Assembly (NCBI RefSeq): GCF_007018965.1
Contig: NZ_VJYZ01000013.1
Span: forward strand, 60,066 to 124,065
Source: Paracoccus marinus
GTDB lineage: Bacteria > Pseudomonadota > Alphaproteobacteria > Rhodobacterales > Rhodobacteraceae
Reading direction: 5' to 3'
DNA: 64,000 nucleotides
Shown here: piece by piece, positions 1 to 64,000 of the stretch
Layout: every line of letters begins with the position of its first letter
How positions within the stretch are numbered: the first letter of the stretch is position 1
Position numbers and translations under genes: made by a program
Notes under the pieces: generated by a model
What the model was told of the DNA's origin: nothing
The model's database searches: none
What the model saw: the letters and a program-made list of their open reading frames with translations, nothing else

Positions 1-1
1 C

Positions 2-271
2 ATCACCGACGCCCGCGTGGCCTTCGGCGGCATGGCGGGCACGCCCAGGCGCGCCCCGTCGGCCGAGGCCGCGCTCATCGGCCAGCCCTTCGCCGCCGAC
101 ACGTTCGAGGGGGCCGCGCGCGCCGTGGCGGGCGACTTCACCCCGCTCAGCGACTGGCGCGCCTCTGCCGATTATCGCCGGGCGGTCGCGGGCAATTTCT
201 TCCGCCGCTTCTGGCTGGAACAGTCGGGCGGCGACATGCCCGTGCGCCTGAACCGCGCCGTCGGGGAATGA
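2..271 (+). CDS. xdhA: Xanthine dehydrogenase small subunit XdhA, C-terminal end (partial)
   Basis: The open frame enters from the left edge of the window, so only the last 89 codons are visible. The segment ITDARVAFGGMAGTPRRA, about 14 residues in from the edge, matches the C-terminal lobe of the FAD/iron-sulfur subunit of bacterial xanthine dehydrogenase, where an (A/G)GMAxTPxRA motif is typical. The subunit passes electrons from the molybdenum subunit to NAD during hypoxanthine and xanthine oxidation in the cytoplasm. The stop lies 15 bases before xdhB, and the order xdhA-xdhB-xdhC is the usual operon in Rhodobacter relatives. The true start and the iron-sulfur domain are outside the window. 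Confidence 0.9.
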   Translation: MTDARVAFGGMAGTPRRAPSAEAALIGQPFAADTFEGAARAVAGDFTPLSDWRASADYRRAVAGNFFRRFWLEQSGGDMPVRLNRAVGE

Positions 272-286
272 CCGGGGGGACATGAG

Positions 287-2632
287 ATGAAGCACGACCA
301 CGACATCACCGCCGCCACCCCTACGCTGGCCGAGACGCTGGCCGAGACGCCGCATGAATCGGCCACAAAGCACGTCACCGGCCGGGCCGACTACACCGAC
401 GACCTCGTCCTGCCCGAAGGGGCGCTGCACGCCTATCTCGGCCTGTCGACCGTCGCGCATGGCCGGATCCGGTCGATGGACCTCGACGCGGTCCGCGTCG
501 CGCCGGGCGTCATCGACGTGCTGACCGCCGCCGACATCCCCGGCCACAACGACGTGAGCCCGGTCCAGAAGGAAGACGACCCGATCTTCGCGGAATCCGA
601 GGTCATGTTCCACGGCCAGCCGATCTTCGCCGTCGTGGCCGAGACCCGCGACCAGGCCCGCCGCGCCGCCGTTTTGGCAAAGGTGGATTACGAGGACCTG
701 CCGCTCGTCCTCGACCCCCTGTCGGCAAGGGACGCGGGATCGTTCGTCCAGCCCGGCATGACGCTGCGCCGGGGCGAGCCCGAGGCCGCGCTGGCCGCCG
801 CCCCCCGCCGGATCGACGGGCGCATGGTGATCGGCGGGCAGGACCACTTCTATCTCGAAGGGCAGATCGCGCTCGCCATCCCGGGCGAGGATGACGAGGT
901 CACGATCTTCACCTCGACCCAGCACCCGACCGAGGTGCAGCACATGGTCGCCCATGCGCTGGGCGTGCCCGCCCACGCGGTCGTCGTGAACGTGCGCCGG
1001 ATGGGCGGCGGGTTCGGCGGCAAGGAAACGCAGATGAATCTTTTCTGCTGCGTTGCCGCCATCGCCGCGAAGAAATGGCATCGCGCCGTCAAGCTGCGCC
1101 CCGACCGCGACGACGACATGATCGCCACCGGCAAGCGCCACGACTTCGTCACCGACTATGCCGTGGGCTTCGACCATCAGGGCAAGATCCTCGCCGTGAC
1201 CGGCGACTGGTACGCCCGCTGCGGCTTTTCGGCCGACCTCAGCATGGCGGTGACGGACCGGGCGCTGTTTCATGCCGACAACGCCTATTTCTACCCCGAC
1301 GTGCAGGTCCGCAGCCATCCGCTGCGGACGAACACCGTGTCGAACACCGCCTTTCGCGGCTTCGGCGGCCCGCAGGGCGTGATCGTCGCCGAGCGCATCA
1401 TCGAGGAAATCGCCTACGCGACGGGGCAGGACACGCTTGCCGTCCGCAAGGCCAACTTCTACACCCACGGCCAGCTCACCCCCTATCACCAGCCGGTCGA
1501 GGACATGATCCTGCCGCAGCTGATCGGCGAGCTGGAAGGGTCGTGCGACTATGCCGCCCGCCGCCGCGCGGTGCTGGACTGGAACGCGCGGGCCGATGCG
1601 TCGGGCGGGGTGATCCGCCGCGGAATCGCGCTGACGCCGGTCAAGTTCGGGATCAGCTTCACCGCGACCCACTTCAACCAGGCGGGCGCGCTGGTCCACA
1701 TCTACTCCGACGGCTCGATCATGCTGAACCACGGCGGGACCGAGATGGGACAGGGCCTGCACACCAAGATCGTGCAGGTCGTGGCCGAGGCGTTCAACGT
1801 GGGCGTGGAACAGGTCCGCATCACCAAGACGACGACGGAGAAGGTACCGAACACCTCGGCCACCGCGGCGTCGTCGGGGACCGACCTCAACGGCATGGCC
1901 GCTCTGGATGCCTGCAACCAGATCAAGGCGCGGCTGGTCGCGTTCCTGTGCGAAACCAAGGACGCCGAGCCCGGCGAGATCGAGTTTCTCCGCGACCACG
2001 TCCGGGTCCGGGATGAGGTGATCGCGTTTTCCAAGGTCGTGCAGACCGCCTATCTGGCGCGGGTGCAGCTGTCGGCAGCCGGGTTCTACGCCACGCCCAA
2101 GATCCACTGGAACCGCGCGGCGGGCCGGGGTCGGCCGTTCTACTATTTCGCCTATGGCGCGGCTTGCGCCGAGGTATCGGTGGACACGCTGACCGGCGAA
2201 TACGTGATCGAACGCGCGGACGTGCTGCACGACGTCGGCCGGTCGATCAACCCGGCGATCGACAAGGGCCAGGTCGAGGGCGCATTCGTGCAGGGCACCG
2301 GCTGGCTCACGTCCGAGGAACTGTGGTGGGACGACAAGGGGCGGCTGCGGACGCACGCGCCGTCCACCTACAAGATCCCGCTCGCCTCGGACCGGCCCAA
2401 GGTCTTCAACGTCGCGCTGGCCGATTGGTCGGTGAACGCCGAGCGGACGATCAAGCGGTCCAAGGCCGTGGGCGAGCCGCCGTTCATGCTGGGGATCTCG
2501 GTGTTCGAGGCGATCGGCCACGCGGTCGCATCCGTCGCGGGCTACCGCGAATGTCCGCGCCTCGGTGCGCCCGCGACGCCGGAACGGGTGCTGATGGCGG
2601 TCGAGCGGCTGCGGGCGGGGACCGCCGCATGA
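287..2632 (+). CDS. xdhB: Xanthine dehydrogenase molybdopterin-binding subunit XdhB
   Basis: This 781-residue protein is the catalytic molybdenum-cofactor subunit of xanthine dehydrogenase, oxidising hypoxanthine to xanthine and urate. Its length fits the family. Visible signatures include the glycine-rich RRMGGGFGGKE segment near residue 240, the AFRGFGGPQG motif with the substrate-binding arginine near residue 355, and the catalytic glutamate in VGEPPF at residue 730, the same number as in Rhodobacter capsulatus XdhB as I recall it. A GGGGGGA ribosome-binding stretch lies 6 bases before the ATG. The stop overlaps the xdhC start (ATGA), so the two are translationally coupled. The call is secure. 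Confidence 0.97.
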   Translation: MKHDHDITAATPTLAETLAETPHESATKHVTGRADYTDDLVLPEGALHAYLGLSTVAHGRIRSMDLDAVRVAPGVIDVLTAADIPGHNDVSPVQKEDDPIFAESEVMFHGQPIFAVVAETRDQARRAAVLAKVDYEDLPLVLDPLSARDAGSFVQPGMTLRRGEPEAALAAAPRRIDGRMVIGGQDHFYLEGQIALAIPGEDDEVTIFTSTQHPTEVQHMVAHALGVPAHAVVVNVRRMGGGFGGKETQMNLFCCVAAIAAKKWHRAVKLRPDRDDDMIATGKRHDFVTDYAVGFDHQGKILAVTGDWYARCGFSADLSMAVTDRALFHADNAYFYPDVQVRSHPLRTNTVSNTAFRGFGGPQGVIVAERIIEEIAYATGQDTLAVRKANFYTHGQLTPYHQPVEDMILPQLIGELEGSCDYAARRRAVLDWNARADASGGVIRRGIALTPVKFGISFTATHFNQAGALVHIYSDGSIMLNHGGTEMGQGLHTKIVQVVAEAFNVGVEQVRITKTTTEKVPNTSATAASSGTDLNGMAALDACNQIKARLVAFLCETKDAEPGEIEFLRDHVRVRDEVIAFSKVVQTAYLARVQLSAAGFYATPKIHWNRAAGRGRPFYYFAYGAACAEVSVDTLTGEYVIERADVLHDVGRSINPAIDKGQVEGAFVQGTGWLTSEELWWDDKGRLRTHAPSTYKIPLASDRPKVFNVALADWSVNAERTIKRSKAVGEPPFMLGISVFEAIGHAVASVAGYRECPRLGAPATPERVLMAVERLRAGTAA

Positions 2633-3369
2633 TCCGGGTCCGCATCATCCGCGCCCGCGGGTCCACCCCGCGCGAGGAAGGGGCCGAGATGATGGTCGGC
2701 CGCGACACTGTCACCGGCACCATCGGCGGCGGGCAGCTGGAATACCTCGCCATCGACCGCGCCCGGATGATGCTGGCCAAGGGCGAGACGCAGGCGCGGA
2801 TGGACGTGCCGCTGGGACCGGACATCGGCCAGTGCTGCGGCGGCCGGGTGGAACTGGCGCTGGACCGGGCCCGGGCGACGGTCCCCGTTCCCGGCCCCGC
2901 GATCCTCATCTTCGGCGCGGGCCATGTCGGCCGTGCGCTGGCCCGCGCGCTGCTGCCGCTGCCGTTCTCGCCCCGGCTGATCGACCAGCGCGCGGCGGAA
3001 CTGTCGCTCGCCGCGCCCGGCGTGCCCACCACGCTTACCCCGCTGCCCGAGGCCGAACTGCGCGCCGCCCCGCCCGGCGCTGCCGTCGTCATCGTCACCC
3101 ACGACCACGCGCTCGACTTCCTGCTGGGGGTCGAGGCGCTGGCGCGGCCCGACGCCCCCTATATCGGCATGGTCGGCAGCCGTACCAAGCGCGCGACGTT
3201 CGACCGCTTCGCCCGCAGCCACGGCGCCGACCCCGCCCGCCTCGTCTGCCCGATCGCGGCGGGCTTCCCCCGCGACAAGCGCCCCGAGGTCATCGCCGCC
3301 TTCACCGCGGCCGAGATCGCCGCGCGCCTGCTGACCCACGCCCCCGCGCCCGCCCTGCACGCGCCCTGA
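2629..3369 (+). CDS. xdhC: XdhC, molybdenum cofactor insertion chaperone for xanthine dehydrogenase
   Basis: XdhC binds molybdenum cofactor, promotes its sulfuration and hands it to XdhB. This 246-residue protein shows the conserved GSTPREEGAEM segment, TGTIGGGQLE, the GQCCGG motif with cofactor-binding cysteines near residue 70, and a Rossmann-like FGAGHVG segment followed by GMVGS and a C-terminal helix. The ATG overlaps the xdhB stop, and this overlap decides the start. The N-terminus is some 20-50 residues shorter than in the better-known XdhC proteins, which start before the REV-RGS(A/T)PRE strand. An earlier start inside xdhB in the same frame is possible but has no clear ribosome-binding site. 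Confidence 0.92.
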   Translation: MIRVRIIRARGSTPREEGAEMMVGRDTVTGTIGGGQLEYLAIDRARMMLAKGETQARMDVPLGPDIGQCCGGRVELALDRARATVPVPGPAILIFGAGHVGRALARALLPLPFSPRLIDQRAAELSLAAPGVPTTLTPLPEAELRAAPPGAAVVIVTHDHALDFLLGVEALARPDAPYIGMVGSRTKRATFDRFARSHGADPARLVCPIAAGFPRDKRPEVIAAFTAAEIAARLLTHAPAPALHAP

Positions 3370-3386
3370 CCCGCCCGGAGACACCG

Positions 3387-4676
3387 ATGAAAACCCTCGT
3401 GCGCGGCCGCGTCCTGACCTTCCATGCCGATCCGGCCGACAGCGCCGACAATCACGACTACCACGAGAACGGCGCGATCCTGATCGACGCGGGCCGGATC
3501 GTCGCGGTGGGCGACCACGCCGACGTGGCGGCCCGCGCCGACGCGGCCGGCGCGGCCCTGATCGACCACCGGCCCCACATCGTCATGCCCGGCTTCATCG
3601 ACCCGCACATCCACTTTCCGCAAGTGCAGGTGATCGCGAGCTGGGGCGAGCAGTTGCTTGACTGGCTCAACACCTACACCTTCCCGGCCGAGCTGAAGTT
3701 CGCGGACGCGGCCCACGCGGGCGCGATGGCGGGCGCGTTCCTGGACCTGCTGCTGGCACATGGAACGACGACGGCCTGCGCCTTCTGTTCGGTCCACCCG
3801 GAAAGCGCCGAGGCGCTGTTCGCGGGCGCGCAGGCGCGCGGCATGGCGATGGTCGCGGGCAAGGTGATGATGGACCGGAACGCGCCGGACGGCCTTCTGG
3901 ACACCCCGCAGCGGGGCTATGACGAGACCACGGCGCTGATCGCCCGCTGGCACGGGCGCGACCGGCTGCGCTACGCGATCTCGCCCCGCTTCGCGATCAC
4001 CTCGACGCCGGAACAGTTGCGCGCGGCGGGGACGCTGGCGGCCGAGCATCCCGGCCTGCACGTGCAAACGCATCTCAGCGAGAACCGCGCGGAAATCGAC
4101 TTCACCCTGTCGCTGTATCCGCAGGCGCGCGACTACCTCGACGTCTATGACCGCGAGGGGCTGCTGGGTCCGCGCACGCTGATGGGCCACGCGATCCACC
4201 TGGGTGCGCGCGAGCTTGCGCGCATGGCGGACACCGGGACGCGGGCGATCCACTGCCCAACCTCGAACCTGTTCCTCGGCTCGGGCCTTTTCGACGATCA
4301 TTCGGCGCGCGCGGCGGGCGTGGTCACCGGCGTCGCCACCGACATCGGCGCGGGCACCAGCTATTCGATGCTGGCGACGCTGAACGAGGCCTACAAGATC
4401 GCGCAGTTGCAGGGCCGGCCGATGCACCCGCTGCAGGCGTTTCACTGGGCCACGCGCGGCAACGCCATCGCGCTGGGGATGGAGGACGAGATCGGCCGGA
4501 TCGCCCCCGGCCGCCACGCCGACCTCGTGGTGCTGGACCCGCGCGCGACGCCCGCGATGGCGCTTCGCGCCGACGCGGCGGGATCGCTGGCGGAGGAGCT
4601 GTTCATCCTGCAGATCATGGGCGACGACCGGGCGGTGGCGCAGACCTATGTGCAGGGGCGGGCGATGAAGGGGTGA
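3387..4676 (+). CDS. guaD: Guanine deaminase
   Basis: This 429-residue amidohydrolase converts guanine to xanthine plus ammonia and so feeds the upstream xanthine dehydrogenase. The metal-binding GFIDPHIHFPQ motif lies near residue 70, QTHLSEN near residue 227, GHAIHL near residue 265, HCPTSNLFLGSG near residue 290 and the catalytic aspartate of ATDIGAG near residue 317, all in the order seen in GuaD. Length matches the family (430-450). The ATG is 17 bases after xdhC with CCCGGAG upstream, so it is probably the last gene of the xdhABC-guaD operon. It acts in the cytoplasm and needs zinc. Confidence 0.94.
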   Translation: MKTLVRGRVLTFHADPADSADNHDYHENGAILIDAGRIVAVGDHADVAARADAAGAALIDHRPHIVMPGFIDPHIHFPQVQVIASWGEQLLDWLNTYTFPAELKFADAAHAGAMAGAFLDLLLAHGTTTACAFCSVHPESAEALFAGAQARGMAMVAGKVMMDRNAPDGLLDTPQRGYDETTALIARWHGRDRLRYAISPRFAITSTPEQLRAAGTLAAEHPGLHVQTHLSENRAEIDFTLSLYPQARDYLDVYDREGLLGPRTLMGHAIHLGARELARMADTGTRAIHCPTSNLFLGSGLFDDHSARAAGVVTGVATDIGAGTSYSMLATLNEAYKIAQLQGRPMHPLQAFHWATRGNAIALGMEDEIGRIAPGRHADLVVLDPRATPAMALRADAAGSLAEELFILQIMGDDRAVAQTYVQGRAMKG

Positions 4677-4688
4677 TCGCAGCCGCCG

Positions 4689-4701
4689 CTTATGATATAA
4701 G
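4689..4701 (+). promoter_or_regulatory. AT-rich palindrome upstream of the 4737 gene
   Basis: CTTAT-GAT-ATAAG is a perfect 5-base inverted repeat around a 3-base centre, set in otherwise GC-rich DNA between guaD and the next gene. It could hold a -10 element (TATGAT or GATATA) or a small operator for the 166-residue gene. Only the sequence itself supports this. Confidence 0.25.
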
Positions 4702-4736
4702 AATCGCACCACGTTCGTTCTGGAAGGAGCGAGGAA

Positions 4737-5237
4737 ATGGTCGGTTTCACGGCCAGTTGGGTGCATGGGAATGCGGTGGTCGCCGAAAGTCCCCCGGCAG
4801 AGGACGGCGGTCTTCTCAACTTCAATCACTACGGCTGGGGTACGCAGATCACGATGCGTCCGGGATTCGCGCGCTGGTTCCACATTGCGATCCCCTCGCC
4901 CGTGATCCTGAACGGCGCGCGGATGAAGCTGATCCGGGTGTTCCTCGGGTTCCGGCAGATCGCGGGCTTCCGCAACGCGGGCACGATCCAGGACGTGCAT
5001 CTGTGGGATGCCGGGCAGCGGATCGCGATGCTGTCGAACCGCGACTTCGTCAATGCGCCCGCCGCGCGGATCGACGGCTACCGGACTTGCGAACTGCGTG
5101 AACCGAGGCCGTGGGGGTTCGGCGTCGGCGTCTCGTTCCGGCTGTCGGCGCTGCCCTATCTCGAAGGTCACTTCATCGAGAACAGGGACGCGCCGGTGAT
5201 CGTCATCGGCTCGGCCGGGGCGGATTTCGAGCCCTAG
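4737..5237 (+). CDS. Conserved protein of unknown function, resembling the DUF6623 family
   Basis: The 166-residue product has no signal peptide or membrane segment. It has a WVHGN motif near the N-terminus, a YGWGTQ segment, RWFHIAIPSPVI near residue 45, and VHLWDAGQRI near residue 88, a pattern of short beta strands. From memory this order (WVHGN, GWGT, WFHIPIPTPVI, VxDG) matches proteins labelled DUF6623, whose function is not known. A strong AAGGAG site lies about 12 bases upstream. It is 60 bases after guaD and tail-to-tail with the cupin gene, 4 bases apart, so it may or may not be part of the purine operon. No function is proposed. Confidence 0.72.
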   Translation: MVGFTASWVHGNAVVAESPPAEDGGLLNFNHYGWGTQITMRPGFARWFHIAIPSPVILNGARMKLIRVFLGFRQIAGFRNAGTIQDVHLWDAGQRIAMLSNRDFVNAPAARIDGYRTCELREPRPWGFGVGVSFRLSALPYLEGHFIENRDAPVIVIGSAGADFEP

Positions 5238-5241
5238 CCGC

Positions 5242-6138
<897 letters not shown>

Positions 6139-6191
6139 GTCCAAGCTCCTGTAAGTTGGCGGCGCCCGCACCGGGGGTTTCCACCCCCGGA

Positions 6192-6257
6192 CCCCCGGAG
6201 GATACTTGGGCAAAGAAGAACCTCGCACGTTCTTCTTTGACGAAATATCCCGGGGGA
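6192..6257. repeat. Long imperfect palindromic intergenic element (REP-like)
   Basis: The core is a perfect 11-base inverted repeat, CAAAGAAGAAC at 6211-6221 and GTTCTTCTTTG at 6229-6239, around a 7-base loop. It is flanked by an outer imperfect arm pair: CCCCCGGAGGATA at 6192-6204 against TATCCCGGGGG ending at 6257. The whole could fold into a stem of roughly 30 pairs on either strand. It lies between two genes of the same direction (cupin and allantoinase fusion). From memory, related CCCCCGGAGTATTT/AAGAAGAA elements recur between genes in Rhodobacterales genomes, so it may be a dispersed repeat or a transcript-end structure. Confidence 0.6.
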
Positions 6258-6274
6258 GGCGCGCATCGCGCGGC

Positions 6275-6289
6275 GGGGGCAGCGCCCCC
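6275..6289 (-). terminator. GC hairpin just after the allantoinase fusion gene
   Basis: GGGGGC-AGC-GCCCCC is a perfect 6-base stem with a 3-base loop, 9-23 bases beyond the stop codon of the minus-strand gene that ends at 6298. There is no T-run, so it may stabilise the transcript end or help termination only together with the larger palindrome beside it. Confidence 0.4.
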
Positions 6290-6297
6290 GTCCTGTT

Positions 6298-7701
6298 TCA
6301 GTCCAGCATCGCCTTTAGCCGCAACTCGCCGATCCGTGCGACCTGGCGTTCCGCCTCGGTCCGTTCGGTGGCGGTGTCGTTGTCGAGGCGGCGGGTCATC
6401 GCCGCCATGATCCCCGCCTTGTCGTGGTCGCGGACCGCGATGATGAAGGGAAAGCCGTGGCGGGCGACATACGCCTCGTTCAGGCGGGTGAAGCCGGACC
6501 GTTCAGCGTCGGTCAGGGCGTCGAGCCCGGCGCTTGCCTGTTCGGCGCTGCTGTCGGCGGTCAGGCGCTTCGCGGCCGCGAGCTTGCCGGCGAGGTCGGG
6601 GTGGGCCCGCAGGACGCCCAGGCGGTCGTCGTCGCCGGCGGCGCGGAACTGGCGCGCCATCGCGGCGGCGAGACCCGCGGCGCTGTCGTGGGCGGCGCCC
6701 ATTTCGGCGTCCCAGGTGCGTTCCGCGACCCAGGGCGAGTGTTCGTAGATCGACCCGAAGCGAGCGACAAATGCGTCGCGGTCCATCTGCGACGGGCGCT
6801 CGGCGGCGGCGAAGGGGTGCGTCACCATCCAGTGCCGGGCGATGTCGAGCCGGGTCGCGAACCACACGCCGTCATGCGCGCGCACATGGTCGAGGAACCG
6901 CCGCACACCCTCGGCCCGGCCCGGCCGCCCGGCGAGGCGGCAGTGAAGGCCGATCGACAGCATCCGAGGGCGGCCCTGCGCGCCCTCGCGGTAAAGGCAG
7001 TCGAAGGCGTCGCGCAGGTAGATGAAGAACTCCTCGCCGTTGGTGAAGCCGCCATTGGCGAAGCGCATGTCGTTGGCGTCGAGCGTGTAGGGCACGATCA
7101 GCTGCGGCCGCCCGTCATGGATGTGCCAATAGGGCAGCTCGTCGGCATAGCTGTCGGCAAGATAGGCAAAGCCCCCCTCCTCGCAACCCAGCGCGACCGT
7201 GTTCATCGACGCGCGGCCCTGGTAGAACCCCTGCGGCCGCGACCCGGTGACCTGGGTGTGCAATTCCACGGCGCGGGCGATGTGGTCCGCCTCGACCTCG
7301 CGCGGGACATCCTTGTAGTCGATCCACTTCAGCCCGTGGGTCGCCATTTCCCAGCCCGCGTCGATCATCGCGCGGGTCTGTTCGGGGCTGCGGGCCAGCG
7401 CGGTCGCGACGCCGTAGCAGGTGACAGGGATCCCTTCGAGCAGGCGGTAGAGCCGCCAGAACCCGGCCCGCGCGCCGTAGTCGTAGATCGATTCCATGTT
7501 CCAGTGCCGCTGCCCGGGCCAGGGCTGCGCGCCCACGATCTCGGACAGGAACGCCTCGGACGCGGCGTCGCCGTGCTCGACCGAGTTCTCGCCGCCCTCC
7601 TCGTAGTTCACCACGATCTGGACGGCGATGCGGGCGCCCCCCGGCCAGGCCGGGTCGGGCGCGACCTCGCCGTGCCCGCGCATGTCGCGGCTGTAACGCA
7701 T
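6298..7701 (-). CDS. puuE: Allantoinase (PuuE type) fused to OHCU decarboxylase (UraD)
   Basis: This is a two-domain fusion of 467 residues. Residues 1-300 are a polysaccharide-deacetylase-like PuuE domain that hydrolyses allantoin to allantoate, recognised by VNYEEGGENS near residue 31, NMESIYDYG near residue 67 and the ATHGLKW segment. Residues 310-467 are a UraD domain, which decarboxylates OHCU to (S)-allantoin: it keeps the catalytic histidine in YEHSPWVAE, the AHPDLAGK motif and the terminal PFIIAVR strand. Joining the two would couple allantoin formation to its hydrolysis. Such fusions are known in Rhodobacterales and relatives. The gene diverges from the purine permease over a 202-base gap. 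Confidence 0.92.
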   Translation of the reverse strand: MRYSRDMRGHGEVAPDPAWPGGARIAVQIVVNYEEGGENSVEHGDAASEAFLSEIVGAQPWPGQRHWNMESIYDYGARAGFWRLYRLLEGIPVTCYGVATALARSPEQTRAMIDAGWEMATHGLKWIDYKDVPREVEADHIARAVELHTQVTGSRPQGFYQGRASMNTVALGCEEGGFAYLADSYADELPYWHIHDGRPQLIVPYTLDANDMRFANGGFTNGEEFFIYLRDAFDCLYREGAQGRPRMLSIGLHCRLAGRPGRAEGVRRFLDHVRAHDGVWFATRLDIARHWMVTHPFAAAERPSQMDRDAFVARFGSIYEHSPWVAERTWDAEMGAAHDSAAGLAAAMARQFRAAGDDDRLGVLRAHPDLAGKLAAAKRLTADSSAEQASAGLDALTDAERSGFTRLNEAYVARHGFPFIIAVRDHDKAGIMAAMTRRLDNDTATERTEAERQVARIGELRLKAMLD

Positions 7702-7903
7702 GGGACCCCCTTCTTGCGTGGCGCCGCCAGACTAGCGCAACCGCGGACAGCGCCAAGGGTGCCCGTCGCTGATGCAGCTTTGCGACAATGCGGAAATATC
7801 CCGCGCGCGCCGCATCCGCGCTCCGCTTCTGGGATGATTCCTCAACACAAAACCGTCATAAAGAACGCAGGCGGAGCTTGTCCGCAGGAGGATAGTTTCA
7901 AAC

Positions 7904-9208
7904 ATGCTCGAACAGTTCTTCGGCCTGCGGGCCAAGGGCACCAGCGTGCGGGTCGAGCTGCTCGCGGGGCTGACCACGTTCCTGACGATGGCCTACATCA
8001 TCTTCGTCAACCCTGACATCCTGTCCACGACCGGGATGGACCGGGACGCGGTGTTCGTGGCGACCTGCCTTGCCGCCGCGCTGGGGTCGCTGGTGATGGC
8101 GCTGTGGGCGAACTGGCCGATCGGCATGGCGCCCGGCATGGGGCTGAACGCGTTCTTCGCCTTCACCGTCGTCGGCGCGCTGGGCTACAGCTGGCAGCAG
8201 GCGCTGGGCGCGGTGTTCATCTCGGGCGTGATCTTCCTTTTGCTGACGCTGACCGGCGTGCGGCGCTGGCTGATCGAGGGGATCCCCCGGTCCATGCGCA
8301 GCGCCATCGCGGCCGGCATCGGGATGTTCCTTGCCATCATCGCGCTGAAGACGGCGGGCATCGTCGTCGCGAACCCCGCCACGCTGGTGGGCTTGGGCAA
8401 CCTCACGCAAACCGCGCCGCTTCTGACGATCGCGGGCTTCTTCGTCATCGCCGCGCTCGATCACCTGCGGGTGCCGGGCGCGATCCTGATCGGGATCCTG
8501 GTCATCACCGTGGTTTCCATCGCCATCGGCGCCAGCGCCTTCGGCGGCATCGTCTCGCCCCCGCCGCCCATCACGCCGACGCTGCTGCAGCTGGACATCC
8601 CCGGCGCGCTGCAGACGGGCATCCTGCACGTGATCCTGGTCATGGTGCTGGTCGAGGTGTTCGACGCCACCGGCACCCTGATCGGGGTCGCCAAGCGCGC
8701 GGGCCTGCTGACCGAGGGGCCGCAGCACACGAACCGCGGCCTCAGCCGGGCGCTGATGGCGGATTCGACCGCGATCGTCGCGGGCTCGATGCTGGGGACG
8801 TCGTCCACCACCGCCTATATCGAAAGCGCGTCGGGCGTGCAGGCGGGCGGGCGCACGGGCCTGACCGCGCTGACGGTCGCGGTGCTGTTCCTGCTGGCGA
8901 TGTTCCTGTCGCCCTTGGCCGGGTCGGTCCCCGCCCACGCCACCGCGCCCGCGCTGCTCTACGTCGCCACGCTGATGCTGCGCGAGTTTTCCGAGGTGGT
9001 CTGGGACGACGCGACCGAGGCGGCGCCGGCCGTCCTGACCGCCATCGCGATGCCCTTCACCTATTCCATCGCGAACGGCCTTGCCTTCGGCTTCGTCAGC
9101 TACGCGGTTCTCAAGCTGCTGACCGGGCGCGCGCGCGAGGTGCATCCGGCGACGTGGCTGGTGGCCGCGCTGTTCGTGGTGCGGTTCGTGTTCTTCCCGC
9201 AGGGGTGA
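7904..9208 (+). CDS. AzgA/NCS2-type purine permease
   Basis: The 434-residue inner-membrane protein has about 12 hydrophobic segments and the hallmarks of the AzgA branch of nucleobase:cation symporters: ELLAGLTTFLTMAYI at the N-terminus, the GMAPGMGLNAFFAF motif near residue 68, VEVFDATGTLIGVA near residue 250 and the GTSSTTAYIESASGV motif near residue 300. Bacterial members take up guanine, hypoxanthine or adenine by proton symport. It sits next to the purine catabolic genes and diverges from puuE, so it probably supplies substrate. An AGGAGG site lies 12 bases upstream, directly after a small hairpin (GCGGA-GCTTG-TCCGC, 7871-7885). Exact substrate is inferred only. Confidence 0.9.
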   Translation: MLEQFFGLRAKGTSVRVELLAGLTTFLTMAYIIFVNPDILSTTGMDRDAVFVATCLAAALGSLVMALWANWPIGMAPGMGLNAFFAFTVVGALGYSWQQALGAVFISGVIFLLLTLTGVRRWLIEGIPRSMRSAIAAGIGMFLAIIALKTAGIVVANPATLVGLGNLTQTAPLLTIAGFFVIAALDHLRVPGAILIGILVITVVSIAIGASAFGGIVSPPPPITPTLLQLDIPGALQTGILHVILVMVLVEVFDATGTLIGVAKRAGLLTEGPQHTNRGLSRALMADSTAIVAGSMLGTSSTTAYIESASGVQAGGRTGLTALTVAVLFLLAMFLSPLAGSVPAHATAPALLYVATLMLREFSEVVWDDATEAAPAVLTAIAMPFTYSIANGLAFGFVSYAVLKLLTGRAREVHPATWLVAALFVVRFVFFPQG

Positions 9209-9227
9209 ACGCGCGCGGCGTAAATAG

Positions 9228-9251
9228 GGGCGTGCCTGGCAAGGCGCGCCC
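9228..9251 (+). terminator. Hairpin after the purine permease gene
   Basis: GGGCGTGCCT at 9228-9237 pairs with AGGCGCGCCC at 9242-9251 (10 pairs including one T-G) around a GGCA loop, 20 bases after the permease stop. A T-run (CTTTTTCCC) appears only about 25 bases later, so a classical intrinsic terminator is not certain. Confidence 0.45.
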
Positions 9252-9329
9252 ATGACCCTGGTGAACTTTTTCCCTCGGCGGGCGTAGTGTCCGGCGCCGG
9301 TGCCCTTCGTCCGGCGCGGCCGAGGATCG

Positions 9330-10244
9330 ATGACCCAACCCCCACGCTACGACCGGGCCGAGATGGACCGGCAGTACAATGCCCGCGAGACCGTCGCGGA
9401 CTACGAAGCCGAGCTGGCGCGCTATCGCACCGAAAGCGACCGGGTGCGCGCCGACCTGGCCTGCCTGCCCGACATCGTCTATGACGAGGCAAGCGGCGAG
9501 CGGCTGGACTTCTATCCGGCGGACCCGGGCGCGCCGTTGTTCGTGTGGATCCACGGCGGCTACTGGCGGGCGCTGTCCAGGGGAGACAACGCGTTTGCGG
9601 TGCGGGGGCCGCACGGGCGCGGCTTTCACGTGGCGGTCATCGACTACACGCTGGTGCCCCGCGCGACGCTGGACGAGATCGTGCGGCAGGTGCGCGCGGC
9701 GGTGGCGTTCCTCGCCCTTCGCCGCGACCGCTTCGGGATCGGGCCGCAGCCCTTCGCCGTCGGCGGGTCGTCGGCGGGCGGGCAGTTGGTGGGCATGCTG
9801 CTGGCGGACGGCTGGACGGGGGGCTTCGGCATCCCCGCCGACACGATCGGGGTCGGGCTGGCGCTGTCGGGGCTGCACGATCTTGAGCCGCTGCGGCACA
9901 GCTATGTCGACGACTTCATGCAGTTCGACGACGGGATGGTCGCGCGCAACAGCCCGATCCGCCACCTGCCCACGGGCGGACCCGCGATCCTGCTGGCCGC
10001 CGCGGGCGGGGACGAGACCTTCGAGTTCAGGCGCCAGACCGCCGACTATGTGGCCGCCTGGACCGCCGCCGGCAACCGGGCCGATCCGCTCGACATGCCC
10101 GGTTACCACCATTTCGACATCGCGCTGAGCCTGAACGATCCCGAAGGGACGCTGGCCCGCGCGCTCGACCGCGCGACGCGCGCCGTGACGGCGACGGCGG
10201 CGGCGGCGGCGGCGGCGCGCCAACAAGAAAAGGACGCGAGATGA
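9330..10244 (+). CDS. Alpha/beta hydrolase, arylformamidase (kynurenine formamidase)-like
   Basis: The 304-residue protein has the oxyanion-hole motif HGGYWRA near residue 78 and the nucleophile elbow GGSSAGG near residue 148, followed by a DLEPL/SGLHD segment and a late GYHHF histidine, the triad order of the alpha/beta fold. HGGYWR is typical of kynurenine formamidase-like enzymes, which hydrolyse N-formylkynurenine, but no other kynurenine pathway gene is nearby, so substrate is open. I chose the ATG at 9330 (GAGG upstream) over a GTG at 9300. The C-terminus ends in a poly-alanine tract encoded by a GCG repeat (about 10190-10219). It overlaps the next gene by ATGA. Confidence 0.78.
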   Translation: MTQPPRYDRAEMDRQYNARETVADYEAELARYRTESDRVRADLACLPDIVYDEASGERLDFYPADPGAPLFVWIHGGYWRALSRGDNAFAVRGPHGRGFHVAVIDYTLVPRATLDEIVRQVRAAVAFLALRRDRFGIGPQPFAVGGSSAGGQLVGMLLADGWTGGFGIPADTIGVGLALSGLHDLEPLRHSYVDDFMQFDDGMVARNSPIRHLPTGGPAILLAAAGGDETFEFRRQTADYVAAWTAAGNRADPLDMPGYHHFDIALSLNDPEGTLARALDRATRAVTATAAAAAAARQQEKDAR

Positions 10245-11287
10245 AGAAGTCAGACCGCAAGGACCGCAAGGCAGAACCCAGGGCAGCGGCCGGGGCCGCG
10301 ACCGGGCGCGACGGCGGAAAGACCCGCAAGCGCCGCCGCGCGGCGGCCGAGACGGCGGGGCTGGAACCCGTGGTGGCCGGCGCGACGGCGGATCAGGCGT
10401 CCAAGCCCGCGCGATCCGTGCAGGCCGGCATGACCGGGGCCGAGGCGCTGGCGTCGTTCCTGCGCGCGGGTGCGGCCGAATACGACCGGCAGCGCGCGCT
10501 GGTTCTGGAAACCGCCGACCCCGAACCGACCCACAAGGCGCGGGTCGCGCTGCGGCGGATGCGCGCGATCCTGGGCGGGTTCGCCCCGATCCTGTCGCAG
10601 GACGGGCTGAAATCGCTGCAGCGCGACCTGCGGCAGGCGTTCCGCGCCTTTGGCCCGCTGCGCGACGCCGACGTTCGGGCCGAGGAGTTTGCGGACACGC
10701 CCGCCGCCGACGCCCACCGCGCGGCGGCCGCCGCGCTGCGCGACGAACTGCGCGCCCGGCTTTCTGACCCGGCGGCGCAGACCCTGACCGCGCAGTTGGA
10801 CACGCGGCTTGCCGATCCCCGGTTCTGGCGCAAGGGCGGCGCGGGGCGGCGGCTGGGCGACGCGCCGGCGCAGGTCGCGGGGCAGCGCGCCATGCACGAG
10901 GCGTGGACCGCGATGCTCGCATTCGGCGACGACCTGTCGGCGCTGTCGATCGAGGACCGGCACGAGTTCCGCAAGGACGCCAAGTCGATGCGCTACCTGT
11001 CCGAGGCGTTCCGCCCGCTCTGGCCGGGCGACCCGGCCAAGGGGTTCCTGTCGCGCATGACCAAGCTGCAGGATGCGCTTGGCATCATGAACGACATTGC
11101 GGGTTTCCGCGCCCATGCCGAGGCGCAGGCGGGCGACGACGCGGACGCCGAAACGACCGATGACGCCGCCCCGCATCTGCCCGACGATCTGGACGCGCGG
11201 GAATCGGCGGCGGCCAAGGCCGCGCAGAAGGGCTGGGACCGGTTGCGCGACAAGGGTCCGTGGTGGGCGGGTTCCGCGGCTGGCTGA
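10241..11287 (+). CDS. CHAD domain protein
   Basis: The 348-residue protein starts with a basic, low-complexity stretch of about 60 residues (KKSDRKDRKAEPR, TRKRRRAAA) and continues with a CHAD domain. CHAD is an all-helical domain with conserved histidines and basic residues; here the THKARVALRRMRA motif lies near residue 97, LRDADVRAEE near residue 140, and HEFRKDAKSMRYLSEAF near residue 240. CHAD proteins are known to bind polyphosphate, often at granules, and can accompany CYTH enzymes. The start overlaps the hydrolase stop (ATGA), so the pair is co-translated, although no functional link is obvious. The acidic stretch near residue 300 is also unusual. Confidence 0.85.
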   Translation: MKKSDRKDRKAEPRAAAGAATGRDGGKTRKRRRAAAETAGLEPVVAGATADQASKPARSVQAGMTGAEALASFLRAGAAEYDRQRALVLETADPEPTHKARVALRRMRAILGGFAPILSQDGLKSLQRDLRQAFRAFGPLRDADVRAEEFADTPAADAHRAAAAALRDELRARLSDPAAQTLTAQLDTRLADPRFWRKGGAGRRLGDAPAQVAGQRAMHEAWTAMLAFGDDLSALSIEDRHEFRKDAKSMRYLSEAFRPLWPGDPAKGFLSRMTKLQDALGIMNDIAGFRAHAEAQAGDDADAETTDDAAPHLPDDLDARESAAAKAAQKGWDRLRDKGPWWAGSAAG

Positions 11288-11300
11288 GGGTTGCGGCGAA

Positions 11301-11332
11301 GGGTCCGTTCGCGTCGCGGCGCGAACGAACCC
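11301..11332. terminator. Bidirectional hairpin between convergent genes
   Basis: GTTCGCG at 11307-11313 pairs perfectly with CGCGAAC at 11320-11326, and GGGTCC/GAACCC flanks extend the stem with one mismatch. It sits between the ends of the CHAD gene (+) and the MarR gene (-), the expected place for a shared terminator. There is no clear T-run. Confidence 0.45.
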
Positions 11333-11339
11333 CCACCCC

Positions 11340-11816
11340 TCAGGACCGGGCGGCGACCTGCGCGTCGGGCGGCGGCTCAGCCGGTTCGGCCACCTGCGCC
11401 ACCGCGCGGTCGAGCGCGTCGATGGCGCGGACCAGTGCCGCGCGTTCGTCCGGGGTCATCGCGCCCAGGATCGCCTCGGACCGCGCCTCGACCGACGCAA
11501 GCGCCGCGCGGAACAGCGCCTCGCCCGCGTCCGTAATGCGGTAGTTGCGTTGCCGGCGGTCCGATCCCAGCACGGTGCGGGTAATCAGCCCCTTGTCCTC
11601 GAGCCGCCCGGCGGCGCGGCTGACCTGCACCTTGTCGAGCGAGGTGCGCTTGGACAGCGACAGCGAACTGACCCCGCCCGACCCCTCCAGAAGGAACAGG
11701 AAGCGCCATTCCTCGCGGCTGAGCCCGTGATCGCCGCCATAGACGGCGGCAAGCTGGCGCGAGAACGCATCGGCCGTGACCGCGAGGCGATAGGGAAAGA
11801 AGTCCTCGATCTGCAT
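11340..11816 (-). CDS. MarR family transcriptional regulator
   Basis: The 158-residue protein has the winged helix-turn-helix layout of MarR: a helical N-terminus (FPYRLAVTADAFSRQLAAVYG), the recognition region SSLSLSKRTSLDKVQVSRAAGRLEDKG cut around residues 50-77, and the wing RTVLGSDRRQRNYRIT. It lies 11 bases after maiA at the end of the hmgA-fahA-maiA strand, so it may be a co-transcribed ligand-responsive repressor of the homogentisate genes, as seen for MarR regulators of aromatic catabolism. This link is an inference from position. No signal peptide or membrane segment is seen. Confidence 0.88.
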   Translation of the reverse strand: MQIEDFFPYRLAVTADAFSRQLAAVYGGDHGLSREEWRFLFLLEGSGGVSSLSLSKRTSLDKVQVSRAAGRLEDKGLITRTVLGSDRRQRNYRITDAGEALFRAALASVEARSEAILGAMTPDERAALVRAIDALDRAVAQVAEPAEPPPDAQVAARS

Positions 11817-11827
11817 CCACGCCCCCG

Positions 11828-12502
11828 TCAGGAAGTCCTTTTGCCACCCCCTGCCGCCTCGGCCGCCGCCTTAGCCCGGTCGGGGTGGGCCGCAACCATC
11901 CGCTCGTCCACCGCCGCGCTTTCGGCGATCCGCAACAGGTTCGGCCAGCCGTCGATCGGCACCCCCCAGCGGGCGGCGTTGTAAAGCTGCGGCACCACGG
12001 CGCAATCCGCAAGTCCGGGATCGTCGCCCATCGCAAAGCGTCCGCCCGGCGCCCGGTCCAGCAGCCGTTCGACCGCGGCAAGGCCGCTGGCGATGTTGTC
12101 GGTATTCCACCGCGCCCGCGCATCGGCGCCCGCCAGCGCCTCGACCCGGTTCAGCACCCGCAGGTTCGACAGCGGATGGATGTCGCAGGCGATGGCCATC
12201 ACGATCGCGCGGGCCGTGGCGCGCGCGGCCGCATCGTCGGGAAGCAGCGGCGGCGTGGGCCGCGTCTCGTCCAGATAGGCGATGATGGCCAGCGACTGGG
12301 TCAGCGCCAGCCCGTCGATCTCAAGCACCGGGACCAGCCCCTGCGGGTTCAGCCGCAGGTGGCCGTCGCCGCGCTGCGCGCCCTGGGTCAGGTCCACCGC
12401 GACCGTGTCGTAGTCGATCCCTTTCAGCGCCAGCGCCAGCCTGACGCGGTAAGCGGCGGACGAGCGGTAGTAGTCGTGCAGGACCGGCCGGATCACGGTC
12501 AC
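11828..12502 (-). CDS. maiA: Maleylacetoacetate isomerase (zeta-class GST)
   Basis: The 224-residue enzyme isomerises maleylacetoacetate to fumarylacetoacetate using glutathione. The zeta-GST signature SSAAYRVRLALALKG lies at about residues 11-25, followed by NPQGLVPVLEIDG and QSLAIIAYLDETRP in the thioredoxin-like domain, and by the helical domain with CDIHPLSNLRVLN. The start is a GTG that overlaps the fahA stop (GTGA), giving tight coupling; a second GTG two codons on is the alternative. It stands between fahA and a MarR gene in the homogentisate operon. Confidence 0.94.
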   Translation of the reverse strand: MTVIRPVLHDYYRSSAAYRVRLALALKGIDYDTVAVDLTQGAQRGDGHLRLNPQGLVPVLEIDGLALTQSLAIIAYLDETRPTPPLLPDDAAARATARAIVMAIACDIHPLSNLRVLNRVEALAGADARARWNTDNIASGLAAVERLLDRAPGGRFAMGDDPGLADCAVVPQLYNAARWGVPIDGWPNLLRIAESAAVDERMVAAHPDRAKAAAEAAGGGKRTS

Positions 12503-13752
12503 GCCCTCGCGGGCAGGATCCTGCCCGAGCAGGGGCCAAAGCCGATCCGGTAGCCCGGCCCTTCGGCAAAGCCGTAAAGCGCGACCGTGTCGCCGTCCTG
12601 GATGAAGGTCCGGGCCTCGCCGTTGACGGTGACGGGTTCCTTGCCGCCCGCCGTCATCTCCAGCAGCGCCCCGGTCTGGTCCCGCGCTGGCCCCGAGATG
12701 GTGCCGGTCCCCAGCAGGTCGCCCACCCGCATCGGGCAGCCGCTTTCGGTGTGGTGCGCCAGCTGCTGCGCCGACGAATAATACATCACGTTGTAGTTCG
12801 TGCGGGCCATGTCCTGCCCGTTCATGGTCCAGCCGACCGTCAGGTCGAAGAAGCCGGGCCGTTCCTCGTGGAGATAGGGCAGCAGCGGGTTGTCGCGGGT
12901 GGCGCCGTTGCAGCGGAACGGTTCCAGCGCGGCGACGGTGACGATCCACGGGCTGATCGTGGTCCCCAGCGCCTTGGCCTGGAACGGCCCGAGCGGCTGG
13001 TATTCCCACGCCTGGATGTCGCGCGCCGACCAGTCGTTCAGAAGGACGTAGCCGAAGATCGCGCGCTCGGCCGACTCGACGCTCAGCCGCTCGCCCATCG
13101 GGGTGTCGGCGCCGACGATGGCGCCCAGTTCCAGTTCCAGGTCGAGACGGCGGCAGGCGGTCCATTCGGGGCCGTTCTCGCCCTTCACCTGCCCCATCGG
13201 GCGGACGATGTCGGTGCCCGACACGACGACCGACGATGCGCGCCCGTTATAGCCGATGGGCATGTGGGTCCATTGCGGCGGCAGCGCGTTTTCCGGGCCG
13301 CGAAACAGGACGCCCACGTTGTAGGCGTGGTTCTTCGAGGCGTAGAAGTCCGTGAACTCCGCCACCCGGATCGGCAGGTGCAGCGTCGCGTCGGCCATCG
13401 CCACGGTGGGCAGGTCGCGGTCGCCGCCTTCGGCCAGCAGTTCCGTCAGCCGCGCGCGGACCCGGTCCCATGCGGGGCGGCCCAGCGCGATGAAGTCGTT
13501 GAGGACGGGGGCGGAAAACGTGCCGCCCGCGTCCAGCTTGCCCGCCTGTTCCGCCGCCGCCAGATCCACGATCCGGTCGCCGATCGCGACCCCGCAGCGG
13601 GGCGCGCCCCCGCCGATGGAGAACACGCCGTAGGGCAGGTTCTGCAGCGGAAAGTCGGTGCCGGGGTCGTTCGCGCTGTCGATCCAGCTGGTCGGGGCGT
13701 CGGTCGTCGGGGTTTCGGTCGTCCGGCTATCGGGCATCCGGGTATCGGGCAT
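12499..13752 (-). CDS. fahA: Fumarylacetoacetase
   Basis: The 417-residue hydrolase splits fumarylacetoacetate into fumarate and acetoacetate, the last step of tyrosine catabolism. The family segments are NLPYGVFS near residue 35, FTDFYASKNHAYNVG near residue 125 (active-site histidine), the metal-binding ELELGAIVG segment near residue 200, and LLNDWSARDIQAWEYQPLGP near residue 235 with the catalytic acid residues. I start at 13752 because AAGGA lies 8 bases upstream and the length then matches the usual 415-420; 14 further codons upstream are open. The first 20 residues are an unusual threonine- and proline-rich repeat-like stretch (PDTRMPDSRTTETPTTD). Confidence 0.95.
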   Translation of the reverse strand: MPDTRMPDSRTTETPTTDAPTSWIDSANDPGTDFPLQNLPYGVFSIGGGAPRCGVAIGDRIVDLAAAEQAGKLDAGGTFSAPVLNDFIALGRPAWDRVRARLTELLAEGGDRDLPTVAMADATLHLPIRVAEFTDFYASKNHAYNVGVLFRGPENALPPQWTHMPIGYNGRASSVVVSGTDIVRPMGQVKGENGPEWTACRRLDLELELGAIVGADTPMGERLSVESAERAIFGYVLLNDWSARDIQAWEYQPLGPFQAKALGTTISPWIVTVAALEPFRCNGATRDNPLLPYLHEERPGFFDLTVGWTMNGQDMARTNYNVMYYSSAQQLAHHTESGCPMRVGDLLGTGTISGPARDQTGALLEMTAGGKEPVTVNGEARTFIQDGDTVALYGFAEGPGYRIGFGPCSGRILPARA

Positions 13753-13797
13753 CGGTCGGTCCTTCGTGGTCGGGTCGGGCGGCGCGGCGGCCACCCC

Positions 13798-15177
13798 TTA
13801 TTTCGTGCCGGGCGTGCCGTCGAACTTCTTTTCCAGGCTCTGCCAGCAATCGACATAGTCGTCCTGCAGCGGCATCTCGGTCGCGGCCCATTTCGTGAGC
13901 ATCTGGGGAAAACGGGTCTCGAACATGAACTGCATCGTCTCGACCTGCTTGGCGGGCACCATCGGCTCGGTCGAGCCGTGCTCGAACGCGTTCCGGTCGG
14001 GGCCGTGCGGCAGCATCATGTTGTGCAGGCTGACGCCGCCCGGAACGAACCCCTTGGGCTTGGCGTCGTAGATGCCGTGGATGTTGCCCATCAGTTCTGA
14101 CATGACGTTCTTGTGGTACCAGGGCGGGCGGAACGAATGTTCTGCCACCAGCCAGCGGTCGCGGAACAGCACGAAGTCGATGTTCGCGGTGCCGGGCAGG
14201 CCCGAGGGCGCGGTCAGCACGGTGAAGATCGACGGGTCCGGGTGGTCGAACAGGATCGCGCCGACCGGCGAATAGGCGCGCAGGTCGTACTTGTAGGCGG
14301 CGTAGTTGCCGTGCCACGCCACCACGTCCAGCGGGCTGTGGTCGATGAAAGTCTCGTGGAACTCGCCGCACCACTTGATGACGACGCGGGACCGCGCCTC
14401 GCGGTCCTCGAACGCGGCGACCGGGCACTTGAAGTCGCGCGGGTTGGCCAGGCAGTTGGCGCCGATCGGGCCGCGGCCCGGCAGCTCGAACATCTGGCCG
14501 TAATTTTCGCAGACAAAGCCGCGGGCGGGGCCCTCGACCAGCTCCACGCGATACACGAGGCCGCGCGGGATGATCGCGATTTCCTGCGGCTCAAGGTCGA
14601 TCACGCCCAGCTCGGTGCAAAACCGCAGCCGCCCTTCCTGCGGGACGACCAGCAGTTCGCTGTCGGCGGAATAGAAGTATTCGTCCTGCATCGACTGCGA
14701 CACCAGATAGACGTGGCTCGCCATGCCGACCTGCGTGTGGACGTCGCCCGCCGTGGTGACGGTCCGCATCCCGGTGATCCAGGTCAGCGGTTCGCTGGAA
14801 TGGGGCACCGGGTCCCAGCGGTACTGGCCCAGGCTCGTGACGCCGGGCAGGACGTTCGGCGCGGTCTTCCAGTGCGGCACCTCGATCGGGGCGAAGCGGC
14901 CCACGTGCTTGACCGAGGGGCGGATGCGGTAGCACCAGGTCCGTTCCGGCATGTGGGCGGTGAAGGCGGTGCCCGACAGCTGCTCGGCGTAAAGGCCGTA
15001 GTTCACCTTCTGCGGGCTGTTCTGGCCCTGCGGCAGCGCGCCGGGCAGCGCCTCGGTCTCGAAGTCGTTGCCGAAGCCCGGCATGTAGCCCGGGGTCGTG
15101 CCCTTGCCGTTCCGGTCCTGGGTCATCCCCTCGGGCAGCGCCTGCGGGGGCCGGGACATCACGCGTCCATCCTGCAT
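13798..15177 (-). CDS. hmgA: Homogentisate 1,2-dioxygenase
   Basis: The 459-residue iron enzyme opens the ring of homogentisate to maleylacetoacetate. Family landmarks include [19 protein letters not shown] near the N-terminus, the [18 protein letters not shown] region, and iron-ligand segments in the C-terminal half such as [16 protein letters not shown] with its histidine-rich PPWYHKN motif, followed by NMMLPHGPD and HG near the end. AAAGGA precedes the ATG at 15177; an earlier in-frame start is less likely. It heads the hmgA-fahA-maiA-marR run and follows the MHS transporter by 54 bases, probably as one operon divergent from an IclR regulator. Confidence 0.96.
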
Positions 15178-15231
15178 CTTCGTCGTCCTTTCGCCTTGGG
15201 TGTGGCGCGGCGGGCGCACGGCCCGCCGGCG

Positions 15232-16548
15232 TCATTTCAGCAAGTCGGCGCCCCGCGTCTCGCGCGTCGTCAGCATGACGAGGATCGCGGGCAGCGCCAT
15301 GATCGTAGCATACCAGCCGACCGCCATGGGCGCGCCGAAACGCTGCATGAGCCAGGTGCCCACGATGGGCGCCAGCGCCCCGCCCAGGACCGCCGCCACC
15401 GAATAGGCGGTGGACATGGCGGTATAGCGGACGCGGGCCGGGAACAGTTCGGTGAAATAGGCCGACATGCCGCCGACGATGATCCCGTGGCAGGTCAGCG
15501 TCAGGATCGTGGCCCAGCGCAGCTGTTCGGGCGTGGCACCGACGGGCAGGGTGAACAGGTGGAACCCGGCCATGAGCCCCAGGACGAGGCCCGCGATGGT
15601 GACGGGGCGGCGGCCGATCCGGTCGGCCAGCGCGCCTGCGGCGAGGATCGAGCCGACCTCGACCAGCGAGCCCCAGAACACCGCGTCCAGCGCGGCGGGG
15701 CGCGGCGCCTTCAGCCAGACCGTCGCCAGCACGATGAAGAAGCTGGAGAACAGGTAGAACATGGTGCTTTCGCCCATCTTCACCAGCAGCACCCGCAGCA
15801 TGTCGCCGGGATACTCGGCCAGCGCGGTCCGCAGCGGCGCCTGCACGACCTCGTGCCGGTTTTCCTGCACCTCGACGAAGGCGGGCGATTCCTCGACCCG
15901 CGCGCGGATCCAGTAGCCAAGGCCGATCAGCACGATTGAGGCGAGGAACGGGATCCGCCAGCCCCAGGCGACGAACGCGTCCTGCCCGACCCATCCGATG
16001 ACAAGGCCGATGGCCGCGGTCGCCAGCACGTTCCCGGCCGGCCCGCCGATCATCGGAAACCCGGTCCACAGGCCGCGCTGCCGCGCGGGCAGGCTTTCCG
16101 CGATCATCACCAGCGCGCCGGTCGATTCGCCCCCCACCGCGAAGCCCTGCAGCACCCGCAGGACCAGCAGCAGCACGGGCGCGAGGACGCCGACCTGCGC
16201 GTAGGTGGGCAAAAGCCCCATCGCGACCGTGGACACGCCCATCAGGGCGATGCTGTACATCAGCGCCTTCTTGCGCCCGATCCGGTCGCCCAGGTTGCCG
16301 AAGAACCAGCCGCCCAGCGGCCGCGCGACAAAGCCCACCGCCTGCGTCATCAGCGCCGCGATCAGGCCCGCGACCGGGTCCGACGACGGGAAGAACGCGG
16401 TGTTGAACACCAGCACCGCGCAGACGGCGAAGATGGCGAAGTCGTACCATTCGACGATGGTGCCCATGCTGCTGGCGATGAGCAGGCGCACGCGCGCTGC
16501 GGTGGCGACCGGGCGCGCCGCATGCGGGCCTGGCTGAACGTAGGTCAT
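15232..16548 (-). CDS. MHS-family (metabolite:H+ symporter) MFS transporter
   Basis: The 438-residue membrane protein has 12 predicted hydrophobic segments. It opens with the IASSMGTIVEWYDFAIFA motif typical of the MHS branch, then GGWFFGNLGDRIGRKKALM in the first cytoplasmic loop (GDRxGRK signature), LQGFAVGGESTGA, and a second DRIGRRPV loop near residue 310. MHS carriers move organic acids or amino-acid derivatives with protons across the inner membrane. Being first in the hmg operon and divergent from an IclR gene, it may import homogentisate or a related phenylacetate derivative; this is only inferred. GGGGGGA lies upstream of the chosen ATG. Confidence 0.88.
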   Translation of the reverse strand: MTYVQPGPHAARPVATAARVRLLIASSMGTIVEWYDFAIFAVCAVLVFNTAFFPSSDPVAGLIAALMTQAVGFVARPLGGWFFGNLGDRIGRKKALMYSIALMGVSTVAMGLLPTYAQVGVLAPVLLLVLRVLQGFAVGGESTGALVMIAESLPARQRGLWTGFPMIGGPAGNVLATAAIGLVIGWVGQDAFVAWGWRIPFLASIVLIGLGYWIRARVEESPAFVEVQENRHEVVQAPLRTALAEYPGDMLRVLLVKMGESTMFYLFSSFFIVLATVWLKAPRPAALDAVFWGSLVEVGSILAAGALADRIGRRPVTIAGLVLGLMAGFHLFTLPVGATPEQLRWATILTLTCHGIIVGGMSAYFTELFPARVRYTAMSTAYSVAAVLGGALAPIVGTWLMQRFGAPMAVGWYATIMALPAILVMLTTRETRGADLLK

Positions 16549-16617
16549 TCTGTCCCCCCCTTGGACGGCCGGCGATCCGTCCGCGGCCGCCGCCTGAAAG
16601 GTGCGTAGGGCAGGTGT

Positions 16618-16653
16618 GGTTGCAACGGCAACCATAATGTTTCATGTGCAACG
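16618..16653. promoter_or_regulatory. Candidate operator region for the IclR-type regulator
   Basis: The divergent gap between the MHS transporter and the IclR gene holds a perfect inverted repeat GGTTGC-AACG-GCAACC (16618-16633) and a second copy of its TGCAACG core at 16647-16653, 26 bases from the first copy at 16621. TTTC/GAAA arms flank the second copy. Repeated palindromic sites between a regulator and its target are typical of IclR proteins, so this is a plausible binding region. Confidence 0.42.
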
Positions 16654-16773
16654 AAATGTGAGCGGGCTCGCGACGGGCTTGCGGCGGGCTTGCGGCGCGC
16701 CCGCCCGGACCCGTTGCGCGGCTGTCCCCCGCCATGCGACCAAGGGGCACCGGAATCAGCCCCCAGGATCGAC

Positions 16774-17610
16774 GTGCCACGCAACGACGCCGAACCCCGG
16801 CACCCCGACACCCCGTCCATCGCTCGAACCGCCCCGCCCGCCGAGACGGCAAGGGCAGGGCCCGACACCTCGCGCGTGGTCGCCCGCGCGCTCGACGTGG
16901 CGCTGGCGCTGGCGGCGGCCGACGGGCTGACGCGGGCGGAACTCGCCCAGCGCTTGCGGCTGCCCGCGACGACGGTGCTGCGGCTGCTGACGACGCTCGC
17001 CGCCGTCCGCATGGCCGAGATCGACCCCGCCACCCAGCGCTGGACGGTCGGCCCGGCCGCCTTTCGCCTTGGCGCCGCGTTCCTGCGCCGGGGCGGCCTG
17101 GGCGAGCGTGCGGCGCCGGTCCTGCGCGGGCTGGCCGCGGACAGCGGCGAAACCGCGCTGCTGGTCGTGGCCGACGGCGACGCGGCGATGGTGGTGGGGC
17201 AGGTCAGCCCCGCGCACCCGGTCCGCGCCGACCTGCCCGACGGCGCGCGCCTGCCCCTGCACGCGACCGCCGCGGGCAAGGCGCTGATCGCGCACCTGCC
17301 CTTGCAGCGGGTGCAGGCGCTGCTGGGGCGCGGCGCGTTCCCGTTTCACACCGACGCCACCCTGACCGACCAGGGGATGCTGACCGCCGATCTTGCCACC
17401 ATCCGACACACCGGCGTGACCCGCGACGCGGGCGAATGGCAGGCGGGGTTGTCCAGCATCGCCGCGCCGGTCTTTGGGGGCTTGGGCAAGCCGGTGGCGG
17501 CGCTGGCGCTGGCCGGGCCTTCGGCGCGGCTGACGGGGGCGCGGATGGACCAGCTTGCCGCCTCGCTCGCAAACGCCGCGCGGGCGCTTGGGCAGGCGCT
17601 CGGCGGCTGA
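16774..17610 (+). CDS. IclR family transcriptional regulator
   Basis: The 278-residue protein has an N-terminal winged helix (LTRAELAQRLRLPATTVLRLLTTLA, cut around residues 53-76) and the IclR effector domain with LPLHATAAGKALIAHLP near residue 165 and the GLSSIAAPVF motif near residue 225, both diagnostic. Members such as HmgR control homogentisate and related aromatic pathways. The gene diverges from the transporter-hmgA-fahA-maiA genes, which makes it their likely regulator (inference). I chose the GTG at 16774 because CAGGA lies 6 bases upstream and no ATG fits; the open frame continues further upstream without a good ribosome-binding site. Confidence 0.88.
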   Translation: MPRNDAEPRHPDTPSIARTAPPAETARAGPDTSRVVARALDVALALAAADGLTRAELAQRLRLPATTVLRLLTTLAAVRMAEIDPATQRWTVGPAAFRLGAAFLRRGGLGERAAPVLRGLAADSGETALLVVADGDAAMVVGQVSPAHPVRADLPDGARLPLHATAAGKALIAHLPLQRVQALLGRGAFPFHTDATLTDQGMLTADLATIRHTGVTRDAGEWQAGLSSIAAPVFGGLGKPVAALALAGPSARLTGARMDQLAASLANAARALGQALGG

Positions 17611-17654
17611 CGCGGCCCTTTTCCGGGCCGGTCGCAAAGGCTAGGTTCGGGGCG

Positions 17655-19091
17655 ATGACCACGCTCGCCCGTATCCCCGACGCCGACGAGGCGCTGACCG
17701 CCTGTCTCGCCCGCGTCCTTGCGGCGCTACTGGGGCCGGGCGACAGTGTGCTGCTGGACGGCCCGGTGGGCGCGGGCAAGACCCACTTCGCCCGCGCCCT
17801 GATCCGCGCCCGGCAGGGCGACGCGGCCGAGGACGTGCCCAGCCCCACCTTCACCATCGTCCAGACCTACGAGGACGCGGCGGGGACCGAGATCTGGCAC
17901 GCCGACCTCTACCGCCTGACCGACCCGTCCGAGCTGGTCGAGCTTGGCCTTGACGAGGCGCTGCCCACCGCCGTCACCCTGATCGAGTGGCCCGACCGCA
18001 TGGGCGCGCCGCCGCCCGGCGCGCTGACGGTGATGCTGCGCGAGACCGCGCCCGACCGCCGTCAGATCGAACTTTGCGGCGATCCCGCCCGCTGGCCCGC
18101 CATCCCCCGCGCCGCCGCGATCGCCGGGTTCCTGCACGGCGCGGGCTGGGCGGAGGCGCGGCTGGACCCGCTTGCGGGCGACGCCTCGGCGCGGCGGTAT
18201 TTCCGGCTGCACGGGCCCGTGGGCCGCGCCGTGCTGATGGACGACCCGCCGCCGGGCAGCCTGTCGCGCTATCTCGCCATGACCGGCTGGCTGAGGGCGC
18301 GCGGGTTCCACGCGCCCGCCGTGCTGGCGCGCGATGAGGCGCAGGGCCTCCTGCTGATGGAGGATCTGGGCAACGACCTGCTGGCGCGGGTGCTGGGCGA
18401 CGATCCCGCCCGCGCGCCCGAACTTTACGCCGCCGTCACCGACCTGCTCGCGGACCTGGCCCGCCACGCCCCGCCCGGCTTCGCCCCGGCGCTGGACGGG
18501 GCGGAGCTTGCCGCCCAGGTCGGCCTGTTCACCGACTGGTACGCGCCGGTCGCGGGCGAACCCGGCGCGGGCGCGGGCGTGCCGCAGGCGATCGCGGCGC
18601 TTTGGGACCGGCTGTGCGCCGACATAGCCCCGGTGACGGGGCTGCGCGATTTCCATGCCGAGAACATCGTGCTGCTTGATGATGGCACGCTGGGTCTTCT
18701 CGACTTTCAGGACGCGGTGGCGGTGCATCCAGCCTATGATCTCGTGTCGGCGCTGCAGGACGCCCGCCGCGACGTGGACCCTGGGGTCGAGGCCGCCTGC
18801 GTCGCCCGCTACGTCGCCGCGACCGGCGCGGACCCCGCGCGGTTCGGCGCGGCCTACGCGCTGCTGGGCGCGCAACGCAGCCTGAGGATCATGGGGATCT
18901 TCACCCGCCTTTGCATCCGCGACGGCAAGCCGCGATACCTTGCGTTCATGCCCCGCGTCTGGACCGCGATCCGGCGCGACGTGGCGCACCCGGACCTTGC
19001 CCCGCTGGCCGCCGCGCTGGACGGGATCGCCGCCCCGGATGCAAGCGTCATCGAAAGGATCCGCGCCCGATGCGCCAGCCCGACACCCTGA
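17655..19091 (+). CDS. tsaE: TsaE-AmgK fusion: tRNA t6A ATPase subunit joined to an amino-sugar kinase
   Basis: Two unrelated activities are joined in one 478-residue chain. Residues 1-150 are TsaE, the ATPase of the tRNA threonylcarbamoyladenosine complex, with the P-loop GPVGAGKTHFAR at residues 36-47, SPTFTIVQ and the IEWPDRMG segment. Residues 155-478 are an aminoglycoside-phosphotransferase-like kinase of the AmgK type, with GDASARRYFRL, LLMEDLGND and the kinase motif DFHAENIVLL plus LDFQDA near residue 345. AmgK phosphorylates N-acetylmuramate and N-acetylglucosamine recovered from the wall. From memory this fusion is widespread in Rhodobacteraceae. The murU gene follows with an overlap of 22 bases, which supports the AmgK reading. 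Confidence 0.93.
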   Translation: MTTLARIPDADEALTACLARVLAALLGPGDSVLLDGPVGAGKTHFARALIRARQGDAAEDVPSPTFTIVQTYEDAAGTEIWHADLYRLTDPSELVELGLDEALPTAVTLIEWPDRMGAPPPGALTVMLRETAPDRRQIELCGDPARWPAIPRAAAIAGFLHGAGWAEARLDPLAGDASARRYFRLHGPVGRAVLMDDPPPGSLSRYLAMTGWLRARGFHAPAVLARDEAQGLLLMEDLGNDLLARVLGDDPARAPELYAAVTDLLADLARHAPPGFAPALDGAELAAQVGLFTDWYAPVAGEPGAGAGVPQAIAALWDRLCADIAPVTGLRDFHAENIVLLDDGTLGLLDFQDAVAVHPAYDLVSALQDARRDVDPGVEAACVARYVAATGADPARFGAAYALLGAQRSLRIMGIFTRLCIRDGKPRYLAFMPRVWTAIRRDVAHPDLAPLAAALDGIAAPDASVIERIRARCASPTP

Positions 19092-19768
19092 TGCTGTTCG
19101 CCGCCGGCCGCGGCACCCGCATGGCGCCGCTGACCGACACCACGCCGAAGCCGCTGATCCCGGTCGCGGGCCGCACGCTGCTGGACCGCGCGCTGGACGT
19201 GGCGCGCGACGGCGGCGCGCGGCGGATCGTGGTCAACACCCACCACCTTGGCGACCAGATCGTGAAGCACCTGGACGGCAGCGAGGTCGCGGTGTCGGAC
19301 GAATCCGACCTGCTGCTGGAAACCGGCGGGGGCCTGCGCCGCGCGCTGCACCTGCTGGGCACCGATCCCGTCATCACGATGAACCCGGACGTGGTCTGGA
19401 CCGGGCCGAACCCGGTGGCGGCGCTGCGCGCGGCGTGGGACGCGGGCCGGATGGACGCGCTGTTGATGCTGGTGCCCGTGGGCCGGGCCGAGGGGCGGCA
19501 GGGCGGCGGCGACTTCGCCATCGCCGCCGACGGGCGGATCGCGCGGCAGGGCGATCTGGTCTATGGCGGCGCGCAGATCATCCGCACCGACCGGCTGGCC
19601 GAGATCGGCGAGCAGGTGTTCTCGCTCAACCGGCTGTGGGACATGCTGATCGCCGACGGGCGCGCCTTTGGCGTCGTCCACCGCGGGCGCTGGTGCGACG
19701 TGGGCCGGCCCGACTGCATCCCGCTGGCCGAGGCAATGCTGGCCGAGGCGATGCTGACCGATGGCTGA
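19070..19768 (+). CDS. murU: MurU-type N-acetylmuramate-1-phosphate uridylyltransferase
   Basis: The 232-residue nucleotidyltransferase begins with the sugar-nucleotide pyrophosphorylase signature FAAGRGTRMAPLTDTTPKPL at residues 10-29 and has the VNTHHLGDQI, ETGGGLRRA and NPDVVWTG segments of MurU. With AmgK it turns recycled MurNAc-alpha-1-phosphate into UDP-MurNAc, bypassing de novo synthesis in the cytoplasm. The gene starts 22 bases inside the end of the tsaE-amgK fusion and its stop overlaps addB by 8 bases (ATGGCTGA). The C-terminus carries a small in-frame duplication (AEAMLAEAML). Confidence 0.9.
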   Translation: MRQPDTLMLFAAGRGTRMAPLTDTTPKPLIPVAGRTLLDRALDVARDGGARRIVVNTHHLGDQIVKHLDGSEVAVSDESDLLLETGGGLRRALHLLGTDPVITMNPDVVWTGPNPVAALRAAWDAGRMDALLMLVPVGRAEGRQGGGDFAIAADGRIARQGDLVYGGAQIIRTDRLAEIGEQVFSLNRLWDMLIADGRAFGVVHRGRWCDVGRPDCIPLAEAMLAEAMLTDG

Positions 19769-22724
19769 CCTGTCCGGCCTTTACGCGCTGCCTGCGGGCG
19801 TCGATTTCGCCGCGGCCTTTGCGGACGGGCTGATCGCCCGCATGGCCGCCCGCCCGCCCGAGGCGCTGGCGCAGGTCACGATCCACGCGAACTCGGGCCG
19901 GACCCTGACCGCACTTCGCGCCGCCTTCGAGACGCGGGGGCCGCTGCTGCTGCCGCGCCTGCGGCTGCTCGCGGACCTGGGCGCCGAGGGGGCGGATACG
20001 CCGCTGGCCGCGCCCCTTGCCCGCCGGATGCAGCTGGCGCGGCTGATCGAGGCGATCCCGCCCGACGCCCGCCCGGGCCAAAGCGTGCCGGAACTGGCCG
20101 CGACCCTGTCCGAGCTGATGGCCGAGATGCAGTCCGAAGGGCTTGGCGCGGACGCGCTGGACCGGATCGAGGCCGCCGAACACGCGGCCCACTGGCAGCG
20201 CGCGCTGGCCTTCCTGCGGATCGCGGCCGGGTTCCACCTGTCCGGCCCGCCCGTGGACCGCGAGGCGCGCCAGCGCCGCGCCGCCGAGCGGCTGGCGGCG
20301 GACTGGGCGGCGGGCCGCAACCTGCCCGACGCGCCGGTGATCGTCGCCGGATCGACGGGGTCGCATGGCGGCACGCGCCTGTTCATGCAGGCCGTCGCGG
20401 CGCTGCCCGACGGCGCGGTGGTGCTGCCGGGCTTCGACTTCGACACGCCGCAATCCGTCTGGGACCATCTCGACCAGGACGGCGACGCGCCCGACGACCA
20501 TCCGCAGGCGCGGTTCGCGCCCCTTGTCCGCCGCTTCGGCGCGCCGCGGCCGTGGACCGGCGCGCCCGCCCCCGATCCCGCGCGGGGCCGGCTGATCTCG
20601 CTGGCGCTCAGGCCCGCGCCGGTGACGGATCAGTGGATCGCCGAGGGGCCCGCCCTTGGCGATCTGGTCCACGCGACCCGGAACCTGACCCTGATCGAGG
20701 CCGAACATCCCGCGGCCGAGGCCGACGCGATCGCACTGGCGATCCGCGAGGCAATGGAGCGCGGCGAGGCCGTCACGCTGATCGCCGCGGACCGCACCGC
20801 CACGCGGCGGGTGCAGGCGGCGCTGGACCGCTGGCGGCTGATCGCGGACGACAGCGCCGGGCAGCCGCTGCCCCTGACCGCCGCCGGGCTGTTCCTGCGC
20901 CACGTCGCGCGGCTGTTCGGCCAGCCGCTGACCATCGACCGGCTGCTGGTGATCCTGAAGCACCCGCTGACGGCGACCGGCAGCGACGCCGTGCCGCGCA
21001 ACCTGCACCTGCTGCACACCCGCGACCTGGAACTGCATCTGCGCCGCCACGGCCCCGCCTTTCCCGACCGCGCGGCGCTGGACGCATGGGGCGCGCGCAA
21101 GCGCCCCGGCAGCGACACGCCCGACCCGGACCGGCTGGCCTGGGCGGGCTGGGTCGGGGCGATGCTGGACCGGATGCAGCCGCTGGCGCTGGACCGGGGG
21201 CCGCGCCCGCTGGCCGCGCGCCTGTCCGACCTGCGCGCGCTGGCCGAGGCGTGGGCGGCGGGCCCGGACGGCGACGCGCTGGCATCGCGGCTGTGGGACG
21301 CGCGTCCCGGGGAACTCGCCCGCGCGGTGATGGACCACATGGCCCTGCACGCGGGCGACGGCCCGGCCGCCACGCCCGGCGACATGACCGACCTGCTGAC
21401 CTCGCAACTGCAGGCGCAGGCCGTGCGGCAGGACGTGGCCGCGCATCCGCTGGTCCGGTTCCGCGGCCCGCGCGAGGCCCGGACCGAGGCGCGGGGCCTC
21501 GTGATCCTCGCCGGTCTGAACGAGGGCGCGTGGCCGCAGCCCCCCGCGCCCGACCCCTGGCTCAGCCGCCAGATGCGGCGGCAGGCGGGGCTGACCTCGC
21601 CCGAGCGGCGGATCGGGCTGTCCGCCCACGACTTCCAGATCGGCCTGTCGGCAAGGCGGGTGATCCTGACCCGCGCCCGGCGCAACGCCGAGGCCGAAAC
21701 GGTGCCCTCGCGCTGGCTGAACCGGCTTGCGAACCTCGTGCAGGGGCTGGGGGGCGACCAGAACGGCCCGCAGGCGCTGCGGGCGATGCGGGCGCGCGGG
21801 CAGGCGTGGCTCGACATGGCCGCGACGCTGCGGACGCCCGCGCAAGCCACGCCGCCGGAACCCCGGCCCTCGCCGATCCCGCCGCCCGGCTCGTTGCGCG
21901 ACCTGTCGGTGACCGGCGTCTCGACCCTGATCCGCGATCCTTACGCGATCTATGCGCGCAAGGTGCTGCGGCTGAACCCGCTGGATCCGATGCGGCCCCG
22001 GCCCGACGCGGCCGAACGCGGCAACGTGCTGCACGACATCGTCCGCGACTTCCTGACCCCGCCGCCCGCGCCGACCGACGGCCCCGCAGTCCTGCGCGAC
22101 CGGCTGATGGCGGCGACCGACCGGGTCCTTGCCCGCGACGTGCCGTGGCCCGCGATGCGGCTGTTCTGGCGCGCGCGGATCGCCCGAATCGCCGACCGGC
22201 TGGCCGCCGACGAACACGCGCGGCTGCAACTGGGCCGCCCCGCCGTGATCGAGGAACGCCACGCCGTGACCCACCCGATCGGCGGCGCGGACTTCACGCT
22301 GACCGCGCGGCCCGACCGGATCGACCACCTGCACGACGGGACCGCCCACGTCTATGACTACAAGTCGGGCAGCCCGCCCACCGACCCGCAGATCCGCGCC
22401 TTTGAAAAGCAGTTGCCGCTGGAGGCCGCGATGATCCAGCGCGGCTGGCTGGGCGAGCGGCGCTGCGTGTCGGGCACCAGCTACATCCGGCTGGGCGGCG
22501 ACGGCGAGACGATGGACCGCGACTGCCCGCCCGACTTCATCGACGAGACGTGGGACAAGTTCGTGGCGCTGGTCACCGCCTATGTCACGGGGGCCGCGGG
22601 CTTTACCGCGCGCGCCGCGCCGATGACGGTGAACGAACGCGGCGACTTCGACGGGATCTCGCGGTTCGGGGAATGGACGCTGGCCGACATGGCCGTGCCG
22701 GGAAAGGTGGGCCATCATGGATGA
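19761..22724 (+). CDS. addB: AddB, double-strand break repair nuclease subunit
   Basis: AddB is the second subunit of the alphaproteobacterial AddAB helicase-nuclease that resects DNA ends for RecA, the functional counterpart of RecBCD. The 987-residue protein carries a C-terminal PD-(D/E)XK nuclease domain with the VYDYKSGSPPTDPQ motif near residue 875 and an upstream ERGNVLHDIVRDF helix, as in the family. Superfamily-1-like segments occur in the N-terminal half but no intact P-loop is obvious near the start, as expected for this clade. It overlaps murU and addA by 8 bases each, so all three are co-translated. Confidence 0.93.
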   Translation: MADLSGLYALPAGVDFAAAFADGLIARMAARPPEALAQVTIHANSGRTLTALRAAFETRGPLLLPRLRLLADLGAEGADTPLAAPLARRMQLARLIEAIPPDARPGQSVPELAATLSELMAEMQSEGLGADALDRIEAAEHAAHWQRALAFLRIAAGFHLSGPPVDREARQRRAAERLAADWAAGRNLPDAPVIVAGSTGSHGGTRLFMQAVAALPDGAVVLPGFDFDTPQSVWDHLDQDGDAPDDHPQARFAPLVRRFGAPRPWTGAPAPDPARGRLISLALRPAPVTDQWIAEGPALGDLVHATRNLTLIEAEHPAAEADAIALAIREAMERGEAVTLIAADRTATRRVQAALDRWRLIADDSAGQPLPLTAAGLFLRHVARLFGQPLTIDRLLVILKHPLTATGSDAVPRNLHLLHTRDLELHLRRHGPAFPDRAALDAWGARKRPGSDTPDPDRLAWAGWVGAMLDRMQPLALDRGPRPLAARLSDLRALAEAWAAGPDGDALASRLWDARPGELARAVMDHMALHAGDGPAATPGDMTDLLTSQLQAQAVRQDVAAHPLVRFRGPREARTEARGLVILAGLNEGAWPQPPAPDPWLSRQMRRQAGLTSPERRIGLSAHDFQIGLSARRVILTRARRNAEAETVPSRWLNRLANLVQGLGGDQNGPQALRAMRARGQAWLDMAATLRTPAQATPPEPRPSPIPPPGSLRDLSVTGVSTLIRDPYAIYARKVLRLNPLDPMRPRPDAAERGNVLHDIVRDFLTPPPAPTDGPAVLRDRLMAATDRVLARDVPWPAMRLFWRARIARIADRLAADEHARLQLGRPAVIEERHAVTHPIGGADFTLTARPDRIDHLHDGTAHVYDYKSGSPPTDPQIRAFEKQLPLEAAMIQRGWLGERRCVSGTSYIRLGGDGETMDRDCPPDFIDETWDKFVALVTAYVTGAAGFTARAAPMTVNERGDFDGISRFGEWTLADMAVPGKVGHHG

Positions 22725-25700
22725 ACGGATGCCCGCGACCGGGACGGTAGATGGTGGTGATGCGCCGCTGGACGACGCCACCCGCGCGCAGCGGACGGCG
22801 GCCGATCCGGGGCGGTCCACCTGGCTTACCGCCAACGCGGGCTCGGGCAAGACCCGCGTCCTGACCGACCGCGTGGCGCGGCTTCTGCTGGGCGGGACCC
22901 GGCCCGAACGCATCCTGTGCCTGACCTACACCAAGGCCGCCGCGTCCGAGATGCAGAACCGCCTGCTGGCGCGGCTGGGCGGCTGGGCGATGCTGCCCGA
23001 CGAGGCGCTGCGGGCCGAGCTTGCCCATCTGGGGATCGCGGGCGCCCCCGACCTGCGGGCCGCGCGGCGCCTGTTCGCGCAGGCGATCGAGACGCCGGGC
23101 GGGTTGAAGGTCCAGACGATCCACAGCTTCTGCGCCGCCGTCCTGCGCCGCTTTCCGCTGGAAGCCGGGGTGCCGCACGGGTTTTCAGAACTCGACGACC
23201 GCTCGGCCGCGAACCTGCGGGCCGAGATCCTCGAATCCATGGCGCTGGACGGGGTGGCAAGCCTGAACGGCATCGCGATGCTGCTGAGCGAGGACCGGCT
23301 GGACGCATTCCTGGCCGGGCTTCGCGATCACGACCTGCCGCCCTGCGCCGACCGCATCTGGTCGCAGGCGGAGCTTTCGCCCGGCTATTCGCAAGGCAGC
23401 CTGCTGGCCGAGGTGTTTCCGGGCGGCGATTGCCTGGTGATCGCGGCGATGATCCCGCATCTGCTGGCCAGCGGAACGAACGACGGCAAGGCCGGGCGGA
23501 CGCTGGCCGTGGGCCGCTGGGACGCGCCGACCATGGCCGAGCTGGCGCTGCTGGAGGACGTGCTGCTGTACGGCGACAAGGCGGCAAGCCCCTTCGGCGC
23601 CAAGATCGGCAAGTTCCCGACCCAAGGGCTGGCCAAGGGACCGTGCGCGGCGCTGATGGACGACCTGATCCACCTCATGGGGCGGGTCGAGGGCGCACGG
23701 GGACGCAGGCTGGCGCTCGCCCATGCCGAGCGGACGCTGGCGCTGCAGGCCTTTGGGCACGATTTCTGCGCGCGCTACACGGCGGCGAAGCAGGCGCAGG
23801 GCTGGCTGGATTTCGACGACCTCATCAGCCGCACGGCGCGGCTGTTGTCGGACGGCGCGATGGCGCAGTGGGTGCTGTTCCGGCTGGACGGCGGGATCGA
23901 CCACATCCTGGTGGACGAGGCGCAGGACACCTCGCCCGGCCAGTGGCAGGTGATCGAACGGCTGACCGACGAATTCACCGCCGGCGCGGGCGCGCGGGGG
24001 GATGGCGGCGGCGGCCCTGGGTCGGGCCAGCGGACGCTGTTCGTGGTGGGTGACCCGAAGCAGTCGATCTATTCCTTCCAGGGGGCCGACATCGCCGTGT
24101 TCGAGCAGCGGCGCACCGGCTTCACGGCCGCCTTCTCGGTCCTCGATCCGCCGATGCAGCACGCGGCGCTGGAACATTCGTTCCGGTCCTCGCCCGCGAT
24201 CCTGTCGGTGGTGGACGCGGTCTTTGCAGGCGACGCCGCGCGCGGCCTGGGCGTGCCGCCCCACCACATTCCGTTCCGCACCGCGATGCCCGGCCGCGTC
24301 GATCTGTGGCCCGCCGTGCCGAAGCCCGACCGCGCCGAGCCCGCCGACTGGGCCGCCCCGGTGGACGCGCCCACGCCCGATTCCGCCGAAACCGTGCTGG
24401 CCGACGCGATCGCCCGCCAGATCGCCGCCATGCGCGGCCAGCCGATCCTGCCCGCGCGTGGCGGGGCCGTGCGCCCGGTCCGGGCGGGCGACATCCTGAT
24501 CCTCGTCCAGCGGCGCAGCGCGCTGTTTCCCGAACTCATCCGCGCGCTCAAGGCGAGGGGCCTGCCGGTGGCGGGCGCCGACCGCCTGAAGCTCGCCGCC
24601 GAAATGGCGGTGCGCGACATCCGCGCCGTGCTGTCGTTCCTGGCCACGCCCGAGGACGACCTGGCGCTTGCCACCGCGCTCCGCTCGCCGCTGTTCGGGC
24701 TGAGCGAGGACCAGCTTTACCGCCTTGCCGCGCCGCGCAAGGGCCGGCTGTGGCCCGCGCTGAGGAACGATGCCGCCCATCGCGGGGTGGTGGACCTGCT
24801 GGCCGACCTGCAGGAACAGGCCGACTTCATCCGCCCCCACGACCTGATCGCCCGCCTGCTGGTGCGCCACGGCGGGCGCGAACGGCTGGTCGGCCGGCTG
24901 GGCCACGAGGCCGAGGACGGGATCGACGCGCTGCTGTCGCAGGCGCTGACCTACGAGGCGGCGGAACCTCCGTCGCTGACCGGGTTCCTCGTCTGGCTGG
25001 CCGAGGACGACGCCGAGATCCGCCGCCAGCCGGGCGCCGCGGGCGAAGGCGAGGGGCTGATCCGGGTGATGACGGTCCACGGCGCCAAGGGGCTGGAAAG
25101 CCCGATCGTGATCCTGCCCGACACCGCCGTGCGCGGCGCCAGCCACGACGCCCCCACGATCACCCCGCCCGAGGGGCCACCTGCGGTCTGGCGCGGCCGC
25201 AAGGCCGAACGCCCCGCCACCATCGCCGCCTGGGCCACGCGCGAGGCGGAGCGGCGGGAAGAGGAAAACCGCCGGCTTCTCTACGTCGCGATGACGCGGG
25301 CGGAAAGTTGGCTGATCGTGGCCGCGGCGGGCAAGACCGGCGCGGGCGAGGACAGCTGGCACGCCATGGTCGCGGCCGGGATGGACCGGGCCACGGGGCT
25401 GGACGAAGCCGAGACCGAGATCGAAGGCGTCGGCCCCGCCCGCCGCCTGTCGTTCGGCGCATGGCCCGCGCAGGCGGCGGCCGATGCCGACGTTGCACCT
25501 GCGGACCCCACGGTGCTGCCCGCGTGGGCGCTTGCCATCCCGCCCGCACCCGCGCGAAAGGCCCCGCGGATCGCCGCGACGGCGCTCGGCGGGGCCAAGG
25601 CGATCGCGTCGGGCGATCGCGGGATCGACGCCGAGGCCGCGCGGGCCGAGGCGATGCTGGCCGGCACCCGCCTGCACCTGCTGCTGGAGGAACTGCCCGG

Positions 25701-26163
25701 CCGCGACCCCGCGCGGTGGCCCGCGCTGGCCCGCGCGGCCCTGTCCGGGGCCGAAGGCGGCCTGCCCGACGACCCGACCCTCGCCGCGCTCATCGACGAG
25801 GCGGCAGCGGTGATCGGCGCCGAGGCGCTGGCCCCCGCCTTTACCCCCGCCGGCGCGACTGTCCTGCGCGAGGTGCCGCTGGCCGCCGACATCCCCGGCC
25901 TGGGCCCCCTGTCGGGCACGATCGACCGGCTTCTGGTCCTGCCCGACCGCGTCGTCGCCATCGACTACAAGTCCAACGCCGAGGTGCCAGCCACGCCCCG
26001 CGACGTGCCGGACGGCATCCTGCGCCAGATGGCCGCCTACCGCGCCGCGCTGACGCTGATCTACCCCGGCAGGCGGATCGATGCGGCGGTGCTGTGGACC
26101 ACCGCGCGGTCGCTGATGGACCTGCCGGACGAGGTGCTGGAGGCGGCGCTGGCGCGGCGGTAG
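22717..26163 (+). CDS. addA: AddA, UvrD-type helicase/nuclease subunit
   Basis: The 1148-residue motor subunit of AddAB shows every expected landmark: P-loop TANAGSGKTRVLTDRVARLL cut near residues 34-50, CLTYTKAAASEM (motif Ia), VDEAQDTSPGQWQ (motif II) near residue 405, GDPKQSIYSFQGAD (motif III), VMTVHGAKGLE (motif V) near residue 785, LLYVAMTRA (motif VI) and the nuclease motif AIDYKSNAEV near residue 1085. It translocates along DNA and degrades ends until a recombination hotspot. In relatives trxA usually follows directly; here three low-GC orphan genes lie between addA and trxA. Confidence 0.96.
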   Translation: MDERMPATGTVDGGDAPLDDATRAQRTAADPGRSTWLTANAGSGKTRVLTDRVARLLLGGTRPERILCLTYTKAAASEMQNRLLARLGGWAMLPDEALRAELAHLGIAGAPDLRAARRLFAQAIETPGGLKVQTIHSFCAAVLRRFPLEAGVPHGFSELDDRSAANLRAEILESMALDGVASLNGIAMLLSEDRLDAFLAGLRDHDLPPCADRIWSQAELSPGYSQGSLLAEVFPGGDCLVIAAMIPHLLASGTNDGKAGRTLAVGRWDAPTMAELALLEDVLLYGDKAASPFGAKIGKFPTQGLAKGPCAALMDDLIHLMGRVEGARGRRLALAHAERTLALQAFGHDFCARYTAAKQAQGWLDFDDLISRTARLLSDGAMAQWVLFRLDGGIDHILVDEAQDTSPGQWQVIERLTDEFTAGAGARGDGGGGPGSGQRTLFVVGDPKQSIYSFQGADIAVFEQRRTGFTAAFSVLDPPMQHAALEHSFRSSPAILSVVDAVFAGDAARGLGVPPHHIPFRTAMPGRVDLWPAVPKPDRAEPADWAAPVDAPTPDSAETVLADAIARQIAAMRGQPILPARGGAVRPVRAGDILILVQRRSALFPELIRALKARGLPVAGADRLKLAAEMAVRDIRAVLSFLATPEDDLALATALRSPLFGLSEDQLYRLAAPRKGRLWPALRNDAAHRGVVDLLADLQEQADFIRPHDLIARLLVRHGGRERLVGRLGHEAEDGIDALLSQALTYEAAEPPSLTGFLVWLAEDDAEIRRQPGAAGEGEGLIRVMTVHGAKGLESPIVILPDTAVRGASHDAPTITPPEGPPAVWRGRKAERPATIAAWATREAERREEENRRLLYVAMTRAESWLIVAAAGKTGAGEDSWHAMVAAGMDRATGLDEAETEIEGVGPARRLSFGAWPAQAAADADVAPADPTVLPAWALAIPPAPARKAPRIAATALGGAKAIASGDRGIDAEAARAEAMLAGTRLHLLLEELPGRDPARWPALARAALSGAEGGLPDDPTLAALIDEAAAVIGAEALAPAFTPAGATVLREVPLAADIPGLGPLSGTIDRLLVLPDRVVAIDYKSNAEVPATPRDVPDGILRQMAAYRAALTLIYPGRRIDAAVLWTTARSLMDLPDEVLEAALARR

Positions 26164-26265
26164 GCGGATGCGGGGCGCGGCGGAAAAGCGCCCGCGGCTG
26201 GTAGTGTCACGGAACTGACGCGAAGCGATGCCAGCGTAAGCGGCGTATTGGGTTAGGGTATTTTC

Positions 26266-26535
26266 ATGCAGGATGTTCCGTGCGGCACCGCGCCTGCCGC
26301 TGGTCGGGAAATGACCGATCCCGAAATGCTCGATTTGCTGGAAAAGCAGATCACAAAGCTCGCATTAGCCGGGGCCAATGTACGGCAAACGGCAGAGTTC
26401 TTGAGGGTCGGCGAATGGCTCCTCGCGTATGAAGGCGTGTACGTGCTGAACCGGAAGCATCCGGGCATCCTTGTCGCGTGCGATATGCAGGCGCTGAACG
26501 ACTATTTTGATGAGGATATGTCGGACCTGGATTGA
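26266..26535 (+). CDS. Small orphan protein: stand-alone copy of the C-terminal domain of the two Im-fusion proteins
   Basis: The 89-residue protein consists mainly of one domain (residues about 17-83) with the pattern EMLDLLEKQITKL, FLRVGEWLLAYEGVYV, HPGIL and ALNDYF. About half of these positions are identical to the C-terminal domain of each of the two following genes. The pattern GEWxLAYE after two helices reminds me of small MafI-type immunity proteins, but that is a weak resemblance from memory. AGGG lies 8 bases before the ATG; an internal ATG at 26311 would give just the domain. Base composition is much less GC-rich than addA next door, pointing to acquisition by transfer. Confidence 0.72.
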   Translation: MQDVPCGTAPAAGREMTDPEMLDLLEKQITKLALAGANVRQTAEFLRVGEWLLAYEGVYVLNRKHPGILVACDMQALNDYFDEDMSDLD

Positions 26536-26584
26536 GTTGCCTTGTGCACACTAAAGTCCAACGCGTGACACAGGGCCTTTGTCT

Positions 26585-27154
26585 ATGACCGTTTTTCTCG
26601 CAAAAAGCAGTGTTGTAGAGTTCACCCGTCAGGAGTTTCTGGACTTCATTTGTTTCATCGCATCCGTCCCGGGCAAAACACAAGCAGAGAACAACAAGTA
26701 CAAGTTCCATTTCAGTGAGCTGGTAAAGCCTGATCCTCGGGGATGTGACATAATTTTCTGGCCCGAACCCGGCACCGATTCGCCGGAAAAAATGCTTGAA
26801 GAGGTCGAACGCTTTCGTCGTGAAAACAATCTGCCGGGATTCAAGGACAGCGTCGACGCGAGGCGGCATGATGGAAACAACCTGCCCGATGCAGCAACAG
26901 TGTCTGCTTACGTCACTGTTCCTCCACGACTGACTAAATCCGAAATGATCCATTTGCTAGAGGTTCAAATCGCCAAGCTTCACAAAGCCGGCGCCGATAT
27001 GTCCGTGGAACAGAGATGCTTCCGGGTCGGAAATTGGGTTTCTGCTTTCGAATTCGTCTTCGTGACGGAACGGCAGTTTCCGGGCGTCCTCGACGCAGGG
27101 GACGTGGAGGCATTGAACAAGTATTTCCGTCAAGGTGCAAAGGAACTGTATTGA
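26585..27154 (+). CDS. Composite immunity-like protein 1: Im2/Im9-type DNase immunity domain plus second domain
   Basis: Residues 8-89 of this 189-residue protein align along their whole length with colicin E-type and S-pyocin immunity proteins such as Im9: FTRQEFLDFICFIA for helix I, a HF in helix II, PDPRGCDIIFWPEPGTDSP for loop and helix III, and a VERFRRENNLPGFKDS end matching the family VKQWRxxNGxxGFK. The aspartate equal to Im9 Asp51 is kept, while the hot-spot pair Tyr54-Tyr55 is Phe-Trp. After a linker (90-115) comes the same domain as in the upstream gene (FRVGNWVSAFEF, FPGVLDAGDVEALNKYF). Im proteins bind and block a cognate nuclease toxin in the cytoplasm; no toxin is nearby. A TTG at 26579 is an alternative start. 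Confidence 0.85.
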   Translation: MTVFLAKSSVVEFTRQEFLDFICFIASVPGKTQAENNKYKFHFSELVKPDPRGCDIIFWPEPGTDSPEKMLEEVERFRRENNLPGFKDSVDARRHDGNNLPDAATVSAYVTVPPRLTKSEMIHLLEVQIAKLHKAGADMSVEQRCFRVGNWVSAFEFVFVTERQFPGVLDAGDVEALNKYFRQGAKELY

Positions 27155-27735
27155 TAACGAGAAAGAAGGCAGTGAAGAAATGAAGAGGTTTCGTCGGAAT
27201 GACTACCTTGAGAAGCGCACCATATCCGACTTTACGCGCGGTGAGTTTCTTGACTTCATAAAGTTCATCGGGACCGCACCCGGAAAGACAGAAGCCGAAA
27301 ACGACCGCTGGGTTACTCACTTCGACAAGCTGGTCTATCCCGATCCGCGCAGGAACAGGATCCTTTTCTGGCCCGAGCCGGGTAAGGACTCGCCAGAGAA
27401 GATGCTGGAGGAAGTCGAGCGCTTTCGACTTGAGAACAACTTGCCGGGGTTCAAGGACAGCGTCGACGCGAGGCGGCACGATGTGGACAATTTGTCCGAT
27501 GCAGCAACGGCGCCTGCTTACGCAAATGTTCCTCCACGACTGACGAAATCAGAAATGATCCATTCGCTGGAGGTTCAGATCGCCAAGCTTCACGAAGCCG
27601 GCGCGGACATGTCTATGGATCAGCAGTTCTTCCGGGGCAAAAATTGGGTTTCTGCTTTTGAAGGCGTCTTCGTAACTGACCGGAAGTTTCCGGGCGTCCT
27701 CGACGCAGGTGACGTGGAGGCTCTGGACAGGTTTT
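26817..27735 (+). repeat. Tandem duplication spanning the two composite immunity genes
   Basis: The stretch 26817-27125 (end of the Im domain, linker and second domain of gene 1) and 27417-27735 of gene 2 are highly similar at the nucleotide level. They share long identical runs such as TTCAAGGACAGCGTCGACGC and AGGTTCA-ATCGCCAAGCTTCAC with scattered substitutions. The 5-prime parts that encode helices I-II are clearly more different. This indicates a fairly recent gene duplication followed by local divergence or exchange in the 5-prime part. Confidence 0.85.
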
Positions 27736-27764
27736 TCCGTGAGGGTGGGTTGTCAACAGACTGA
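27180..27764 (+). CDS. Composite immunity-like protein 2: Im2/Im9-type domain plus second domain
   Basis: This 194-residue paralogue begins 26 bases after the previous gene, with AAGG-AGTGAAG upstream of the ATG. The Im domain spans about residues 13-94 and the second domain about 122-188, joined by the same linker (VDARRHD-NL-DAAT). Compared with its neighbour, the segment covering helices I-II and the following loop (residues 18-64) differs at about 18 of 47 positions, but the next 37 residues (helices III-IV) at only about 2. At the position of Im9 Asp51, an essential nuclease contact, it has arginine (Arg60). So it probably has another partner or has lost binding. Lower GC than flanking genes. 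Confidence 0.85.
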   Translation: MKRFRRNDYLEKRTISDFTRGEFLDFIKFIGTAPGKTEAENDRWVTHFDKLVYPDPRRNRILFWPEPGKDSPEKMLEEVERFRLENNLPGFKDSVDARRHDVDNLSDAATAPAYANVPPRLTKSEMIHSLEVQIAKLHEAGADMSMDQQFFRGKNWVSAFEGVFVTDRKFPGVLDAGDVEALDRFFREGGLSTD

Positions 27765-27889
27765 GCGTGCGGGAAGCGTTCGTCCGGCCGTGAAGCGCGG
27801 TTGTTCAACCGCCCATCCCCGGCCTTGACCGGACGCCCCCGCCTTCCTAGCTGTAAGCCAACCCCATCCCGGTCACCGAGGAGCATTCC

Positions 27890-28210
27890 ATGGCTACCCA
27901 ACACGCCACCGACGCCGATTTCGACAGCGTCGTGCGCCAGTCCGACACCCCCGTCGTCGTCGATTTCTGGGCCGAATGGTGCGGCCCCTGCCGCCAGATC
28001 GGCCCGGCGCTGGAGGAACTCGCCGCGGAATACGGCGGCAAGGTCAAGATCGTGAAGGTCAACGTCGACGAGAACCCGGACTCGCCCGCCCAGCTGGGCG
28101 TTCGCGGCATCCCGGCGCTGTTCCTGTTCAAGGACGGGCAGGTTGTGTCGAACAAGATCGGGGCGGCGCCGAAGGCCTCGCTCAAGGCCTGGATCGACGA
28201 GAACGTCTGA
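27890..28210 (+). CDS. trxA: Thioredoxin
   Basis: The 106-residue protein is a full single-domain thioredoxin with the redox motif [13 protein letters not shown] at residues 24-36, the buried aspartate of VVDFWAEW, a KVNVDENP strand, the cis-proline segment [11 protein letters not shown] and a C-terminal amphipathic helix. It reduces protein disulfides in the cytoplasm and serves as electron donor to reductases. It starts after a GGAG site (CGAGGAGCATTCC) and ends 7 bases before a convergent gene. Its GC content returns to the genomic level, marking the right edge of the low-GC patch. The addAB-trxA order is usual in relatives. Confidence 0.96.
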
Positions 28211-28217
28211 TCCTGCC

Positions 28218-29144
28218 TCACGCGGTCGGGAACTGGGGCGGCGGCCGGATGGGCCAGCCGCCCTTTCTCATGGCCGCAAGGATGCGCGCGCCCGCGTCGG
28301 GGGCGGTCGCGTTGATCGCACGGCGGTGCAGGAACCAGAACAGATAGGCGTCGAAGTCGGGCACGTGGGTCGGCGCGGCGGCGAGCGCACGTTCCGCGCC
28401 CATGTCGGCCACGTTCAGCGCGATGTGGTGAAAGTCGATCTGCGCGAACAGCACCGCGGGCTTGCCCAGCAGGTAGCCGTCGAGCGCGACGGCGCTGTTT
28501 TGCGTGGCGACAAAGGCGCAGTCGCGCAGGATCGCGGCGGTGTCGCCGCCGACGGTCAGGTTCGGGTGGCGCGCGGCAATCGCGTCCAGCGCCGCGCGGT
28601 CGGCGTCGTCCAGCGGCTCGCGCGGGTGCAGGGTCGCCGCCACCGGGCGTCCCGTGTCGCAGACGCGGTCCAGCATCTCGACCGGGCTCATCGTCTGGAA
28701 CGACCGGCAGCGGCGGATGTGGCCTTGCAGCGGCACCAGCACGGTATCGCCCCGCCGCGGCGCAGGCCCCGGCAGGACGCGATCGCGCAGGCGGGCGGCG
28801 AAGGTCGCGGCGCGCTGGGGATCGACCGTGCCCGGGTCGAACCGCGACCGCGCGACCGAAAAGCGCCAGCGCTCGGCCACCGGTTCGATCGACCAGAAGG
28901 GGTAGTGATAGGCCCGGCGGAAGGTCAGCGCGCGGTCGTGGGTCGGCTGCTCCATGTGAAACAAGGCGTAGCCGTCGCGGGACGGCGCGGCGGCGCGGGC
29001 CGCGGGGCCGGTCGGCGCGAACTCGACACTCCAGCCCGCGTCGCGGACCGCCCGCGACAGCACGTTCAGGAAGTTGAACCGACCCGCCCGCGCATCCGCA
29101 AGCATCGGATCTTCAAGGTAGATATGCAGGATCGTCGCCGCCAT
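28218..29144 (-). CDS. Uncharacterised protein, GT-B-like fold related to capsule polysaccharide export proteins
   Basis: The 308-residue protein lacks a signal peptide and membrane segments. The C-terminal half contains a nucleotide-sugar-transferase-like segment: [21 protein letters not shown], then [22 protein letters not shown] near residue 235. The pattern TxNSxVxLExLLLGKPVxxL is typical of capsule polysaccharide biosynthesis/export proteins (KpsC/KpsS-like). The relation is distant, so a role in surface polysaccharide or lipid A-linked sugar transfer is only a guess. I start at the ATG at 29144, which opens [13 protein letters not shown]; the open frame upstream lies opposite hslV. It diverges from hslV with 81 bases between. 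Confidence 0.62.
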
Positions 29145-29225
29145 GCCGCCAAGGCTAGCCCCGGCCACGCGGTTGCGGAAGGGCACCCCCGCACCTATCT
29201 GCACGCCCAACGACGGAGGTTTTCG

Positions 29226-29783
29226 ATGGCTGACGACAGGTTCCCCGGCTGGCATGGCACCACCATTCTCGCGGTCCGGCGCGGCGGGCGGGTGGTGGTC
29301 GCGGGCGACGGGCAGGTAAGCGTCGGGCAGACGGTGATGAAGGGCACGGCGCGCAAGGTCCGCCGCCTGTCGCCGGGCGGGCGCGACGTGGTGGTGGGCT
29401 TCGCCGGATCGACCGCCGACGCCTTTACTCTGCTGGAGCGGCTGGAAAAGAAGCTCGAGGCCGCGCCGGGCCAGTTGCAGCGCGCCTGCGTCGAGCTGGC
29501 CAAGGACTGGCGCACCGACAAGTACCTGCGGAACCTGGAAGCGATGCTGATCGTGACCGACGGCGCGCAGCTTTACGTCGTGACCGGAGCCGGCGACGTG
29601 CTGGAACCCGAACACGACGTGGCCGCGATCGGCTCGGGCGGCAACTTCGCGCTGGCCGCCGCGCGCGGCCTGATGGAAACCGACCTTGACGGTGAGACGG
29701 TCGCCCGCCGCGCGATGGCGATCGCGGCCGACATCTGCGTCTACACCAACGGCAATCTCACGGTCGAGGTGATCGGGGCCTAA
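29226..29783 (+). CDS. hslV: HslV, ATP-dependent protease peptidase subunit
   Basis: HslV forms the proteolytic double ring of the HslVU (ClpYQ) protease. The 185-residue protein carries a short propeptide ([11 protein letters not shown]) before the catalytic threonine of [24 protein letters not shown] cut here at the conserved GDGQV; removal of 11 residues would expose the N-terminal Thr. [10 protein letters not shown] and [16 protein letters not shown] follow as in the family. GGAGG lies 7 bases upstream. In most relatives hslU follows closely in the same operon. Here 670 bases with an antisense brnTA pair separate them, and the hslV stop overlaps the brnA stop tail to tail. Confidence 0.95.
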
Positions 29784-30067
29784 CCGGCCTTGCGGGCTTG
29801 CATGTAGGCCCGCAAGACCGCGTTCATTCGGGTCTGATAGCCCTTACCCTCGGCCCGGAAAAAATCCAACACATCGGGATCTACCCGCAGCGAGATCGCC
29901 TTCTTCGCTTGGGGAAGCACTAGAACGGCGCTGTCCCAATCAATCTCGAAATCATCTTCATCCTCTCCCTCAAACTCGCCTTCACGGCGAAGGCGGTCCA
30001 GATCAGTCTGGTCCGTCATCTGCTGGATTTCGTCGAGCGTATATGTCTTGTAGCTTGACTCGCTCAT
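29780..30067 (-). CDS. brnA: BrnA-type antitoxin
   Basis: The 95-residue protein fits BrnA, the antitoxin and autorepressor of BrnTA type II systems. The N-terminal YTLDEIQQM matches the typical R-YT-EEL--M start; the acidic middle ([19 protein letters not shown]) corresponds to the toxin-wrapping part; the C-terminal half is a ribbon-helix-helix-like DNA-binding segment ([34 protein letters not shown], cut). It overlaps the end of the toxin gene by 65 bases in another frame, more than usual, which suggests translational coupling. The start at 30067 is favoured because it includes the conserved YT-EE segment; an internal ATG at 30019 is possible. Confidence 0.85.
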
Positions 30068-30314
30068 TTCGCCGGGCCCTCCGAGCAGTGATAACGCGGA
30101 TCGCCGAGCCGCGCCTGGTAAACACGAACACGACTGCCACGTCATCCAGAAGTCCGATCGCAATCTCACGTGCCTCGGCCTCGCTGCGCGCAGTCACAAC
30201 GACATGTGGCCCAGCGAAGAACCCCGGCGCACGCACGAAATCGATCCCGTGCTTCTCGATCGTGGCAAGCCGCTTGGCTTCGTTCCACTCGTATCTGACA
30301 TCGTCTTCGGACAT
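30003..30314 (-). CDS. brnT: BrnT-type ribonuclease toxin
   Basis: BrnT is a RelE-like ribonuclease that arrests translation when free of BrnA. The 103-residue protein has the hallmark opening [19 protein letters not shown] near residue 8 (family YEWDxxKxxxNxxKHGVDF), a central [12 protein letters not shown] segment and the strand [25 protein letters not shown], with the basic residues expected for catalysis. Length is a little above the usual 90-95. It lies first in the minus-strand operon and divergent from hslU across 141 bases. The ATG at 30314 has no strong ribosome-binding site. Confidence 0.88.
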
Positions 30315-30366
30315 TGCTGTTCCCATCTTTGCCGGAGAACGAGCGCACGTCCTGCGCGACTCATGA

Positions 30367-30397
30367 AGTTGTATATACCAACTGTAAGTCTGCAGTT
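30367..30397. promoter_or_regulatory. Candidate BrnA operator/promoter region between brnT and hslU
   Basis: An AT-rich patch holds two adjacent inverted repeats: AGTTG-TATATAC-CAACT (30367-30383) and AACTG-N8-CAGTT (30380-30397). It lies 53-83 bases upstream of the brnT start and upstream of hslU. BrnA is known to bind palindromes at its own promoter, so these are the best candidates. If used, BrnA could also influence hslU, which is transcribed in the other direction. Confidence 0.42.
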
Positions 30398-30455
30398 CCA
30401 CCCCTTCAAGGGCCCTGCTGCTCGGCTTATTTCCTTAGGAACTAAGGAGACGCAC

Positions 30456-31754
30456 ATGACCGACCTCACCCCCCGCGAAATCGTGGCGGAACTCGACCGC
30501 TTCATCATCGGCCAGGACGACGCCAAGCGCGCCGTCGCGGTCGCCATGCGCAACCGCTGGCGCCGGCAGCGTCTGGCCGACGACATTCGCGACGAGGTCT
30601 ATCCCAAGAACATCCTGATGGTCGGCCCCACCGGCGTCGGCAAGACCGAGATCAGCCGCCGCCTCGCCAGGCTCGCCCAGGCGCCGTTCGTGAAGGTCGA
30701 GGCGACGAAGTTCACCGAGGTCGGCTATGTCGGCCGCGACGTGGAACAGATCATCCGCGACCTGGTGGACACCGCGCTGGTGGACACGCGCGAGCGGATG
30801 CGGGACGAGGTGCGCGCCCGCGCCCGTGCCGCCGCCGAGGACCGGGTGATTGCGGCCCTTGCGGGCGACCAGGCGCGCGACCAGACGCGCGAAATGTTCC
30901 GCGCCAAGCTGAAGCGCGGCGAACTTGACGACACCCAGATCGAGATCGAGGTGACGGACACCTCGAACCCCTTGGGGATGGAGGTGCCGGGCCAGCCGGG
31001 GCTTGGCAACATGATGGACCTGTCGGGGCTGATGAAGGCGTTCGGCGGCCGCAAGACGCGCCGCAAGATGACGGTCGCCGAAAGCCACGACCTGCTGCTG
31101 GCCGAGGAAGCCGACAAGCTTCTGGACGACGAGGCGATCAAGACCGCCGCCATCGCCGCCGTCGAACAATCGGGCATCGTGTTCATCGACGAGATCGACA
31201 AGGTCTGCGCCCGCTCGGACAGCCGCGGCGGCGAGATCAGCCGCGAGGGGGTGCAGCGCGACCTGCTGCCGCTGATCGAGGGCACGACCGTCAGCACCAA
31301 GTACGGCCCCGTCCGCACCGACCACGTGCTGTTCATCGCCTCGGGTGCGTTCCACGTCGCCAAGCCCAGCGACCTCTTGCCGGAACTTCAGGGCCGCCTG
31401 CCGATCCGGGTCGAACTCAAGGCGCTGACCGAGGGCGACTTCGTCCGCATCCTGTCGGAACCCGACAACGCGCTCACGCGGCAATACACCGCGCTGATGG
31501 GGACCGAGGGCGTGACCGTCAGCTTCACCGACGACGGCATCGCCGCGCTCGCCCGCATCGCGGCCGAGGTCAACGGCACGGTCGAGAACATCGGCGCCCG
31601 TCGCCTGTACACGGTGATGGAGCGCGTGTTCGAGGACCTGTCCTTCGCCGCGCCCGACAAGGGCGGCGACGAGGTGCGGGTGGACGCGGCCTTTGTCGAG
31701 CGGGAACTGGGCGAGCTGTCGCGGTCCGCCGATCTGTCGCGCTACGTCCTTTAG
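30456..31754 (+). CDS. hslU: HslU, ATPase subunit of the HslVU protease
   Basis: HslU unfolds substrates and feeds them to HslV. The 432-residue AAA+ protein shows [20 protein letters not shown] at the N-terminus, the Walker A motif [16 protein letters not shown] near residue 57, [17 protein letters not shown], the I domain (residues about 110-230), Walker [12 protein letters not shown] near residue 246, and the sensor-like GRLPIRVEL segment. The C-terminus ends in SRYVL, close to the conserved tail that activates HslV. AAGGAG lies 8 bases before the ATG. Because brnTA interrupts the hslVU unit, hslU probably uses its own promoter in the 141-base gap. Confidence 0.97.
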
Positions 31755-31768
31755 GGACCGCGACGCGG

Positions 31769-31800
31769 CCGGCGGCGGAACATCCTGCGCCGCCGCCGGT
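31769..31800 (+). terminator. Strong hairpin after hslU
   Basis: CCGGCGGCGG at 31769-31778 pairs perfectly with CCGCCGCCGG at 31790-31799 around an 11-base loop, followed by TTGTGCTTGCT. It starts 15 bases after the hslU stop and ends before the next small gene, so it probably ends the hslU transcript. The T-run is weak. Confidence 0.6.
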
Positions 31801-31837
31801 TGTGCTTGCTGACACCCCGCTGCGAAAGGCACACCAC

Positions 31838-32026
31838 ATGTTCAAGGGCCTGCTTGGCTTGATCCTGTTCGTCCTAGACGTCTGGGCGATCGCGTCGATC
31901 TTCAACTCGAACGCGACCGGCCGCGCGAAGCTGATTTGGATCATCGTGGTCGCGGCGCTGCCTTTCGCCGGGCTGATCGCGTGGTATTTCGCGGGACCCA
32001 AGGCGAACTACAACGCGCCGCGCTGA
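31838..32026 (+). CDS. Small two-helix membrane protein (PLDc_N type)
   Basis: The 62-residue protein is almost entirely two hydrophobic segments (GLLGLILFVLDVWAIASIF and LIWIIVVAALPFAGLIAWYF) separated by a short polar loop, and ends in a GPK motif. This is the layout of the PLDc_N (phospholipase D-nuclease N-terminal) family: small inner-membrane proteins of unknown role with the pattern W-P--G---Y---G. GAAAGG lies 9 bases upstream. It overlaps the following DUF983 gene (TGATG), so both membrane proteins are made together. Confidence 0.8.
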   Translation: MFKGLLGLILFVLDVWAIASIFNSNATGRAKLIWIIVVAALPFAGLIAWYFAGPKANYNAPR

Positions 32027-32406
32027 TGGTTACCCCGATGACCCACCCCGAACGCGACCAGCAGCAGGCGGTGCTGCGCGGCACGTTCGGCAAATGCCCG
32101 AACTGCGGCGAGGGGCGGATGTTCCGCGGCTATCTTCAGGTCGTGCCGGAATGCGCGAGCTGCGGTGAAAAGCTGGGGCTGTACCGGGCCGCCGACGGGC
32201 CCGCGTTCTTCACGATGACCATCGTGCTGTTGCTTCTGATCCCGGTGATCTGGATCGGCTGGACGATCTTTCCCGACGATCCGCTGATGCTGATGCTGTC
32301 GCTCTGCGCGGTCACCACCATCATCACGCTGGTGCTGCTGCGGCTGGTCAAGGGCGCGTTCGTCGCGTTCCTGTGGGCCAACGAGGAACGCGACCGCGGC
32401 GCCTGA
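32026..32406 (+). CDS. DUF983 zinc-ribbon membrane protein
   Basis: The 126-residue protein has two CxxC pairs near the N-terminus (CPNCGEGRMF and CASCGEKLG), which should bind one zinc ion, followed by two transmembrane helices (residues about 62-110). This is the DUF983 layout found in alphaproteobacteria, often near cytochrome oxidase or hsl genes; function unknown. The start is either the ATG overlapping the previous stop (TGATG, used here) or an ATG four codons later. The stop lies 2 bases before the end of a convergent ABC ATPase gene. Confidence 0.83.
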   Translation: MVTPMTHPERDQQQAVLRGTFGKCPNCGEGRMFRGYLQVVPECASCGEKLGLYRAADGPAFFTMTIVLLLLIPVIWIGWTIFPDDPLMLMLSLCAVTTIITLVLLRLVKGAFVAFLWANEERDRGA

Positions 32407-32408
32407 CC

Positions 32409-33215
<807 letters not shown>

Positions 33216-33217
33216 CG

Positions 33218-33886
33218 TCAGCTCCGTTCCAGAAGATAGTGGGTGGCGCGGCGTTCCAGCCTGCGGCCGATCCGGCTGATCGCCTCGACGAAGATCCAGA
33301 AGAACAGCGCGAGGACCAGCGTCGCCTCGGCGAAGGCGAAGGTTTCGGCCATCATGGTCTGGGTCTCGAACATGATCTCGGGCACCGTGATCATCGACAG
33401 GATCACGGTTTCCTTGGTCAGGATGATGGAAAAGTTGACCAGCGCCGGCAGCGCCGACACCAGCATCACCGGGATCATCACCCGCCGCATGATCGCGCCG
33501 GGCGGAAAGCCCATCGCCCGCGCCGCCTCGATCTGGCCCACCGGGACCGCGTTCAGGCCGGCGCGGAAGATTTCCGCGAAATAGGGGCTGCCGTAGATGG
33601 TCAGGCCCAGCAGGCCGGCCGGCAGCGCGTCCAGCCGCAGCCCCAGCATCGGGCCGCCATAGTAAAGGACGAACAGCTGGACGAGGAACGGGGTGCCGCG
33701 GATGAACTCGACATAGGCGCGCAGCAGCCACTGGACCGGCCACGCCTTCACGCTGCGCTGGACCAGCGCCATCACGAAGCCCAGCGCCATGGCGAACACC
33801 GTGCCGACGAGCCAGCAGAAGATCGTCATGCCAAGCCCGCGCAGCAGCGCCGGGCCGTATTGCTGGAAAAGCGACAGGTCGATCAC
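33218..33886 (-). CDS. Polar amino-acid ABC transporter, permease (second)
   Basis: The 222-residue inner-membrane permease has about five hydrophobic helices and the conserved cytoplasmic EAA loop [22 protein letters not shown] near residue 130, plus [14 protein letters not shown] near residue 55, typical of HisM/GlnP-type subunits. The start is GTG overlapping the stop of the other permease (GTGA), so the two subunits are made in step and probably form a heterodimer. An internal ATG would cut off the first helix, so the GTG start is preferred. Confidence 0.92.
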
Positions 33887-34530
33887 AGCGCGAACCTTTG
33901 TTCCAGGGTCCGGCCGATGCCCGCGATCACCAGGTTGATGGCTAGGTAGATGAAGGCCGCCGCAAGGTAGATTTCCAGCGGGCGGTACGTCGCGGACGCG
34001 ATCGACTGGCTCATCCGCGTGATCTCGACGATGCCGACGACCGTGACCAGCGACGAGGCTTTCACCAGCAGGATCAATTCGTTGACCAGCGACGGCATGG
34101 AAATCTTGAGCGCCTGCGGCAGCAGGATCCGGGTCCAGATGTCGCGTGGCGGCAGGCCCACGGCGATCGCCGCCTCGGCCTGCCCCTTGGGGATCGCGTT
34201 CAGGGCGCCGCGAAGGATCTCGCTGATATAGGCGGCGGCGCACAGGCCCACGGTCAGGATCGCGGCGACCAGCGCGGGCACGTTCACGCCCACCAGCGGC
34301 AACAGGTAGAACGCCAGCAGCAGCTGGATCAGCAGCGGGACGCCGCGAAAGAAGCTGACATAGACGCCGGCGACGCGCCGGGCGGCGACGCTGCGCGACA
34401 CCGCGCCCATGCACACGACCGCGCCGAAGATCAGGCCCAGCAGGCAGCCCAAACCGGAAATCAGCAGCGTGTACCGGGCCGAGGCGATCAGCACCGGCAG
34501 GTTGTCAATGATGGTCTGGAACGAAAACAT
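33883..34530 (-). CDS. Polar amino-acid ABC transporter, permease (first)
   Basis: The 215-residue membrane subunit starts [21 protein letters not shown] and shows [17 protein letters not shown] near residue 60, the EAA loop [25 protein letters not shown] (cut) near residue 115 and five hydrophobic segments. It is of the HisQ type and pairs with the second permease. The gene lies 57 bases after the substrate-binding protein gene in the order binding protein, permease, permease, ATPase, a common order for polar amino-acid importers. Confidence 0.92.
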
Positions 34531-34587
34531 GCGCGCGCCCTTGCAAGCTTGCGCGGGCGGGCCAAATGCGGCCCGCCCGCCCGGTCG

Positions 34588-35400
34588 TCACATCGCAGGC
34601 ATTTCCTTGGGCAGCGCGGTCGTCACGCCGAACCATTTCTGCTGCATCGCGGCCAGCCGGCCGTCGTCCTGGATCTTCACCAGCGCCGCGTCGATCGCCG
34701 CGATCAGCGATTCCGACCCTTCCTTGCGCGTGACCCAGGCGAAGTACTTGGGCTCGCCGAAGGGCGGCTGCACCGTCTCGAACGCGTCGGGGCGGGTCTT
34801 GGCGAGATAGGCGAGGTTCGGGGCCGATCCCGCGACCGCGTCCAGCCGCCCGGCGGCAAGGTCGGCATAGGCTTCGTCCGGCGAGCCGTAGCCCTTGATG
34901 TCGAACCCGCCCAGCTTTTCGGCATAGGCTTCAAGCTGCTTTTCCTGCGCCGTGCCTTTCTGGATGCCGACCGTCTTGCCCTTCACGTCCTCGGGCTTGG
35001 TCAGGTCCCCGCCCTTGGGCTGGACCAGCGCCACGGTCGCGTCGCTGATCGGCAGGGTGAAGGCGTAGCGTTCCATCCGCTCGGGCGTGATCGTCACGGG
35101 CGCGTTCACGAAGTCGAACTTGCTGACCTCCAGCCCCGGCAGGATCGAGGCCCAGGGCAGGTCCTGGTATTCGGCGGTCACGCCCAATTCCTTGGCGACC
35201 TCGTCGAACAGCTCCTTGCCGAAGCCCGCGTACTGGCCGTTTTCCAGCATGTCGAAGGGCGCGTAGTGCATTTCGGTGGCGGTCACGATCTTGCCTGCGG
35301 ACTTGATGTCGGCAAGCATGTCGGCCAGCGCGCCGGTCGCGGTCAGCGCCAGCGCGGTCGCCCCGAACAGAGCGGCGCGCAGGGTGGTGCGAAGGGTCAT
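34588..35400 (-). CDS. Polar amino-acid ABC transporter, periplasmic substrate-binding protein
   Basis: The 270-residue protein has a clear signal peptide (MTLRTTLRAALFGATALALT followed by ATGALA) and the type II binding-protein fold: GKIVTATEMHYAPFD, LDVAGSAPNLAYL and a WVTRKEGSESL segment near the end. It catches an amino acid in the periplasm for the two permeases downstream. An AGGAG site lies 7 bases before the ATG. It follows hutD by 152 bases that hold a strong hairpin, so it might share the hut transcript or use its own promoter. Histidine is a reasonable but unproven ligand. Confidence 0.92.
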   Translation of the reverse strand: MTLRTTLRAALFGATALALTATGALADMLADIKSAGKIVTATEMHYAPFDMLENGQYAGFGKELFDEVAKELGVTAEYQDLPWASILPGLEVSKFDFVNAPVTITPERMERYAFTLPISDATVALVQPKGGDLTKPEDVKGKTVGIQKGTAQEKQLEAYAEKLGGFDIKGYGSPDEAYADLAAGRLDAVAGSAPNLAYLAKTRPDAFETVQPPFGEPKYFAWVTRKEGSESLIAAIDAALVKIQDDGRLAAMQQKWFGVTTALPKEMPAM

Positions 35401-35430
35401 CTTTCTCTCCTGTTGTCGGGCCGTTGTTTG

Positions 35431-35457
35431 CCGGGCGGTCCGGCCCTGGCCGCCCGG
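35431..35457 (-). other. Hairpin in the leader of the ABC transporter genes
   Basis: CCGGGCGG at 35431-35438 and CCGCCCGG at 35450-35457 form a perfect 8-base stem with an 11-base loop in the gap between hutD and the binding-protein gene, 31 bases before that start. It may end part of the hut transcript, or protect the downstream mRNA. The following TTTGTTGTC on the minus strand is only weakly T-rich. Confidence 0.45.
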
Positions 35458-35552
35458 AATGTCGTGGCACGCCACCGTGACCGATCCGGCTTGCGCGCGG
35501 CAAGTCACAGCATAGGCGAGATGACGCGAAACTGTCATGCGGGCCGCACCTG

Positions 35553-36113
35553 TCATTTCGGCAGCCAGTCGAGCACGACAGCCAGAACGAAGCCGTCCTC
35601 GACCGTGCCCGCCAGCGCGTCGCCCCCCAGTATGGCGTCGCCCGTCCGCAGGGCCGTCCCGCAAACCGTCGCTGGCCCGCGCGCGACGGCGGCGACGGTG
35701 CCCGCGGGCAGCGCCTCGCCCGCCGACATCGCGACCATGCGGTGCGCCATGACCCCGCGCCGGGTCATGATGTTGAGATCCAGCACCGCCCCGCCCGTCA
35801 GCCGCGCATGGACCGGCGCCTCGCCCGGGAACGGCAGCGGCGGGCCATCCGCCGCCAGCGTCACATCCGGGCTGCCCGCGCCGAAGGACAGGACCATCGG
35901 CCCGCCCTCGATCACCCCCAGCGTCCGGTCGATGCCCGGAAAGGTCGAGAACGGCCCGTCCGCGGCGACCTCGGCCATGCTCAGCCGGGCGTCGAAGCCG
36001 TCCATGCCCGCGCCGGGCGGCCAGGTCGCAAGCTGATGCGTGACGCCGCCGCCGTTCTTCCAGCGGGTGGCGGTCGCCTCTCCCCGGCGGACGACCTGGA
36101 AGCCGGGGTTCAT
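35553..36113 (-). CDS. hutD: HutD family protein
   Basis: The 186-residue protein is a HutD bicupin-like protein, with the typical [17 protein letters not shown] opening, a [16 protein letters not shown] segment near residue 55, and LNIMTRRG near residue 115. HutD is a common member of proteobacterial histidine-utilisation operons and is thought to limit over-activity of the pathway in pseudomonads; its biochemical role is not settled. The start overlaps the hutU stop (ATGA), so it is translated with urocanase. It is the last hut gene before the ABC transporter. Confidence 0.92.
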
Positions 36114-37804
36114 CCGAGGATGCCGGGCAGGTTCAGCCCGTGTTCCTTCGCGCAGTCCAGCGCGATGTCGTAGCCCGCGTCGGCGTGGCGCATGACGCCG
36201 GTGGCCGGGTCATTCCACAGCACGCGCTCGATCCGCCGGTCCGCATCCTCGGACCCGTCGCAGCAGATCACCATGCCGGAGTGCTGGCTGAACCCCATAC
36301 CCACGCCGCCGCCGTGGTGCAGCGACACCCAGGTTGCGCCCGATGCGGTGTTCAGCAGCGCGTTCAGCAGCGGCCAGTCGGACACGGCGTCCGAGCCGTC
36401 CTTCATGGCTTCCGTCTCGCGGTTGGGCGAGGCCACGGAACCGGAGTCCAGGTGGTCGCGGCCGATCACCACCGGCGCCTTCAGCTCGCCGTTCCGCACC
36501 ATCTCGTTGATCGCCAGCCCCGCGCGGTGACGGTCGCCAAGGCCGATCCACATGATCCGCGCCGGCAGGCCTTGGAACGCGATCCGCTCGCGCGCCATGT
36601 CGAGCCAGCGGTGAAGATGCGCGTTCTCGGGGAACAGCTCCTTCATCTTCGCGTCGGTCTTGTAGATGTCCTCGGGGTCGCCCGACAGCGCGGCCCAGCG
36701 GAACGGACCCACGCCGCGGCAGAACAGCGGGCGGATATAGGCGGGAACGAAGCCGGGGAAGGCGAAGGCGTTCTCCAACCCTTCCTCAAGCGCGACCTGG
36801 CGGATGTTGTTGCCGTAGTCGAGCGTGGGGACGCCCGCGTTCCAGAAATCGACCATCGCGGCGACGTGCGACTTCATGCTGGCGCGGGCAGCGGTTTCGA
36901 CGGCCTTGGGGTCGGATTCCTGCCTGGCGCGCCATTCGGCGACGGTCCAGCCCAAGGGCAGGTAGCCGTGGATCGGGTCGTGGGCGCTGGTCTGGTCGGT
37001 GACGATGTCGGGTCGCGGCCCGCCGTCCTTCATGCGGCGCACCAGTTCCGGGAACACCTCGGCGGCGTTGCCGATCAGGGCCACGGACTTCGCCTCGCCC
37101 CTGGCGGTCCAGTCGGCAATCATCGCCAGCGCCTCGTCGAGGTCATGCGCCTTGGCGTCGCAATAGCGGGTGCGGATGCGGAAATCGGCCCGCGTCTCGT
37201 CGCATTCCACGGCAAGGCAGCACGCCCCGGCCATGACGGCGGCCAGCGGCTGCGCCCCGCCCATGCCGCCCAGGCCCGCGGTCAGGATCCACTTGCCCTT
37301 CAGGTCGCCATCGTAGTGCTGGCGGCCGGCCTCCACGAACGTCTCGTAGGTGCCCTGCACGATCCCCTGCGTGCCGATGTAGATCCAGGACCCCGCGGTC
37401 ATCTGCCCGTACATCGCGAGCCCGCGCTTATCGAGTTCGTTGAAATGGTCCCAGGTCGCCCAGTGCGGCACCAGGTTCGAGTTCGCGATCAGCACCCGCG
37501 GCGCGTCCTTGTGGGTGCGGAACACGCCCACGGGCTTGCCGGACTGGACCAGCAGCGTCTCGTCGTCGTTCAGCGCGCGCAGGCTGTCCACGATGCGGTC
37601 GAAATCCTCCCACGTGCGGGCGGCGCGGCCGATGCCGCCATAAACGACCAGCTCGTGCGGGTTCTCGGCCACGTCGGGATGCAGGTTGTTCATCAGCATC
37701 CGCAAGGGCGCTTCGGTCATCCAGCTTTTCGCGGTGATCTCGGTGCCGGTCGCGGGGAAGACGTCGCGGGTGTTGTGACGGGGGTTGTTGCCGGGGTTGT
37801 TCAT
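36110..37804 (-). CDS. hutU: Urocanate hydratase (urocanase)
   Basis: The 564-residue enzyme converts urocanate to imidazolonepropionate with tightly bound NAD as electrophile. The length and sequence fit the family throughout: [18 protein letters not shown] near residue 45, the [15 protein letters not shown] nucleotide-binding segment near residue 172, and the active-site region [20 protein letters not shown] near residue 360 with its cysteine. The C-terminal end carries [20 protein letters not shown], typical of urocanases. It lies 3 bases after hutG in the hutI-H-G-U-D order. The N-terminus has an extra asparagine-rich [10 protein letters not shown]. Confidence 0.97.
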
Positions 37805-37807
37805 GGA

Positions 37808-38611
37808 TCAAGCCTTCAGAGTGGGGGCGAGGTCGGCGAGGCGCTGCAGGATCTCGCCCAAGGGGCGGCGCATCCGGTCGGCCTTTGCGGGGTCGAGGTG
37901 GAAGGGCGGGGTTTCGGTCGCCAGGTGGGTGGACTGCGCCAGCTCCATCTGGATCGCATGGACGCCGTCCTGCGGGCGTCCGTAGTGGCGGGTGGTCCAG
38001 CCGCCCTTGAAGCGGCCGTTGACGACGTGGGTGCGGCCGGTCGCGGCTGCGACCTCTTGCGCGGCGGCCTCGATGGCCGGGGCGCAGGAAGTTCCGTTCG
38101 CGGTGCCGATGTTGAAGTCGGGCAGGACGCCGTCGAACAGGAACGGGATGACCGAGCGGATCGAGTGGCAGTCGTAAAGGATCGCGACCCCGTGCCGCGC
38201 CCTGACCCGCTCGATCTCGGCCGCCAAGGCGGCGTGATAGAGGGCGTGAAAGCGCGACAGGCGGTCGGCGACGGCTTCCGGGGTGGGCAGGGTCTGCCAG
38301 ATCGGCTCGCCGTCGAAATCCGTCACCGGAACGAGGCCCGTGGTGTTCTGGCCGGGATACAGGCTCTCATCCTCCGGCCCCCGGTTCGCGTCGATGACGT
38401 AGCGGTGGAACGTCGCGCGCACGGTCGTCGCGCCGGGCAGAAGGTCCGCGTAAAGTTCGTGGATGTGCCAGTCGGTGTCGGCCAGCACCCGGCCGCGATC
38501 GTTCAGCGCGGCGAAGATATCGTCGGGCAGATGCGTCCCGGTGTGCGGCAGGCCAAGGATGACCGGGCCGTCGCCCTGCGCGACCTCGACGGGGTGGGGC
38601 GCGCCGGTCAT
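37808..38611 (-). CDS. hutG: N-formylglutamate deformylase
   Basis: The 267-residue enzyme hydrolyses N-formylglutamate to glutamate and formate, the final step of the five-step hut pathway. It shows [12 protein letters not shown] near residue 20, [13 protein letters not shown] near residue 45, [10 protein letters not shown] near residue 145 and a late [10 protein letters not shown] segment, the metal-binding pattern of the family. The ATG overlaps the hutH stop (ATGA). Together with hutF on the other side of the locus it defines the pathway through formylglutamate rather than formamide. Confidence 0.94.
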
Positions 38612-40146
38612 GCCCGCACCTCGTCCAGCAGCCCGCCCGCCGCCTGCGCCAGCGCGTCCGCCGCGACCAGCCCGGCCGCCGCGACCAGATCGGGCGCGAG
38701 ATAGCGGTCCTGCCCCAGCGGCGCCACCTCCTGCCGCAGCCGCGCGACCGCCGCCTGCAGGGGCGCCGAGGTGGGCAGCGGCGCGCGCGCCTCGATCCCG
38801 GTTGCGGCGCAGATCGCCTCGATCCCGACGATATGGGCGAGGTTCGCGTTCATCCGCTTCAACCGCCGCGCGCCGTGGGCGGCCATGCTGACGTGGTCCT
38901 CCTGGTTGGCGCTGGTGGGCGTGGAATCGGTCGAACAGGGGTTCGCGAGGTGCTTGTTCTCGCTCATCAGCGCGGCGCTCGTGACCTCGGCGATCATCAG
39001 GCCGGAGTTCAGGCCGGGATCGGGGGTCAGGAACGGCGGCAGGCCGAAGCTCATCACCGGGTCCACCATCATGGCGATCCGGCGCTGGCTGATCGCGCCG
39101 ATTTCCGACAGCGCCAGCGCGATCTGGTCGGCGGCAAAGGCCACCGGTTCGGCGTGGAAGTTGCCGCCCGACACGATTACGTCGGCCTCGGTCAGGACCA
39201 GCGGGTTGTCGGTGGCGGCGTTCGCTTCGATCCGCAGGGTCGCGGCGGCCTGCCACAGAAGGTCGAGGCACGCGCCCGTCACCTGCGGCTGGCAGCGGAT
39301 GCAATAGGGGTCCTGCACGCGCGTGTCGCCCTGGCGGTGGCTTTCGCGGATCGCCGACCCGTCCATCAGCGCGCGGATGGTGCGGGCGGCGACGATCTGG
39401 CCGCGATGGCCGCGCAGCGTGTGGATCTCGTCAAGGAACGGGGCCGTCGATCCCATGATCGCGTCGGTGGACATGGCCGACGCGACCAGCGCCGCGCGGG
39501 CGGCGCGGAAGCCGTCGAACAGGCCGACCAGCGCGAAGGCGGTGGACACCTGCGTCCCGTTGATGAGCGCGAGCCCCTCTTTCGCTGCCAGCGTCAGGGG
39601 CGTGAGCCCGGCGGCCGCCAGCGCCTCGGCCCCCGACATCTCGCGGCCCTCGTGCGTGGCGCGCCCCTCGCCCAGCATCACAGCGGCCATGTGCGCCAGT
39701 GGCGCAAGGTCGCCCGACGCGCCGACCGACCCCTGCGCCGGGATCACCGGGGTCACGCGGCGCGCCAGCATCGCCTCGATCAGTTCGACAAGCACCGGGC
39801 GGACGCCCGACGCCCCGCGCCCGAGGCTCAGAAGCTTCAGCGCCATGACAAGGCGGACGGTCGGTTCTTCGATCGGCTCGCCCACGCCGCAGCAATGCGA
39901 CAGGATCAGGTTGCGCTGCAGCGTCGCCGTATCGGCCGGCGCGATCCGCACCGAGGCAAGCTTTCCGAAGCCCGTGTTCACGCCATAGACCGGCGCGTCG
40001 CCGGCAGCGGCGGCGGCCACCCGTTCGGCGCTTGCCGCGATGCCCGCGCGCGCGCTGTCGTCCAGCCGCACGGCAAGCCCCTGCCGCCAGACGTGTTCCA
40101 GGTCGTCCAGCGTGACGGCGCCGGGGGTGAGGATGAGTTCAGGCAA
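38608..40146 (-). CDS. hutH: Histidine ammonia-lyase
   Basis: HutH removes ammonia from histidine to give urocanate. The 512-residue protein carries the MIO prosthetic-group motif [14 protein letters not shown] near residue 140 (Ala-Ser-Gly cyclises), [11 protein letters not shown] near residue 53 and [12 protein letters not shown] near residue 325. I prefer a TTG start at 40146: GGAGG lies 5 bases upstream and the protein then starts right before the family's [11 protein letters not shown]. It overlaps the hutI stop by 8 bases (TTGCCTGA). An ATG at 40170 would add 8 residues but has no ribosome-binding site. Confidence 0.95.
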
Positions 40147-41332
40147 TTTCACCTCCGAAGACGCGGGCATGAAGGGGGTTGAAGCCGATGCGGTAGGACA
40201 GTTCCGCCGGGTGCGCCGCGTCCCAGACCGCCAGGTCGGCAAGCATGCCGGGCGAGATCGCGCCCCGGTCGGACAGGCCCAGCGCGCGGGCGGCGTTGTG
40301 GGTGACGCCCGCCAGGCACTCGGCCGGCGTCATGCGAAACAGCGTCGCGCCCATGTTCATCGTCATGAGCAGCGAGGTCAGCGGCGAGGTGCCGGGATTG
40401 CAGTCGGTCGCCAGCGCCATCGGCACGCCCGCCGCCCGCAGACCCTCGATCGGCGGCAGCTTCGTCTCGCGCAGGGTGTAGAACGCGCCGGGCAGCATGA
40501 CGGCGACCGTGCCCGCCTGCGCCATCGCGGCGATGCCGTCGTCGCCCAGCCATTCCAGGTGATCGGCCGAGATCGCCCCGTGCCGCGCCGCCATCGCCGC
40601 GCCGCCAAGATCGGACAACTGTTCGGCATGCAGCTTGACCGGCAGACCAAGCGTCCTTGCATGATCGAAGATCCGCGCCATCTCGGCCGCGCTGAATGCG
40701 ATTCCCTCGCAGAACCCATCCACGGTATCGACCAGCCCTTCGGCGTGAGCGGCCTTCATCCCGCCCAGCACCACGCGGTCGATATAGCCCGCGCGGTCGC
40801 TTGCGAACTCGGGCGGCAGGGCATGGGCGGCAAGCCATGTCGTCACGACCCGCAGCGGACGTTCGCGGCCCACGGCGCGCGCGACCCGCAGCATCCGCAT
40901 CTCGGTCTGCACGTCCAGCCCGTAGCCGGACTTGATCTCGATCGTCGTCACCCCCTCGGCGATCAGGTGGTCGGCGCGGGCCAGGGCCGATGCGAGCAGC
41001 TGGTCGTCGCTGGCCTGCCGGGTGGCGTGGACGGTGGACAGGATGCCGCCGCCGGCGCGGGCGATTTCCTCGTACGACGCGCCGTTCAGGCGCATGTCGA
41101 ACTCCTGCGCGCGGTCGCCGCCGAAGACCAGGTGGGTGTGGCAGTCGATCAGCCCCGGCGTGACCAACCGCCCGCCAAGGCTGCGGGTGTCGTGCGCCGC
41201 CTGCGCCGCCGGCAGATCGGCCCGTTTGCCCGCCCAGGCGATCCGATCGCCGTCGATGACGATGGCGGCGTCGCGCGTGACGCTGAACGCCCCATCGTGA
41301 GCCGTGGCGATGACCGCGTCGGTCAGAATCAT
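40139..41332 (-). CDS. hutI: Imidazolonepropionase
   Basis: The 397-residue amidohydrolase opens imidazolonepropionate to formiminoglutamate. The metal motif [12 protein letters not shown] lies near residue 60, EIKSGYGLD near residue 130, KLHAEQLSD near residue 230 and [11 protein letters not shown] near residue 305, all characteristic of HutI. AAGGA lies 7 bases before the ATG at 41332, which is favoured over an ATG 20 codons upstream. It is the first gene of the minus-strand hut operon and diverges from hutF, with overlapping promoter elements between them. Confidence 0.96.
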
Positions 41333-41352
41333 CGGGGCGTCCTTCTGTGGGC

Positions 41353-41403
41353 TTGCAAAAGCAGATGCATTCACATCATTATGATTGCTCATATAGCTGT
41401 CAA
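41353..41403. promoter_or_regulatory. Face-to-face hutI and hutF promoters sharing a palindrome (candidate HutC operator)
   Basis: On the minus strand TTGACA (41403-41398) and AATGAT (41380-41375) with a 17-base spacer point towards hutI. On the plus strand TTGCAA (41353-41358) and CATTAT (41377-41382) with an 18-base spacer point towards hutF. Both -10 elements fall in the perfect palindrome ATCAT-T-ATGAT (41375-41385). A GntR-type repressor bound there would shut off both operons. The -10 matches are 4 of 6, so assignments are tentative. Confidence 0.5.
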
Positions 41404-41415
41404 GCGGGTGATGAC

Positions 41416-42810
41416 ATGGTGGGCGACATGGTGGGCGGCCTGGCGACGATCCGGGCCGAACAGGCGCTGCTTCCGGGCGGGTGGGCGCGCGACGTGGTGG
41501 TCACGGTGGGCGGCGACGGGCGCATCGCCTCGGTCGCCCCGGGTGATGCCCCCGCCGGCACCGCGACGGACGCGACCCGCGTAGGCGTCCTGCTGCCCGC
41601 GCCCGCCAACACCCACAGCCACGCGTTCCAGCGCGCCATCGCCGGCCTGACCGAGCGGCGCGGGGCGGGATCGGACAGCTTCTGGACCTGGCGCGAGCTG
41701 ATGTACCGGTTCGTCGGCACCATCACGCCGGATCAGGCGCAGGCGATCGCCGCCTTTGTGCAGATGGAGATGCTCGAGGCCGGGTACGGCACCAATGTCG
41801 AGTTCCACTATCTGCACCACGCGCCCGGCGGGCAGTCCTATGCCAACCTGTCCGAGATGTCGGACCGGATCGCCGCCGCCGCCGCGCAAAGCGGGATCGG
41901 GCTGACGCTGCTGCCGGTGATGTACCAGTTCGGCGGCTGCGACGGGCGGCCGCTGGGCGGCGGCCAGCTGCGGTTCGGCAACGACATGGACCGGTTCGCG
42001 CGGCTGGTCGAAGGCGCGGGCAGGGCCGTCGCGGCGCTGCCGGACGGGCGGCTGGGCATCGCGCCCCATTCGCTGCGCGCGGTCGCGCCGGGCGACTTCG
42101 CAGCCCTGGCGGCGCTGACGGACGGGCCGATGCACTTGCACCTGGCCGAACAGCTGCCCGAGGTGGCCGAGGTTCAGGCGGCATACGGCGCCCGCCCGGT
42201 CGAATGGGCGCTGGCGAACATCGACCTGTCGGCGCGCTGGTGCCTGATCCACCTGACCCAGATGCTGCCGCACGAGACTGACGCGCTCGCCCGCACCGGC
42301 GCGGTCGCGGGGCTGTGCCCGCTGACCGAGGCGTCGCTGGGCGACGGCATCTTCGACGGCGTGCGCTGGATGGAAGGCGGCGGCGCGATCTCGGTCGGGT
42401 CCGACAGCAACATCCGCATCTCGCTGGCCGAGGAACTGCGCCAGCTGGATACCAGCCAGCGGCTGCGCGACCACAGCCGCGCGGCGCTCGCGACCGTCGA
42501 ACTGTCGACCGGCCGCCGCGTTTTCGACGGCGTGGCGCGGGGCGGCGCGCAGGCGGCCGGGCGCGGCACCGGCGCGATCGAGGCCGGCCAGCCCGCCGAC
42601 CTGCTGGCGCTGGACATGAGCCACCCCGACCTGGAAGGGCTGGGCGGCGACACCATCCTGGACAGCTTCGTCTTTGCCGGCGGCAACGAGATGGTGGCGG
42701 ACGTGTGGACGGGCGGGCGGCATGTGGTGACGGGCGGCCGCCACGTCGCGCGCGACGCGATCGCCGCCGGCTACCGCGCGGCCGTGAGGGACCTGCGCGC
42801 GTCGGCCTGA
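41416..42810 (+). CDS. hutF: Formimidoylglutamate deiminase
   Basis: The 464-residue amidohydrolase turns formiminoglutamate into formylglutamate, which HutG then cleaves. Family features are [21 protein letters not shown] (cut) near residue 63 with the zinc ligands, [12 protein letters not shown] near residue 92, a [11 protein letters not shown] segment near residue 127, HLHLAEQ near residue 238 and [15 protein letters not shown] near residue 330. Two candidate ATGs lie at 41416 and 41428; neither has a perfect ribosome-binding site (GCGGGTG upstream). It diverges from hutI and converges with hutC over a 25-base gap. Confidence 0.94.
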
Positions 42811-42835
42811 CACCCGCGCGGCCGCAACGGCGCGC

Positions 42836-43531
42836 CTAGTAGCGCGTCGTCATGCGGTGGCCGCGGCGATAGACCAGCTTGACGAAGGTCACGGCCCGGC
42901 CTTCCCATTCCGTCTGCCGCTCGATGCTGAAAAGCGCGTCGCCCGGGTTGCAGTCGAGATGCTGGGCCTGCTGCAAGGTCGCGTCGGTCGCCGAAAAGCT
43001 GATCTCGGCGCGGGTGAAGGGCACCTGCCGCACCAGCCATTCGTTGGGCCCCTCGGCCGCGAAATCCGCTTCACGCGCGTCGGGGACGGCGTCGAGATTG
43101 ATCCAGCGATCCTCGAACTGGTACGGGCTGCCGTCGGAAAAATGCATGCAGATGAGGTGGCGGACATCGGCGCCTGCGGGCAGGCTCATCCGCGCGCGCA
43201 GGAAATCGGGCGGCGGCACGATCTCGGACCGCACGAGCGCGTAGCGATAGGCGGCCCCCGCTTCCTCGATCTCGGTCTTGACGACGGGAATGCCGAAGCG
43301 CGCCTGCCGGATCGGCGACAGCCTGACCCGCGTGCCGGTCTTGCGCCGCCGCTCGACGATGCCGTCGTCGGCAAGCTCGCGCATGGCGCGGCTGACGGTC
43401 GCGCGGGCCGCCCCGTAATGCACGGCAAGCTCGGTTTCGGCCGGCAGCCGACCGCCGGGCGGCCATTCCTGTGCCTGGATCCGGCCGAGGATATCGGCCT
43501 TGATCTCTCGGTATGTCGAGGGGGTGGGGAT
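42836..43531 (-). CDS. hutC: Histidine utilisation repressor HutC (GntR family), start codon unclear
   Basis: The reading frame encodes a complete GntR/HutC regulator: a winged helix (STYREIKADILGRIQAQEWP then LPAETELAVHYGAARATVSRA) and a UTRA effector domain with SPYQFEDRWINLDAVPDA and TLQQAQHLDCNPGDALFSIER. It should repress hut genes until urocanate binds. However, between the in-frame stop TAA (43552-43550) and the GTG at 43423, which lies inside the winged helix, there is no ATG, GTG or TTG. I place the start at an ATC at 43531 with GGCAGG 5 bases upstream as the best guess. A frame error in the nearby C-rich run or a damaged gene are alternatives. Confidence 0.8.
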   Translation of the reverse strand: MPTPSTYREIKADILGRIQAQEWPPGGRLPAETELAVHYGAARATVSRAMRELADDGIVERRRKTGTRVRLSPIRQARFGIPVVKTEIEEAGAAYRYALVRSEIVPPPDFLRARMSLPAGADVRHLICMHFSDGSPYQFEDRWINLDAVPDAREADFAAEGPNEWLVRQVPFTRAEISFSATDATLQQAQHLDCNPGDALFSIERQTEWEGRAVTFVKLVYRRGHRMTTRY

Positions 43532-43562
43532 GACGGCCTGCCGAAATGCTTAAGGTATTTGG

Positions 43563-43582
43563 CCAATTGTCCAGCAAATTGG
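43563..43582. promoter_or_regulatory. Inverted repeat upstream of hutC
   Basis: CCAATT at 43563-43568 and AATTGG at 43577-43582 form a perfect 6-base inverted repeat with an 8-base spacer, about 32 bases upstream of the HutC domain start. It could be an autoregulatory operator for hutC. It does not resemble the ATCAT-T-ATGAT palindrome between hutI and hutF. Confidence 0.35.
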
Positions 43583-43711
43583 CGGGCGGGTCAACGTGGC
43601 CTGGCGCGCGGGCCCGCGGGTGTTGAGCCGGATTCGAAAGCAAGCTGCGGGGTGAGCCGGGGCGCGGGCGCGCTATATTGACGGCTCTACCGGCAAGGAC
43701 GAGGCACCGCC

Positions 43712-44776
43712 ATGGACAAGACCCAGACCCTGACGGAACGCGATCCGCGCTGGCAAAGCGTCGTGGACCGCGATGCGGATGCCGATGGACGCTTCGTCTT
43801 TGCCGTCCGCACGACCGGCGTTTATTGCCGGCCGTCCTGCCCCTCGCGCAGGGCGCGGGCGGCCAACGTGGCGTTCTTCGACACGCCCGCCGCGGCCGAG
43901 GCGCAGGGTTATCGCCCTTGCCTGCGCTGCAATCCCACGGGAATGACGGCATCGCAGGCGAACGCCCTGATCGTCGCCGAAGCCTGCCGCATCATCGAGG
44001 CGTCGGACGACCTGCCCCGGCTGGACGACCTCGCCCGCCGGGTGGGGTTCAGCGCCCATTACTTTCACCGCCAGTTCAAGGCGATCACCGGCCTGACGCC
44101 CCGCGAATGGGGCGTGGCGTACCGCGCGCGCAAGGTCCGCGCCGAGCTGCAGGACAAGGAGACGACCGTGACCGAAGCAATCTACGATGCAGGCTTCAAC
44201 GCCAACAGCCGCTTCTACGAGACCTCGAACGAGGTGCTGGGCATGACGCCAACCGCGTTCCGCGCGGGCGGAAAGGACACCGACATCCGCTTTGCGGTGG
44301 CGGCGAGCGCCCTTGGCGCGATCCTGGTGGCCGAAAGCGACAAGGGCATCTGCGCGATCCAGATGGGCGACGATCCCGAAACGCTGGTCCACGAGCTAGA
44401 GGACAGGTTTCCGCGCGCCAACCTGATCGGCGGCGACGCCGCGTTCGAGGCGCGGGTGGCCCGCGTGATCGCCTTTGTCGAGGCGCCGCGGATCGGGCTG
44501 GACCTGCCGCTCGACATTCGCGGCACCGCGTTCCAGCAAAGGGTGTGGCAGGCGCTGCGCAGCATTCCGGCGGGCCAGACCGCCAGCTACGCGGATGTCG
44601 CCGCCCGGATCGGCGCGCCGAAGTCGGTCCGCGCCGTCGCGCAGGCCTGCGCGTCGAACAGCATCGCCGTGGCGATCCCCTGCCACCGCGTGGTTCGAAG
44701 CGACGGGGCACTGTCGGGATATCGCTGGGGCATCGGGCGCAAGCGCGCGCTTCTGGACAGGGAGGCTGTGGCATGA
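43712..44776 (+). CDS. ada: Ada, DNA alkylation sensor and O6-methylguanine methyltransferase
   Basis: The 354-residue protein has the full Ada layout. The N-terminal zinc domain carries Cys39, Cys43, Cys70 and Cys73, with GVYCRPSCPSR holding the methyl-phosphotriester acceptor. An AraC-type helix-turn-helix follows at about residues 85-185 (VGFSAHYFHRQFKAITG). The C-terminal methyltransferase domain ends with the acceptor Cys324 in IPCHRVV. Methylated Ada activates its own operon. The next gene overlaps by ATGA, as do repair genes in many ada operons. It diverges from hutC. Confidence 0.95.
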   Translation: MDKTQTLTERDPRWQSVVDRDADADGRFVFAVRTTGVYCRPSCPSRRARAANVAFFDTPAAAEAQGYRPCLRCNPTGMTASQANALIVAEACRIIEASDDLPRLDDLARRVGFSAHYFHRQFKAITGLTPREWGVAYRARKVRAELQDKETTVTEAIYDAGFNANSRFYETSNEVLGMTPTAFRAGGKDTDIRFAVAASALGAILVAESDKGICAIQMGDDPETLVHELEDRFPRANLIGGDAAFEARVARVIAFVEAPRIGLDLPLDIRGTAFQQRVWQALRSIPAGQTASYADVAARIGAPKSVRAVAQACASNSIAVAIPCHRVVRSDGALSGYRWGIGRKRALLDREAVA

Positions 44777-45558
44777 GCGCCGCCGCCAAGCCCGTTTCCC
44801 GGCCCGCTTCCGCGCCCGTTGCCGGGTTCGTTTCCAGCGTCGAGGCGGTCGGCGCCGCCGAACGGCGGCTGGCCGCGCTTGACTGGGACCGCGTCGGGGC
44901 CGGCATTGACAGCTTCGGCTGCGCCACCCTGCAGGGCGTCCTTACGCCGGATGAATGCCGCGACCTCGCGGCGCTTTACCCCGACGAGCGGCATTTCCGC
45001 AGCCACGTCCACATGGCGCGGCACGGGTTCGGCCGCGGCGAATACCGCTACTTCAGCTATCCCCTGCCGGACCTCGTGGGCGGGCTGAGGACGGCGCTGT
45101 GGCCGCGCCTCGCGGGGATCGCCAACGGCTGGAACGACCGCATGGGCATCGCCCTGCGCTACCCGGCCGATCACGCCGAGTTCCTGCGCCAATGCCACGC
45201 GGCCGGGCAGACCCGCCCCACGCCGCTGCTGCTTCAGTATGTCGAAGGCGACTTCAACTGCCTGCACCAGGATCTCTACGGCGATCTCGCCTTTCCGCTG
45301 CAGGTGGCGTTCCTGTTGTCGGAACCGGGCCGCGACTTCACGGGCGGGGAGTTCGTGCTGACCGAACAGCGCCCGCGGATGCAGAGCCGGGCCGAGGTCG
45401 TGCCGCTGGCGCAGGGCGACGCCGTCGTCTTCGCGGTCCACAACCGGCCCGTGCAGGGCAAGCGGGGCAGCTATCGCGTGAACCTGCGCCACGGCGTCAG
45501 CCGCCTTCGCAGCGGCAAGCGCCACTCGGTCGGGATCATCTTCCACGACGCGACGTGA
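44773..45558 (+). CDS. 2OG-Fe(II) oxygenase coupled to ada
   Basis: The 261-residue protein is a prolyl-hydroxylase-like dioxygenase: the iron ligands appear as His165-x-Asp167 (CLHQDLYGD) and His240 (LRHGVS), with the 2-oxoglutarate-binding arginine about ten residues later (GKRHSVGIIF). It overlaps the ada stop by ATGA, so both are made together after alkylation damage. A role in oxidative demethylation of alkylated nucleic acid, similar in logic to AlkB, is plausible, but its sequence is closer to P4H-type enzymes than to AlkB, so the substrate is unknown. No signal peptide. Confidence 0.82.
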   Translation: MSAAAKPVSRPASAPVAGFVSSVEAVGAAERRLAALDWDRVGAGIDSFGCATLQGVLTPDECRDLAALYPDERHFRSHVHMARHGFGRGEYRYFSYPLPDLVGGLRTALWPRLAGIANGWNDRMGIALRYPADHAEFLRQCHAAGQTRPTPLLLQYVEGDFNCLHQDLYGDLAFPLQVAFLLSEPGRDFTGGEFVLTEQRPRMQSRAEVVPLAQGDAVVFAVHNRPVQGKRGSYRVNLRHGVSRLRSGKRHSVGIIFHDAT

Positions 45559-45755
45559 TGGGGGCGAGGGCCGTTCCGTGACCTTTGGCGTCGGCAAGAA
45601 GGCGTGACCCCACCCCTTGATCCTCGGCCGCAAGGTTCGGACGGGTTCCGTGCGTTCAAGCGCCGTTCAAGGTGGGTGCCGCCACGGCCTTCGGCAGAAT
45701 CCCCAGTCTATGCAGCCTGAAAGCAGTTCAGCGACGGCGCCGAGCAGGGGGACCC

Positions 45756-45890
45756 GTGCTTCCCGACCTCGTGCTAGGCCACCTGCCGCTTTGGCTCGTC
45801 ACCCACCGCGACCTGCGGCATGTGCCGCGCGTGCGCGCCACGCTGGACCACCTGGCCGAGGCGCTGGGCGATTACGTGAAGGCGGCGTGA
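45756..45890 (+). pseudogene. Remnant of a LysR-type regulator gene (C-terminal end only)
   Basis: The last 44 codons of an open frame read LPDLVLGHLPLWLVTHRDLRH followed by VPRVRATLDHLAEAL, the usual end of LysR family effector domains (LWLLTHPDLRRxxRVRxxxDxL). Nothing of the DNA-binding or first effector part can be found upstream in any frame, so this is a decayed fragment. The 340-base stretch 45559-45920 around it holds no other gene. Confidence 0.65.
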
Positions 45891-45920
45891 GGCCCGCGTG
45901 CCTGGCCCTGTTTGATCTGG

Positions 45921-46796
45921 TCACGCCCCGCGTTGCGCGCGCGAGGCGAGATAGGCGTCCAGCGTGATGTTCCCGCGAATGGGGTCGGTCATGTGATCGA
46001 AGCCACGATCCACCGCGGCCTCGGTCATGCGGGCATAGGCGTCCGCCGCCGGTTCCGAAAAGCCCGTGGCGCGAAAGGCGGCCCGCCAACCCTCGCGCGG
46101 CGTGACCTCGACCTCGACCGGCTTCCCGAGCACCCGGGCGAACGCAGCCGCGACGTCGGCGGGCGAATAGCGCGCCGGGCCCTCGACGTAGCGGACGCCC
46201 ACGTCGTCGAGGCCGGACATCAGCCGGTCGGCCGCGATCCGGCCCAAGTCGTCCGGCGCGGCCATCGGCAGCTTGAGGTCGGCGGGCAGCATCGTCGGCA
46301 GCTTGCCCGTCCGGCCCGCCGGTTCGAGAAGCTCGTCCCAGTTGCTCATGTAGAAAGGCGCGCGGTTGATCGCGGCCGGGATCGGCAGCGCGTTCAGCCC
46401 CTGTTCAAGCTCCCACAGCACCGACGCGTCGCCGATCCGCTCGCCCGGTTCGGCGCCCGCCGTGGACTCGGCCACGACCTTTTCAAGGCCCGACCCCTTC
46501 AGCGCGGCAAGGATCCCGGCGACCCCGGCCTGCTCGACCTTGTCGGTATCCGTCGTGGTGTCGGCGGGCGGGTTCAGCAGGAACGCGCGCCGCCCGCGAT
46601 CAAAGGCGCGCCGCAGCGACGCCGGATCGTTCACGTCGGCGACGGCGACCTCGATCCCCTGGTCGCGCCAGCGCGCGCGGTCGGGCCCGGACTGCGCGTC
46701 GTCGTGCGTCACGACCGTCACCTTCTTGCCACGCTCCACCAAGGTCCTCACGACCGCCGAACCCACATGGCCGGCGGCCCCCATGACTACAAACAT
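45921..46796 (-). CDS. NmrA-like NAD(P)-binding protein
   Basis: The 291-residue protein starts with the Rossmann motif MFVVMGAAGHVGSAVVRTLVE cut at residue 20 and continues with features of atypical short-chain dehydrogenases of the NmrA/QOR2 type: VTHDDAQ after strand 2, ADVNDPASLRRAF, and an AFLLNPP segment, without a clear YxxxK pair. Such proteins act as redox sensors or quinone reductases. AGGAG lies 6 bases before the ATG at 46796, which decides the start. A WYL regulator gene lies 88 bases upstream in the same direction and may control it. Confidence 0.82.
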   Translation of the reverse strand: MFVVMGAAGHVGSAVVRTLVERGKKVTVVTHDDAQSGPDRARWRDQGIEVAVADVNDPASLRRAFDRGRRAFLLNPPADTTTDTDKVEQAGVAGILAALKGSGLEKVVAESTAGAEPGERIGDASVLWELEQGLNALPIPAAINRAPFYMSNWDELLEPAGRTGKLPTMLPADLKLPMAAPDDLGRIAADRLMSGLDDVGVRYVEGPARYSPADVAAAFARVLGKPVEVEVTPREGWRAAFRATGFSEPAADAYARMTEAAVDRGFDHMTDPIRGNITLDAYLASRAQRGA

Positions 46797-46884
46797 CGGC
46801 ATCTCCTCTTTGCACGACGACCCTAGCACCCCGGTCTGACAAGTTGTGTCAGGAGCGTTGGCCGAGGGTGCCGTTTGCTGACCC

Positions 46885-47571
46885 CTACAGAACGACGTCC
46901 GGTTCCAGCGCGCGATATTCCGCAAGCAGCACGCCGTGCGGCCGGCCGGGACTGTCGCCTAGAACCTCGGCCTGCATTACCCGGTCGATGCGGAAATGGC
47001 GGAACGCCTGACGCAGCTCGCACCATGCCGCAAGCATCTCGACATCGTCGAACCAGCCGAGCATGACCGGCCAAACGACACGGTCGCGGCAACTGCCCGC
47101 CTGATCCCGATAGCGTAGCTGTAGCTTCTTCCGGCGGTCGAGCGCCGCCCGCACGGTGCCCAGCGTCGCGGACCGTCCGTCCCCCGGCGGGGCGACGACG
47201 AGCGGGGACCGCGCCGCCGCGCTGTCGTCGAACCGCGCGGGCAGCACCGCCGCAAGCTTCGCGCGCGCCCGGGTCGCGGCGTTGGACAGGTCCGCGTCGC
47301 CCCGCCGCAGCACGAAGCGCAGGCCCAGCATCAGCGCCGCCGCCTCGTCGGCATCGAACGACAGCGGCGGGATGAAGAAGTCGTCGCGCAGCACGAAACC
47401 GACCCCGGCCTCGCCTACGATCGTCGCCCCCCGGCTCGTCAGCGTTGCGATGTCGCGGTAGGCGGTGCGTTCGCTGATGCCGAACCGCTCGCCGATCGTC
47501 GCGGCGGTTACGGGCTGGCGCTGTTCGCGCAGCATCTGCAATATGGCAAACAGGCGCTCGGTTCTGGTCAT
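46885..47571 (-). CDS. YafY-type HTH regulator with WYL domain
   Basis: The 228-residue protein starts MTRTERLFAILQMLREQRQP, the DeoR-like winged helix (GERFGISERTAYRDIATL) of YafY proteins, followed by a WYL-like domain (about residues 130-200) with LQLRYRD, VVWPVMLGWFDDVEMLAAWCELR and FRHFRIDRV. The family's WYL triad reads MLAAWCELR here, as is common in YafY relatives. It probably regulates the NmrA-like gene downstream on the same strand (inference). The ATG at 47571 begins the conserved helix; the upstream open frame runs into the tRNA gene and is not coding. Confidence 0.88.
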   Translation of the reverse strand: MTRTERLFAILQMLREQRQPVTAATIGERFGISERTAYRDIATLTSRGATIVGEAGVGFVLRDDFFIPPLSFDADEAAALMLGLRFVLRRGDADLSNAATRARAKLAAVLPARFDDSAAARSPLVVAPPGDGRSATLGTVRAALDRRKKLQLRYRDQAGSCRDRVVWPVMLGWFDDVEMLAAWCELRQAFRHFRIDRVMQAEVLGDSPGRPHGVLLAEYRALEPDVVL

Positions 47572-47672
47572 CGGCGGTCCGGCACGTGCGGGGGGGTGCG
47601 CCGGAACCTTGCAGCAGGACCGACCCTCGGGGGAAGGTGGCTGCAGCGGCGAATGGTCGAACGGGATTTCAG

Positions 47673-47748
47673 TGGTGAGCCCAACAGGATTCGAACCTGT
47701 GACCCACTGATTAAAAGTCAGTTGCTCTACCAACTGAGCTATGGGCCC
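47673..47748 (-). tRNA. tRNA-Lys (anticodon UUU), CCA encoded
   Basis: Read on the minus strand the gene starts GGGCCCATAGCTCAG, has the anticodon loop CUUUUAA with UUU at 34-36 and A at 37, a T arm GGTTCGAATCC, and ends GGGCTCA plus an encoded CCA. The acceptor stem pairs fully (one G-U). The length is 76 bases with CCA. It is the standard cloverleaf for lysine and lies 98 bases from dapF, divergently. Confidence 0.97.
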
Positions 47749-47845
47749 ATCACAGGCGGCTTCCTTAGTGGCGGGCCGCGGGGGGGTCAAGCGGAAAAGT
47801 GCAGCAGGGCTGGCGGAATCGCGTCCGCGCGCGTATATCGCCGCG

Positions 47846-48706
47846 ATGGATAACCGGTCAGCTTCCGGCCTGCCCTTCATGAAGATGCATGGGCTGGGCA
47901 ACGATTTCGTCGTCATCGACCTGCGCGCGGGCGGCCCGTCCGGCGGGGCGCTGCCCGAGCCTGCGCTGGTGCGGCGGATCGCGGATCGCAATTTCGGCGT
48001 GGGCTTCGACCAGCTGGCGACGATCCAGCCGGATGCGGATGCCGATGCGAAGCTGACGTTCTTCAATGCGGACGGCTCGATCTCGGCCGCGTGCGGGAAC
48101 GCCACCCGCTGCATCGCGCGGTTTCTGCTGGACGAGACCGGCAAGGGGTCGCTGCGGCTGCGGACCGATCATGCGGTGCTGACGGCCGAGGATGCGGGCG
48201 GCGGGCTGACCCGCGTCAACATGGGCCAGCCGGTCACGGACTGGCGCTCAATCCCGCTGGCGCAGAACGTGGACACACTGCACCTGCCGATCGAGGGCGA
48301 TCCCGTGGCGACCGGCATGGGCAACCCCCACATGACGTTCTTCGTCGCCGACCAAGCCGATGTCGCGGACGTGCGCGCATTCGGCGCGCGGCACGAGGTT
48401 CACCCGCTTTATCCCGAACGCACCAATGTCGAGGTGGCGCAGGTCGTGGCCGCCGATACGCTGCACCTGCGGATCTGGGAACGGGGCGTCGGGCGGACGC
48501 TCGCCTCGGGGTCGTGTTCCTGCGCGGCGGCGGTGGCGGCGGCGCGGCGCGGGCTGACGGGGCGGCGCGTGCGCGTGCTGCTGGCGGGCGGCGAATTGCT
48601 GATCGACTGGCGCGAAGACGGCGTCTGGATGCAGGGGCCGACGGCCCATGTGGCGGACGGCGTGCTGCGCGCGGACTGGATCGCGGCGGCGGACGACCGG
48701 CCGTGA
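47846..48706 (+). CDS. dapF: Diaminopimelate epimerase, with Ser at the second catalytic Cys position
   Basis: DapF interconverts LL- and meso-diaminopimelate for lysine and peptidoglycan. The 286-residue protein has FMKMHGLGNDFVV at the N-terminus, NADGSISAACGNATRC near residue 75 with the first catalytic cysteine, MGNPHMTFFV, ERTNVEVAQV and the ERGVGRTLASGSCSCA segment. In characterised DapF the last region reads xACGSGACA with the second catalytic cysteine; here the position reads Ser (LASGSCSCA), with a cysteine three residues later. This may be a lineage variant or altered chemistry. The start at 47846 gives the usual lead before MHGLGND; mtaB follows with a GTGA overlap. Confidence 0.9.
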   Translation: MDNRSASGLPFMKMHGLGNDFVVIDLRAGGPSGGALPEPALVRRIADRNFGVGFDQLATIQPDADADAKLTFFNADGSISAACGNATRCIARFLLDETGKGSLRLRTDHAVLTAEDAGGGLTRVNMGQPVTDWRSIPLAQNVDTLHLPIEGDPVATGMGNPHMTFFVADQADVADVRAFGARHEVHPLYPERTNVEVAQVVAADTLHLRIWERGVGRTLASGSCSCAAAVAAARRGLTGRRVRVLLAGGELLIDWREDGVWMQGPTAHVADGVLRADWIAAADDRP

Positions 48707-49971
48707 CCGCGCAACCGCCCGTCTTTGCGACCCCGGTTTTCGCCACCCTCGGGTGCCGCCTGAACGCCTACGAATCCGAGGCGATGGCGGAAATGGCGCA
48801 GGCCGCCGGGCTGTCGGGCGCGGTCATCGTCAATACCTGCGCCGTGACGGCCGAGGCGGTTCGCAAGGCGCGGCAGGAAATCCGCCGCCTCGCCCGCGAA
48901 AACCCCGGCGCGCCGATCATCGTCACCGGCTGCGCCGCGCAGACGGAACCCGAGACCTTCGCCGCCATGCCCGAGGTCGCCCGCGTCGTCGGCAACCACG
49001 AAAAGATGCAGCCCGCCACCTGGTCCTCGCTCGCCGCGCCCGACTACGGGACCGAACGGGTGATGGTGGACGACATCATGTCGGTGCGCGAAACCGCCGG
49101 CCACCTGATCGACGGGTTCGGCCGCCATCGCGCCTATGTGCAGGTGCAGAACGGCTGCGACCACCGCTGCACCTTCTGCATCATCCCGTTCGGGCGCGGC
49201 AACTCGCGCAGCGTTCCGGCCGGGGTGGTGGTGGACCAGATCAAGCGCCTGCGCGATCGCGGCTTCAACGAGGTCGTGCTGACCGGGGTGGACCTGACCA
49301 GTTGGGGCGCCGACCTGCCGGGCGCGCCGCGCCTGGGCAACCTCGTCCGCCGCATTCTCGGCATGGTGCCGGACCTGCCGCGCTTGCGGATCAGTTCCAT
49401 CGACAGCATCGAGGCCGATCCCGACCTGATGGAGGCGATCGCGACCGAGCCCCGGTTGATGCCGCATCTGCACCTGAGCCTTCAGCACGGCGACGACCTG
49501 ATCCTGAAGCGGATGAAGCGCCGCCACCTGCGGGACGACGCGATCCGGTTCTGCGAGGATGCGCGACGCCTGCGCCCCGACATCGTCTTCGGCGCCGACA
49601 TCATCGCGGGCTTCCCGACCGAGACCGAGGCGCATTTCGAGAACTCGGTACGGCTCGTCCGGGATTGCGGGCTGACGTTCCTGCACGTGTTCCCCTACAG
49701 CGCACGGCAAGGGACGCCCGCGGCCCGGATGCCGCGCGTGCCGGGCCCCGCGATCAAGGACCGCGCGGCGCGGCTGCGGGCGGTGGGGCGGGACGCGCTG
49801 CACGCGCATCTGCAGGCGCAGGTCGGCGCGCGCCATGCCGTGCTGACCGAAGGGCCGCGGCTGGGGCGCACCGCGCAGTTCACCGAAGTCGCGTTCGACC
49901 GCGACATGCCCGAAGGATCGCTGCTGGACGTGACGATCACCGGCCACGACGGGACGCGCCTGACCGCCTGA
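48703..49971 (+). CDS. mtaB: MtaB, tRNA (t6A37)-methylthiotransferase
   Basis: MtaB adds a methylthio group to t6A at position 37 of tRNAs, chiefly tRNA-Lys(UUU). The 422-residue radical-SAM enzyme shows the N-terminal UPF0004 domain (TLGCRLNAYESEAM, VNTCAVTAEAVRKARQEIRR cut, GCAAQT) whose three cysteines bind one cluster, the radical-SAM CxxxCxxC motif in GCDHRCTFCIIP near residue 150, and a C-terminal TRAM-like stretch. The GTG start overlaps the dapF stop (GTGA). The dapF-mtaB pair is common in alphaproteobacteria. Confidence 0.94.
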   Translation: MTAQPPVFATPVFATLGCRLNAYESEAMAEMAQAAGLSGAVIVNTCAVTAEAVRKARQEIRRLARENPGAPIIVTGCAAQTEPETFAAMPEVARVVGNHEKMQPATWSSLAAPDYGTERVMVDDIMSVRETAGHLIDGFGRHRAYVQVQNGCDHRCTFCIIPFGRGNSRSVPAGVVVDQIKRLRDRGFNEVVLTGVDLTSWGADLPGAPRLGNLVRRILGMVPDLPRLRISSIDSIEADPDLMEAIATEPRLMPHLHLSLQHGDDLILKRMKRRHLRDDAIRFCEDARRLRPDIVFGADIIAGFPTETEAHFENSVRLVRDCGLTFLHVFPYSARQGTPAARMPRVPGPAIKDRAARLRAVGRDALHAHLQAQVGARHAVLTEGPRLGRTAQFTEVAFDRDMPEGSLLDVTITGHDGTRLTA

Positions 49972-50156
49972 GCGGCGGATCTTCCGCGATCTTTCGCGCG
50001 CGCCGCCCCTGAAACCACGCTTCGTCACCCGGCCTTTCCACGATCCTTGCAACGGCCCTGCCCACGGGGACCCGTCAGAACACGCGCATCGACCCGCCGG
50101 TCGGGCGCGACAACCGCGTCATCCCTCCGGCGAGCCGCCAAGCAACGGAGAGAGAG

Positions 50157-50561
50157 ATGACCACCACCTTCAAGACGACCTTCGCCACCGGCATTCTTGC
50201 GGCGCTTCTGGCCAGCGCCTCGATGGCGCAGGCGCCGCTGGGACAGGACGCGGCGCTGAGCGCGCTGAGCGAATGGAGCGGCGCGATGCCGAAGCCTGCC
50301 GGGCAAAGCCGCACGATCTTCCGGCCGACGGGCGGCGAGGCGATGCCGCGCATCGCCTGGAACGACGCGGGCGGACAGGGCGGGCACGACAGCCGTGGCC
50401 GCGACGATCACGGGGAACACGACCCGATCTACCGCCCGAAGCGGGACGGGTCCTCGTATGACCGCGCATTCAACCTGCAACCCTCGGCCGGGCAGGACGC
50501 GGGCAGCGAAGTCGTCAGCCCCTACCGGGACCGCGACGCGTTCTACGCGCAGGGTATGTGA
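50157..50561 (+). CDS. Small secreted protein of unknown function
   Basis: The 134-residue product starts with a signal peptide (MTTTFKTTFATGILAALLAS, cleavage likely after ASMAQA), followed by a polar, glycine-, aspartate- and histidine-rich region (GGQGGHDSRGRDDHGEHDP) that could bind metal ions, and a tail rich in Tyr, Asp and Arg. No domain is recognised. GGAGAGAGAG lies 4 bases before the ATG. The 185 bases before it carry no gene; the next gene converges 61 bases on. Confidence 0.75.
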   Translation: MTTTFKTTFATGILAALLASASMAQAPLGQDAALSALSEWSGAMPKPAGQSRTIFRPTGGEAMPRIAWNDAGGQGGHDSRGRDDHGEHDPIYRPKRDGSSYDRAFNLQPSAGQDAGSEVVSPYRDRDAFYAQGM

Positions 50562-50622
50562 GCGCGCGGGGGCGCGAACGAAGCGGGGCGGCCGGACAGA
50601 CATCCGGCCGCCCCCAAATGCG

Positions 50623-51714
50623 TCAGCTGCGATAGCGCTCCAGCCAGTGGGCGTAGGGCGCGGGCAGGGTCGCGAAGGCGGGCTTGTCGACGCCCAGTTC
50701 CTTTGCCGCGCGATAGGGCCAGTGCGGGTTCGCCAGCAGCGGACGGCCCAGCGTCACAAGGTCCGCCTTGCCGTCGGCGATCAGCGCGTCCGCCTGCTGC
50801 GGCTCGCTGATGAACCAGCTGGTGGTGGTGGGAATGTCCACCTCGCGCCGCACCCGCTCGGCCGCCGGGGCAAGCAGCGCGGGGCCCCACGGGATCTCGG
50901 CCGTGGGGGTGGTGAAGCCGATGCTGACGTCGATCAGGTCAAGGCCCGAGTCCTTCATCAGGCCGACCATGCGGATGCCGTCGTCCAGGTCGTCCGATCC
51001 GTCGAACTCGGTCACGCCGAAGCGGGCGGTCAGCGGCAGGTTGTCGGGCCAGACCTCGCGGACGGCGGCGATCGTTTCCAGCAGGAACCGCGCGCGCCCG
51101 TCGAAGTCGCCGCCGTATTCGTCGTCGCGCTTGTTGGACCAGGTCGAAAAGAAGCTTTGGCCGAGGTAGCCGTGGGCCAGGTGCAGTTCCAGCCACTCGA
51201 ACCCCGCGTCGCGGGCGCGGCGGGCGGCGGCCACGAAGTCGGCCTGCACCCGCTTGATGTCGGCGATGGTCATGGCAAGGGGAACCTTGGGCAGGTTCGC
51301 CCCGTGCGGCACGGCCGAAGGCGCGATGGTGTCCCAGCCGCGCGGGTCGTCGTCGGCCATGTGGTCGTCGCCTTCCCACGGGCGGTTGGCGCTGGCCTTG
51401 CGGCCGGCATGGGCGATCTGGATGCCCGGCACCGCGCCGCCGTCCTTGATAAGCCGCACCGCGTCCTTCCACGCCTCTGCCTGCGCGTCCGACCAGATCC
51501 CCGTGCAGCCCGGCGTGATCCGGCCCTCGGGCGAGACGGCCGTCGCCTCGGCGATCACCAGCCCCGCGCCGCCACGGGCAAGCCCGGCAAGATGGCTGCG
51601 GTGCCAGTCGTTGATGAGCCCGTCATCGGCCACGTACTGGCACATCGGCGACACCACGATGCGGTTGCGCAGCGTGACATCCTTCAGCTGATAGGGCGTG
51701 AACAGGTTCGGCAT
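50623..51714 (-). CDS. Old yellow enzyme family NADH:flavin oxidoreductase (YqjM/XenA type)
   Basis: The 363-residue FMN enzyme has LFTPYQLKDVTLRNRIVVSP at the N-terminus, MCQYVADDGLINDWH, IQIAHAGRK near residue 105, the WLELHLAHGYLGQSFFS barrel segment near residue 180 with the active-site histidine pattern, and VTLGRPLLANPHWP near the end. YqjM-type enzymes reduce activated alkenes such as enones with NAD(P)H and often respond to electrophile stress. AAAGGA lies 8 bases before the ATG. The gene diverges from an ArsR-type repressor with a perfect operator palindrome between them. Confidence 0.92.
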   Translation of the reverse strand: MPNLFTPYQLKDVTLRNRIVVSPMCQYVADDGLINDWHRSHLAGLARGGAGLVIAEATAVSPEGRITPGCTGIWSDAQAEAWKDAVRLIKDGGAVPGIQIAHAGRKASANRPWEGDDHMADDDPRGWDTIAPSAVPHGANLPKVPLAMTIADIKRVQADFVAAARRARDAGFEWLELHLAHGYLGQSFFSTWSNKRDDEYGGDFDGRARFLLETIAAVREVWPDNLPLTARFGVTEFDGSDDLDDGIRMVGLMKDSGLDLIDVSIGFTTPTAEIPWGPALLAPAAERVRREVDIPTTTSWFISEPQQADALIADGKADLVTLGRPLLANPHWPYRAAKELGVDKPAFATLPAPYAHWLERYRS

Positions 51715-51770
51715 GTCGTATTCCTTTCGCGGACGCGGCACAGGCCCCGTCGTTTAGGCGTCGTTTGATA

Positions 51771-51788
51771 GTTCGATAATAATCGAAC
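51771..51788. promoter_or_regulatory. Perfect palindrome between the old yellow enzyme and arsR-type genes
   Basis: GTTCGAT-AATA-ATCGAAC is a perfect 7-base inverted repeat around a 4-base AT centre, an 18-base site in a 109-base divergent gap. It fits the size and symmetry of ArsR-family operators, and its AT-rich centre contrasts with the surroundings. It is 36 bases upstream of the regulator start and 57 bases upstream of the oxidoreductase start, where it could repress both promoters. Confidence 0.65.
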
Positions 51789-51823
51789 ATTGATCTTGCG
51801 GCAACCCGTGCTATGTTTTCCCC

Positions 51824-52150
51824 ATGCGCAAGATGATCCTTCCCGACATCGACGACGTGGCCCTGTCGCAGGTGCTGTACGCGCTGAGCGATCCGGTGCG
51901 GCTGGATGTCGTGCGGACGCTGGCGCGCGACGGCGAGGCGAGCTGTTCCGTTCTGGACGGCGGACGCCCGAAATCGAGCATGTCGCACCATTTCCGCGTC
52001 CTGCGCGAATCGGGGCTGGTGCGGACCCGTCACGAAGGCCCGTCCCACATGAACGAACTGCGCCGCGACGACCTCGACCGCCGCTTTCCGGGACTGCTCG
52101 ACGCCGTGCTGGCGGCCGGGGACGCAGGTCCGGCCCGGCGCGACGGCTAG
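51824..52150 (+). CDS. ArsR family winged-helix repressor
   Basis: The 108-residue protein is a compact ArsR-type regulator: ALSDPVRLDVVRTLARDGE near residue 20, the recognition helix PKSSMSHHFRVLRESGLVRTR near residue 50 (SMSHHFRxLRE in place of the usual VSxHLxxL), and a wing with HEGPSHMNELRRDDL. The metal-binding ELCVCDL motif is absent and only one cysteine (SCSVLD) is seen, so it may sense an organic electrophile rather than a metal. It diverges from the old yellow enzyme gene and very likely controls it through the palindrome at 51771. Confidence 0.9.
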   Translation: MRKMILPDIDDVALSQVLYALSDPVRLDVVRTLARDGEASCSVLDGGRPKSSMSHHFRVLRESGLVRTRHEGPSHMNELRRDDLDRRFPGLLDAVLAAGDAGPARRDG

Positions 52151-52252
52151 CGGACGACCACCGCCCGCCCGCAGTGGCATCGTTTGCCGAAGATGGCTAT
52201 GATCGGAACCTGACCCACGCCCGACAGGCCAGAGCCACAGGAATCCCCGACC

Positions 52253-52495
52253 ATGACCGATCCCGAAATCGAGGCGATGTCGTTCGAGGACGCCATGAAG
52301 GAGCTTGAGGCGACGGTCGGCAAGCTGGAACACGGCGACGCCACGCTGGAGGAGTCGATCGCGCTTTACGAACGCGGCGCGAAGCTGCGGGCACATTGCG
52401 ACAGCCGCCTTCGCCAGGCCGAGGAGCGGGTGGAAAAGATCACGATGGCCGCCGATGGCGAGCCGCAGGGAACCGTTCCGGTCGAGGGGCTTTGA
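52253..52495 (+). CDS. xseB: Exodeoxyribonuclease VII small subunit
   Basis: The 80-residue protein matches XseB: MSFEDAMKELEATVGKLEHG followed by DATLEESIALYERGAKLRAHC, which form the antiparallel helical hairpin binding the large subunit XseA in the single-strand-specific exonuclease. It lies 23 bases before ispA and before dxs, the order xseB-ispA-dxs found in many proteobacteria, so it is part of an operon that mixes DNA repair with isoprenoid synthesis. The 102 bases before it after the ArsR gene contain no other feature I can support. Confidence 0.94.
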   Translation: MTDPEIEAMSFEDAMKELEATVGKLEHGDATLEESIALYERGAKLRAHCDSRLRQAEERVEKITMAADGEPQGTVPVEGL

Positions 52496-52518
52496 GCTTC
52501 GACACAAGGAAGCCGCCG

Positions 52519-53415
52519 ATGGACACCGGCCTGCCCGCATCCCTGACCGCCCGCATGACGCAGGTCCGCGACCGCGTGGCGGCCGCGATCGACGCGGCGC
52601 TCGACGCGCAGCCCGCGGGCGAGCTGACCGACGCGATGCGTTATGCCGCCAGCGGCGGCAAGCGGATCCGGGCCTTTCTGGTCATGGAATCCGCGCGCCT
52701 GCACGGGGTGGACGACGCCGCCGCGCTGCCGGTGGCGGTCGCAGCCGAGCTTCTTCACGCCTACAGCCTGATCCACGACGACCTGCCCGCCATCGACGAC
52801 GACGACCTGCGGCGCGGGCAGCCCACCTGCCACGTCAGGTTTTCCGAGGCGACCGCGATCCTTGCCGGCGACGCGCTGCAATCGCTCGCCTTCGAGCGGC
52901 TGGCCGACCCCGCCATCGGCAGCGCCGAGGCGCGGATCGACCTCGTGCGCCGGTTCGCGCAGGCGGTCGGCGCGCAGGGGATGGTGTGGGGGCAGATGCA
53001 GGACATCGCGGCCGAAACCGCGACCTCGCCGCTGAACCTGGACCAGATCGTCGCCTTGCAGCAGGGCAAGACGGGCGCGCTGATCGGCTTTGCCGCGACC
53101 GCCGGCGCGGTGATCGCGGGCGCCGATCCCGCACCCTTGGGCGACTATGCGCGCAACCTTGGCCTCGCCTTCCAGATCGCCGACGACATCCTCGACGTGA
53201 CCGGGACGCAGGAAACCACCGGCAAGCGGGTGGGCAAGGACGCGGCCGCCGGCAAGGCCACGTTCCTGTCGCTGCTCGGCCTTGACCGCGCGCGGGCCGA
53301 GGCGCAGGCGATGGTGGACCGGGCAGAAGCCGTGCTCGACGTTCATCCGGGTGCCCCGCAGGCCGCCGAAAACTTGCGGCAGCTGGCCCGTTTCGTTATC
53401 CACCGCCAGACGTGA
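52519..53415 (+). CDS. ispA: Farnesyl/geranyl diphosphate synthase IspA
   Basis: The 298-residue prenyltransferase condenses IPP with DMAPP and GPP to farnesyl diphosphate. The first aspartate-rich motif lies in YSLIHDDLPAIDDDDLRRGQ near residue 82, a GKTGALIGFAA segment near residue 185, and the second in QIADDILDVTG near residue 222; GGKRIRAFL near residue 50 binds the diphosphate. AAGGA lies 8 bases before the ATG. It follows xseB and precedes dxs (46-base gap), which supplies the same pathway through the MEP route. Confidence 0.95.
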   Translation: MDTGLPASLTARMTQVRDRVAAAIDAALDAQPAGELTDAMRYAASGGKRIRAFLVMESARLHGVDDAAALPVAVAAELLHAYSLIHDDLPAIDDDDLRRGQPTCHVRFSEATAILAGDALQSLAFERLADPAIGSAEARIDLVRRFAQAVGAQGMVWGQMQDIAAETATSPLNLDQIVALQQGKTGALIGFAATAGAVIAGADPAPLGDYARNLGLAFQIADDILDVTGTQETTGKRVGKDAAAGKATFLSLLGLDRARAEAQAMVDRAEAVLDVHPGAPQAAENLRQLARFVIHRQT

Positions 53416-53461
53416 CGGCGCGACCCTCGCGGGATGAAGCCACCCGAAAAGGGGACGCCAC

Positions 53462-55396
53462 ATGACCGACAACACCATCCAGCCCATGCCCGACCGACCG
53501 GCGACCCCGGTCCTCGACCGCGTGTCGCTGCCCTCGGACCTCAAGTCGCTGTCCGACCGCGAGCTGCGGCAGCTGGCCGACGAGCTGCGGGCCGAGACGA
53601 TCAGCGCCGTCAGCGTGACCGGCGGGCATCTTGGTGCGGGGCTGGGCGTCGTGGAACTGACCGTGGCGCTGCATGCGGTCTTTGCCGCGCCGCGCGACAA
53701 GATCATCTGGGACGTTGGCCACCAGTGCTATCCGCACAAGATCCTGACCGGCCGCCGCGACCGCATCCGCACGCTGCGGACCGAGGGCGGGCTGTCGGGC
53801 TTCACCAAGCGCGCCGAATCCGCCTATGACCCGTTCGGGGCAGGACATTCCAGCACCTCGATCAGCGCGGCGCTGGGGTTCGCGGTCGCGCGCGATCTTG
53901 GCGGTGATCCGGGCGACGCGGTCGCGGTGATCGGCGACGGCGCGATGAGCGCGGGGATGGCGTTCGAGGCGTTGAACAACGCAGGCCACCTGGGCACGCG
54001 CATGATCGTGGTGCTGAACGACAACGAAATGTCGATCGCACCGCCCACCGGGGCGCTGTCGAGCTATCTCACCCGGCTTTACACGCAGGGGCCGTTCCAG
54101 GAACTCAAGGCCGCCGCCAAGGGCGCGGTCGGGCTGCTGCCGCCCCCCGTGCAGGAAGGCGCGCGGCGGGCCAAGGAAATGCTGAAGGGCATGACCGTCG
54201 GCGGCACGCTGTTCGAGGAGCTGGGATTTTCCTATATCGGCCCGGTGGACGGGCACGACATGGACCAGCTGCTGCCGCTGCTTCGCACGGTCAAGTCGCG
54301 GGCGACCGGGCCGGTGCTGATCCACGCAGTCACGAAAAAGGGCAAGGGCTACGCCCCGGCCGAGAACGCGGCCGACCGGGGCCACGCGCGCGCCAAGTTC
54401 GACGTGGTCACGGGCGAGCAGGCAAAGGCGAAATCCAACGCGCCGAGCTATACCGGCGTGTTCGCCAAGTCGCTGGTGAAGCTGGCGGAGGCCGACGACA
54501 AGATCGTCGCCATCACCGCCGCGATGCCGGACGGGACCGGCCTGAACCTGTTCGCCGAGCGCTTCCCGCGCCGCTGCTTCGACGTGGGGATCGCGGAACA
54601 GCACGCGGTCACGTTCTCGGCGGGCCTTGCGGCGGGCGGGATGAAGCCGTTCTGCGCGCTCTATTCCACGTTCCTGCAGCGCGGCTACGACCAGGTCGTC
54701 CACGACGTGGCGATCCAGCGGCTGCCGGTCCGCTTTGCGATCGACCGCGCAGGGCTTGTGGGCGCGGACGGGGCGACCCATGCGGGCGCCTATGACGTGG
54801 GATTCCTCGCCAACCTGCCCGGCTTCGTGGTCATGGCCGCCGCCGATGAGGCGGAGCTGGTCCACATGGTCGCGACCGCCGCCGCGCTGGACGACCGCCC
54901 GTCCGCCTTCCGCTTTCCGCGCGGAGAGGGCACCGGGGTCGAGATGCCGGAACGCGGCACGCCGCTGGAAATCGGCCGCGGCCGCATCATCGCCGAAGGC
55001 GGGCGGGTCGCGATCCTGTCCTTCGGCACCCGCCTGTCCGAGGTCATGCGCGCGCACGAGGCGCTGGCCGCCCGCGGCATCGCCCCTACGGTGGCGGACG
55101 CGCGCTTCGCCAAGCCCCTGGACCGCGACCTGATCCTGCAACTCGCCCGCCACCACGAGGCGCTCATCACGATCGAGGAAGGCGCGGTCGGCGGCTTCGG
55201 CAGCCACGTGGCGCAGCTGCTTGCGGACGAGGGCGTGTTCGACCACGGCCTGCGCTTCCGCAGCATGGTCCTGCCCGACACCTTCATCGACCACGCCTCG
55301 CCCGAGGCGATGTACCGCGCCGCCGCGATGGACGCCCCGCAGATCGAGGCGAAGGTGCTGGAAGTGCTGGGCGTGGCGGTCGCGCGGCGGGCCTGA
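53462..55396 (+). CDS. dxs: 1-Deoxy-D-xylulose-5-phosphate synthase
   Basis: Dxs joins pyruvate and glyceraldehyde-3-phosphate, the entry step of the MEP isoprenoid pathway, using thiamine diphosphate. The 644-residue protein shows [20 protein letters not shown] cut near residue 55, [28 protein letters not shown] near residue 122, the cofactor motif [19 protein letters not shown] near residue 158, and the C-terminal [11 protein letters not shown] and PEGMTH-like ATHAGAYD regions. The length is typical. It is the last gene of the xseB-ispA-dxs set. Confidence 0.97.
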
Positions 55397-55397
55397 C

Positions 55398-55466
55398 CAG
55401 GGCGCAAGGGCCGTCTGCGGATTGCAAAACCGGCGCCTGCGGTGCATGGGTCGCGCCCTGCACCGC
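55398..55466 (+). other. Alternative stem-loops between dxs and the VIT-type gene
   Basis: Two perfect 8-base stems compete in this gap. CAGGGCGC (55398-55405) can pair with GCGCCCTG (55453-55460), and GCGGTGCA (55439-55446) with TGCACCGC (55459-55466, loop of 12). They share bases 55459-55460, so only one forms at a time. The structure ends 13 bases before the next start. It could terminate dxs, or act as a switch in the leader of the transporter gene; no T-run is present. Confidence 0.4.
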
Positions 55467-55479
55467 CTGCGTCCCGCCG

Positions 55480-56205
55480 ATGGAGCCTGACTTGAGCATC
55501 CACACCCACCCGCTCGCCCACCCGCACGACCCGCACCGGATCACCCGGTCGGGCTGGCTTCGCGCGGCCGTGCTGGGCGCGAATGACGGGATCGTGTCGA
55601 TCGCCTCGCTGATCGTCGGGGTGACGAACGCGAGCAGCGATCCGCGCGCGGTCGTCGTGGCCGGGGTCGCCGGGCTTGCGGCCGGGGCGCTGTCGATGGC
55701 GGCGGGGGAATATGTCAGTGTTAGTTCGCAGATGGACATTGAAAAGGCCGACATCCGGCGCGAAAAACGGGCGCTGCGCAGCCAGCCCGACATTGAACTG
55801 GAGGAACTGGTCCGCATCTACGAGGCGCGGGGCCTGGCCCCCGACACCGCGCGGCTGGTCGCGGTCGAGCTGACGGAACACGATGCGCTGGGCGCCCATG
55901 TCCGCGACGAGCTGGGCCTGACCGAGGTCATGGCGGCCAAGCCGATGCAGGCGGCGCTCGCCTCGGCGCTGACGTTCAGCGCGGCGGGCGCGGTTCCGAT
56001 GGCGGCGGCGCTGCTGGCCGCGCCGGGCAGCACCGCGCGGGTGGTGTGGGTCGTGACGCTGGTGGCGCTGGCCGCCCTTGGCGCGATCGGCGCCATCGCC
56101 GGTGGCGCGAAGGTCGGGCGCGGGATCGTCCGGGTGCTGGTCTGGGGCAGCGCGGCGATGGCAATCACGTCGGGAATCGGGCATATTTTCGGGATCGCTG
56201 CCTGA
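55480..56205 (+). CDS. VIT1/CCC1 family metal transporter
   Basis: The 241-residue protein belongs to the VIT/CCC1 family of vacuolar or inner-membrane iron and manganese transporters. It has LRAAVLGANDGIVSIASLIVGV near residue 30 (the GANDGIVS motif is diagnostic), GALSMAAGEYVSVSSQMDIE near residue 75 with the conserved E-Y, a cytosolic helical metal-binding loop (residues about 90-150), and three further membrane segments. A TTG at 55492 with GGAG 6 bases upstream is a possible alternative to the ATG used here. The histidine-rich N-terminus (HTHPLAHPHDPHR) may bind metal. Confidence 0.9.
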   Translation: MEPDLSIHTHPLAHPHDPHRITRSGWLRAAVLGANDGIVSIASLIVGVTNASSDPRAVVVAGVAGLAAGALSMAAGEYVSVSSQMDIEKADIRREKRALRSQPDIELEELVRIYEARGLAPDTARLVAVELTEHDALGAHVRDELGLTEVMAAKPMQAALASALTFSAAGAVPMAAALLAAPGSTARVVWVVTLVALAALGAIGAIAGGAKVGRGIVRVLVWGSAAMAITSGIGHIFGIAA

Positions 56206-56217
56206 GGAGTTCCGCCC

Positions 56218-56838
56218 ATGCGCGCAGGTCTTTTCGCGGCCGTGCTGGCCCTGATCGCCGGCCCCGCGCTCGCGACGCCCGTATACACGCTGCCCACGCT
56301 GTTAGACGTGACCGGCGTCGCGGCGGGCGACACGCTGAAGATCCGCGAAAGGCCAGATGCCTCGGCCGCGGTGATCGGCACCCTTGCCCCCGATGCGACG
56401 GGCGTCGAGGTCGTGGCCGAGCGGTCGGGCTGGGCGCAGGTCAACACGGCCGGGCGGCGGGGCTGGGTCAACTCGCGCTTTCTTCGATACCGCACCGATG
56501 TGTGGGCCGACGGCGAGTTGCCGCAGACGCTGCGCTGCACCGGGACCGAGCCGTTCTGGGGGATCGAGGCGCGGGGTGGCGAGGTCGTGTTTTCCTCGGC
56601 CGACAAGGGCGAACGGGTGATGGCCCTGCGGTCGGTCATGGATGACGGGGTGCCGCGGAGCCCGCTGCGGGGCGTGATCGCGGGCGACGATGCGGGTCGG
56701 ATGACGGCGGTGATCCAGCCGCAGACCTGCAGCGACGGCATGTCGGACCGCGCCTACGGGCTGACCGCGACGGTTATCTTCGACGGGACGCGGCAGCAGT
56801 CGCAGATGCTGACGGGCTGCTGCCGGATCGGCGACTAG
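56218..56838 (+). CDS. Secreted SH3-domain protein of unknown function
   Basis: The 206-residue protein has a signal peptide (MRAGLFAAVLALIAGPALA, cleavage before TPVYT). A bacterial SH3 domain follows at about residues 28-85, with LKIRERPDASAAVIGTLAPDA and GWAQVNTAGRRGWVNSRFL, as in proteins that bind the cell wall. The C-terminal part (TLRCTGTEPFWGIEARGGEV near residue 105; CSDGMSDRAYGLTA near residue 180) matches the GTEPFW and CSDGMSD motifs of COG3650-type periplasmic proteins of unknown role. GAGG lies upstream. It follows the transporter by 12 bases and converges with the next gene, overlapping 4 bases. Confidence 0.82.
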   Translation: MRAGLFAAVLALIAGPALATPVYTLPTLLDVTGVAAGDTLKIRERPDASAAVIGTLAPDATGVEVVAERSGWAQVNTAGRRGWVNSRFLRYRTDVWADGELPQTLRCTGTEPFWGIEARGGEVVFSSADKGERVMALRSVMDDGVPRSPLRGVIAGDDAGRMTAVIQPQTCSDGMSDRAYGLTATVIFDGTRQQSQMLTGCCRIGD

Positions 56839-57695
56839 GCCGCCTCGGCCGCCAGGATCGCAGCCAGTCCGGCGCGGTAGTCGGGGTAAAGCAGGCGCAC
56901 GCCAAGCTCGTCCTTGATGCGGTCGTTCCGCACCCGCTTGCTTTCGGCATAGAAGCTGCGCGCCATCGGCGTCATCGCTGCCTCGTCGTAGTCCTGCGCG
57001 GGCGGAACCGGCGCGCCGATCAGCGTGGCGGCATGCGCGATCACGTCCTGCGGCGGGGCGGGGTCATCGTCGCAGACGTTGTAGACCGCGCCGGGATGCG
57101 GCCGCGCGATGGACGCGGCCAGAACCTGCGCTATGTCCTCGGCGTGGATGCGGGAAAAGACTTGGCCCGGCTTCACGATGCGGCGGGCGGTGCCGTTGCG
57201 GATCTTCTGGAACGGGCCGCTGCCGGGGCCGTAGATACCGGCAAGGCGGAAGATGTGCAGCGGCAGGCCGCGCGCCTGCGCGAGCGCCTGCCACCCGGCC
57301 TCGGCCGCGACACGCTGGCGACCGCGTTCGGTGGTGGGGACAAGGGGTGAGGTTTCGTCCACCCAGCCACCCGCGCGGTCGCCATAGACGCCGGTGGTGG
57401 ACAGGTAACCGATCCACGCGGCCGGGCTTGCGGCGATGGCGTCCGCCAGCGCACGCAGCACCGGATCGCCGTCCGGCCCCGGCGGCACGCTGAGAAGGAC
57501 CGCGCCCGCGCGCGCAAGTTCGGCGCGCAGGCGGGCATCGTCACCGGGCCAGACCAGCGGGTCCGCCCCGGCCGCCGCGACCTTGGCCGCGCCGTCGCGG
57601 GTCGTTCCGGTGACGGTCCACCCCTCGGGCACCAGCCGCCGGGTCAGGAACCCGGCGGAATAGCCGTGACCGATGGCGACGAGGCGTTTCGTCAC
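56835..57695 (-). CDS. NAD-dependent epimerase/dehydratase-like (SDR) protein
   Basis: The 286-residue protein has an N-terminal Rossmann segment [20 protein letters not shown] and TGTTRD after strand 2, [19 protein letters not shown] near residue 105, [10 protein letters not shown] near residue 165, and [15 protein letters not shown]. This resembles YeeZ-like atypical SDRs: the YGDRxGxWVDE motif is typical, while the usual YxxxK is not evident. The substrate is unknown. The GTG start overlaps the stop of the luciferase-like gene (GTGA). Confidence 0.82.
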
Positions 57696-58669
57696 CTCAT
57701 CACCTCGGCCGCGATGGCGAAGCTGCGCAGCCGCGCGTCGGGGTCGTGGATCATGCCGGTCAGGATCATCTCGTCGGGGCGGTAGCGGGCGGCGAAGTCG
57801 TCGAGCTGGCGCTTGACCGTCTGCGGCGATCCAGCGGCCGTCACGCGCAGCGCGGCGTCGAGCGTCGGGTGATACTGCGCGGGCACCACCTGCGACAGGT
57901 CGTCCACGGGCGGCGGCAGCTTGCCGGGCGCGCCGGTTCGCAGGCGGTAGAAGCTTTGCTGCTGGCTCGTCCGCAGCTTCATCGCCGCCTCGTCGGTGTC
58001 GGCGGCAAAGACGTTCACCGCCAGCATGAAGCGCGGGGCATCGCCCCAGGGCCCCGGCTGGAACCGGTCGCGGTACAGCTGCACCGCCTGGTCCAGATCG
58101 CCCGGCGCGAAGTGCGATGCGAATGCATACGGCAGCCCCAGCGCAGCGGCGAGGCTCGCGCCGTAAAGCGACGAGCCGAGGATCCAGACCGGCACGTTCG
58201 TATCCTGCCCCGGATGCGCGGCGACGGCCGCGCCCGGCCGTTCCGGGCCGAGATAGGAAAGCAGCTCCACCACGTCGTTCGGGAAGTCGTCGTTGCGCCC
58301 CATGCCGCGCCGAAGCGCCTGCATCACCGCGCCGTCGCCGCCCGGCGCGCGGCCCAGACCAAGGTCCATGCGCGGTCCGTGAACGGTGGCCAGCGTGCCG
58401 AACGCCTCGGCCACCGCCAAGGGTGCGTGGTTCGGCAGCATGATCCCGCCGGCGCCCACGCGGATCGTGCGGGTGTGGTCGGCGATGTGGCCGATCAGCA
58501 CCGCGGTCGCGGCGCTGGCGATGCCCGGCATGTTGTGGTGTTCGGCCAGCCAGTAGCGCCGGTAGCCCTGCGTCTCGGCGGCCTGCGCCAACCGGACGCT
58601 GTTCCTGATCGAGGTGGCGGCGTCCGACCCCTCGGACACGGGGGCCAGATCGAGGATCGAGAGGTCCAT
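57692..58669 (-). CDS. LLM-class flavin-dependent oxidoreductase
   Basis: The 325-residue protein is a bacterial luciferase-like monooxygenase of the type found widely (YhbW-like): [17 protein letters not shown] at the N-terminus, [20 protein letters not shown] near residue 37, [20 protein letters not shown] near residue 70, the GRAPGGDG segment near residue 108 and a [16 protein letters not shown] strand near residue 155. Such enzymes use reduced FMN or F420-like flavins; the substrate is unknown. It is the first gene of a two-gene unit with the SDR gene and diverges from the AMP nucleosidase gene. Confidence 0.88.
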
Positions 58670-58800
58670 GAAAGCTCCTTCGTTTGAAGGTCAGATAGGT
58701 TCGCGGTGGTCGTCTTGCCAGTGTCGCGCCCCGGTGCGACAGTCCGGGCCCAACAGGCGGGCCACCCCTCGCGCCCGCCGCGCGCGCGAAGGGGCTGCCC

Positions 58801-60285
58801 ATGAACGGCATTTCACGTCTGCTGCCGGTCGAGACGCCGGACCCGGTCGAGCGCGCCTTTTTCGACGACCCGAAGGCGGCCGTGGACCGGCTGATCGAGC
58901 TTTACGACCGCGCCTCGCAATACCTGCTGGACCGCTTCCTCGCGACGCTGGGCGGCGCGCCGCCGCAGGCGCGTTACCGCGCGTTCTACCCCGAGGTGCG
59001 GCTGACGACCTCGGTCCACAGCCAGACGGATTCGCGGCTGTCGTTTGGCCACGTTGCGGTGCCGGGCAGCTATGCGGCGACGATCACCCGCCCGGAACTG
59101 TTCCGCGACTATCTGGAGGAACAGATCGGCCTGCTGATCCGCAACCACGGCGTCGGCGTCGCGATCAGCGACAGCGACACGCCGATCCCCGTGCATTTCG
59201 CCGTCGCCACCCGCAGCGACCTGAACGTGCCGCAGGAAGGCGTGCTGGGCTATTCGCTGCGCGACGTGTTCGACGTACCGGACCTGGGGTCGATGAACGA
59301 CGACATCGTCAACGGGATCGCGGGCCCGAACCCGGACGGAAGCTGGCCGCTCGCCCCCTTCACCGCGCAGCGGGTGGATTATTCGCTGGCGCGGCTGGCG
59401 CATTATACCGCGACCGCGCCCGAACATTTCCAGACCTTCGTGATGTTCACGAACTACCAGTTCTACGTGGACGAGTTCGAGGCGTTCGCCCGCCGCGCGC
59501 TGGCGCAGCCGGACAGCGGCTACACCGCCTTTGTCAGCCCCGGCAACAGCGTGCTGGAACGGCCCGAGGACGTGATCGCCACCGGCGCGAAAACCCCGCA
59601 GATGCCGGCCTACCACCTCAAGCGCGCGGACGGGAAAGGGATCACGCTGGTCAACATCGGCGTCGGCCCGTCGAACGCCAAGACCGCGACCGACCACATC
59701 GCGGTCCTTCGCCCGCACACCTGGCTGATGGTCGGCCACTGCGCGGGGCTGCGCAACAGCCAGTCGCTGGGCGACTATGTCCTGGCCCACGCCTATCTGC
59801 GCGAGGATCACGTGCTGGACGACGACCTGCCCGTCTGGGTGCCGATCCCGGCCCTGGCCGAGGTGCAGGTCGCGCTGCAGGAAGCGGTGGCCGAGATCAC
59901 CCGGCTGGACGGCTACGAGCTGAAGCGGATCATGCGGACGGGGACGGTCGCCACGATCGACAACCGGAACTGGGAACTGCGCGACCAGTCGGGGCCGGTG
60001 CAGCGGCTGTCGCAGTCGCGGGCGGTCGCGCTTGACATGGAAAGCGCGACCATCGCCGCCAACGGGTTCCGGTTCCGGGTGCCCTATGGCACGCTGCTGT
60101 GCGTCAGCGACAAGCCCCTGCATGGCGAGCTGAAGCTGCCCGGCATGGCGACCGACTTTTACCGCACCCAGGTCGCAAGCCACCTGCTGATCGGCATCCG
60201 CGCGATGGAAAAGCTGCGCGAGACCCCGTTGGAGCGGATCCACTCGCGCAAGTTGCGCTCGTTTCAGGAAACGGCGTTCCTTTGA
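58801..60285 (+). CDS. amn: AMP nucleosidase
   Basis: The 494-residue enzyme splits AMP into adenine and ribose-5-phosphate and so adjusts adenylate levels. It has an N-terminal Amn-specific domain (residues 1-170, with YPEVRLTTSVHSQTDSRLSF cut near residue 62) and a C-terminal nucleoside-phosphorylase-like domain (about residues 270-490) with VNIGVGPSNAKTATDHIAVL near residue 282, WLMVGHCAGLRNSQSLGDYV near residue 308 and ALDMESATIAANGFRFRVPY near residue 405. Length matches bacterial Amn. GAAGGGG lies upstream. Confidence 0.95.
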   Translation: MNGISRLLPVETPDPVERAFFDDPKAAVDRLIELYDRASQYLLDRFLATLGGAPPQARYRAFYPEVRLTTSVHSQTDSRLSFGHVAVPGSYAATITRPELFRDYLEEQIGLLIRNHGVGVAISDSDTPIPVHFAVATRSDLNVPQEGVLGYSLRDVFDVPDLGSMNDDIVNGIAGPNPDGSWPLAPFTAQRVDYSLARLAHYTATAPEHFQTFVMFTNYQFYVDEFEAFARRALAQPDSGYTAFVSPGNSVLERPEDVIATGAKTPQMPAYHLKRADGKGITLVNIGVGPSNAKTATDHIAVLRPHTWLMVGHCAGLRNSQSLGDYVLAHAYLREDHVLDDDLPVWVPIPALAEVQVALQEAVAEITRLDGYELKRIMRTGTVATIDNRNWELRDQSGPVQRLSQSRAVALDMESATIAANGFRFRVPYGTLLCVSDKPLHGELKLPGMATDFYRTQVASHLLIGIRAMEKLRETPLERIHSRKLRSFQETAFL

Positions 60286-60330
60286 CCCGCGACTTGCAGC
60301 CGATGGCTGCGCTGCGGCGATGAAAAATGC

Positions 60331-60359
60331 TTGAAATGCGGGTCAAAACACTGTGTAGC
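60331..60359 (+). promoter_or_regulatory. Possible promoter for the HU gene
   Basis: TTGAAA at 60331-60336 and TGTAGC at 60354-60359, separated by 17 bases, lie about 70 bases before the HU start in an AT-richer patch (GCTTGAAATGCGGGTCAAAA). The -35 is good, the -10 matches only three of six consensus bases. Confidence 0.35.
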
Positions 60360-60427
60360 AGGGAAATGCCGGGCCAAAGCCCACGGTGCCGCAAGAAACC
60401 CTGACCGGGACAACAGGAGACGATCCG

Positions 60428-60733
60428 ATGGCCACTACCACCGCCGCCGCGAAACCGATGACCAAGACCCAACTGGTCGCCGCGCTGGCCGAAGAAATGG
60501 GCGGCGACAAGAAAACCGCCACCGCCGCGCTTGACGCGCTGCAGTCGGTCGTGTCGCGCGTCGTCGCCGAAGGCGGCTCGGTCGCCCTGCCCGGCATCGG
60601 CAAGGTCGCCTGCCGCGCCCGCCCCGAGCGCATGGTCCGCAACCCGCAGACCCAGGAAATGATGCAGAAGCCCGCCGACAAGGTCGTGAAGGTCACGATC
60701 GCAAAGGCGCTGAAGGATTCCGTCAACGCCTGA
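60428..60733 (+). CDS. HU-family nucleoid DNA-binding protein
   Basis: The 101-residue protein is an HU homologue: MTKTQLVAALAEEMGGDKKT for the first helices, ALDALQSVVSRVVAEGGSVALPGIGK near residue 35-60 (GxxVxLPGxGxF pattern), then an arm region KVACRARPERMVRNPQTQEMM and a KPADKVVKVTIAKALKD end. It bends DNA and shapes the nucleoid. The N-terminus has an extra alanine-rich lead (MATTTAAAKP). GGAG lies 8 bases before the ATG. A strong terminator follows. Confidence 0.92.
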   Translation: MATTTAAAKPMTKTQLVAALAEEMGGDKKTATAALDALQSVVSRVVAEGGSVALPGIGKVACRARPERMVRNPQTQEMMQKPADKVVKVTIAKALKDSVNA

Positions 60734-60757
60734 CTTGGGGCACATCGCCCGATCATG

Positions 60758-60786
60758 GGGCCGTGCCATCTGGCGCGGCCCTTTTT
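60758..60786 (+). terminator. Rho-independent terminator after the HU gene
   Basis: GGGCCGTGCC at 60758-60767 pairs with GGCGCGGCCC at 60772-60781 (10 pairs with one T-G wobble) around an ATCT loop, directly followed by TTTTT at 60782-60786. It starts 24 bases after the HU stop. This is the clearest intrinsic terminator in the window. Confidence 0.9.
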
Positions 60787-60834
60787 CGTTTAACGCCCCG
60801 CACTTGCCGGTGAGCCACGAAAGGCCGCGCCCGA

Positions 60835-62148
60835 ATGAACACGACTGTCGACCAAGCCCTTGCCGGGGCGGGGGCCGGGCGCTTCCAGCGCCGGCTGATG
60901 ATGATCTTCGGTCTCGTCTGGGCGGCCGACGCGATGCAGGTCGTGGCGGTGGGCTTTGCCGCGCCGTCGATCGCGGCGCGGTTCGGGCTGACGGTGCCGC
61001 AGGCAGCGCAGCAGACGGGGACGCTGTTTTTCCTTGGCATGTTCGTGGGCGCGGCGCTGTTCGGGCGCATCGCGGACCGGATCGGGCGGCGCAACGTCCT
61101 GCTGCTGACGGTCGCCTGCGACGCGGTGTTCGGCCTCGCCTCGGCCTTCGCGCCCTCGTTCGAGGCGCTTCTGATCCTGCGATTCCTCACCGGCATGGCG
61201 GTGGGCGGCACGCTGCCGGTCGATTACGCGATGATGGCCGAGTTCCTGCCGCCGAAGAACCGCGGCCGCTGGCTGGTCTGGCTAGAAGGGTTCTGGGCCG
61301 TCGGCACGCTGATCGTGGCGCTGACGGCATGGTACGCGGCGACGACCGGGTTCGCCGCGCCTTACCGGCTGATCTACGTGGTGGCAGCACTGCCGGCGCT
61401 GATCGGGATCTTCCTGCGGCTGTGGGTGCCGGAATCGCCCATGTTCCTGATCCGCAAGGGCCGCGCGGACGAGGCGCGGCAGGTGCTGGACCGGGTGCGG
61501 ACCGCGAACGGCGTGGCGCCGTTGCGGCAGGATGCGGTCGTGTCCGCGCCCCCGGCCGTCCCCGGCGAGGGGCTGTTCGCCAACGGCCTTGCCCGCACAA
61601 CGATCGCGGTCATGGCGCTGTGGTTCCTGGTGTCGCTGTCCTATTACGGGGTGTTCGTCTGGCTGCCGGCGCGGCTTGCGACCGAGGGCTTCGGCTTCGT
61701 GCGCGGCTACGGTTTCCTTGTCGTGCTGGCGCTGGCGCAGCTGCCCGGCTACGCGCTGGCCGCCTGGGGGGTCGAGCGGCTGGGACGGCGGGCGACGCTG
61801 CAGGCGTTCCTGCTGATCTCGGCCGCGGGCTGCATGGCCTTCGTGCTTGCCGCCTCGCCGATGATGATCGCCGCCTCGCTGATCGTGATGAGCTTTGCGC
61901 TCCTGGGAACGTGGGGGGCGCTGTATGCCTTTACGCCCGAGCTTTACCCGACCACGCTGCGCGGGACCGGCATGGGCACGGCGGGCGCGATGGCTCGGCT
62001 CGGCGGGATCGCCGCGCCGAGCCTGCTGCGCAGCGTGATCGAGCGCGACTTCGCGCTGGCGATCGGGGTCTTTGCGGCGCTGCTGGTGCTGGCGGCGGCC
62101 GTCACGCTGCTGATCGGGCGCGAGACGCGGGACGCCTCGATCGTCTGA
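60835..62148 (+). CDS. MFS transporter, aromatic-acid/sugar porter type
   Basis: The 437-residue inner-membrane carrier has 12 hydrophobic segments, FGLVWAADAMQVVAVGFAAP for helix 1 with the charged D, GRIADRIGRRNVLL in the 2-3 loop, the RFLTGMAVGGTLPVDYAMM motif near residue 120, and a late YAFTPELYPTTLRGTGMG motif near residue 365 typical of the SV2/aromatic acid and sugar porter branches. The substrate is not clear. It is alone between two terminators, so it is its own transcription unit. Confidence 0.87.
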   Translation: MNTTVDQALAGAGAGRFQRRLMMIFGLVWAADAMQVVAVGFAAPSIAARFGLTVPQAAQQTGTLFFLGMFVGAALFGRIADRIGRRNVLLLTVACDAVFGLASAFAPSFEALLILRFLTGMAVGGTLPVDYAMMAEFLPPKNRGRWLVWLEGFWAVGTLIVALTAWYAATTGFAAPYRLIYVVAALPALIGIFLRLWVPESPMFLIRKGRADEARQVLDRVRTANGVAPLRQDAVVSAPPAVPGEGLFANGLARTTIAVMALWFLVSLSYYGVFVWLPARLATEGFGFVRGYGFLVVLALAQLPGYALAAWGVERLGRRATLQAFLLISAAGCMAFVLAASPMMIAASLIVMSFALLGTWGALYAFTPELYPTTLRGTGMGTAGAMARLGGIAAPSLLRSVIERDFALAIGVFAALLVLAAAVTLLIGRETRDASIV

Positions 62149-62161
62149 GCGGGGCGGCGCG

Positions 62162-62200
62162 AAAAAAAGAAAGCCGGCGCGCGATGCGGCCGGCCTTCTT
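62162..62200. terminator. Bidirectional terminator between the MFS gene and phyR
   Basis: GCCGGC at 62173-62178 pairs with GCCGGC at 62189-62194 around a 10-base loop. On the left lies an A-run (AAAAAAAGAAA, 62162-62172), on the right CTTCTTCATT. On the plus strand it can end the MFS transcript; on the minus strand the A-run becomes a strong U-run and ends the phyR transcript. Confidence 0.75.
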
Positions 62201-62221
62201 CATTCAGCGGTCACGCGCGGA

Positions 62222-63025
62222 TCAGGCCGCGTTCATGCCCGCGCTGGATGCGAAGAACATCGCCTGGCTCACGGCCGAACGGACCTGTTCCTCGCTGTAG
62301 GGCTTGGAGATCAGGAACGCGGGCTCGGGCCGGTCGCCGGTCAGCAGCCGTTCCGGGAACGCGGTGATGAAGATCACCGGCAGGTCGCCGAGGCTGGTCA
62401 GCAGCTCGTTCACCGCGTCGATGCCCGACGAGCCGTCGGCCAGCTGGATGTCGGCCAGGATCAGGTCGGGCTGGCGGTCGCCGGCAAGCTGGATCGCGGC
62501 GGAATGGGTGCGCGCGATGCCCGTGACCTCGTGCCCCATCGCCTGCACGATGCCCTTGAGGTCCATCGCGATGATGGTTTCGTCCTCGATGATCATGACG
62601 CGGCCGCGGATCGCGCGCCCCATCTCGTTCAGGGCGATCTGCACCAGTTCCTCGGCCTCGTCCTGGTCGATCTGCATGACCTCGGCGATCTGGTCGTAGC
62701 GCAGTTCCTCGATCGTGCGGAGCAGCAGCGCCTCGCGCGAGTTCGGGGTCAGCGTGCGCAGGTGCGACTGGGCCCGCGCCTCACGCGAGGTCTGGTCGTC
62801 GGTTTCCACGGGCTGGCCCGAGCTTTGCCAGATCGCGTGGAAGGCGCGGAACAGCGAAATGCGCGTATCTTCGCCCGAAATCATGCTGCGATCCGCCAGG
62901 ATCGCTTCCAGCGTGGCGGCGGCATAGTTGTCGCCCGCGCGCTGCGTCCCGGTCAGGGCGCGCGCGTGGCGGCGAAGATAGGGCAGCTCGCGACCGATCG
63001 ACTGGGCAAGATCTGCAGCTGACAT
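62222..63025 (-). CDS. phyR: PhyR, anti-anti-sigma response regulator
   Basis: PhyR is the switch of the alphaproteobacterial general stress response: when phosphorylated its sigma-like domain binds NepR and frees EcfG. The 267-residue protein has an N-terminal sigma-factor-like domain (residues 1-135: LPYLRRHARALTGTQRAGDN, LTPNSREALLLRTIEELRYD) and a C-terminal receiver domain (residues about 140-260) with RVMIIEDETIIAMDL, the phospho-acceptor in ILADIQLADGSSG near residue 190, FITAFPE and the conserved lysine of ISKPYSEE. The ATG at 63025 has GAGG upstream. It diverges from nepR-ecfG. Confidence 0.96.
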   Translation of the reverse strand: MSAADLAQSIGRELPYLRRHARALTGTQRAGDNYAAATLEAILADRSMISGEDTRISLFRAFHAIWQSSGQPVETDDQTSREARAQSHLRTLTPNSREALLLRTIEELRYDQIAEVMQIDQDEAEELVQIALNEMGRAIRGRVMIIEDETIIAMDLKGIVQAMGHEVTGIARTHSAAIQLAGDRQPDLILADIQLADGSSGIDAVNELLTSLGDLPVIFITAFPERLLTGDRPEPAFLISKPYSEEQVRSAVSQAMFFASSAGMNAA

Positions 63026-63052
63026 GGAGGCCTCAATTTTTGGTCGTTCCTC

Positions 63053-63078
63053 GGAACCTTCGGTGCTAACTAGCGGTT
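63053..63078 (+). promoter_or_regulatory. EcfG-type promoter for nepR-ecfG
   Basis: GGAAC at 63053-63057 and GTT at 63076-63078 with an 18-base spacer fit the GGAAC-N18-19-GTT consensus of EcfG sigma factors. The element lies 42 bases upstream of nepR. This gives the expected positive autoregulation of the general stress sigma factor. Confidence 0.8.
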
Positions 63079-63119
63079 GGAGCAGGCGCACACAAGATTT
63101 CCGGAAAGAAACCTACGAA

Positions 63120-63266
63120 ATGAACATAAGGCGTGAAGACAGCAAACGCGCCGCCTTGGAAAAGCAGATCGACGAGAATTTGCGGCGGGTATATGAGCAG
63201 GACCAATCACAAGAGGTCCCCGACAGGTTCCTGAGCCTCCTCGAAAAGCTTCGCGGACAGGAATGA
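63120..63266 (+). CDS. nepR: NepR, anti-sigma factor
   Basis: NepR holds EcfG inactive until it is taken up by PhyR. The 48-residue protein has the diagnostic core KQIDENLRRVYEQDQSQEVP (residues 14-33), matching the family I-xxLRxxYxxxxxExVPDRFLxLLxxL, with the two short helices that contact both partners. A longer in-frame reading starting at 63024 lies inside the promoter and phyR start and is not used. It is among the shorter NepR proteins (50-65 usual). The stop overlaps the ecfG start (ATGA). Confidence 0.95.
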   Translation: MNIRREDSKRAALEKQIDENLRRVYEQDQSQEVPDRFLSLLEKLRGQE

Positions 63267-63856
63267 AGATGGCCAGACCCGCCGAGGCGGACGGGACGAT
63301 CGCCAAGGTCGCCGATCCGAAAGACGAGCTTGTCCAGCACCTGCCCGCATTGCGGGCTTTCGCGCTGTCATTGACCCGCGAAGGCGCGGCCGCCGACGAC
63401 CTGGTGCAGGACACCATCGTCAAGGCGTGGACCAACATGGACAAGTTCCAGGTCGGGACGAACCTGCGCGCGTGGCTGTTTACCATCCTTCGCAACACCT
63501 TCTATTCGGCCCGCCGCAAGACCCGGCGCGAGGTCAGCGACACCGACGGCATCCATGCCGCGCGGCAGGCGACCCGGCCCGAACATGACGGCCGTCTGGC
63601 GATGAACGATTTCCGCGTGGCCTTCGCCAAGCTGCCCGACGAGCAGCGCGAGGCGCTGGTCATGGTCGGCGCATCCGGCTTTTCCTATGAAGAAGCGGCC
63701 GAGATGACGGGCGTGGCGGTCGGCACGGTGAAGTCGCGTGCGAACCGCGGCCGCAAGCGGCTGGCCGAGCTGCTGCACCTCAAGGACGGCGAGGAGTTCG
63801 AGATGACCGACCGCGCCACAATGGCAGTCATGGCGAACAACCCCGTCTCTCGGTAG
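63263..63856 (+). CDS. ecfG: EcfG, general stress response sigma factor
   Basis: The 197-residue ECF sigma factor has region 2 (LPALRAFALSLTREGAAADD, DLVQDTIVKAWTNMDKFQVG, NLRAWLFTILRNTFYSARRK cut around residues 28-85) and region 4 (AFAKLPDEQREALVMVGASG, SYEEAAEMTGVAVGTVKSRA, NRGRKRLAELL around residues 120-175), with a long linker as in EcfG proteins. It directs RNA polymerase to GGAAC-N-GTT promoters under stress. It overlaps nepR by 4 bases. A second ATG at 63269 is an alternative start. Confidence 0.96.
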   Translation: MKMARPAEADGTIAKVADPKDELVQHLPALRAFALSLTREGAAADDLVQDTIVKAWTNMDKFQVGTNLRAWLFTILRNTFYSARRKTRREVSDTDGIHAARQATRPEHDGRLAMNDFRVAFAKLPDEQREALVMVGASGFSYEEAAEMTGVAVGTVKSRANRGRKRLAELLHLKDGEEFEMTDRATMAVMANNPVSR

Positions 63857-63864
63857 TGCCGGCC

Positions 63865-64000
63865 ATGACACGACTGCCCGAGCAACTACACTTCATGCGC
63901 GGGCTGGGTTTCAGGCTTGGGATGCTTCTGTCGGTGGCGATCCTGCCCATCGGGCTGATCTCCGTCATGCAGACGCTGAACCTGTCGCAAGCGGCCGAAC
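63865..64000 (+). CDS. Membrane sensor histidine kinase, N-terminal end (partial)
   Basis: The frame opens with MTRLPEQLHFMRGLGFRLGM and a hydrophobic segment LLSVAILPIGLISVMQT, then LNLSQAAE before running off the window. This is the N-terminal membrane anchor of a sensor protein. In related genomes a membrane histidine kinase of the HWE/HisKA_2 type follows ecfG and phosphorylates PhyR, so that is the likely identity (established context, not visible domain). It begins 9 bases after the ecfG stop. Confidence 0.65.
   Translation, partial: MTRLPEQLHFMRGLGFRLGMLLSVAILPIGLISVMQTLNLSQAAE

Follow-up and report, generated by a model that had tools for sequence, protein, structure and literature searches.

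The 64,000-nt stretch of Paracoccus marinus DNA that we analyzed (the window) contains three small tandem genes between addA and trxA. We read them as an immunity locus. Gene 1 encodes a small domain (D2), and genes 2 and 3 each encode a colicin-type immunity (Im) domain fused to D2. Each fusion is predicted to block HNH DNases through its Im head and MuF-carried EndoU RNases through its D2 head, and we consider this reading reasonably probable. It places a textbook Im domain in a two-domain protein. It also gives a small and otherwise unmatched domain family a likely partner, namely the EndoU tips that phage head proteins carry.

The product of addA (22717-26163) has UvrD helicase and PDDEXK domains; that of trxA (27890-28210) is a thioredoxin. 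The segment from the addA stop to the trxA start (26164..27889; 1,726 bp) contains all three genes. Gene 1 (26266..26535, + strand) encodes a free-standing D2 of 89 aa. Its likely start is an inner ATG at 26311, which gives 74 aa and aligns with the start of free-standing D2 relatives. Gene 2 (26585..27154, + strand) encodes an Im domain, a linker, and D2. It contains 189 aa from its ATG, with a TTG at 26579 as an alternative start. Gene 3 (27180..27764, + strand) encodes the same three parts. It contains 194 aa from its ATG, and its frame opens with a GTG at 27135. The three genes lie on the same strand, with 49 bp between genes 1 and 2 and 25 bp between genes 2 and 3. The GC content of the gene parts is 0.49 to 0.59, compared with 0.74 for addA and 0.70 for the window. 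The initial annotation described three tandem low-GC genes between addA and trxA, and the coordinates, single strand, and base composition agree with it. No promoter-like sites were found in the addA-trxA segment, and terminator-like sites there were at the level of shuffled sequence. A second stretch of lowered GC content lies directly before hslU (named by eye). At 29780-30401 on the - strand, it encodes a toxin-antitoxin pair of BrnT (PF04365) and BrnA (PF14384), each matched with E 2.6e-19.

Genes 2 and 3 both encode an N-terminal Im domain. In gene 2, the domain spans 26603..26845 (+ strand; residues 7 to 87) and matches PF01320, the colicin/pyocin immunity family, over positions 2 to 82 of 82 (E 1.3e-14, 54.4 bits). 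In gene 3, it spans 27213..27455 (+ strand; residues 12 to 92) and matches the same positions (2 to 82 of 82) with E 1e-16 and 61.2 bits. Both matches lie above the curated cut-off of 21.2 bits and extend along the whole domain. The identity of the two N termini as Im domains is far beyond chance. The initial annotation had called them Im2/Im9-type domains and had proposed this profile search, which bore the call out. A sequence search of solved proteins with gene 3 retrieved Im2, Im9, Im7, and pyocin immunity proteins (best E 1.9e-13). The N-terminal domains resemble Im2, Im7, Im9, and the pyocin AP41 and S2 immunity proteins end to end. Those proteins have chains of about 82 to 124 residues, whereas the Im domain of the window is fused to D2. 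The Im motifs described earlier were confirmed, and the aromatic pair YY in helix III of colicin Im proteins is FW in genes 2 and 3. An aspartate in helix III is considered important in colicin Im proteins. The residue at its position is D in gene 2 and R in gene 3, which suggests that one Im head may be altered. A structure model of the full-length fusion has low confidence in the Im half, for which the alignment contained only six rows.

D2 spans 26930..27151 in gene 2 and 27540..27761 in gene 3 (both + strand), and both copies were recovered by profile in the genome search. The domain contains about 75 residues, and a linker of about 27 residues separates it from the Im domain. The fusion through a linker stands as first annotated, with the size of the second domain revised from about 65 residues. 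Gene 1 aligns to D2 of genes 2 and 3 only, with 43 to 45% amino acid identity, in agreement with its earlier description as the second domain alone. A scan with a window-based alignment (A3) retrieved no D2 relatives from genome or viral contigs. A scan with A4, which adds two genus relatives to A3, retrieved 12 genome loci and 10 viral loci. D2 is present in 3 of 101 genus genomes. It is present as strong matches in 6 of 390 order genomes, including the window's own. In the class set of 385 genomes, it was found in the window's own genome only. Twelve further matches in order genomes (E 7e-4 to 0.01, for a total of 18 of 390 at E <= 0.01) were dropped as probable chance matches. When the D2 subfamily closest to gene 1 was scanned for, all contigs retrieved were already known. 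A protein search with 23 D2 rows retrieved 83 clusters, none of which had a precomputed Pfam domain. Searches of Pfam, PHROGs, and PADLOC gave no hit to the family itself at the thresholds applied. A shortened relative of gene 1 (P0007; 56 aa) was present in 45 contigs, far more than other gene 1 relatives.

Free-standing D2 genes were found behind MuF-EndoU genes in Rhodobacterales prophages. Merging of same-sequence records reduced 29 locus records (L008 to L036) to 22 distinct loci. Records L010, L011, L020, and L032 were merged into L009, L021 into L013, L033 into L026, and L034 into L030. An EndoU domain lies directly upstream of D2 on the same strand in 13 of the 22 distinct loci. Among these 13, the EndoU frame is broken in L030, the preceding MuF gene is split in L008, and L016 begins at a contig end. 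In L008, transposase-like genes (identified by eye) are located within the MuF-EndoU gene at 6353-7581, and the EndoU part and D2 remain downstream. Paracoccus sanguinis encodes an intact 545-aa protein with Phage_Mu_F (E 1.2e-12) and EndoU (E 4.4e-13) domains upstream of D2. Its MuF-EndoU gene overlaps the D2 gene by 4 bp. The gaps between EndoU and D2 are 3 to 8 bp in L008, L018, L023, L026, and L036.

Small ORFs behind phage MuF toxin genes have been proposed to encode immunity proteins, and EndoU is among the MuF tips in the accessible text of PMC5576092. The free-standing D2 is such an ORF, shorter than 150 aa and directly behind a MuF toxin gene, in 13 of the 22 loci; the window genes do not have this position. 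The same text on MuF polymorphic toxins of temperate phages does not name the D2 family, Rhodobacterales, or an immunity fusion. The D2 of the window differs from the MuF-phage systems in that it is chromosomal and has no MuF gene. The position of the free-standing genes directly behind MuF-EndoU genes suggests that D2 is probably immunity against MuF-EndoU toxins. A search for the second domain in other immunity contexts had been proposed in the initial annotation, and the 13 loci provide a probable context of this kind.

A known EndoU immunity protein offers a comparison. MafI of Neisseria copurifies with the MafB EndoU toxin and blocks its RNase activity, as described in the accessible part of PMC4287609. 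According to the same source, MafI is small and its gene immediately follows that of the EndoU toxin, an arrangement also seen with the free-standing D2. The part of PMC5576092 available to us also describes homology between one MuF toxin-ORF pair and a MafB toxin-immunity module. The MafI model NF033691 gave 12.8 bits for gene 1 (cut-off 31) and weakly matched 9 of the 23 D2 members (best E 0.035). D2 was not assigned to the MafI family because this likeness is weak and below the cut-off. The toxin body associated with D2 also differs, as it is MuF and not MafB.

The association was also approached from the toxin side. A search of viral contigs retrieved 12 EndoU loci. Seven of these were close (84 to 100%), and D2 was present behind EndoU in 7 of 7; they are the same contigs that the D2 scan had found. 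Three distant loci (43 to 44%) and two very weak loci (35%) had no D2 behind EndoU. A different small gene lies directly behind the three more distant MuF-EndoU proteins, which counts against the anti-EndoU reading of D2. In L086 (3406-3699) and L088 (3382-3672), a gene of about 97 aa directly follows a more distant protein of MuF type (VG15) that has an EndoU tip; the two copies are 75% identical. Neither Pfam nor NCBIfam gave a match to this gene at E <= 1, and it is a candidate for a further immunity family. It was rejected as a D2 relative with a profile comparison probability of 0.1%, a weak test in which one profile contained two rows.

In 8 of the 22 distinct loci, a short gene (x116; about 115 codons) intervenes before D2. 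It is located at 4611-4961 in L015 and is also present in L017, L019, L022, L024, L025, L028, and L031. The product of about 115 aa had no Pfam or PHROGs match over the cut-off, and x116 is a second candidate immunity family. The tips were translated in seven of the eight loci; L019, which has its MuF match on the other strand, was left out. In these seven, the MuF body extends to GPNIV and is followed by another tip that replaces EndoU, then by x116, with D2 further downstream. The likeness of the other tip to colicin E5 RNase is weak and misses the cut-off (E 0.087). All four x116-bearing viral contigs, one of them new, have D2 behind x116. L036 contains EndoU-D2 and then an x116 relative. 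L030 contains a tip-like stretch between D2 and an x116 relative. L022 contains x116, x116, D2, x116, and D2 behind one MuF gene (4599-6838), which is a small prophage polyimmunity array.

EndoU-D2 and the other tip with x116 may be two exchangeable toxin-immunity cassettes, in which a displaced toxin would leave its immunity gene behind. The x116 and D2 gene orders are those expected from such an exchange. In Vibrio T6SS immunity arrays, displaced effectors leave the immunity gene behind, according to the accessible part of PMC5361080. The persistence of D2 without EndoU also fits a D2 that belongs to MuF proteins in general, for example as a chaperone or as immunity independent of the EndoU tip. 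The retention of D2 in the eight x116 loci, seven of them read as having the other tip, and in the four viral contigs favors this alternative. We consider it quite unlikely. D2 comes directly after the EndoU tip, but after the other tip x116 comes first and D2 later. L035, the remaining distinct locus, contains D2 with an EndoU scrap (the last 26 of 107 residues), and no MuF match was found within the 3.2 kb read. The three distant MuF-EndoU proteins without D2 also argue against a role tied to MuF itself.

Because D2 is probably an anti-EndoU domain, the Im-D2 fusions are probably two-headed polyimmunity proteins, with binding and neutralization predicted. The D2 head would bind and block the EndoU tip, as MafI does with EndoU MafB in Neisseria. 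The Im head would bind a Col-Pyo-type DNase, and both heads would function within one chain. The initial annotation offered a two-headed protein or an adaptor domain. That interpretation is partly supported, and the position of the free-standing relatives adds a likely EndoU-immunity role for D2.

Polyimmunity proteins and short toxin-less loci are a described kind and have been proposed as ready-made cover against the toxins of others (Zhang et al. 2012, PMC3482391, accessible sections). The three genes resemble such loci in being tandem immunity-type genes on one strand that are closely spaced and uninterrupted by a toxin gene. Each fusion would have two immunity domains per chain, the Im domain recognized by profile and D2 read as putative immunity from gene position in relatives only. 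The joined domains named in section 39 of PMC3482391 are SUKH, SuFu, Imm-Ank, Imm5, Imm11, Imm13, Imm33, Imm34, Imm36, and Imm66-69; this list includes neither the Im (Imm-ColE7) domain nor D2. A limited literature search, with most subscription papers outside its scope, had no title or abstract on the Im-D2 pairing or the D2 family among those listed. Within this scope, the result agrees with the initial annotation, which knew of no description of such a fusion; polyimmunity proteins as a kind were known.

The Im head may instead neutralize the toxin alone, with D2 as an accessory domain that was taken over from an immunity gene and serves dimerization, stability, or recruitment. This corresponds to the adaptor option, and we consider it unlikely. 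The D2s of the window share 45 to 51% identity with those of P. sanguinis and L008 and 35 to 42% with that of L036. This divergence from phage D2 favors an accessory role, and it also suggests that the toxin target may have changed. Against an accessory role, D2 is also free-standing, as gene 1 and in many phages. It is predicted to fold independently with high confidence (pLDDT 96.6), and the D2s of the window retain the conserved positions of the family. A fusion matched to one bifunctional toxin with DNase and RNase domains would account for two heads that co-occur in both fusions and in four other relatives. We give it almost no weight, since a protein with both toxin domains was not seen, the one intact MuF protein scanned has EndoU alone, and a scan of the viral contigs retrieved no Im-D2 relative.

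Genes 2 and 3 contain a direct repeat (+ strand) with copies at 26754..27053 in gene 2 and 27364-27663 in gene 3. The copies are 83% identical over 300 nt, and the repeat starts within the second half of the Im domain and reaches into D2. Residues 8 to 57 are 57% identical in amino acids and 59% in nucleotides between the two genes, and D2 is 79% and 84% identical, respectively. For synonymous changes at shared residues, the sharpest shift lies near gene 3 residue 90, close to the end of the Im domain (z 4.5; 0 of 5000 shuffles). Fisher tests of the shift gave p 0.0007 to 0.03 for four fixed cuts. In colicin immunity proteins, specificity resides in the helix I-II region. The divergence in this region makes Im heads of different specificity on one shared D2 body a fair reading. 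Homogenization of the 3' part of the two genes is the other reading, and this comparison of two sequences fits both. Recombination between tandem immunity paralogues through conserved blocks is described in the accessible part of PMC9484751. The immunity arrays treated in the accessible parts of PMC5361080 and PMC9484751 concern T6SS and T7SS, whereas the window encodes differing Im heads on a shared D2 in fused proteins.

In the likely history, an EndoU-immunity gene would have met an Im gene, fused with it, and then duplicated. After duplication, the Im heads would have diverged or been exchanged on the shared D2 body. The benefit may be protection from the bacteriocins of competitors and from toxins released or injected by the prophages of neighbors. 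A wider proposal is that the locus is a chromosomal antidote that shields simultaneously from bacteriocin DNases and phage-head-delivered RNase toxins, with the Im head swapped on a fixed D2 to track DNases. We offer this tentatively and regard it as doubtful. If it is true, the D2 head would be a host-owned defense against phage-injected MuF-EndoU toxins.

The three genes have no matching toxin in the P. marinus genome as searched in 38 contigs (99.73% complete), although a toxin of another family, or one encoded outside these contigs, may exist. These contigs contained no match to the Col-Pyo DNase (PF21431) or bacterial EndoU (PF14436) at E <= 1 and no match to MuF (PF04233) at E <= 0.01. 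They contained no additional PF01320 domain beyond genes 2 and 3. The locus differs in this from the usual setting of colicin Im genes beside the cognate toxin gene, and its orphan status agrees with the initial annotation. The clade yielded no Col-Pyo DNase. A missing toxin is what decaying immunity remnants without present function would leave, and the relatives P0003, P0006, and P0007 have altered ends or are shortened. We consider decay improbable, with little probability assigned to it. All three reading frames are open. Over their whole length, genes 2 and 3 have a dN of 0.20 and a dS of 1.06, which are rough values, since the Im parts by themselves yielded no dS. Elsewhere, four fusion relatives are intact. 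These further Im-D2 fusions are metagenomic, contain 187 to 198 aa, are 70 to 95% identical, and were found among 5.8 billion proteins.

The three-gene segment was probably acquired. A trxA match was found in 30 of 31 genus genomes, and addA adjoins trxA in 29 of 29 genomes other than the window's own. The addA-trxA gap in these 29 genomes is 74 to 114 bp (between alignment ends), compared with the 1,726 bp from stop to start here. PF01320 matched a single genome in each of two sets, one of 394 family genomes and one of 385 class genomes. Both times it was the window's own, and the other 393 and 384 gave no match. The low GC content of the segment is a further basis for acquisition. A search of phage records with gene 3 retrieved no Im-D2 relative. 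Plasmid records matching gene 3 numbered 733, and none reached a coverage of 80%. Among the 20 of these 733 that were listed, one of which was inspected directly, an annotated immunity protein was present in all 20, and an HNH endonuclease was encoded beside it in 19.
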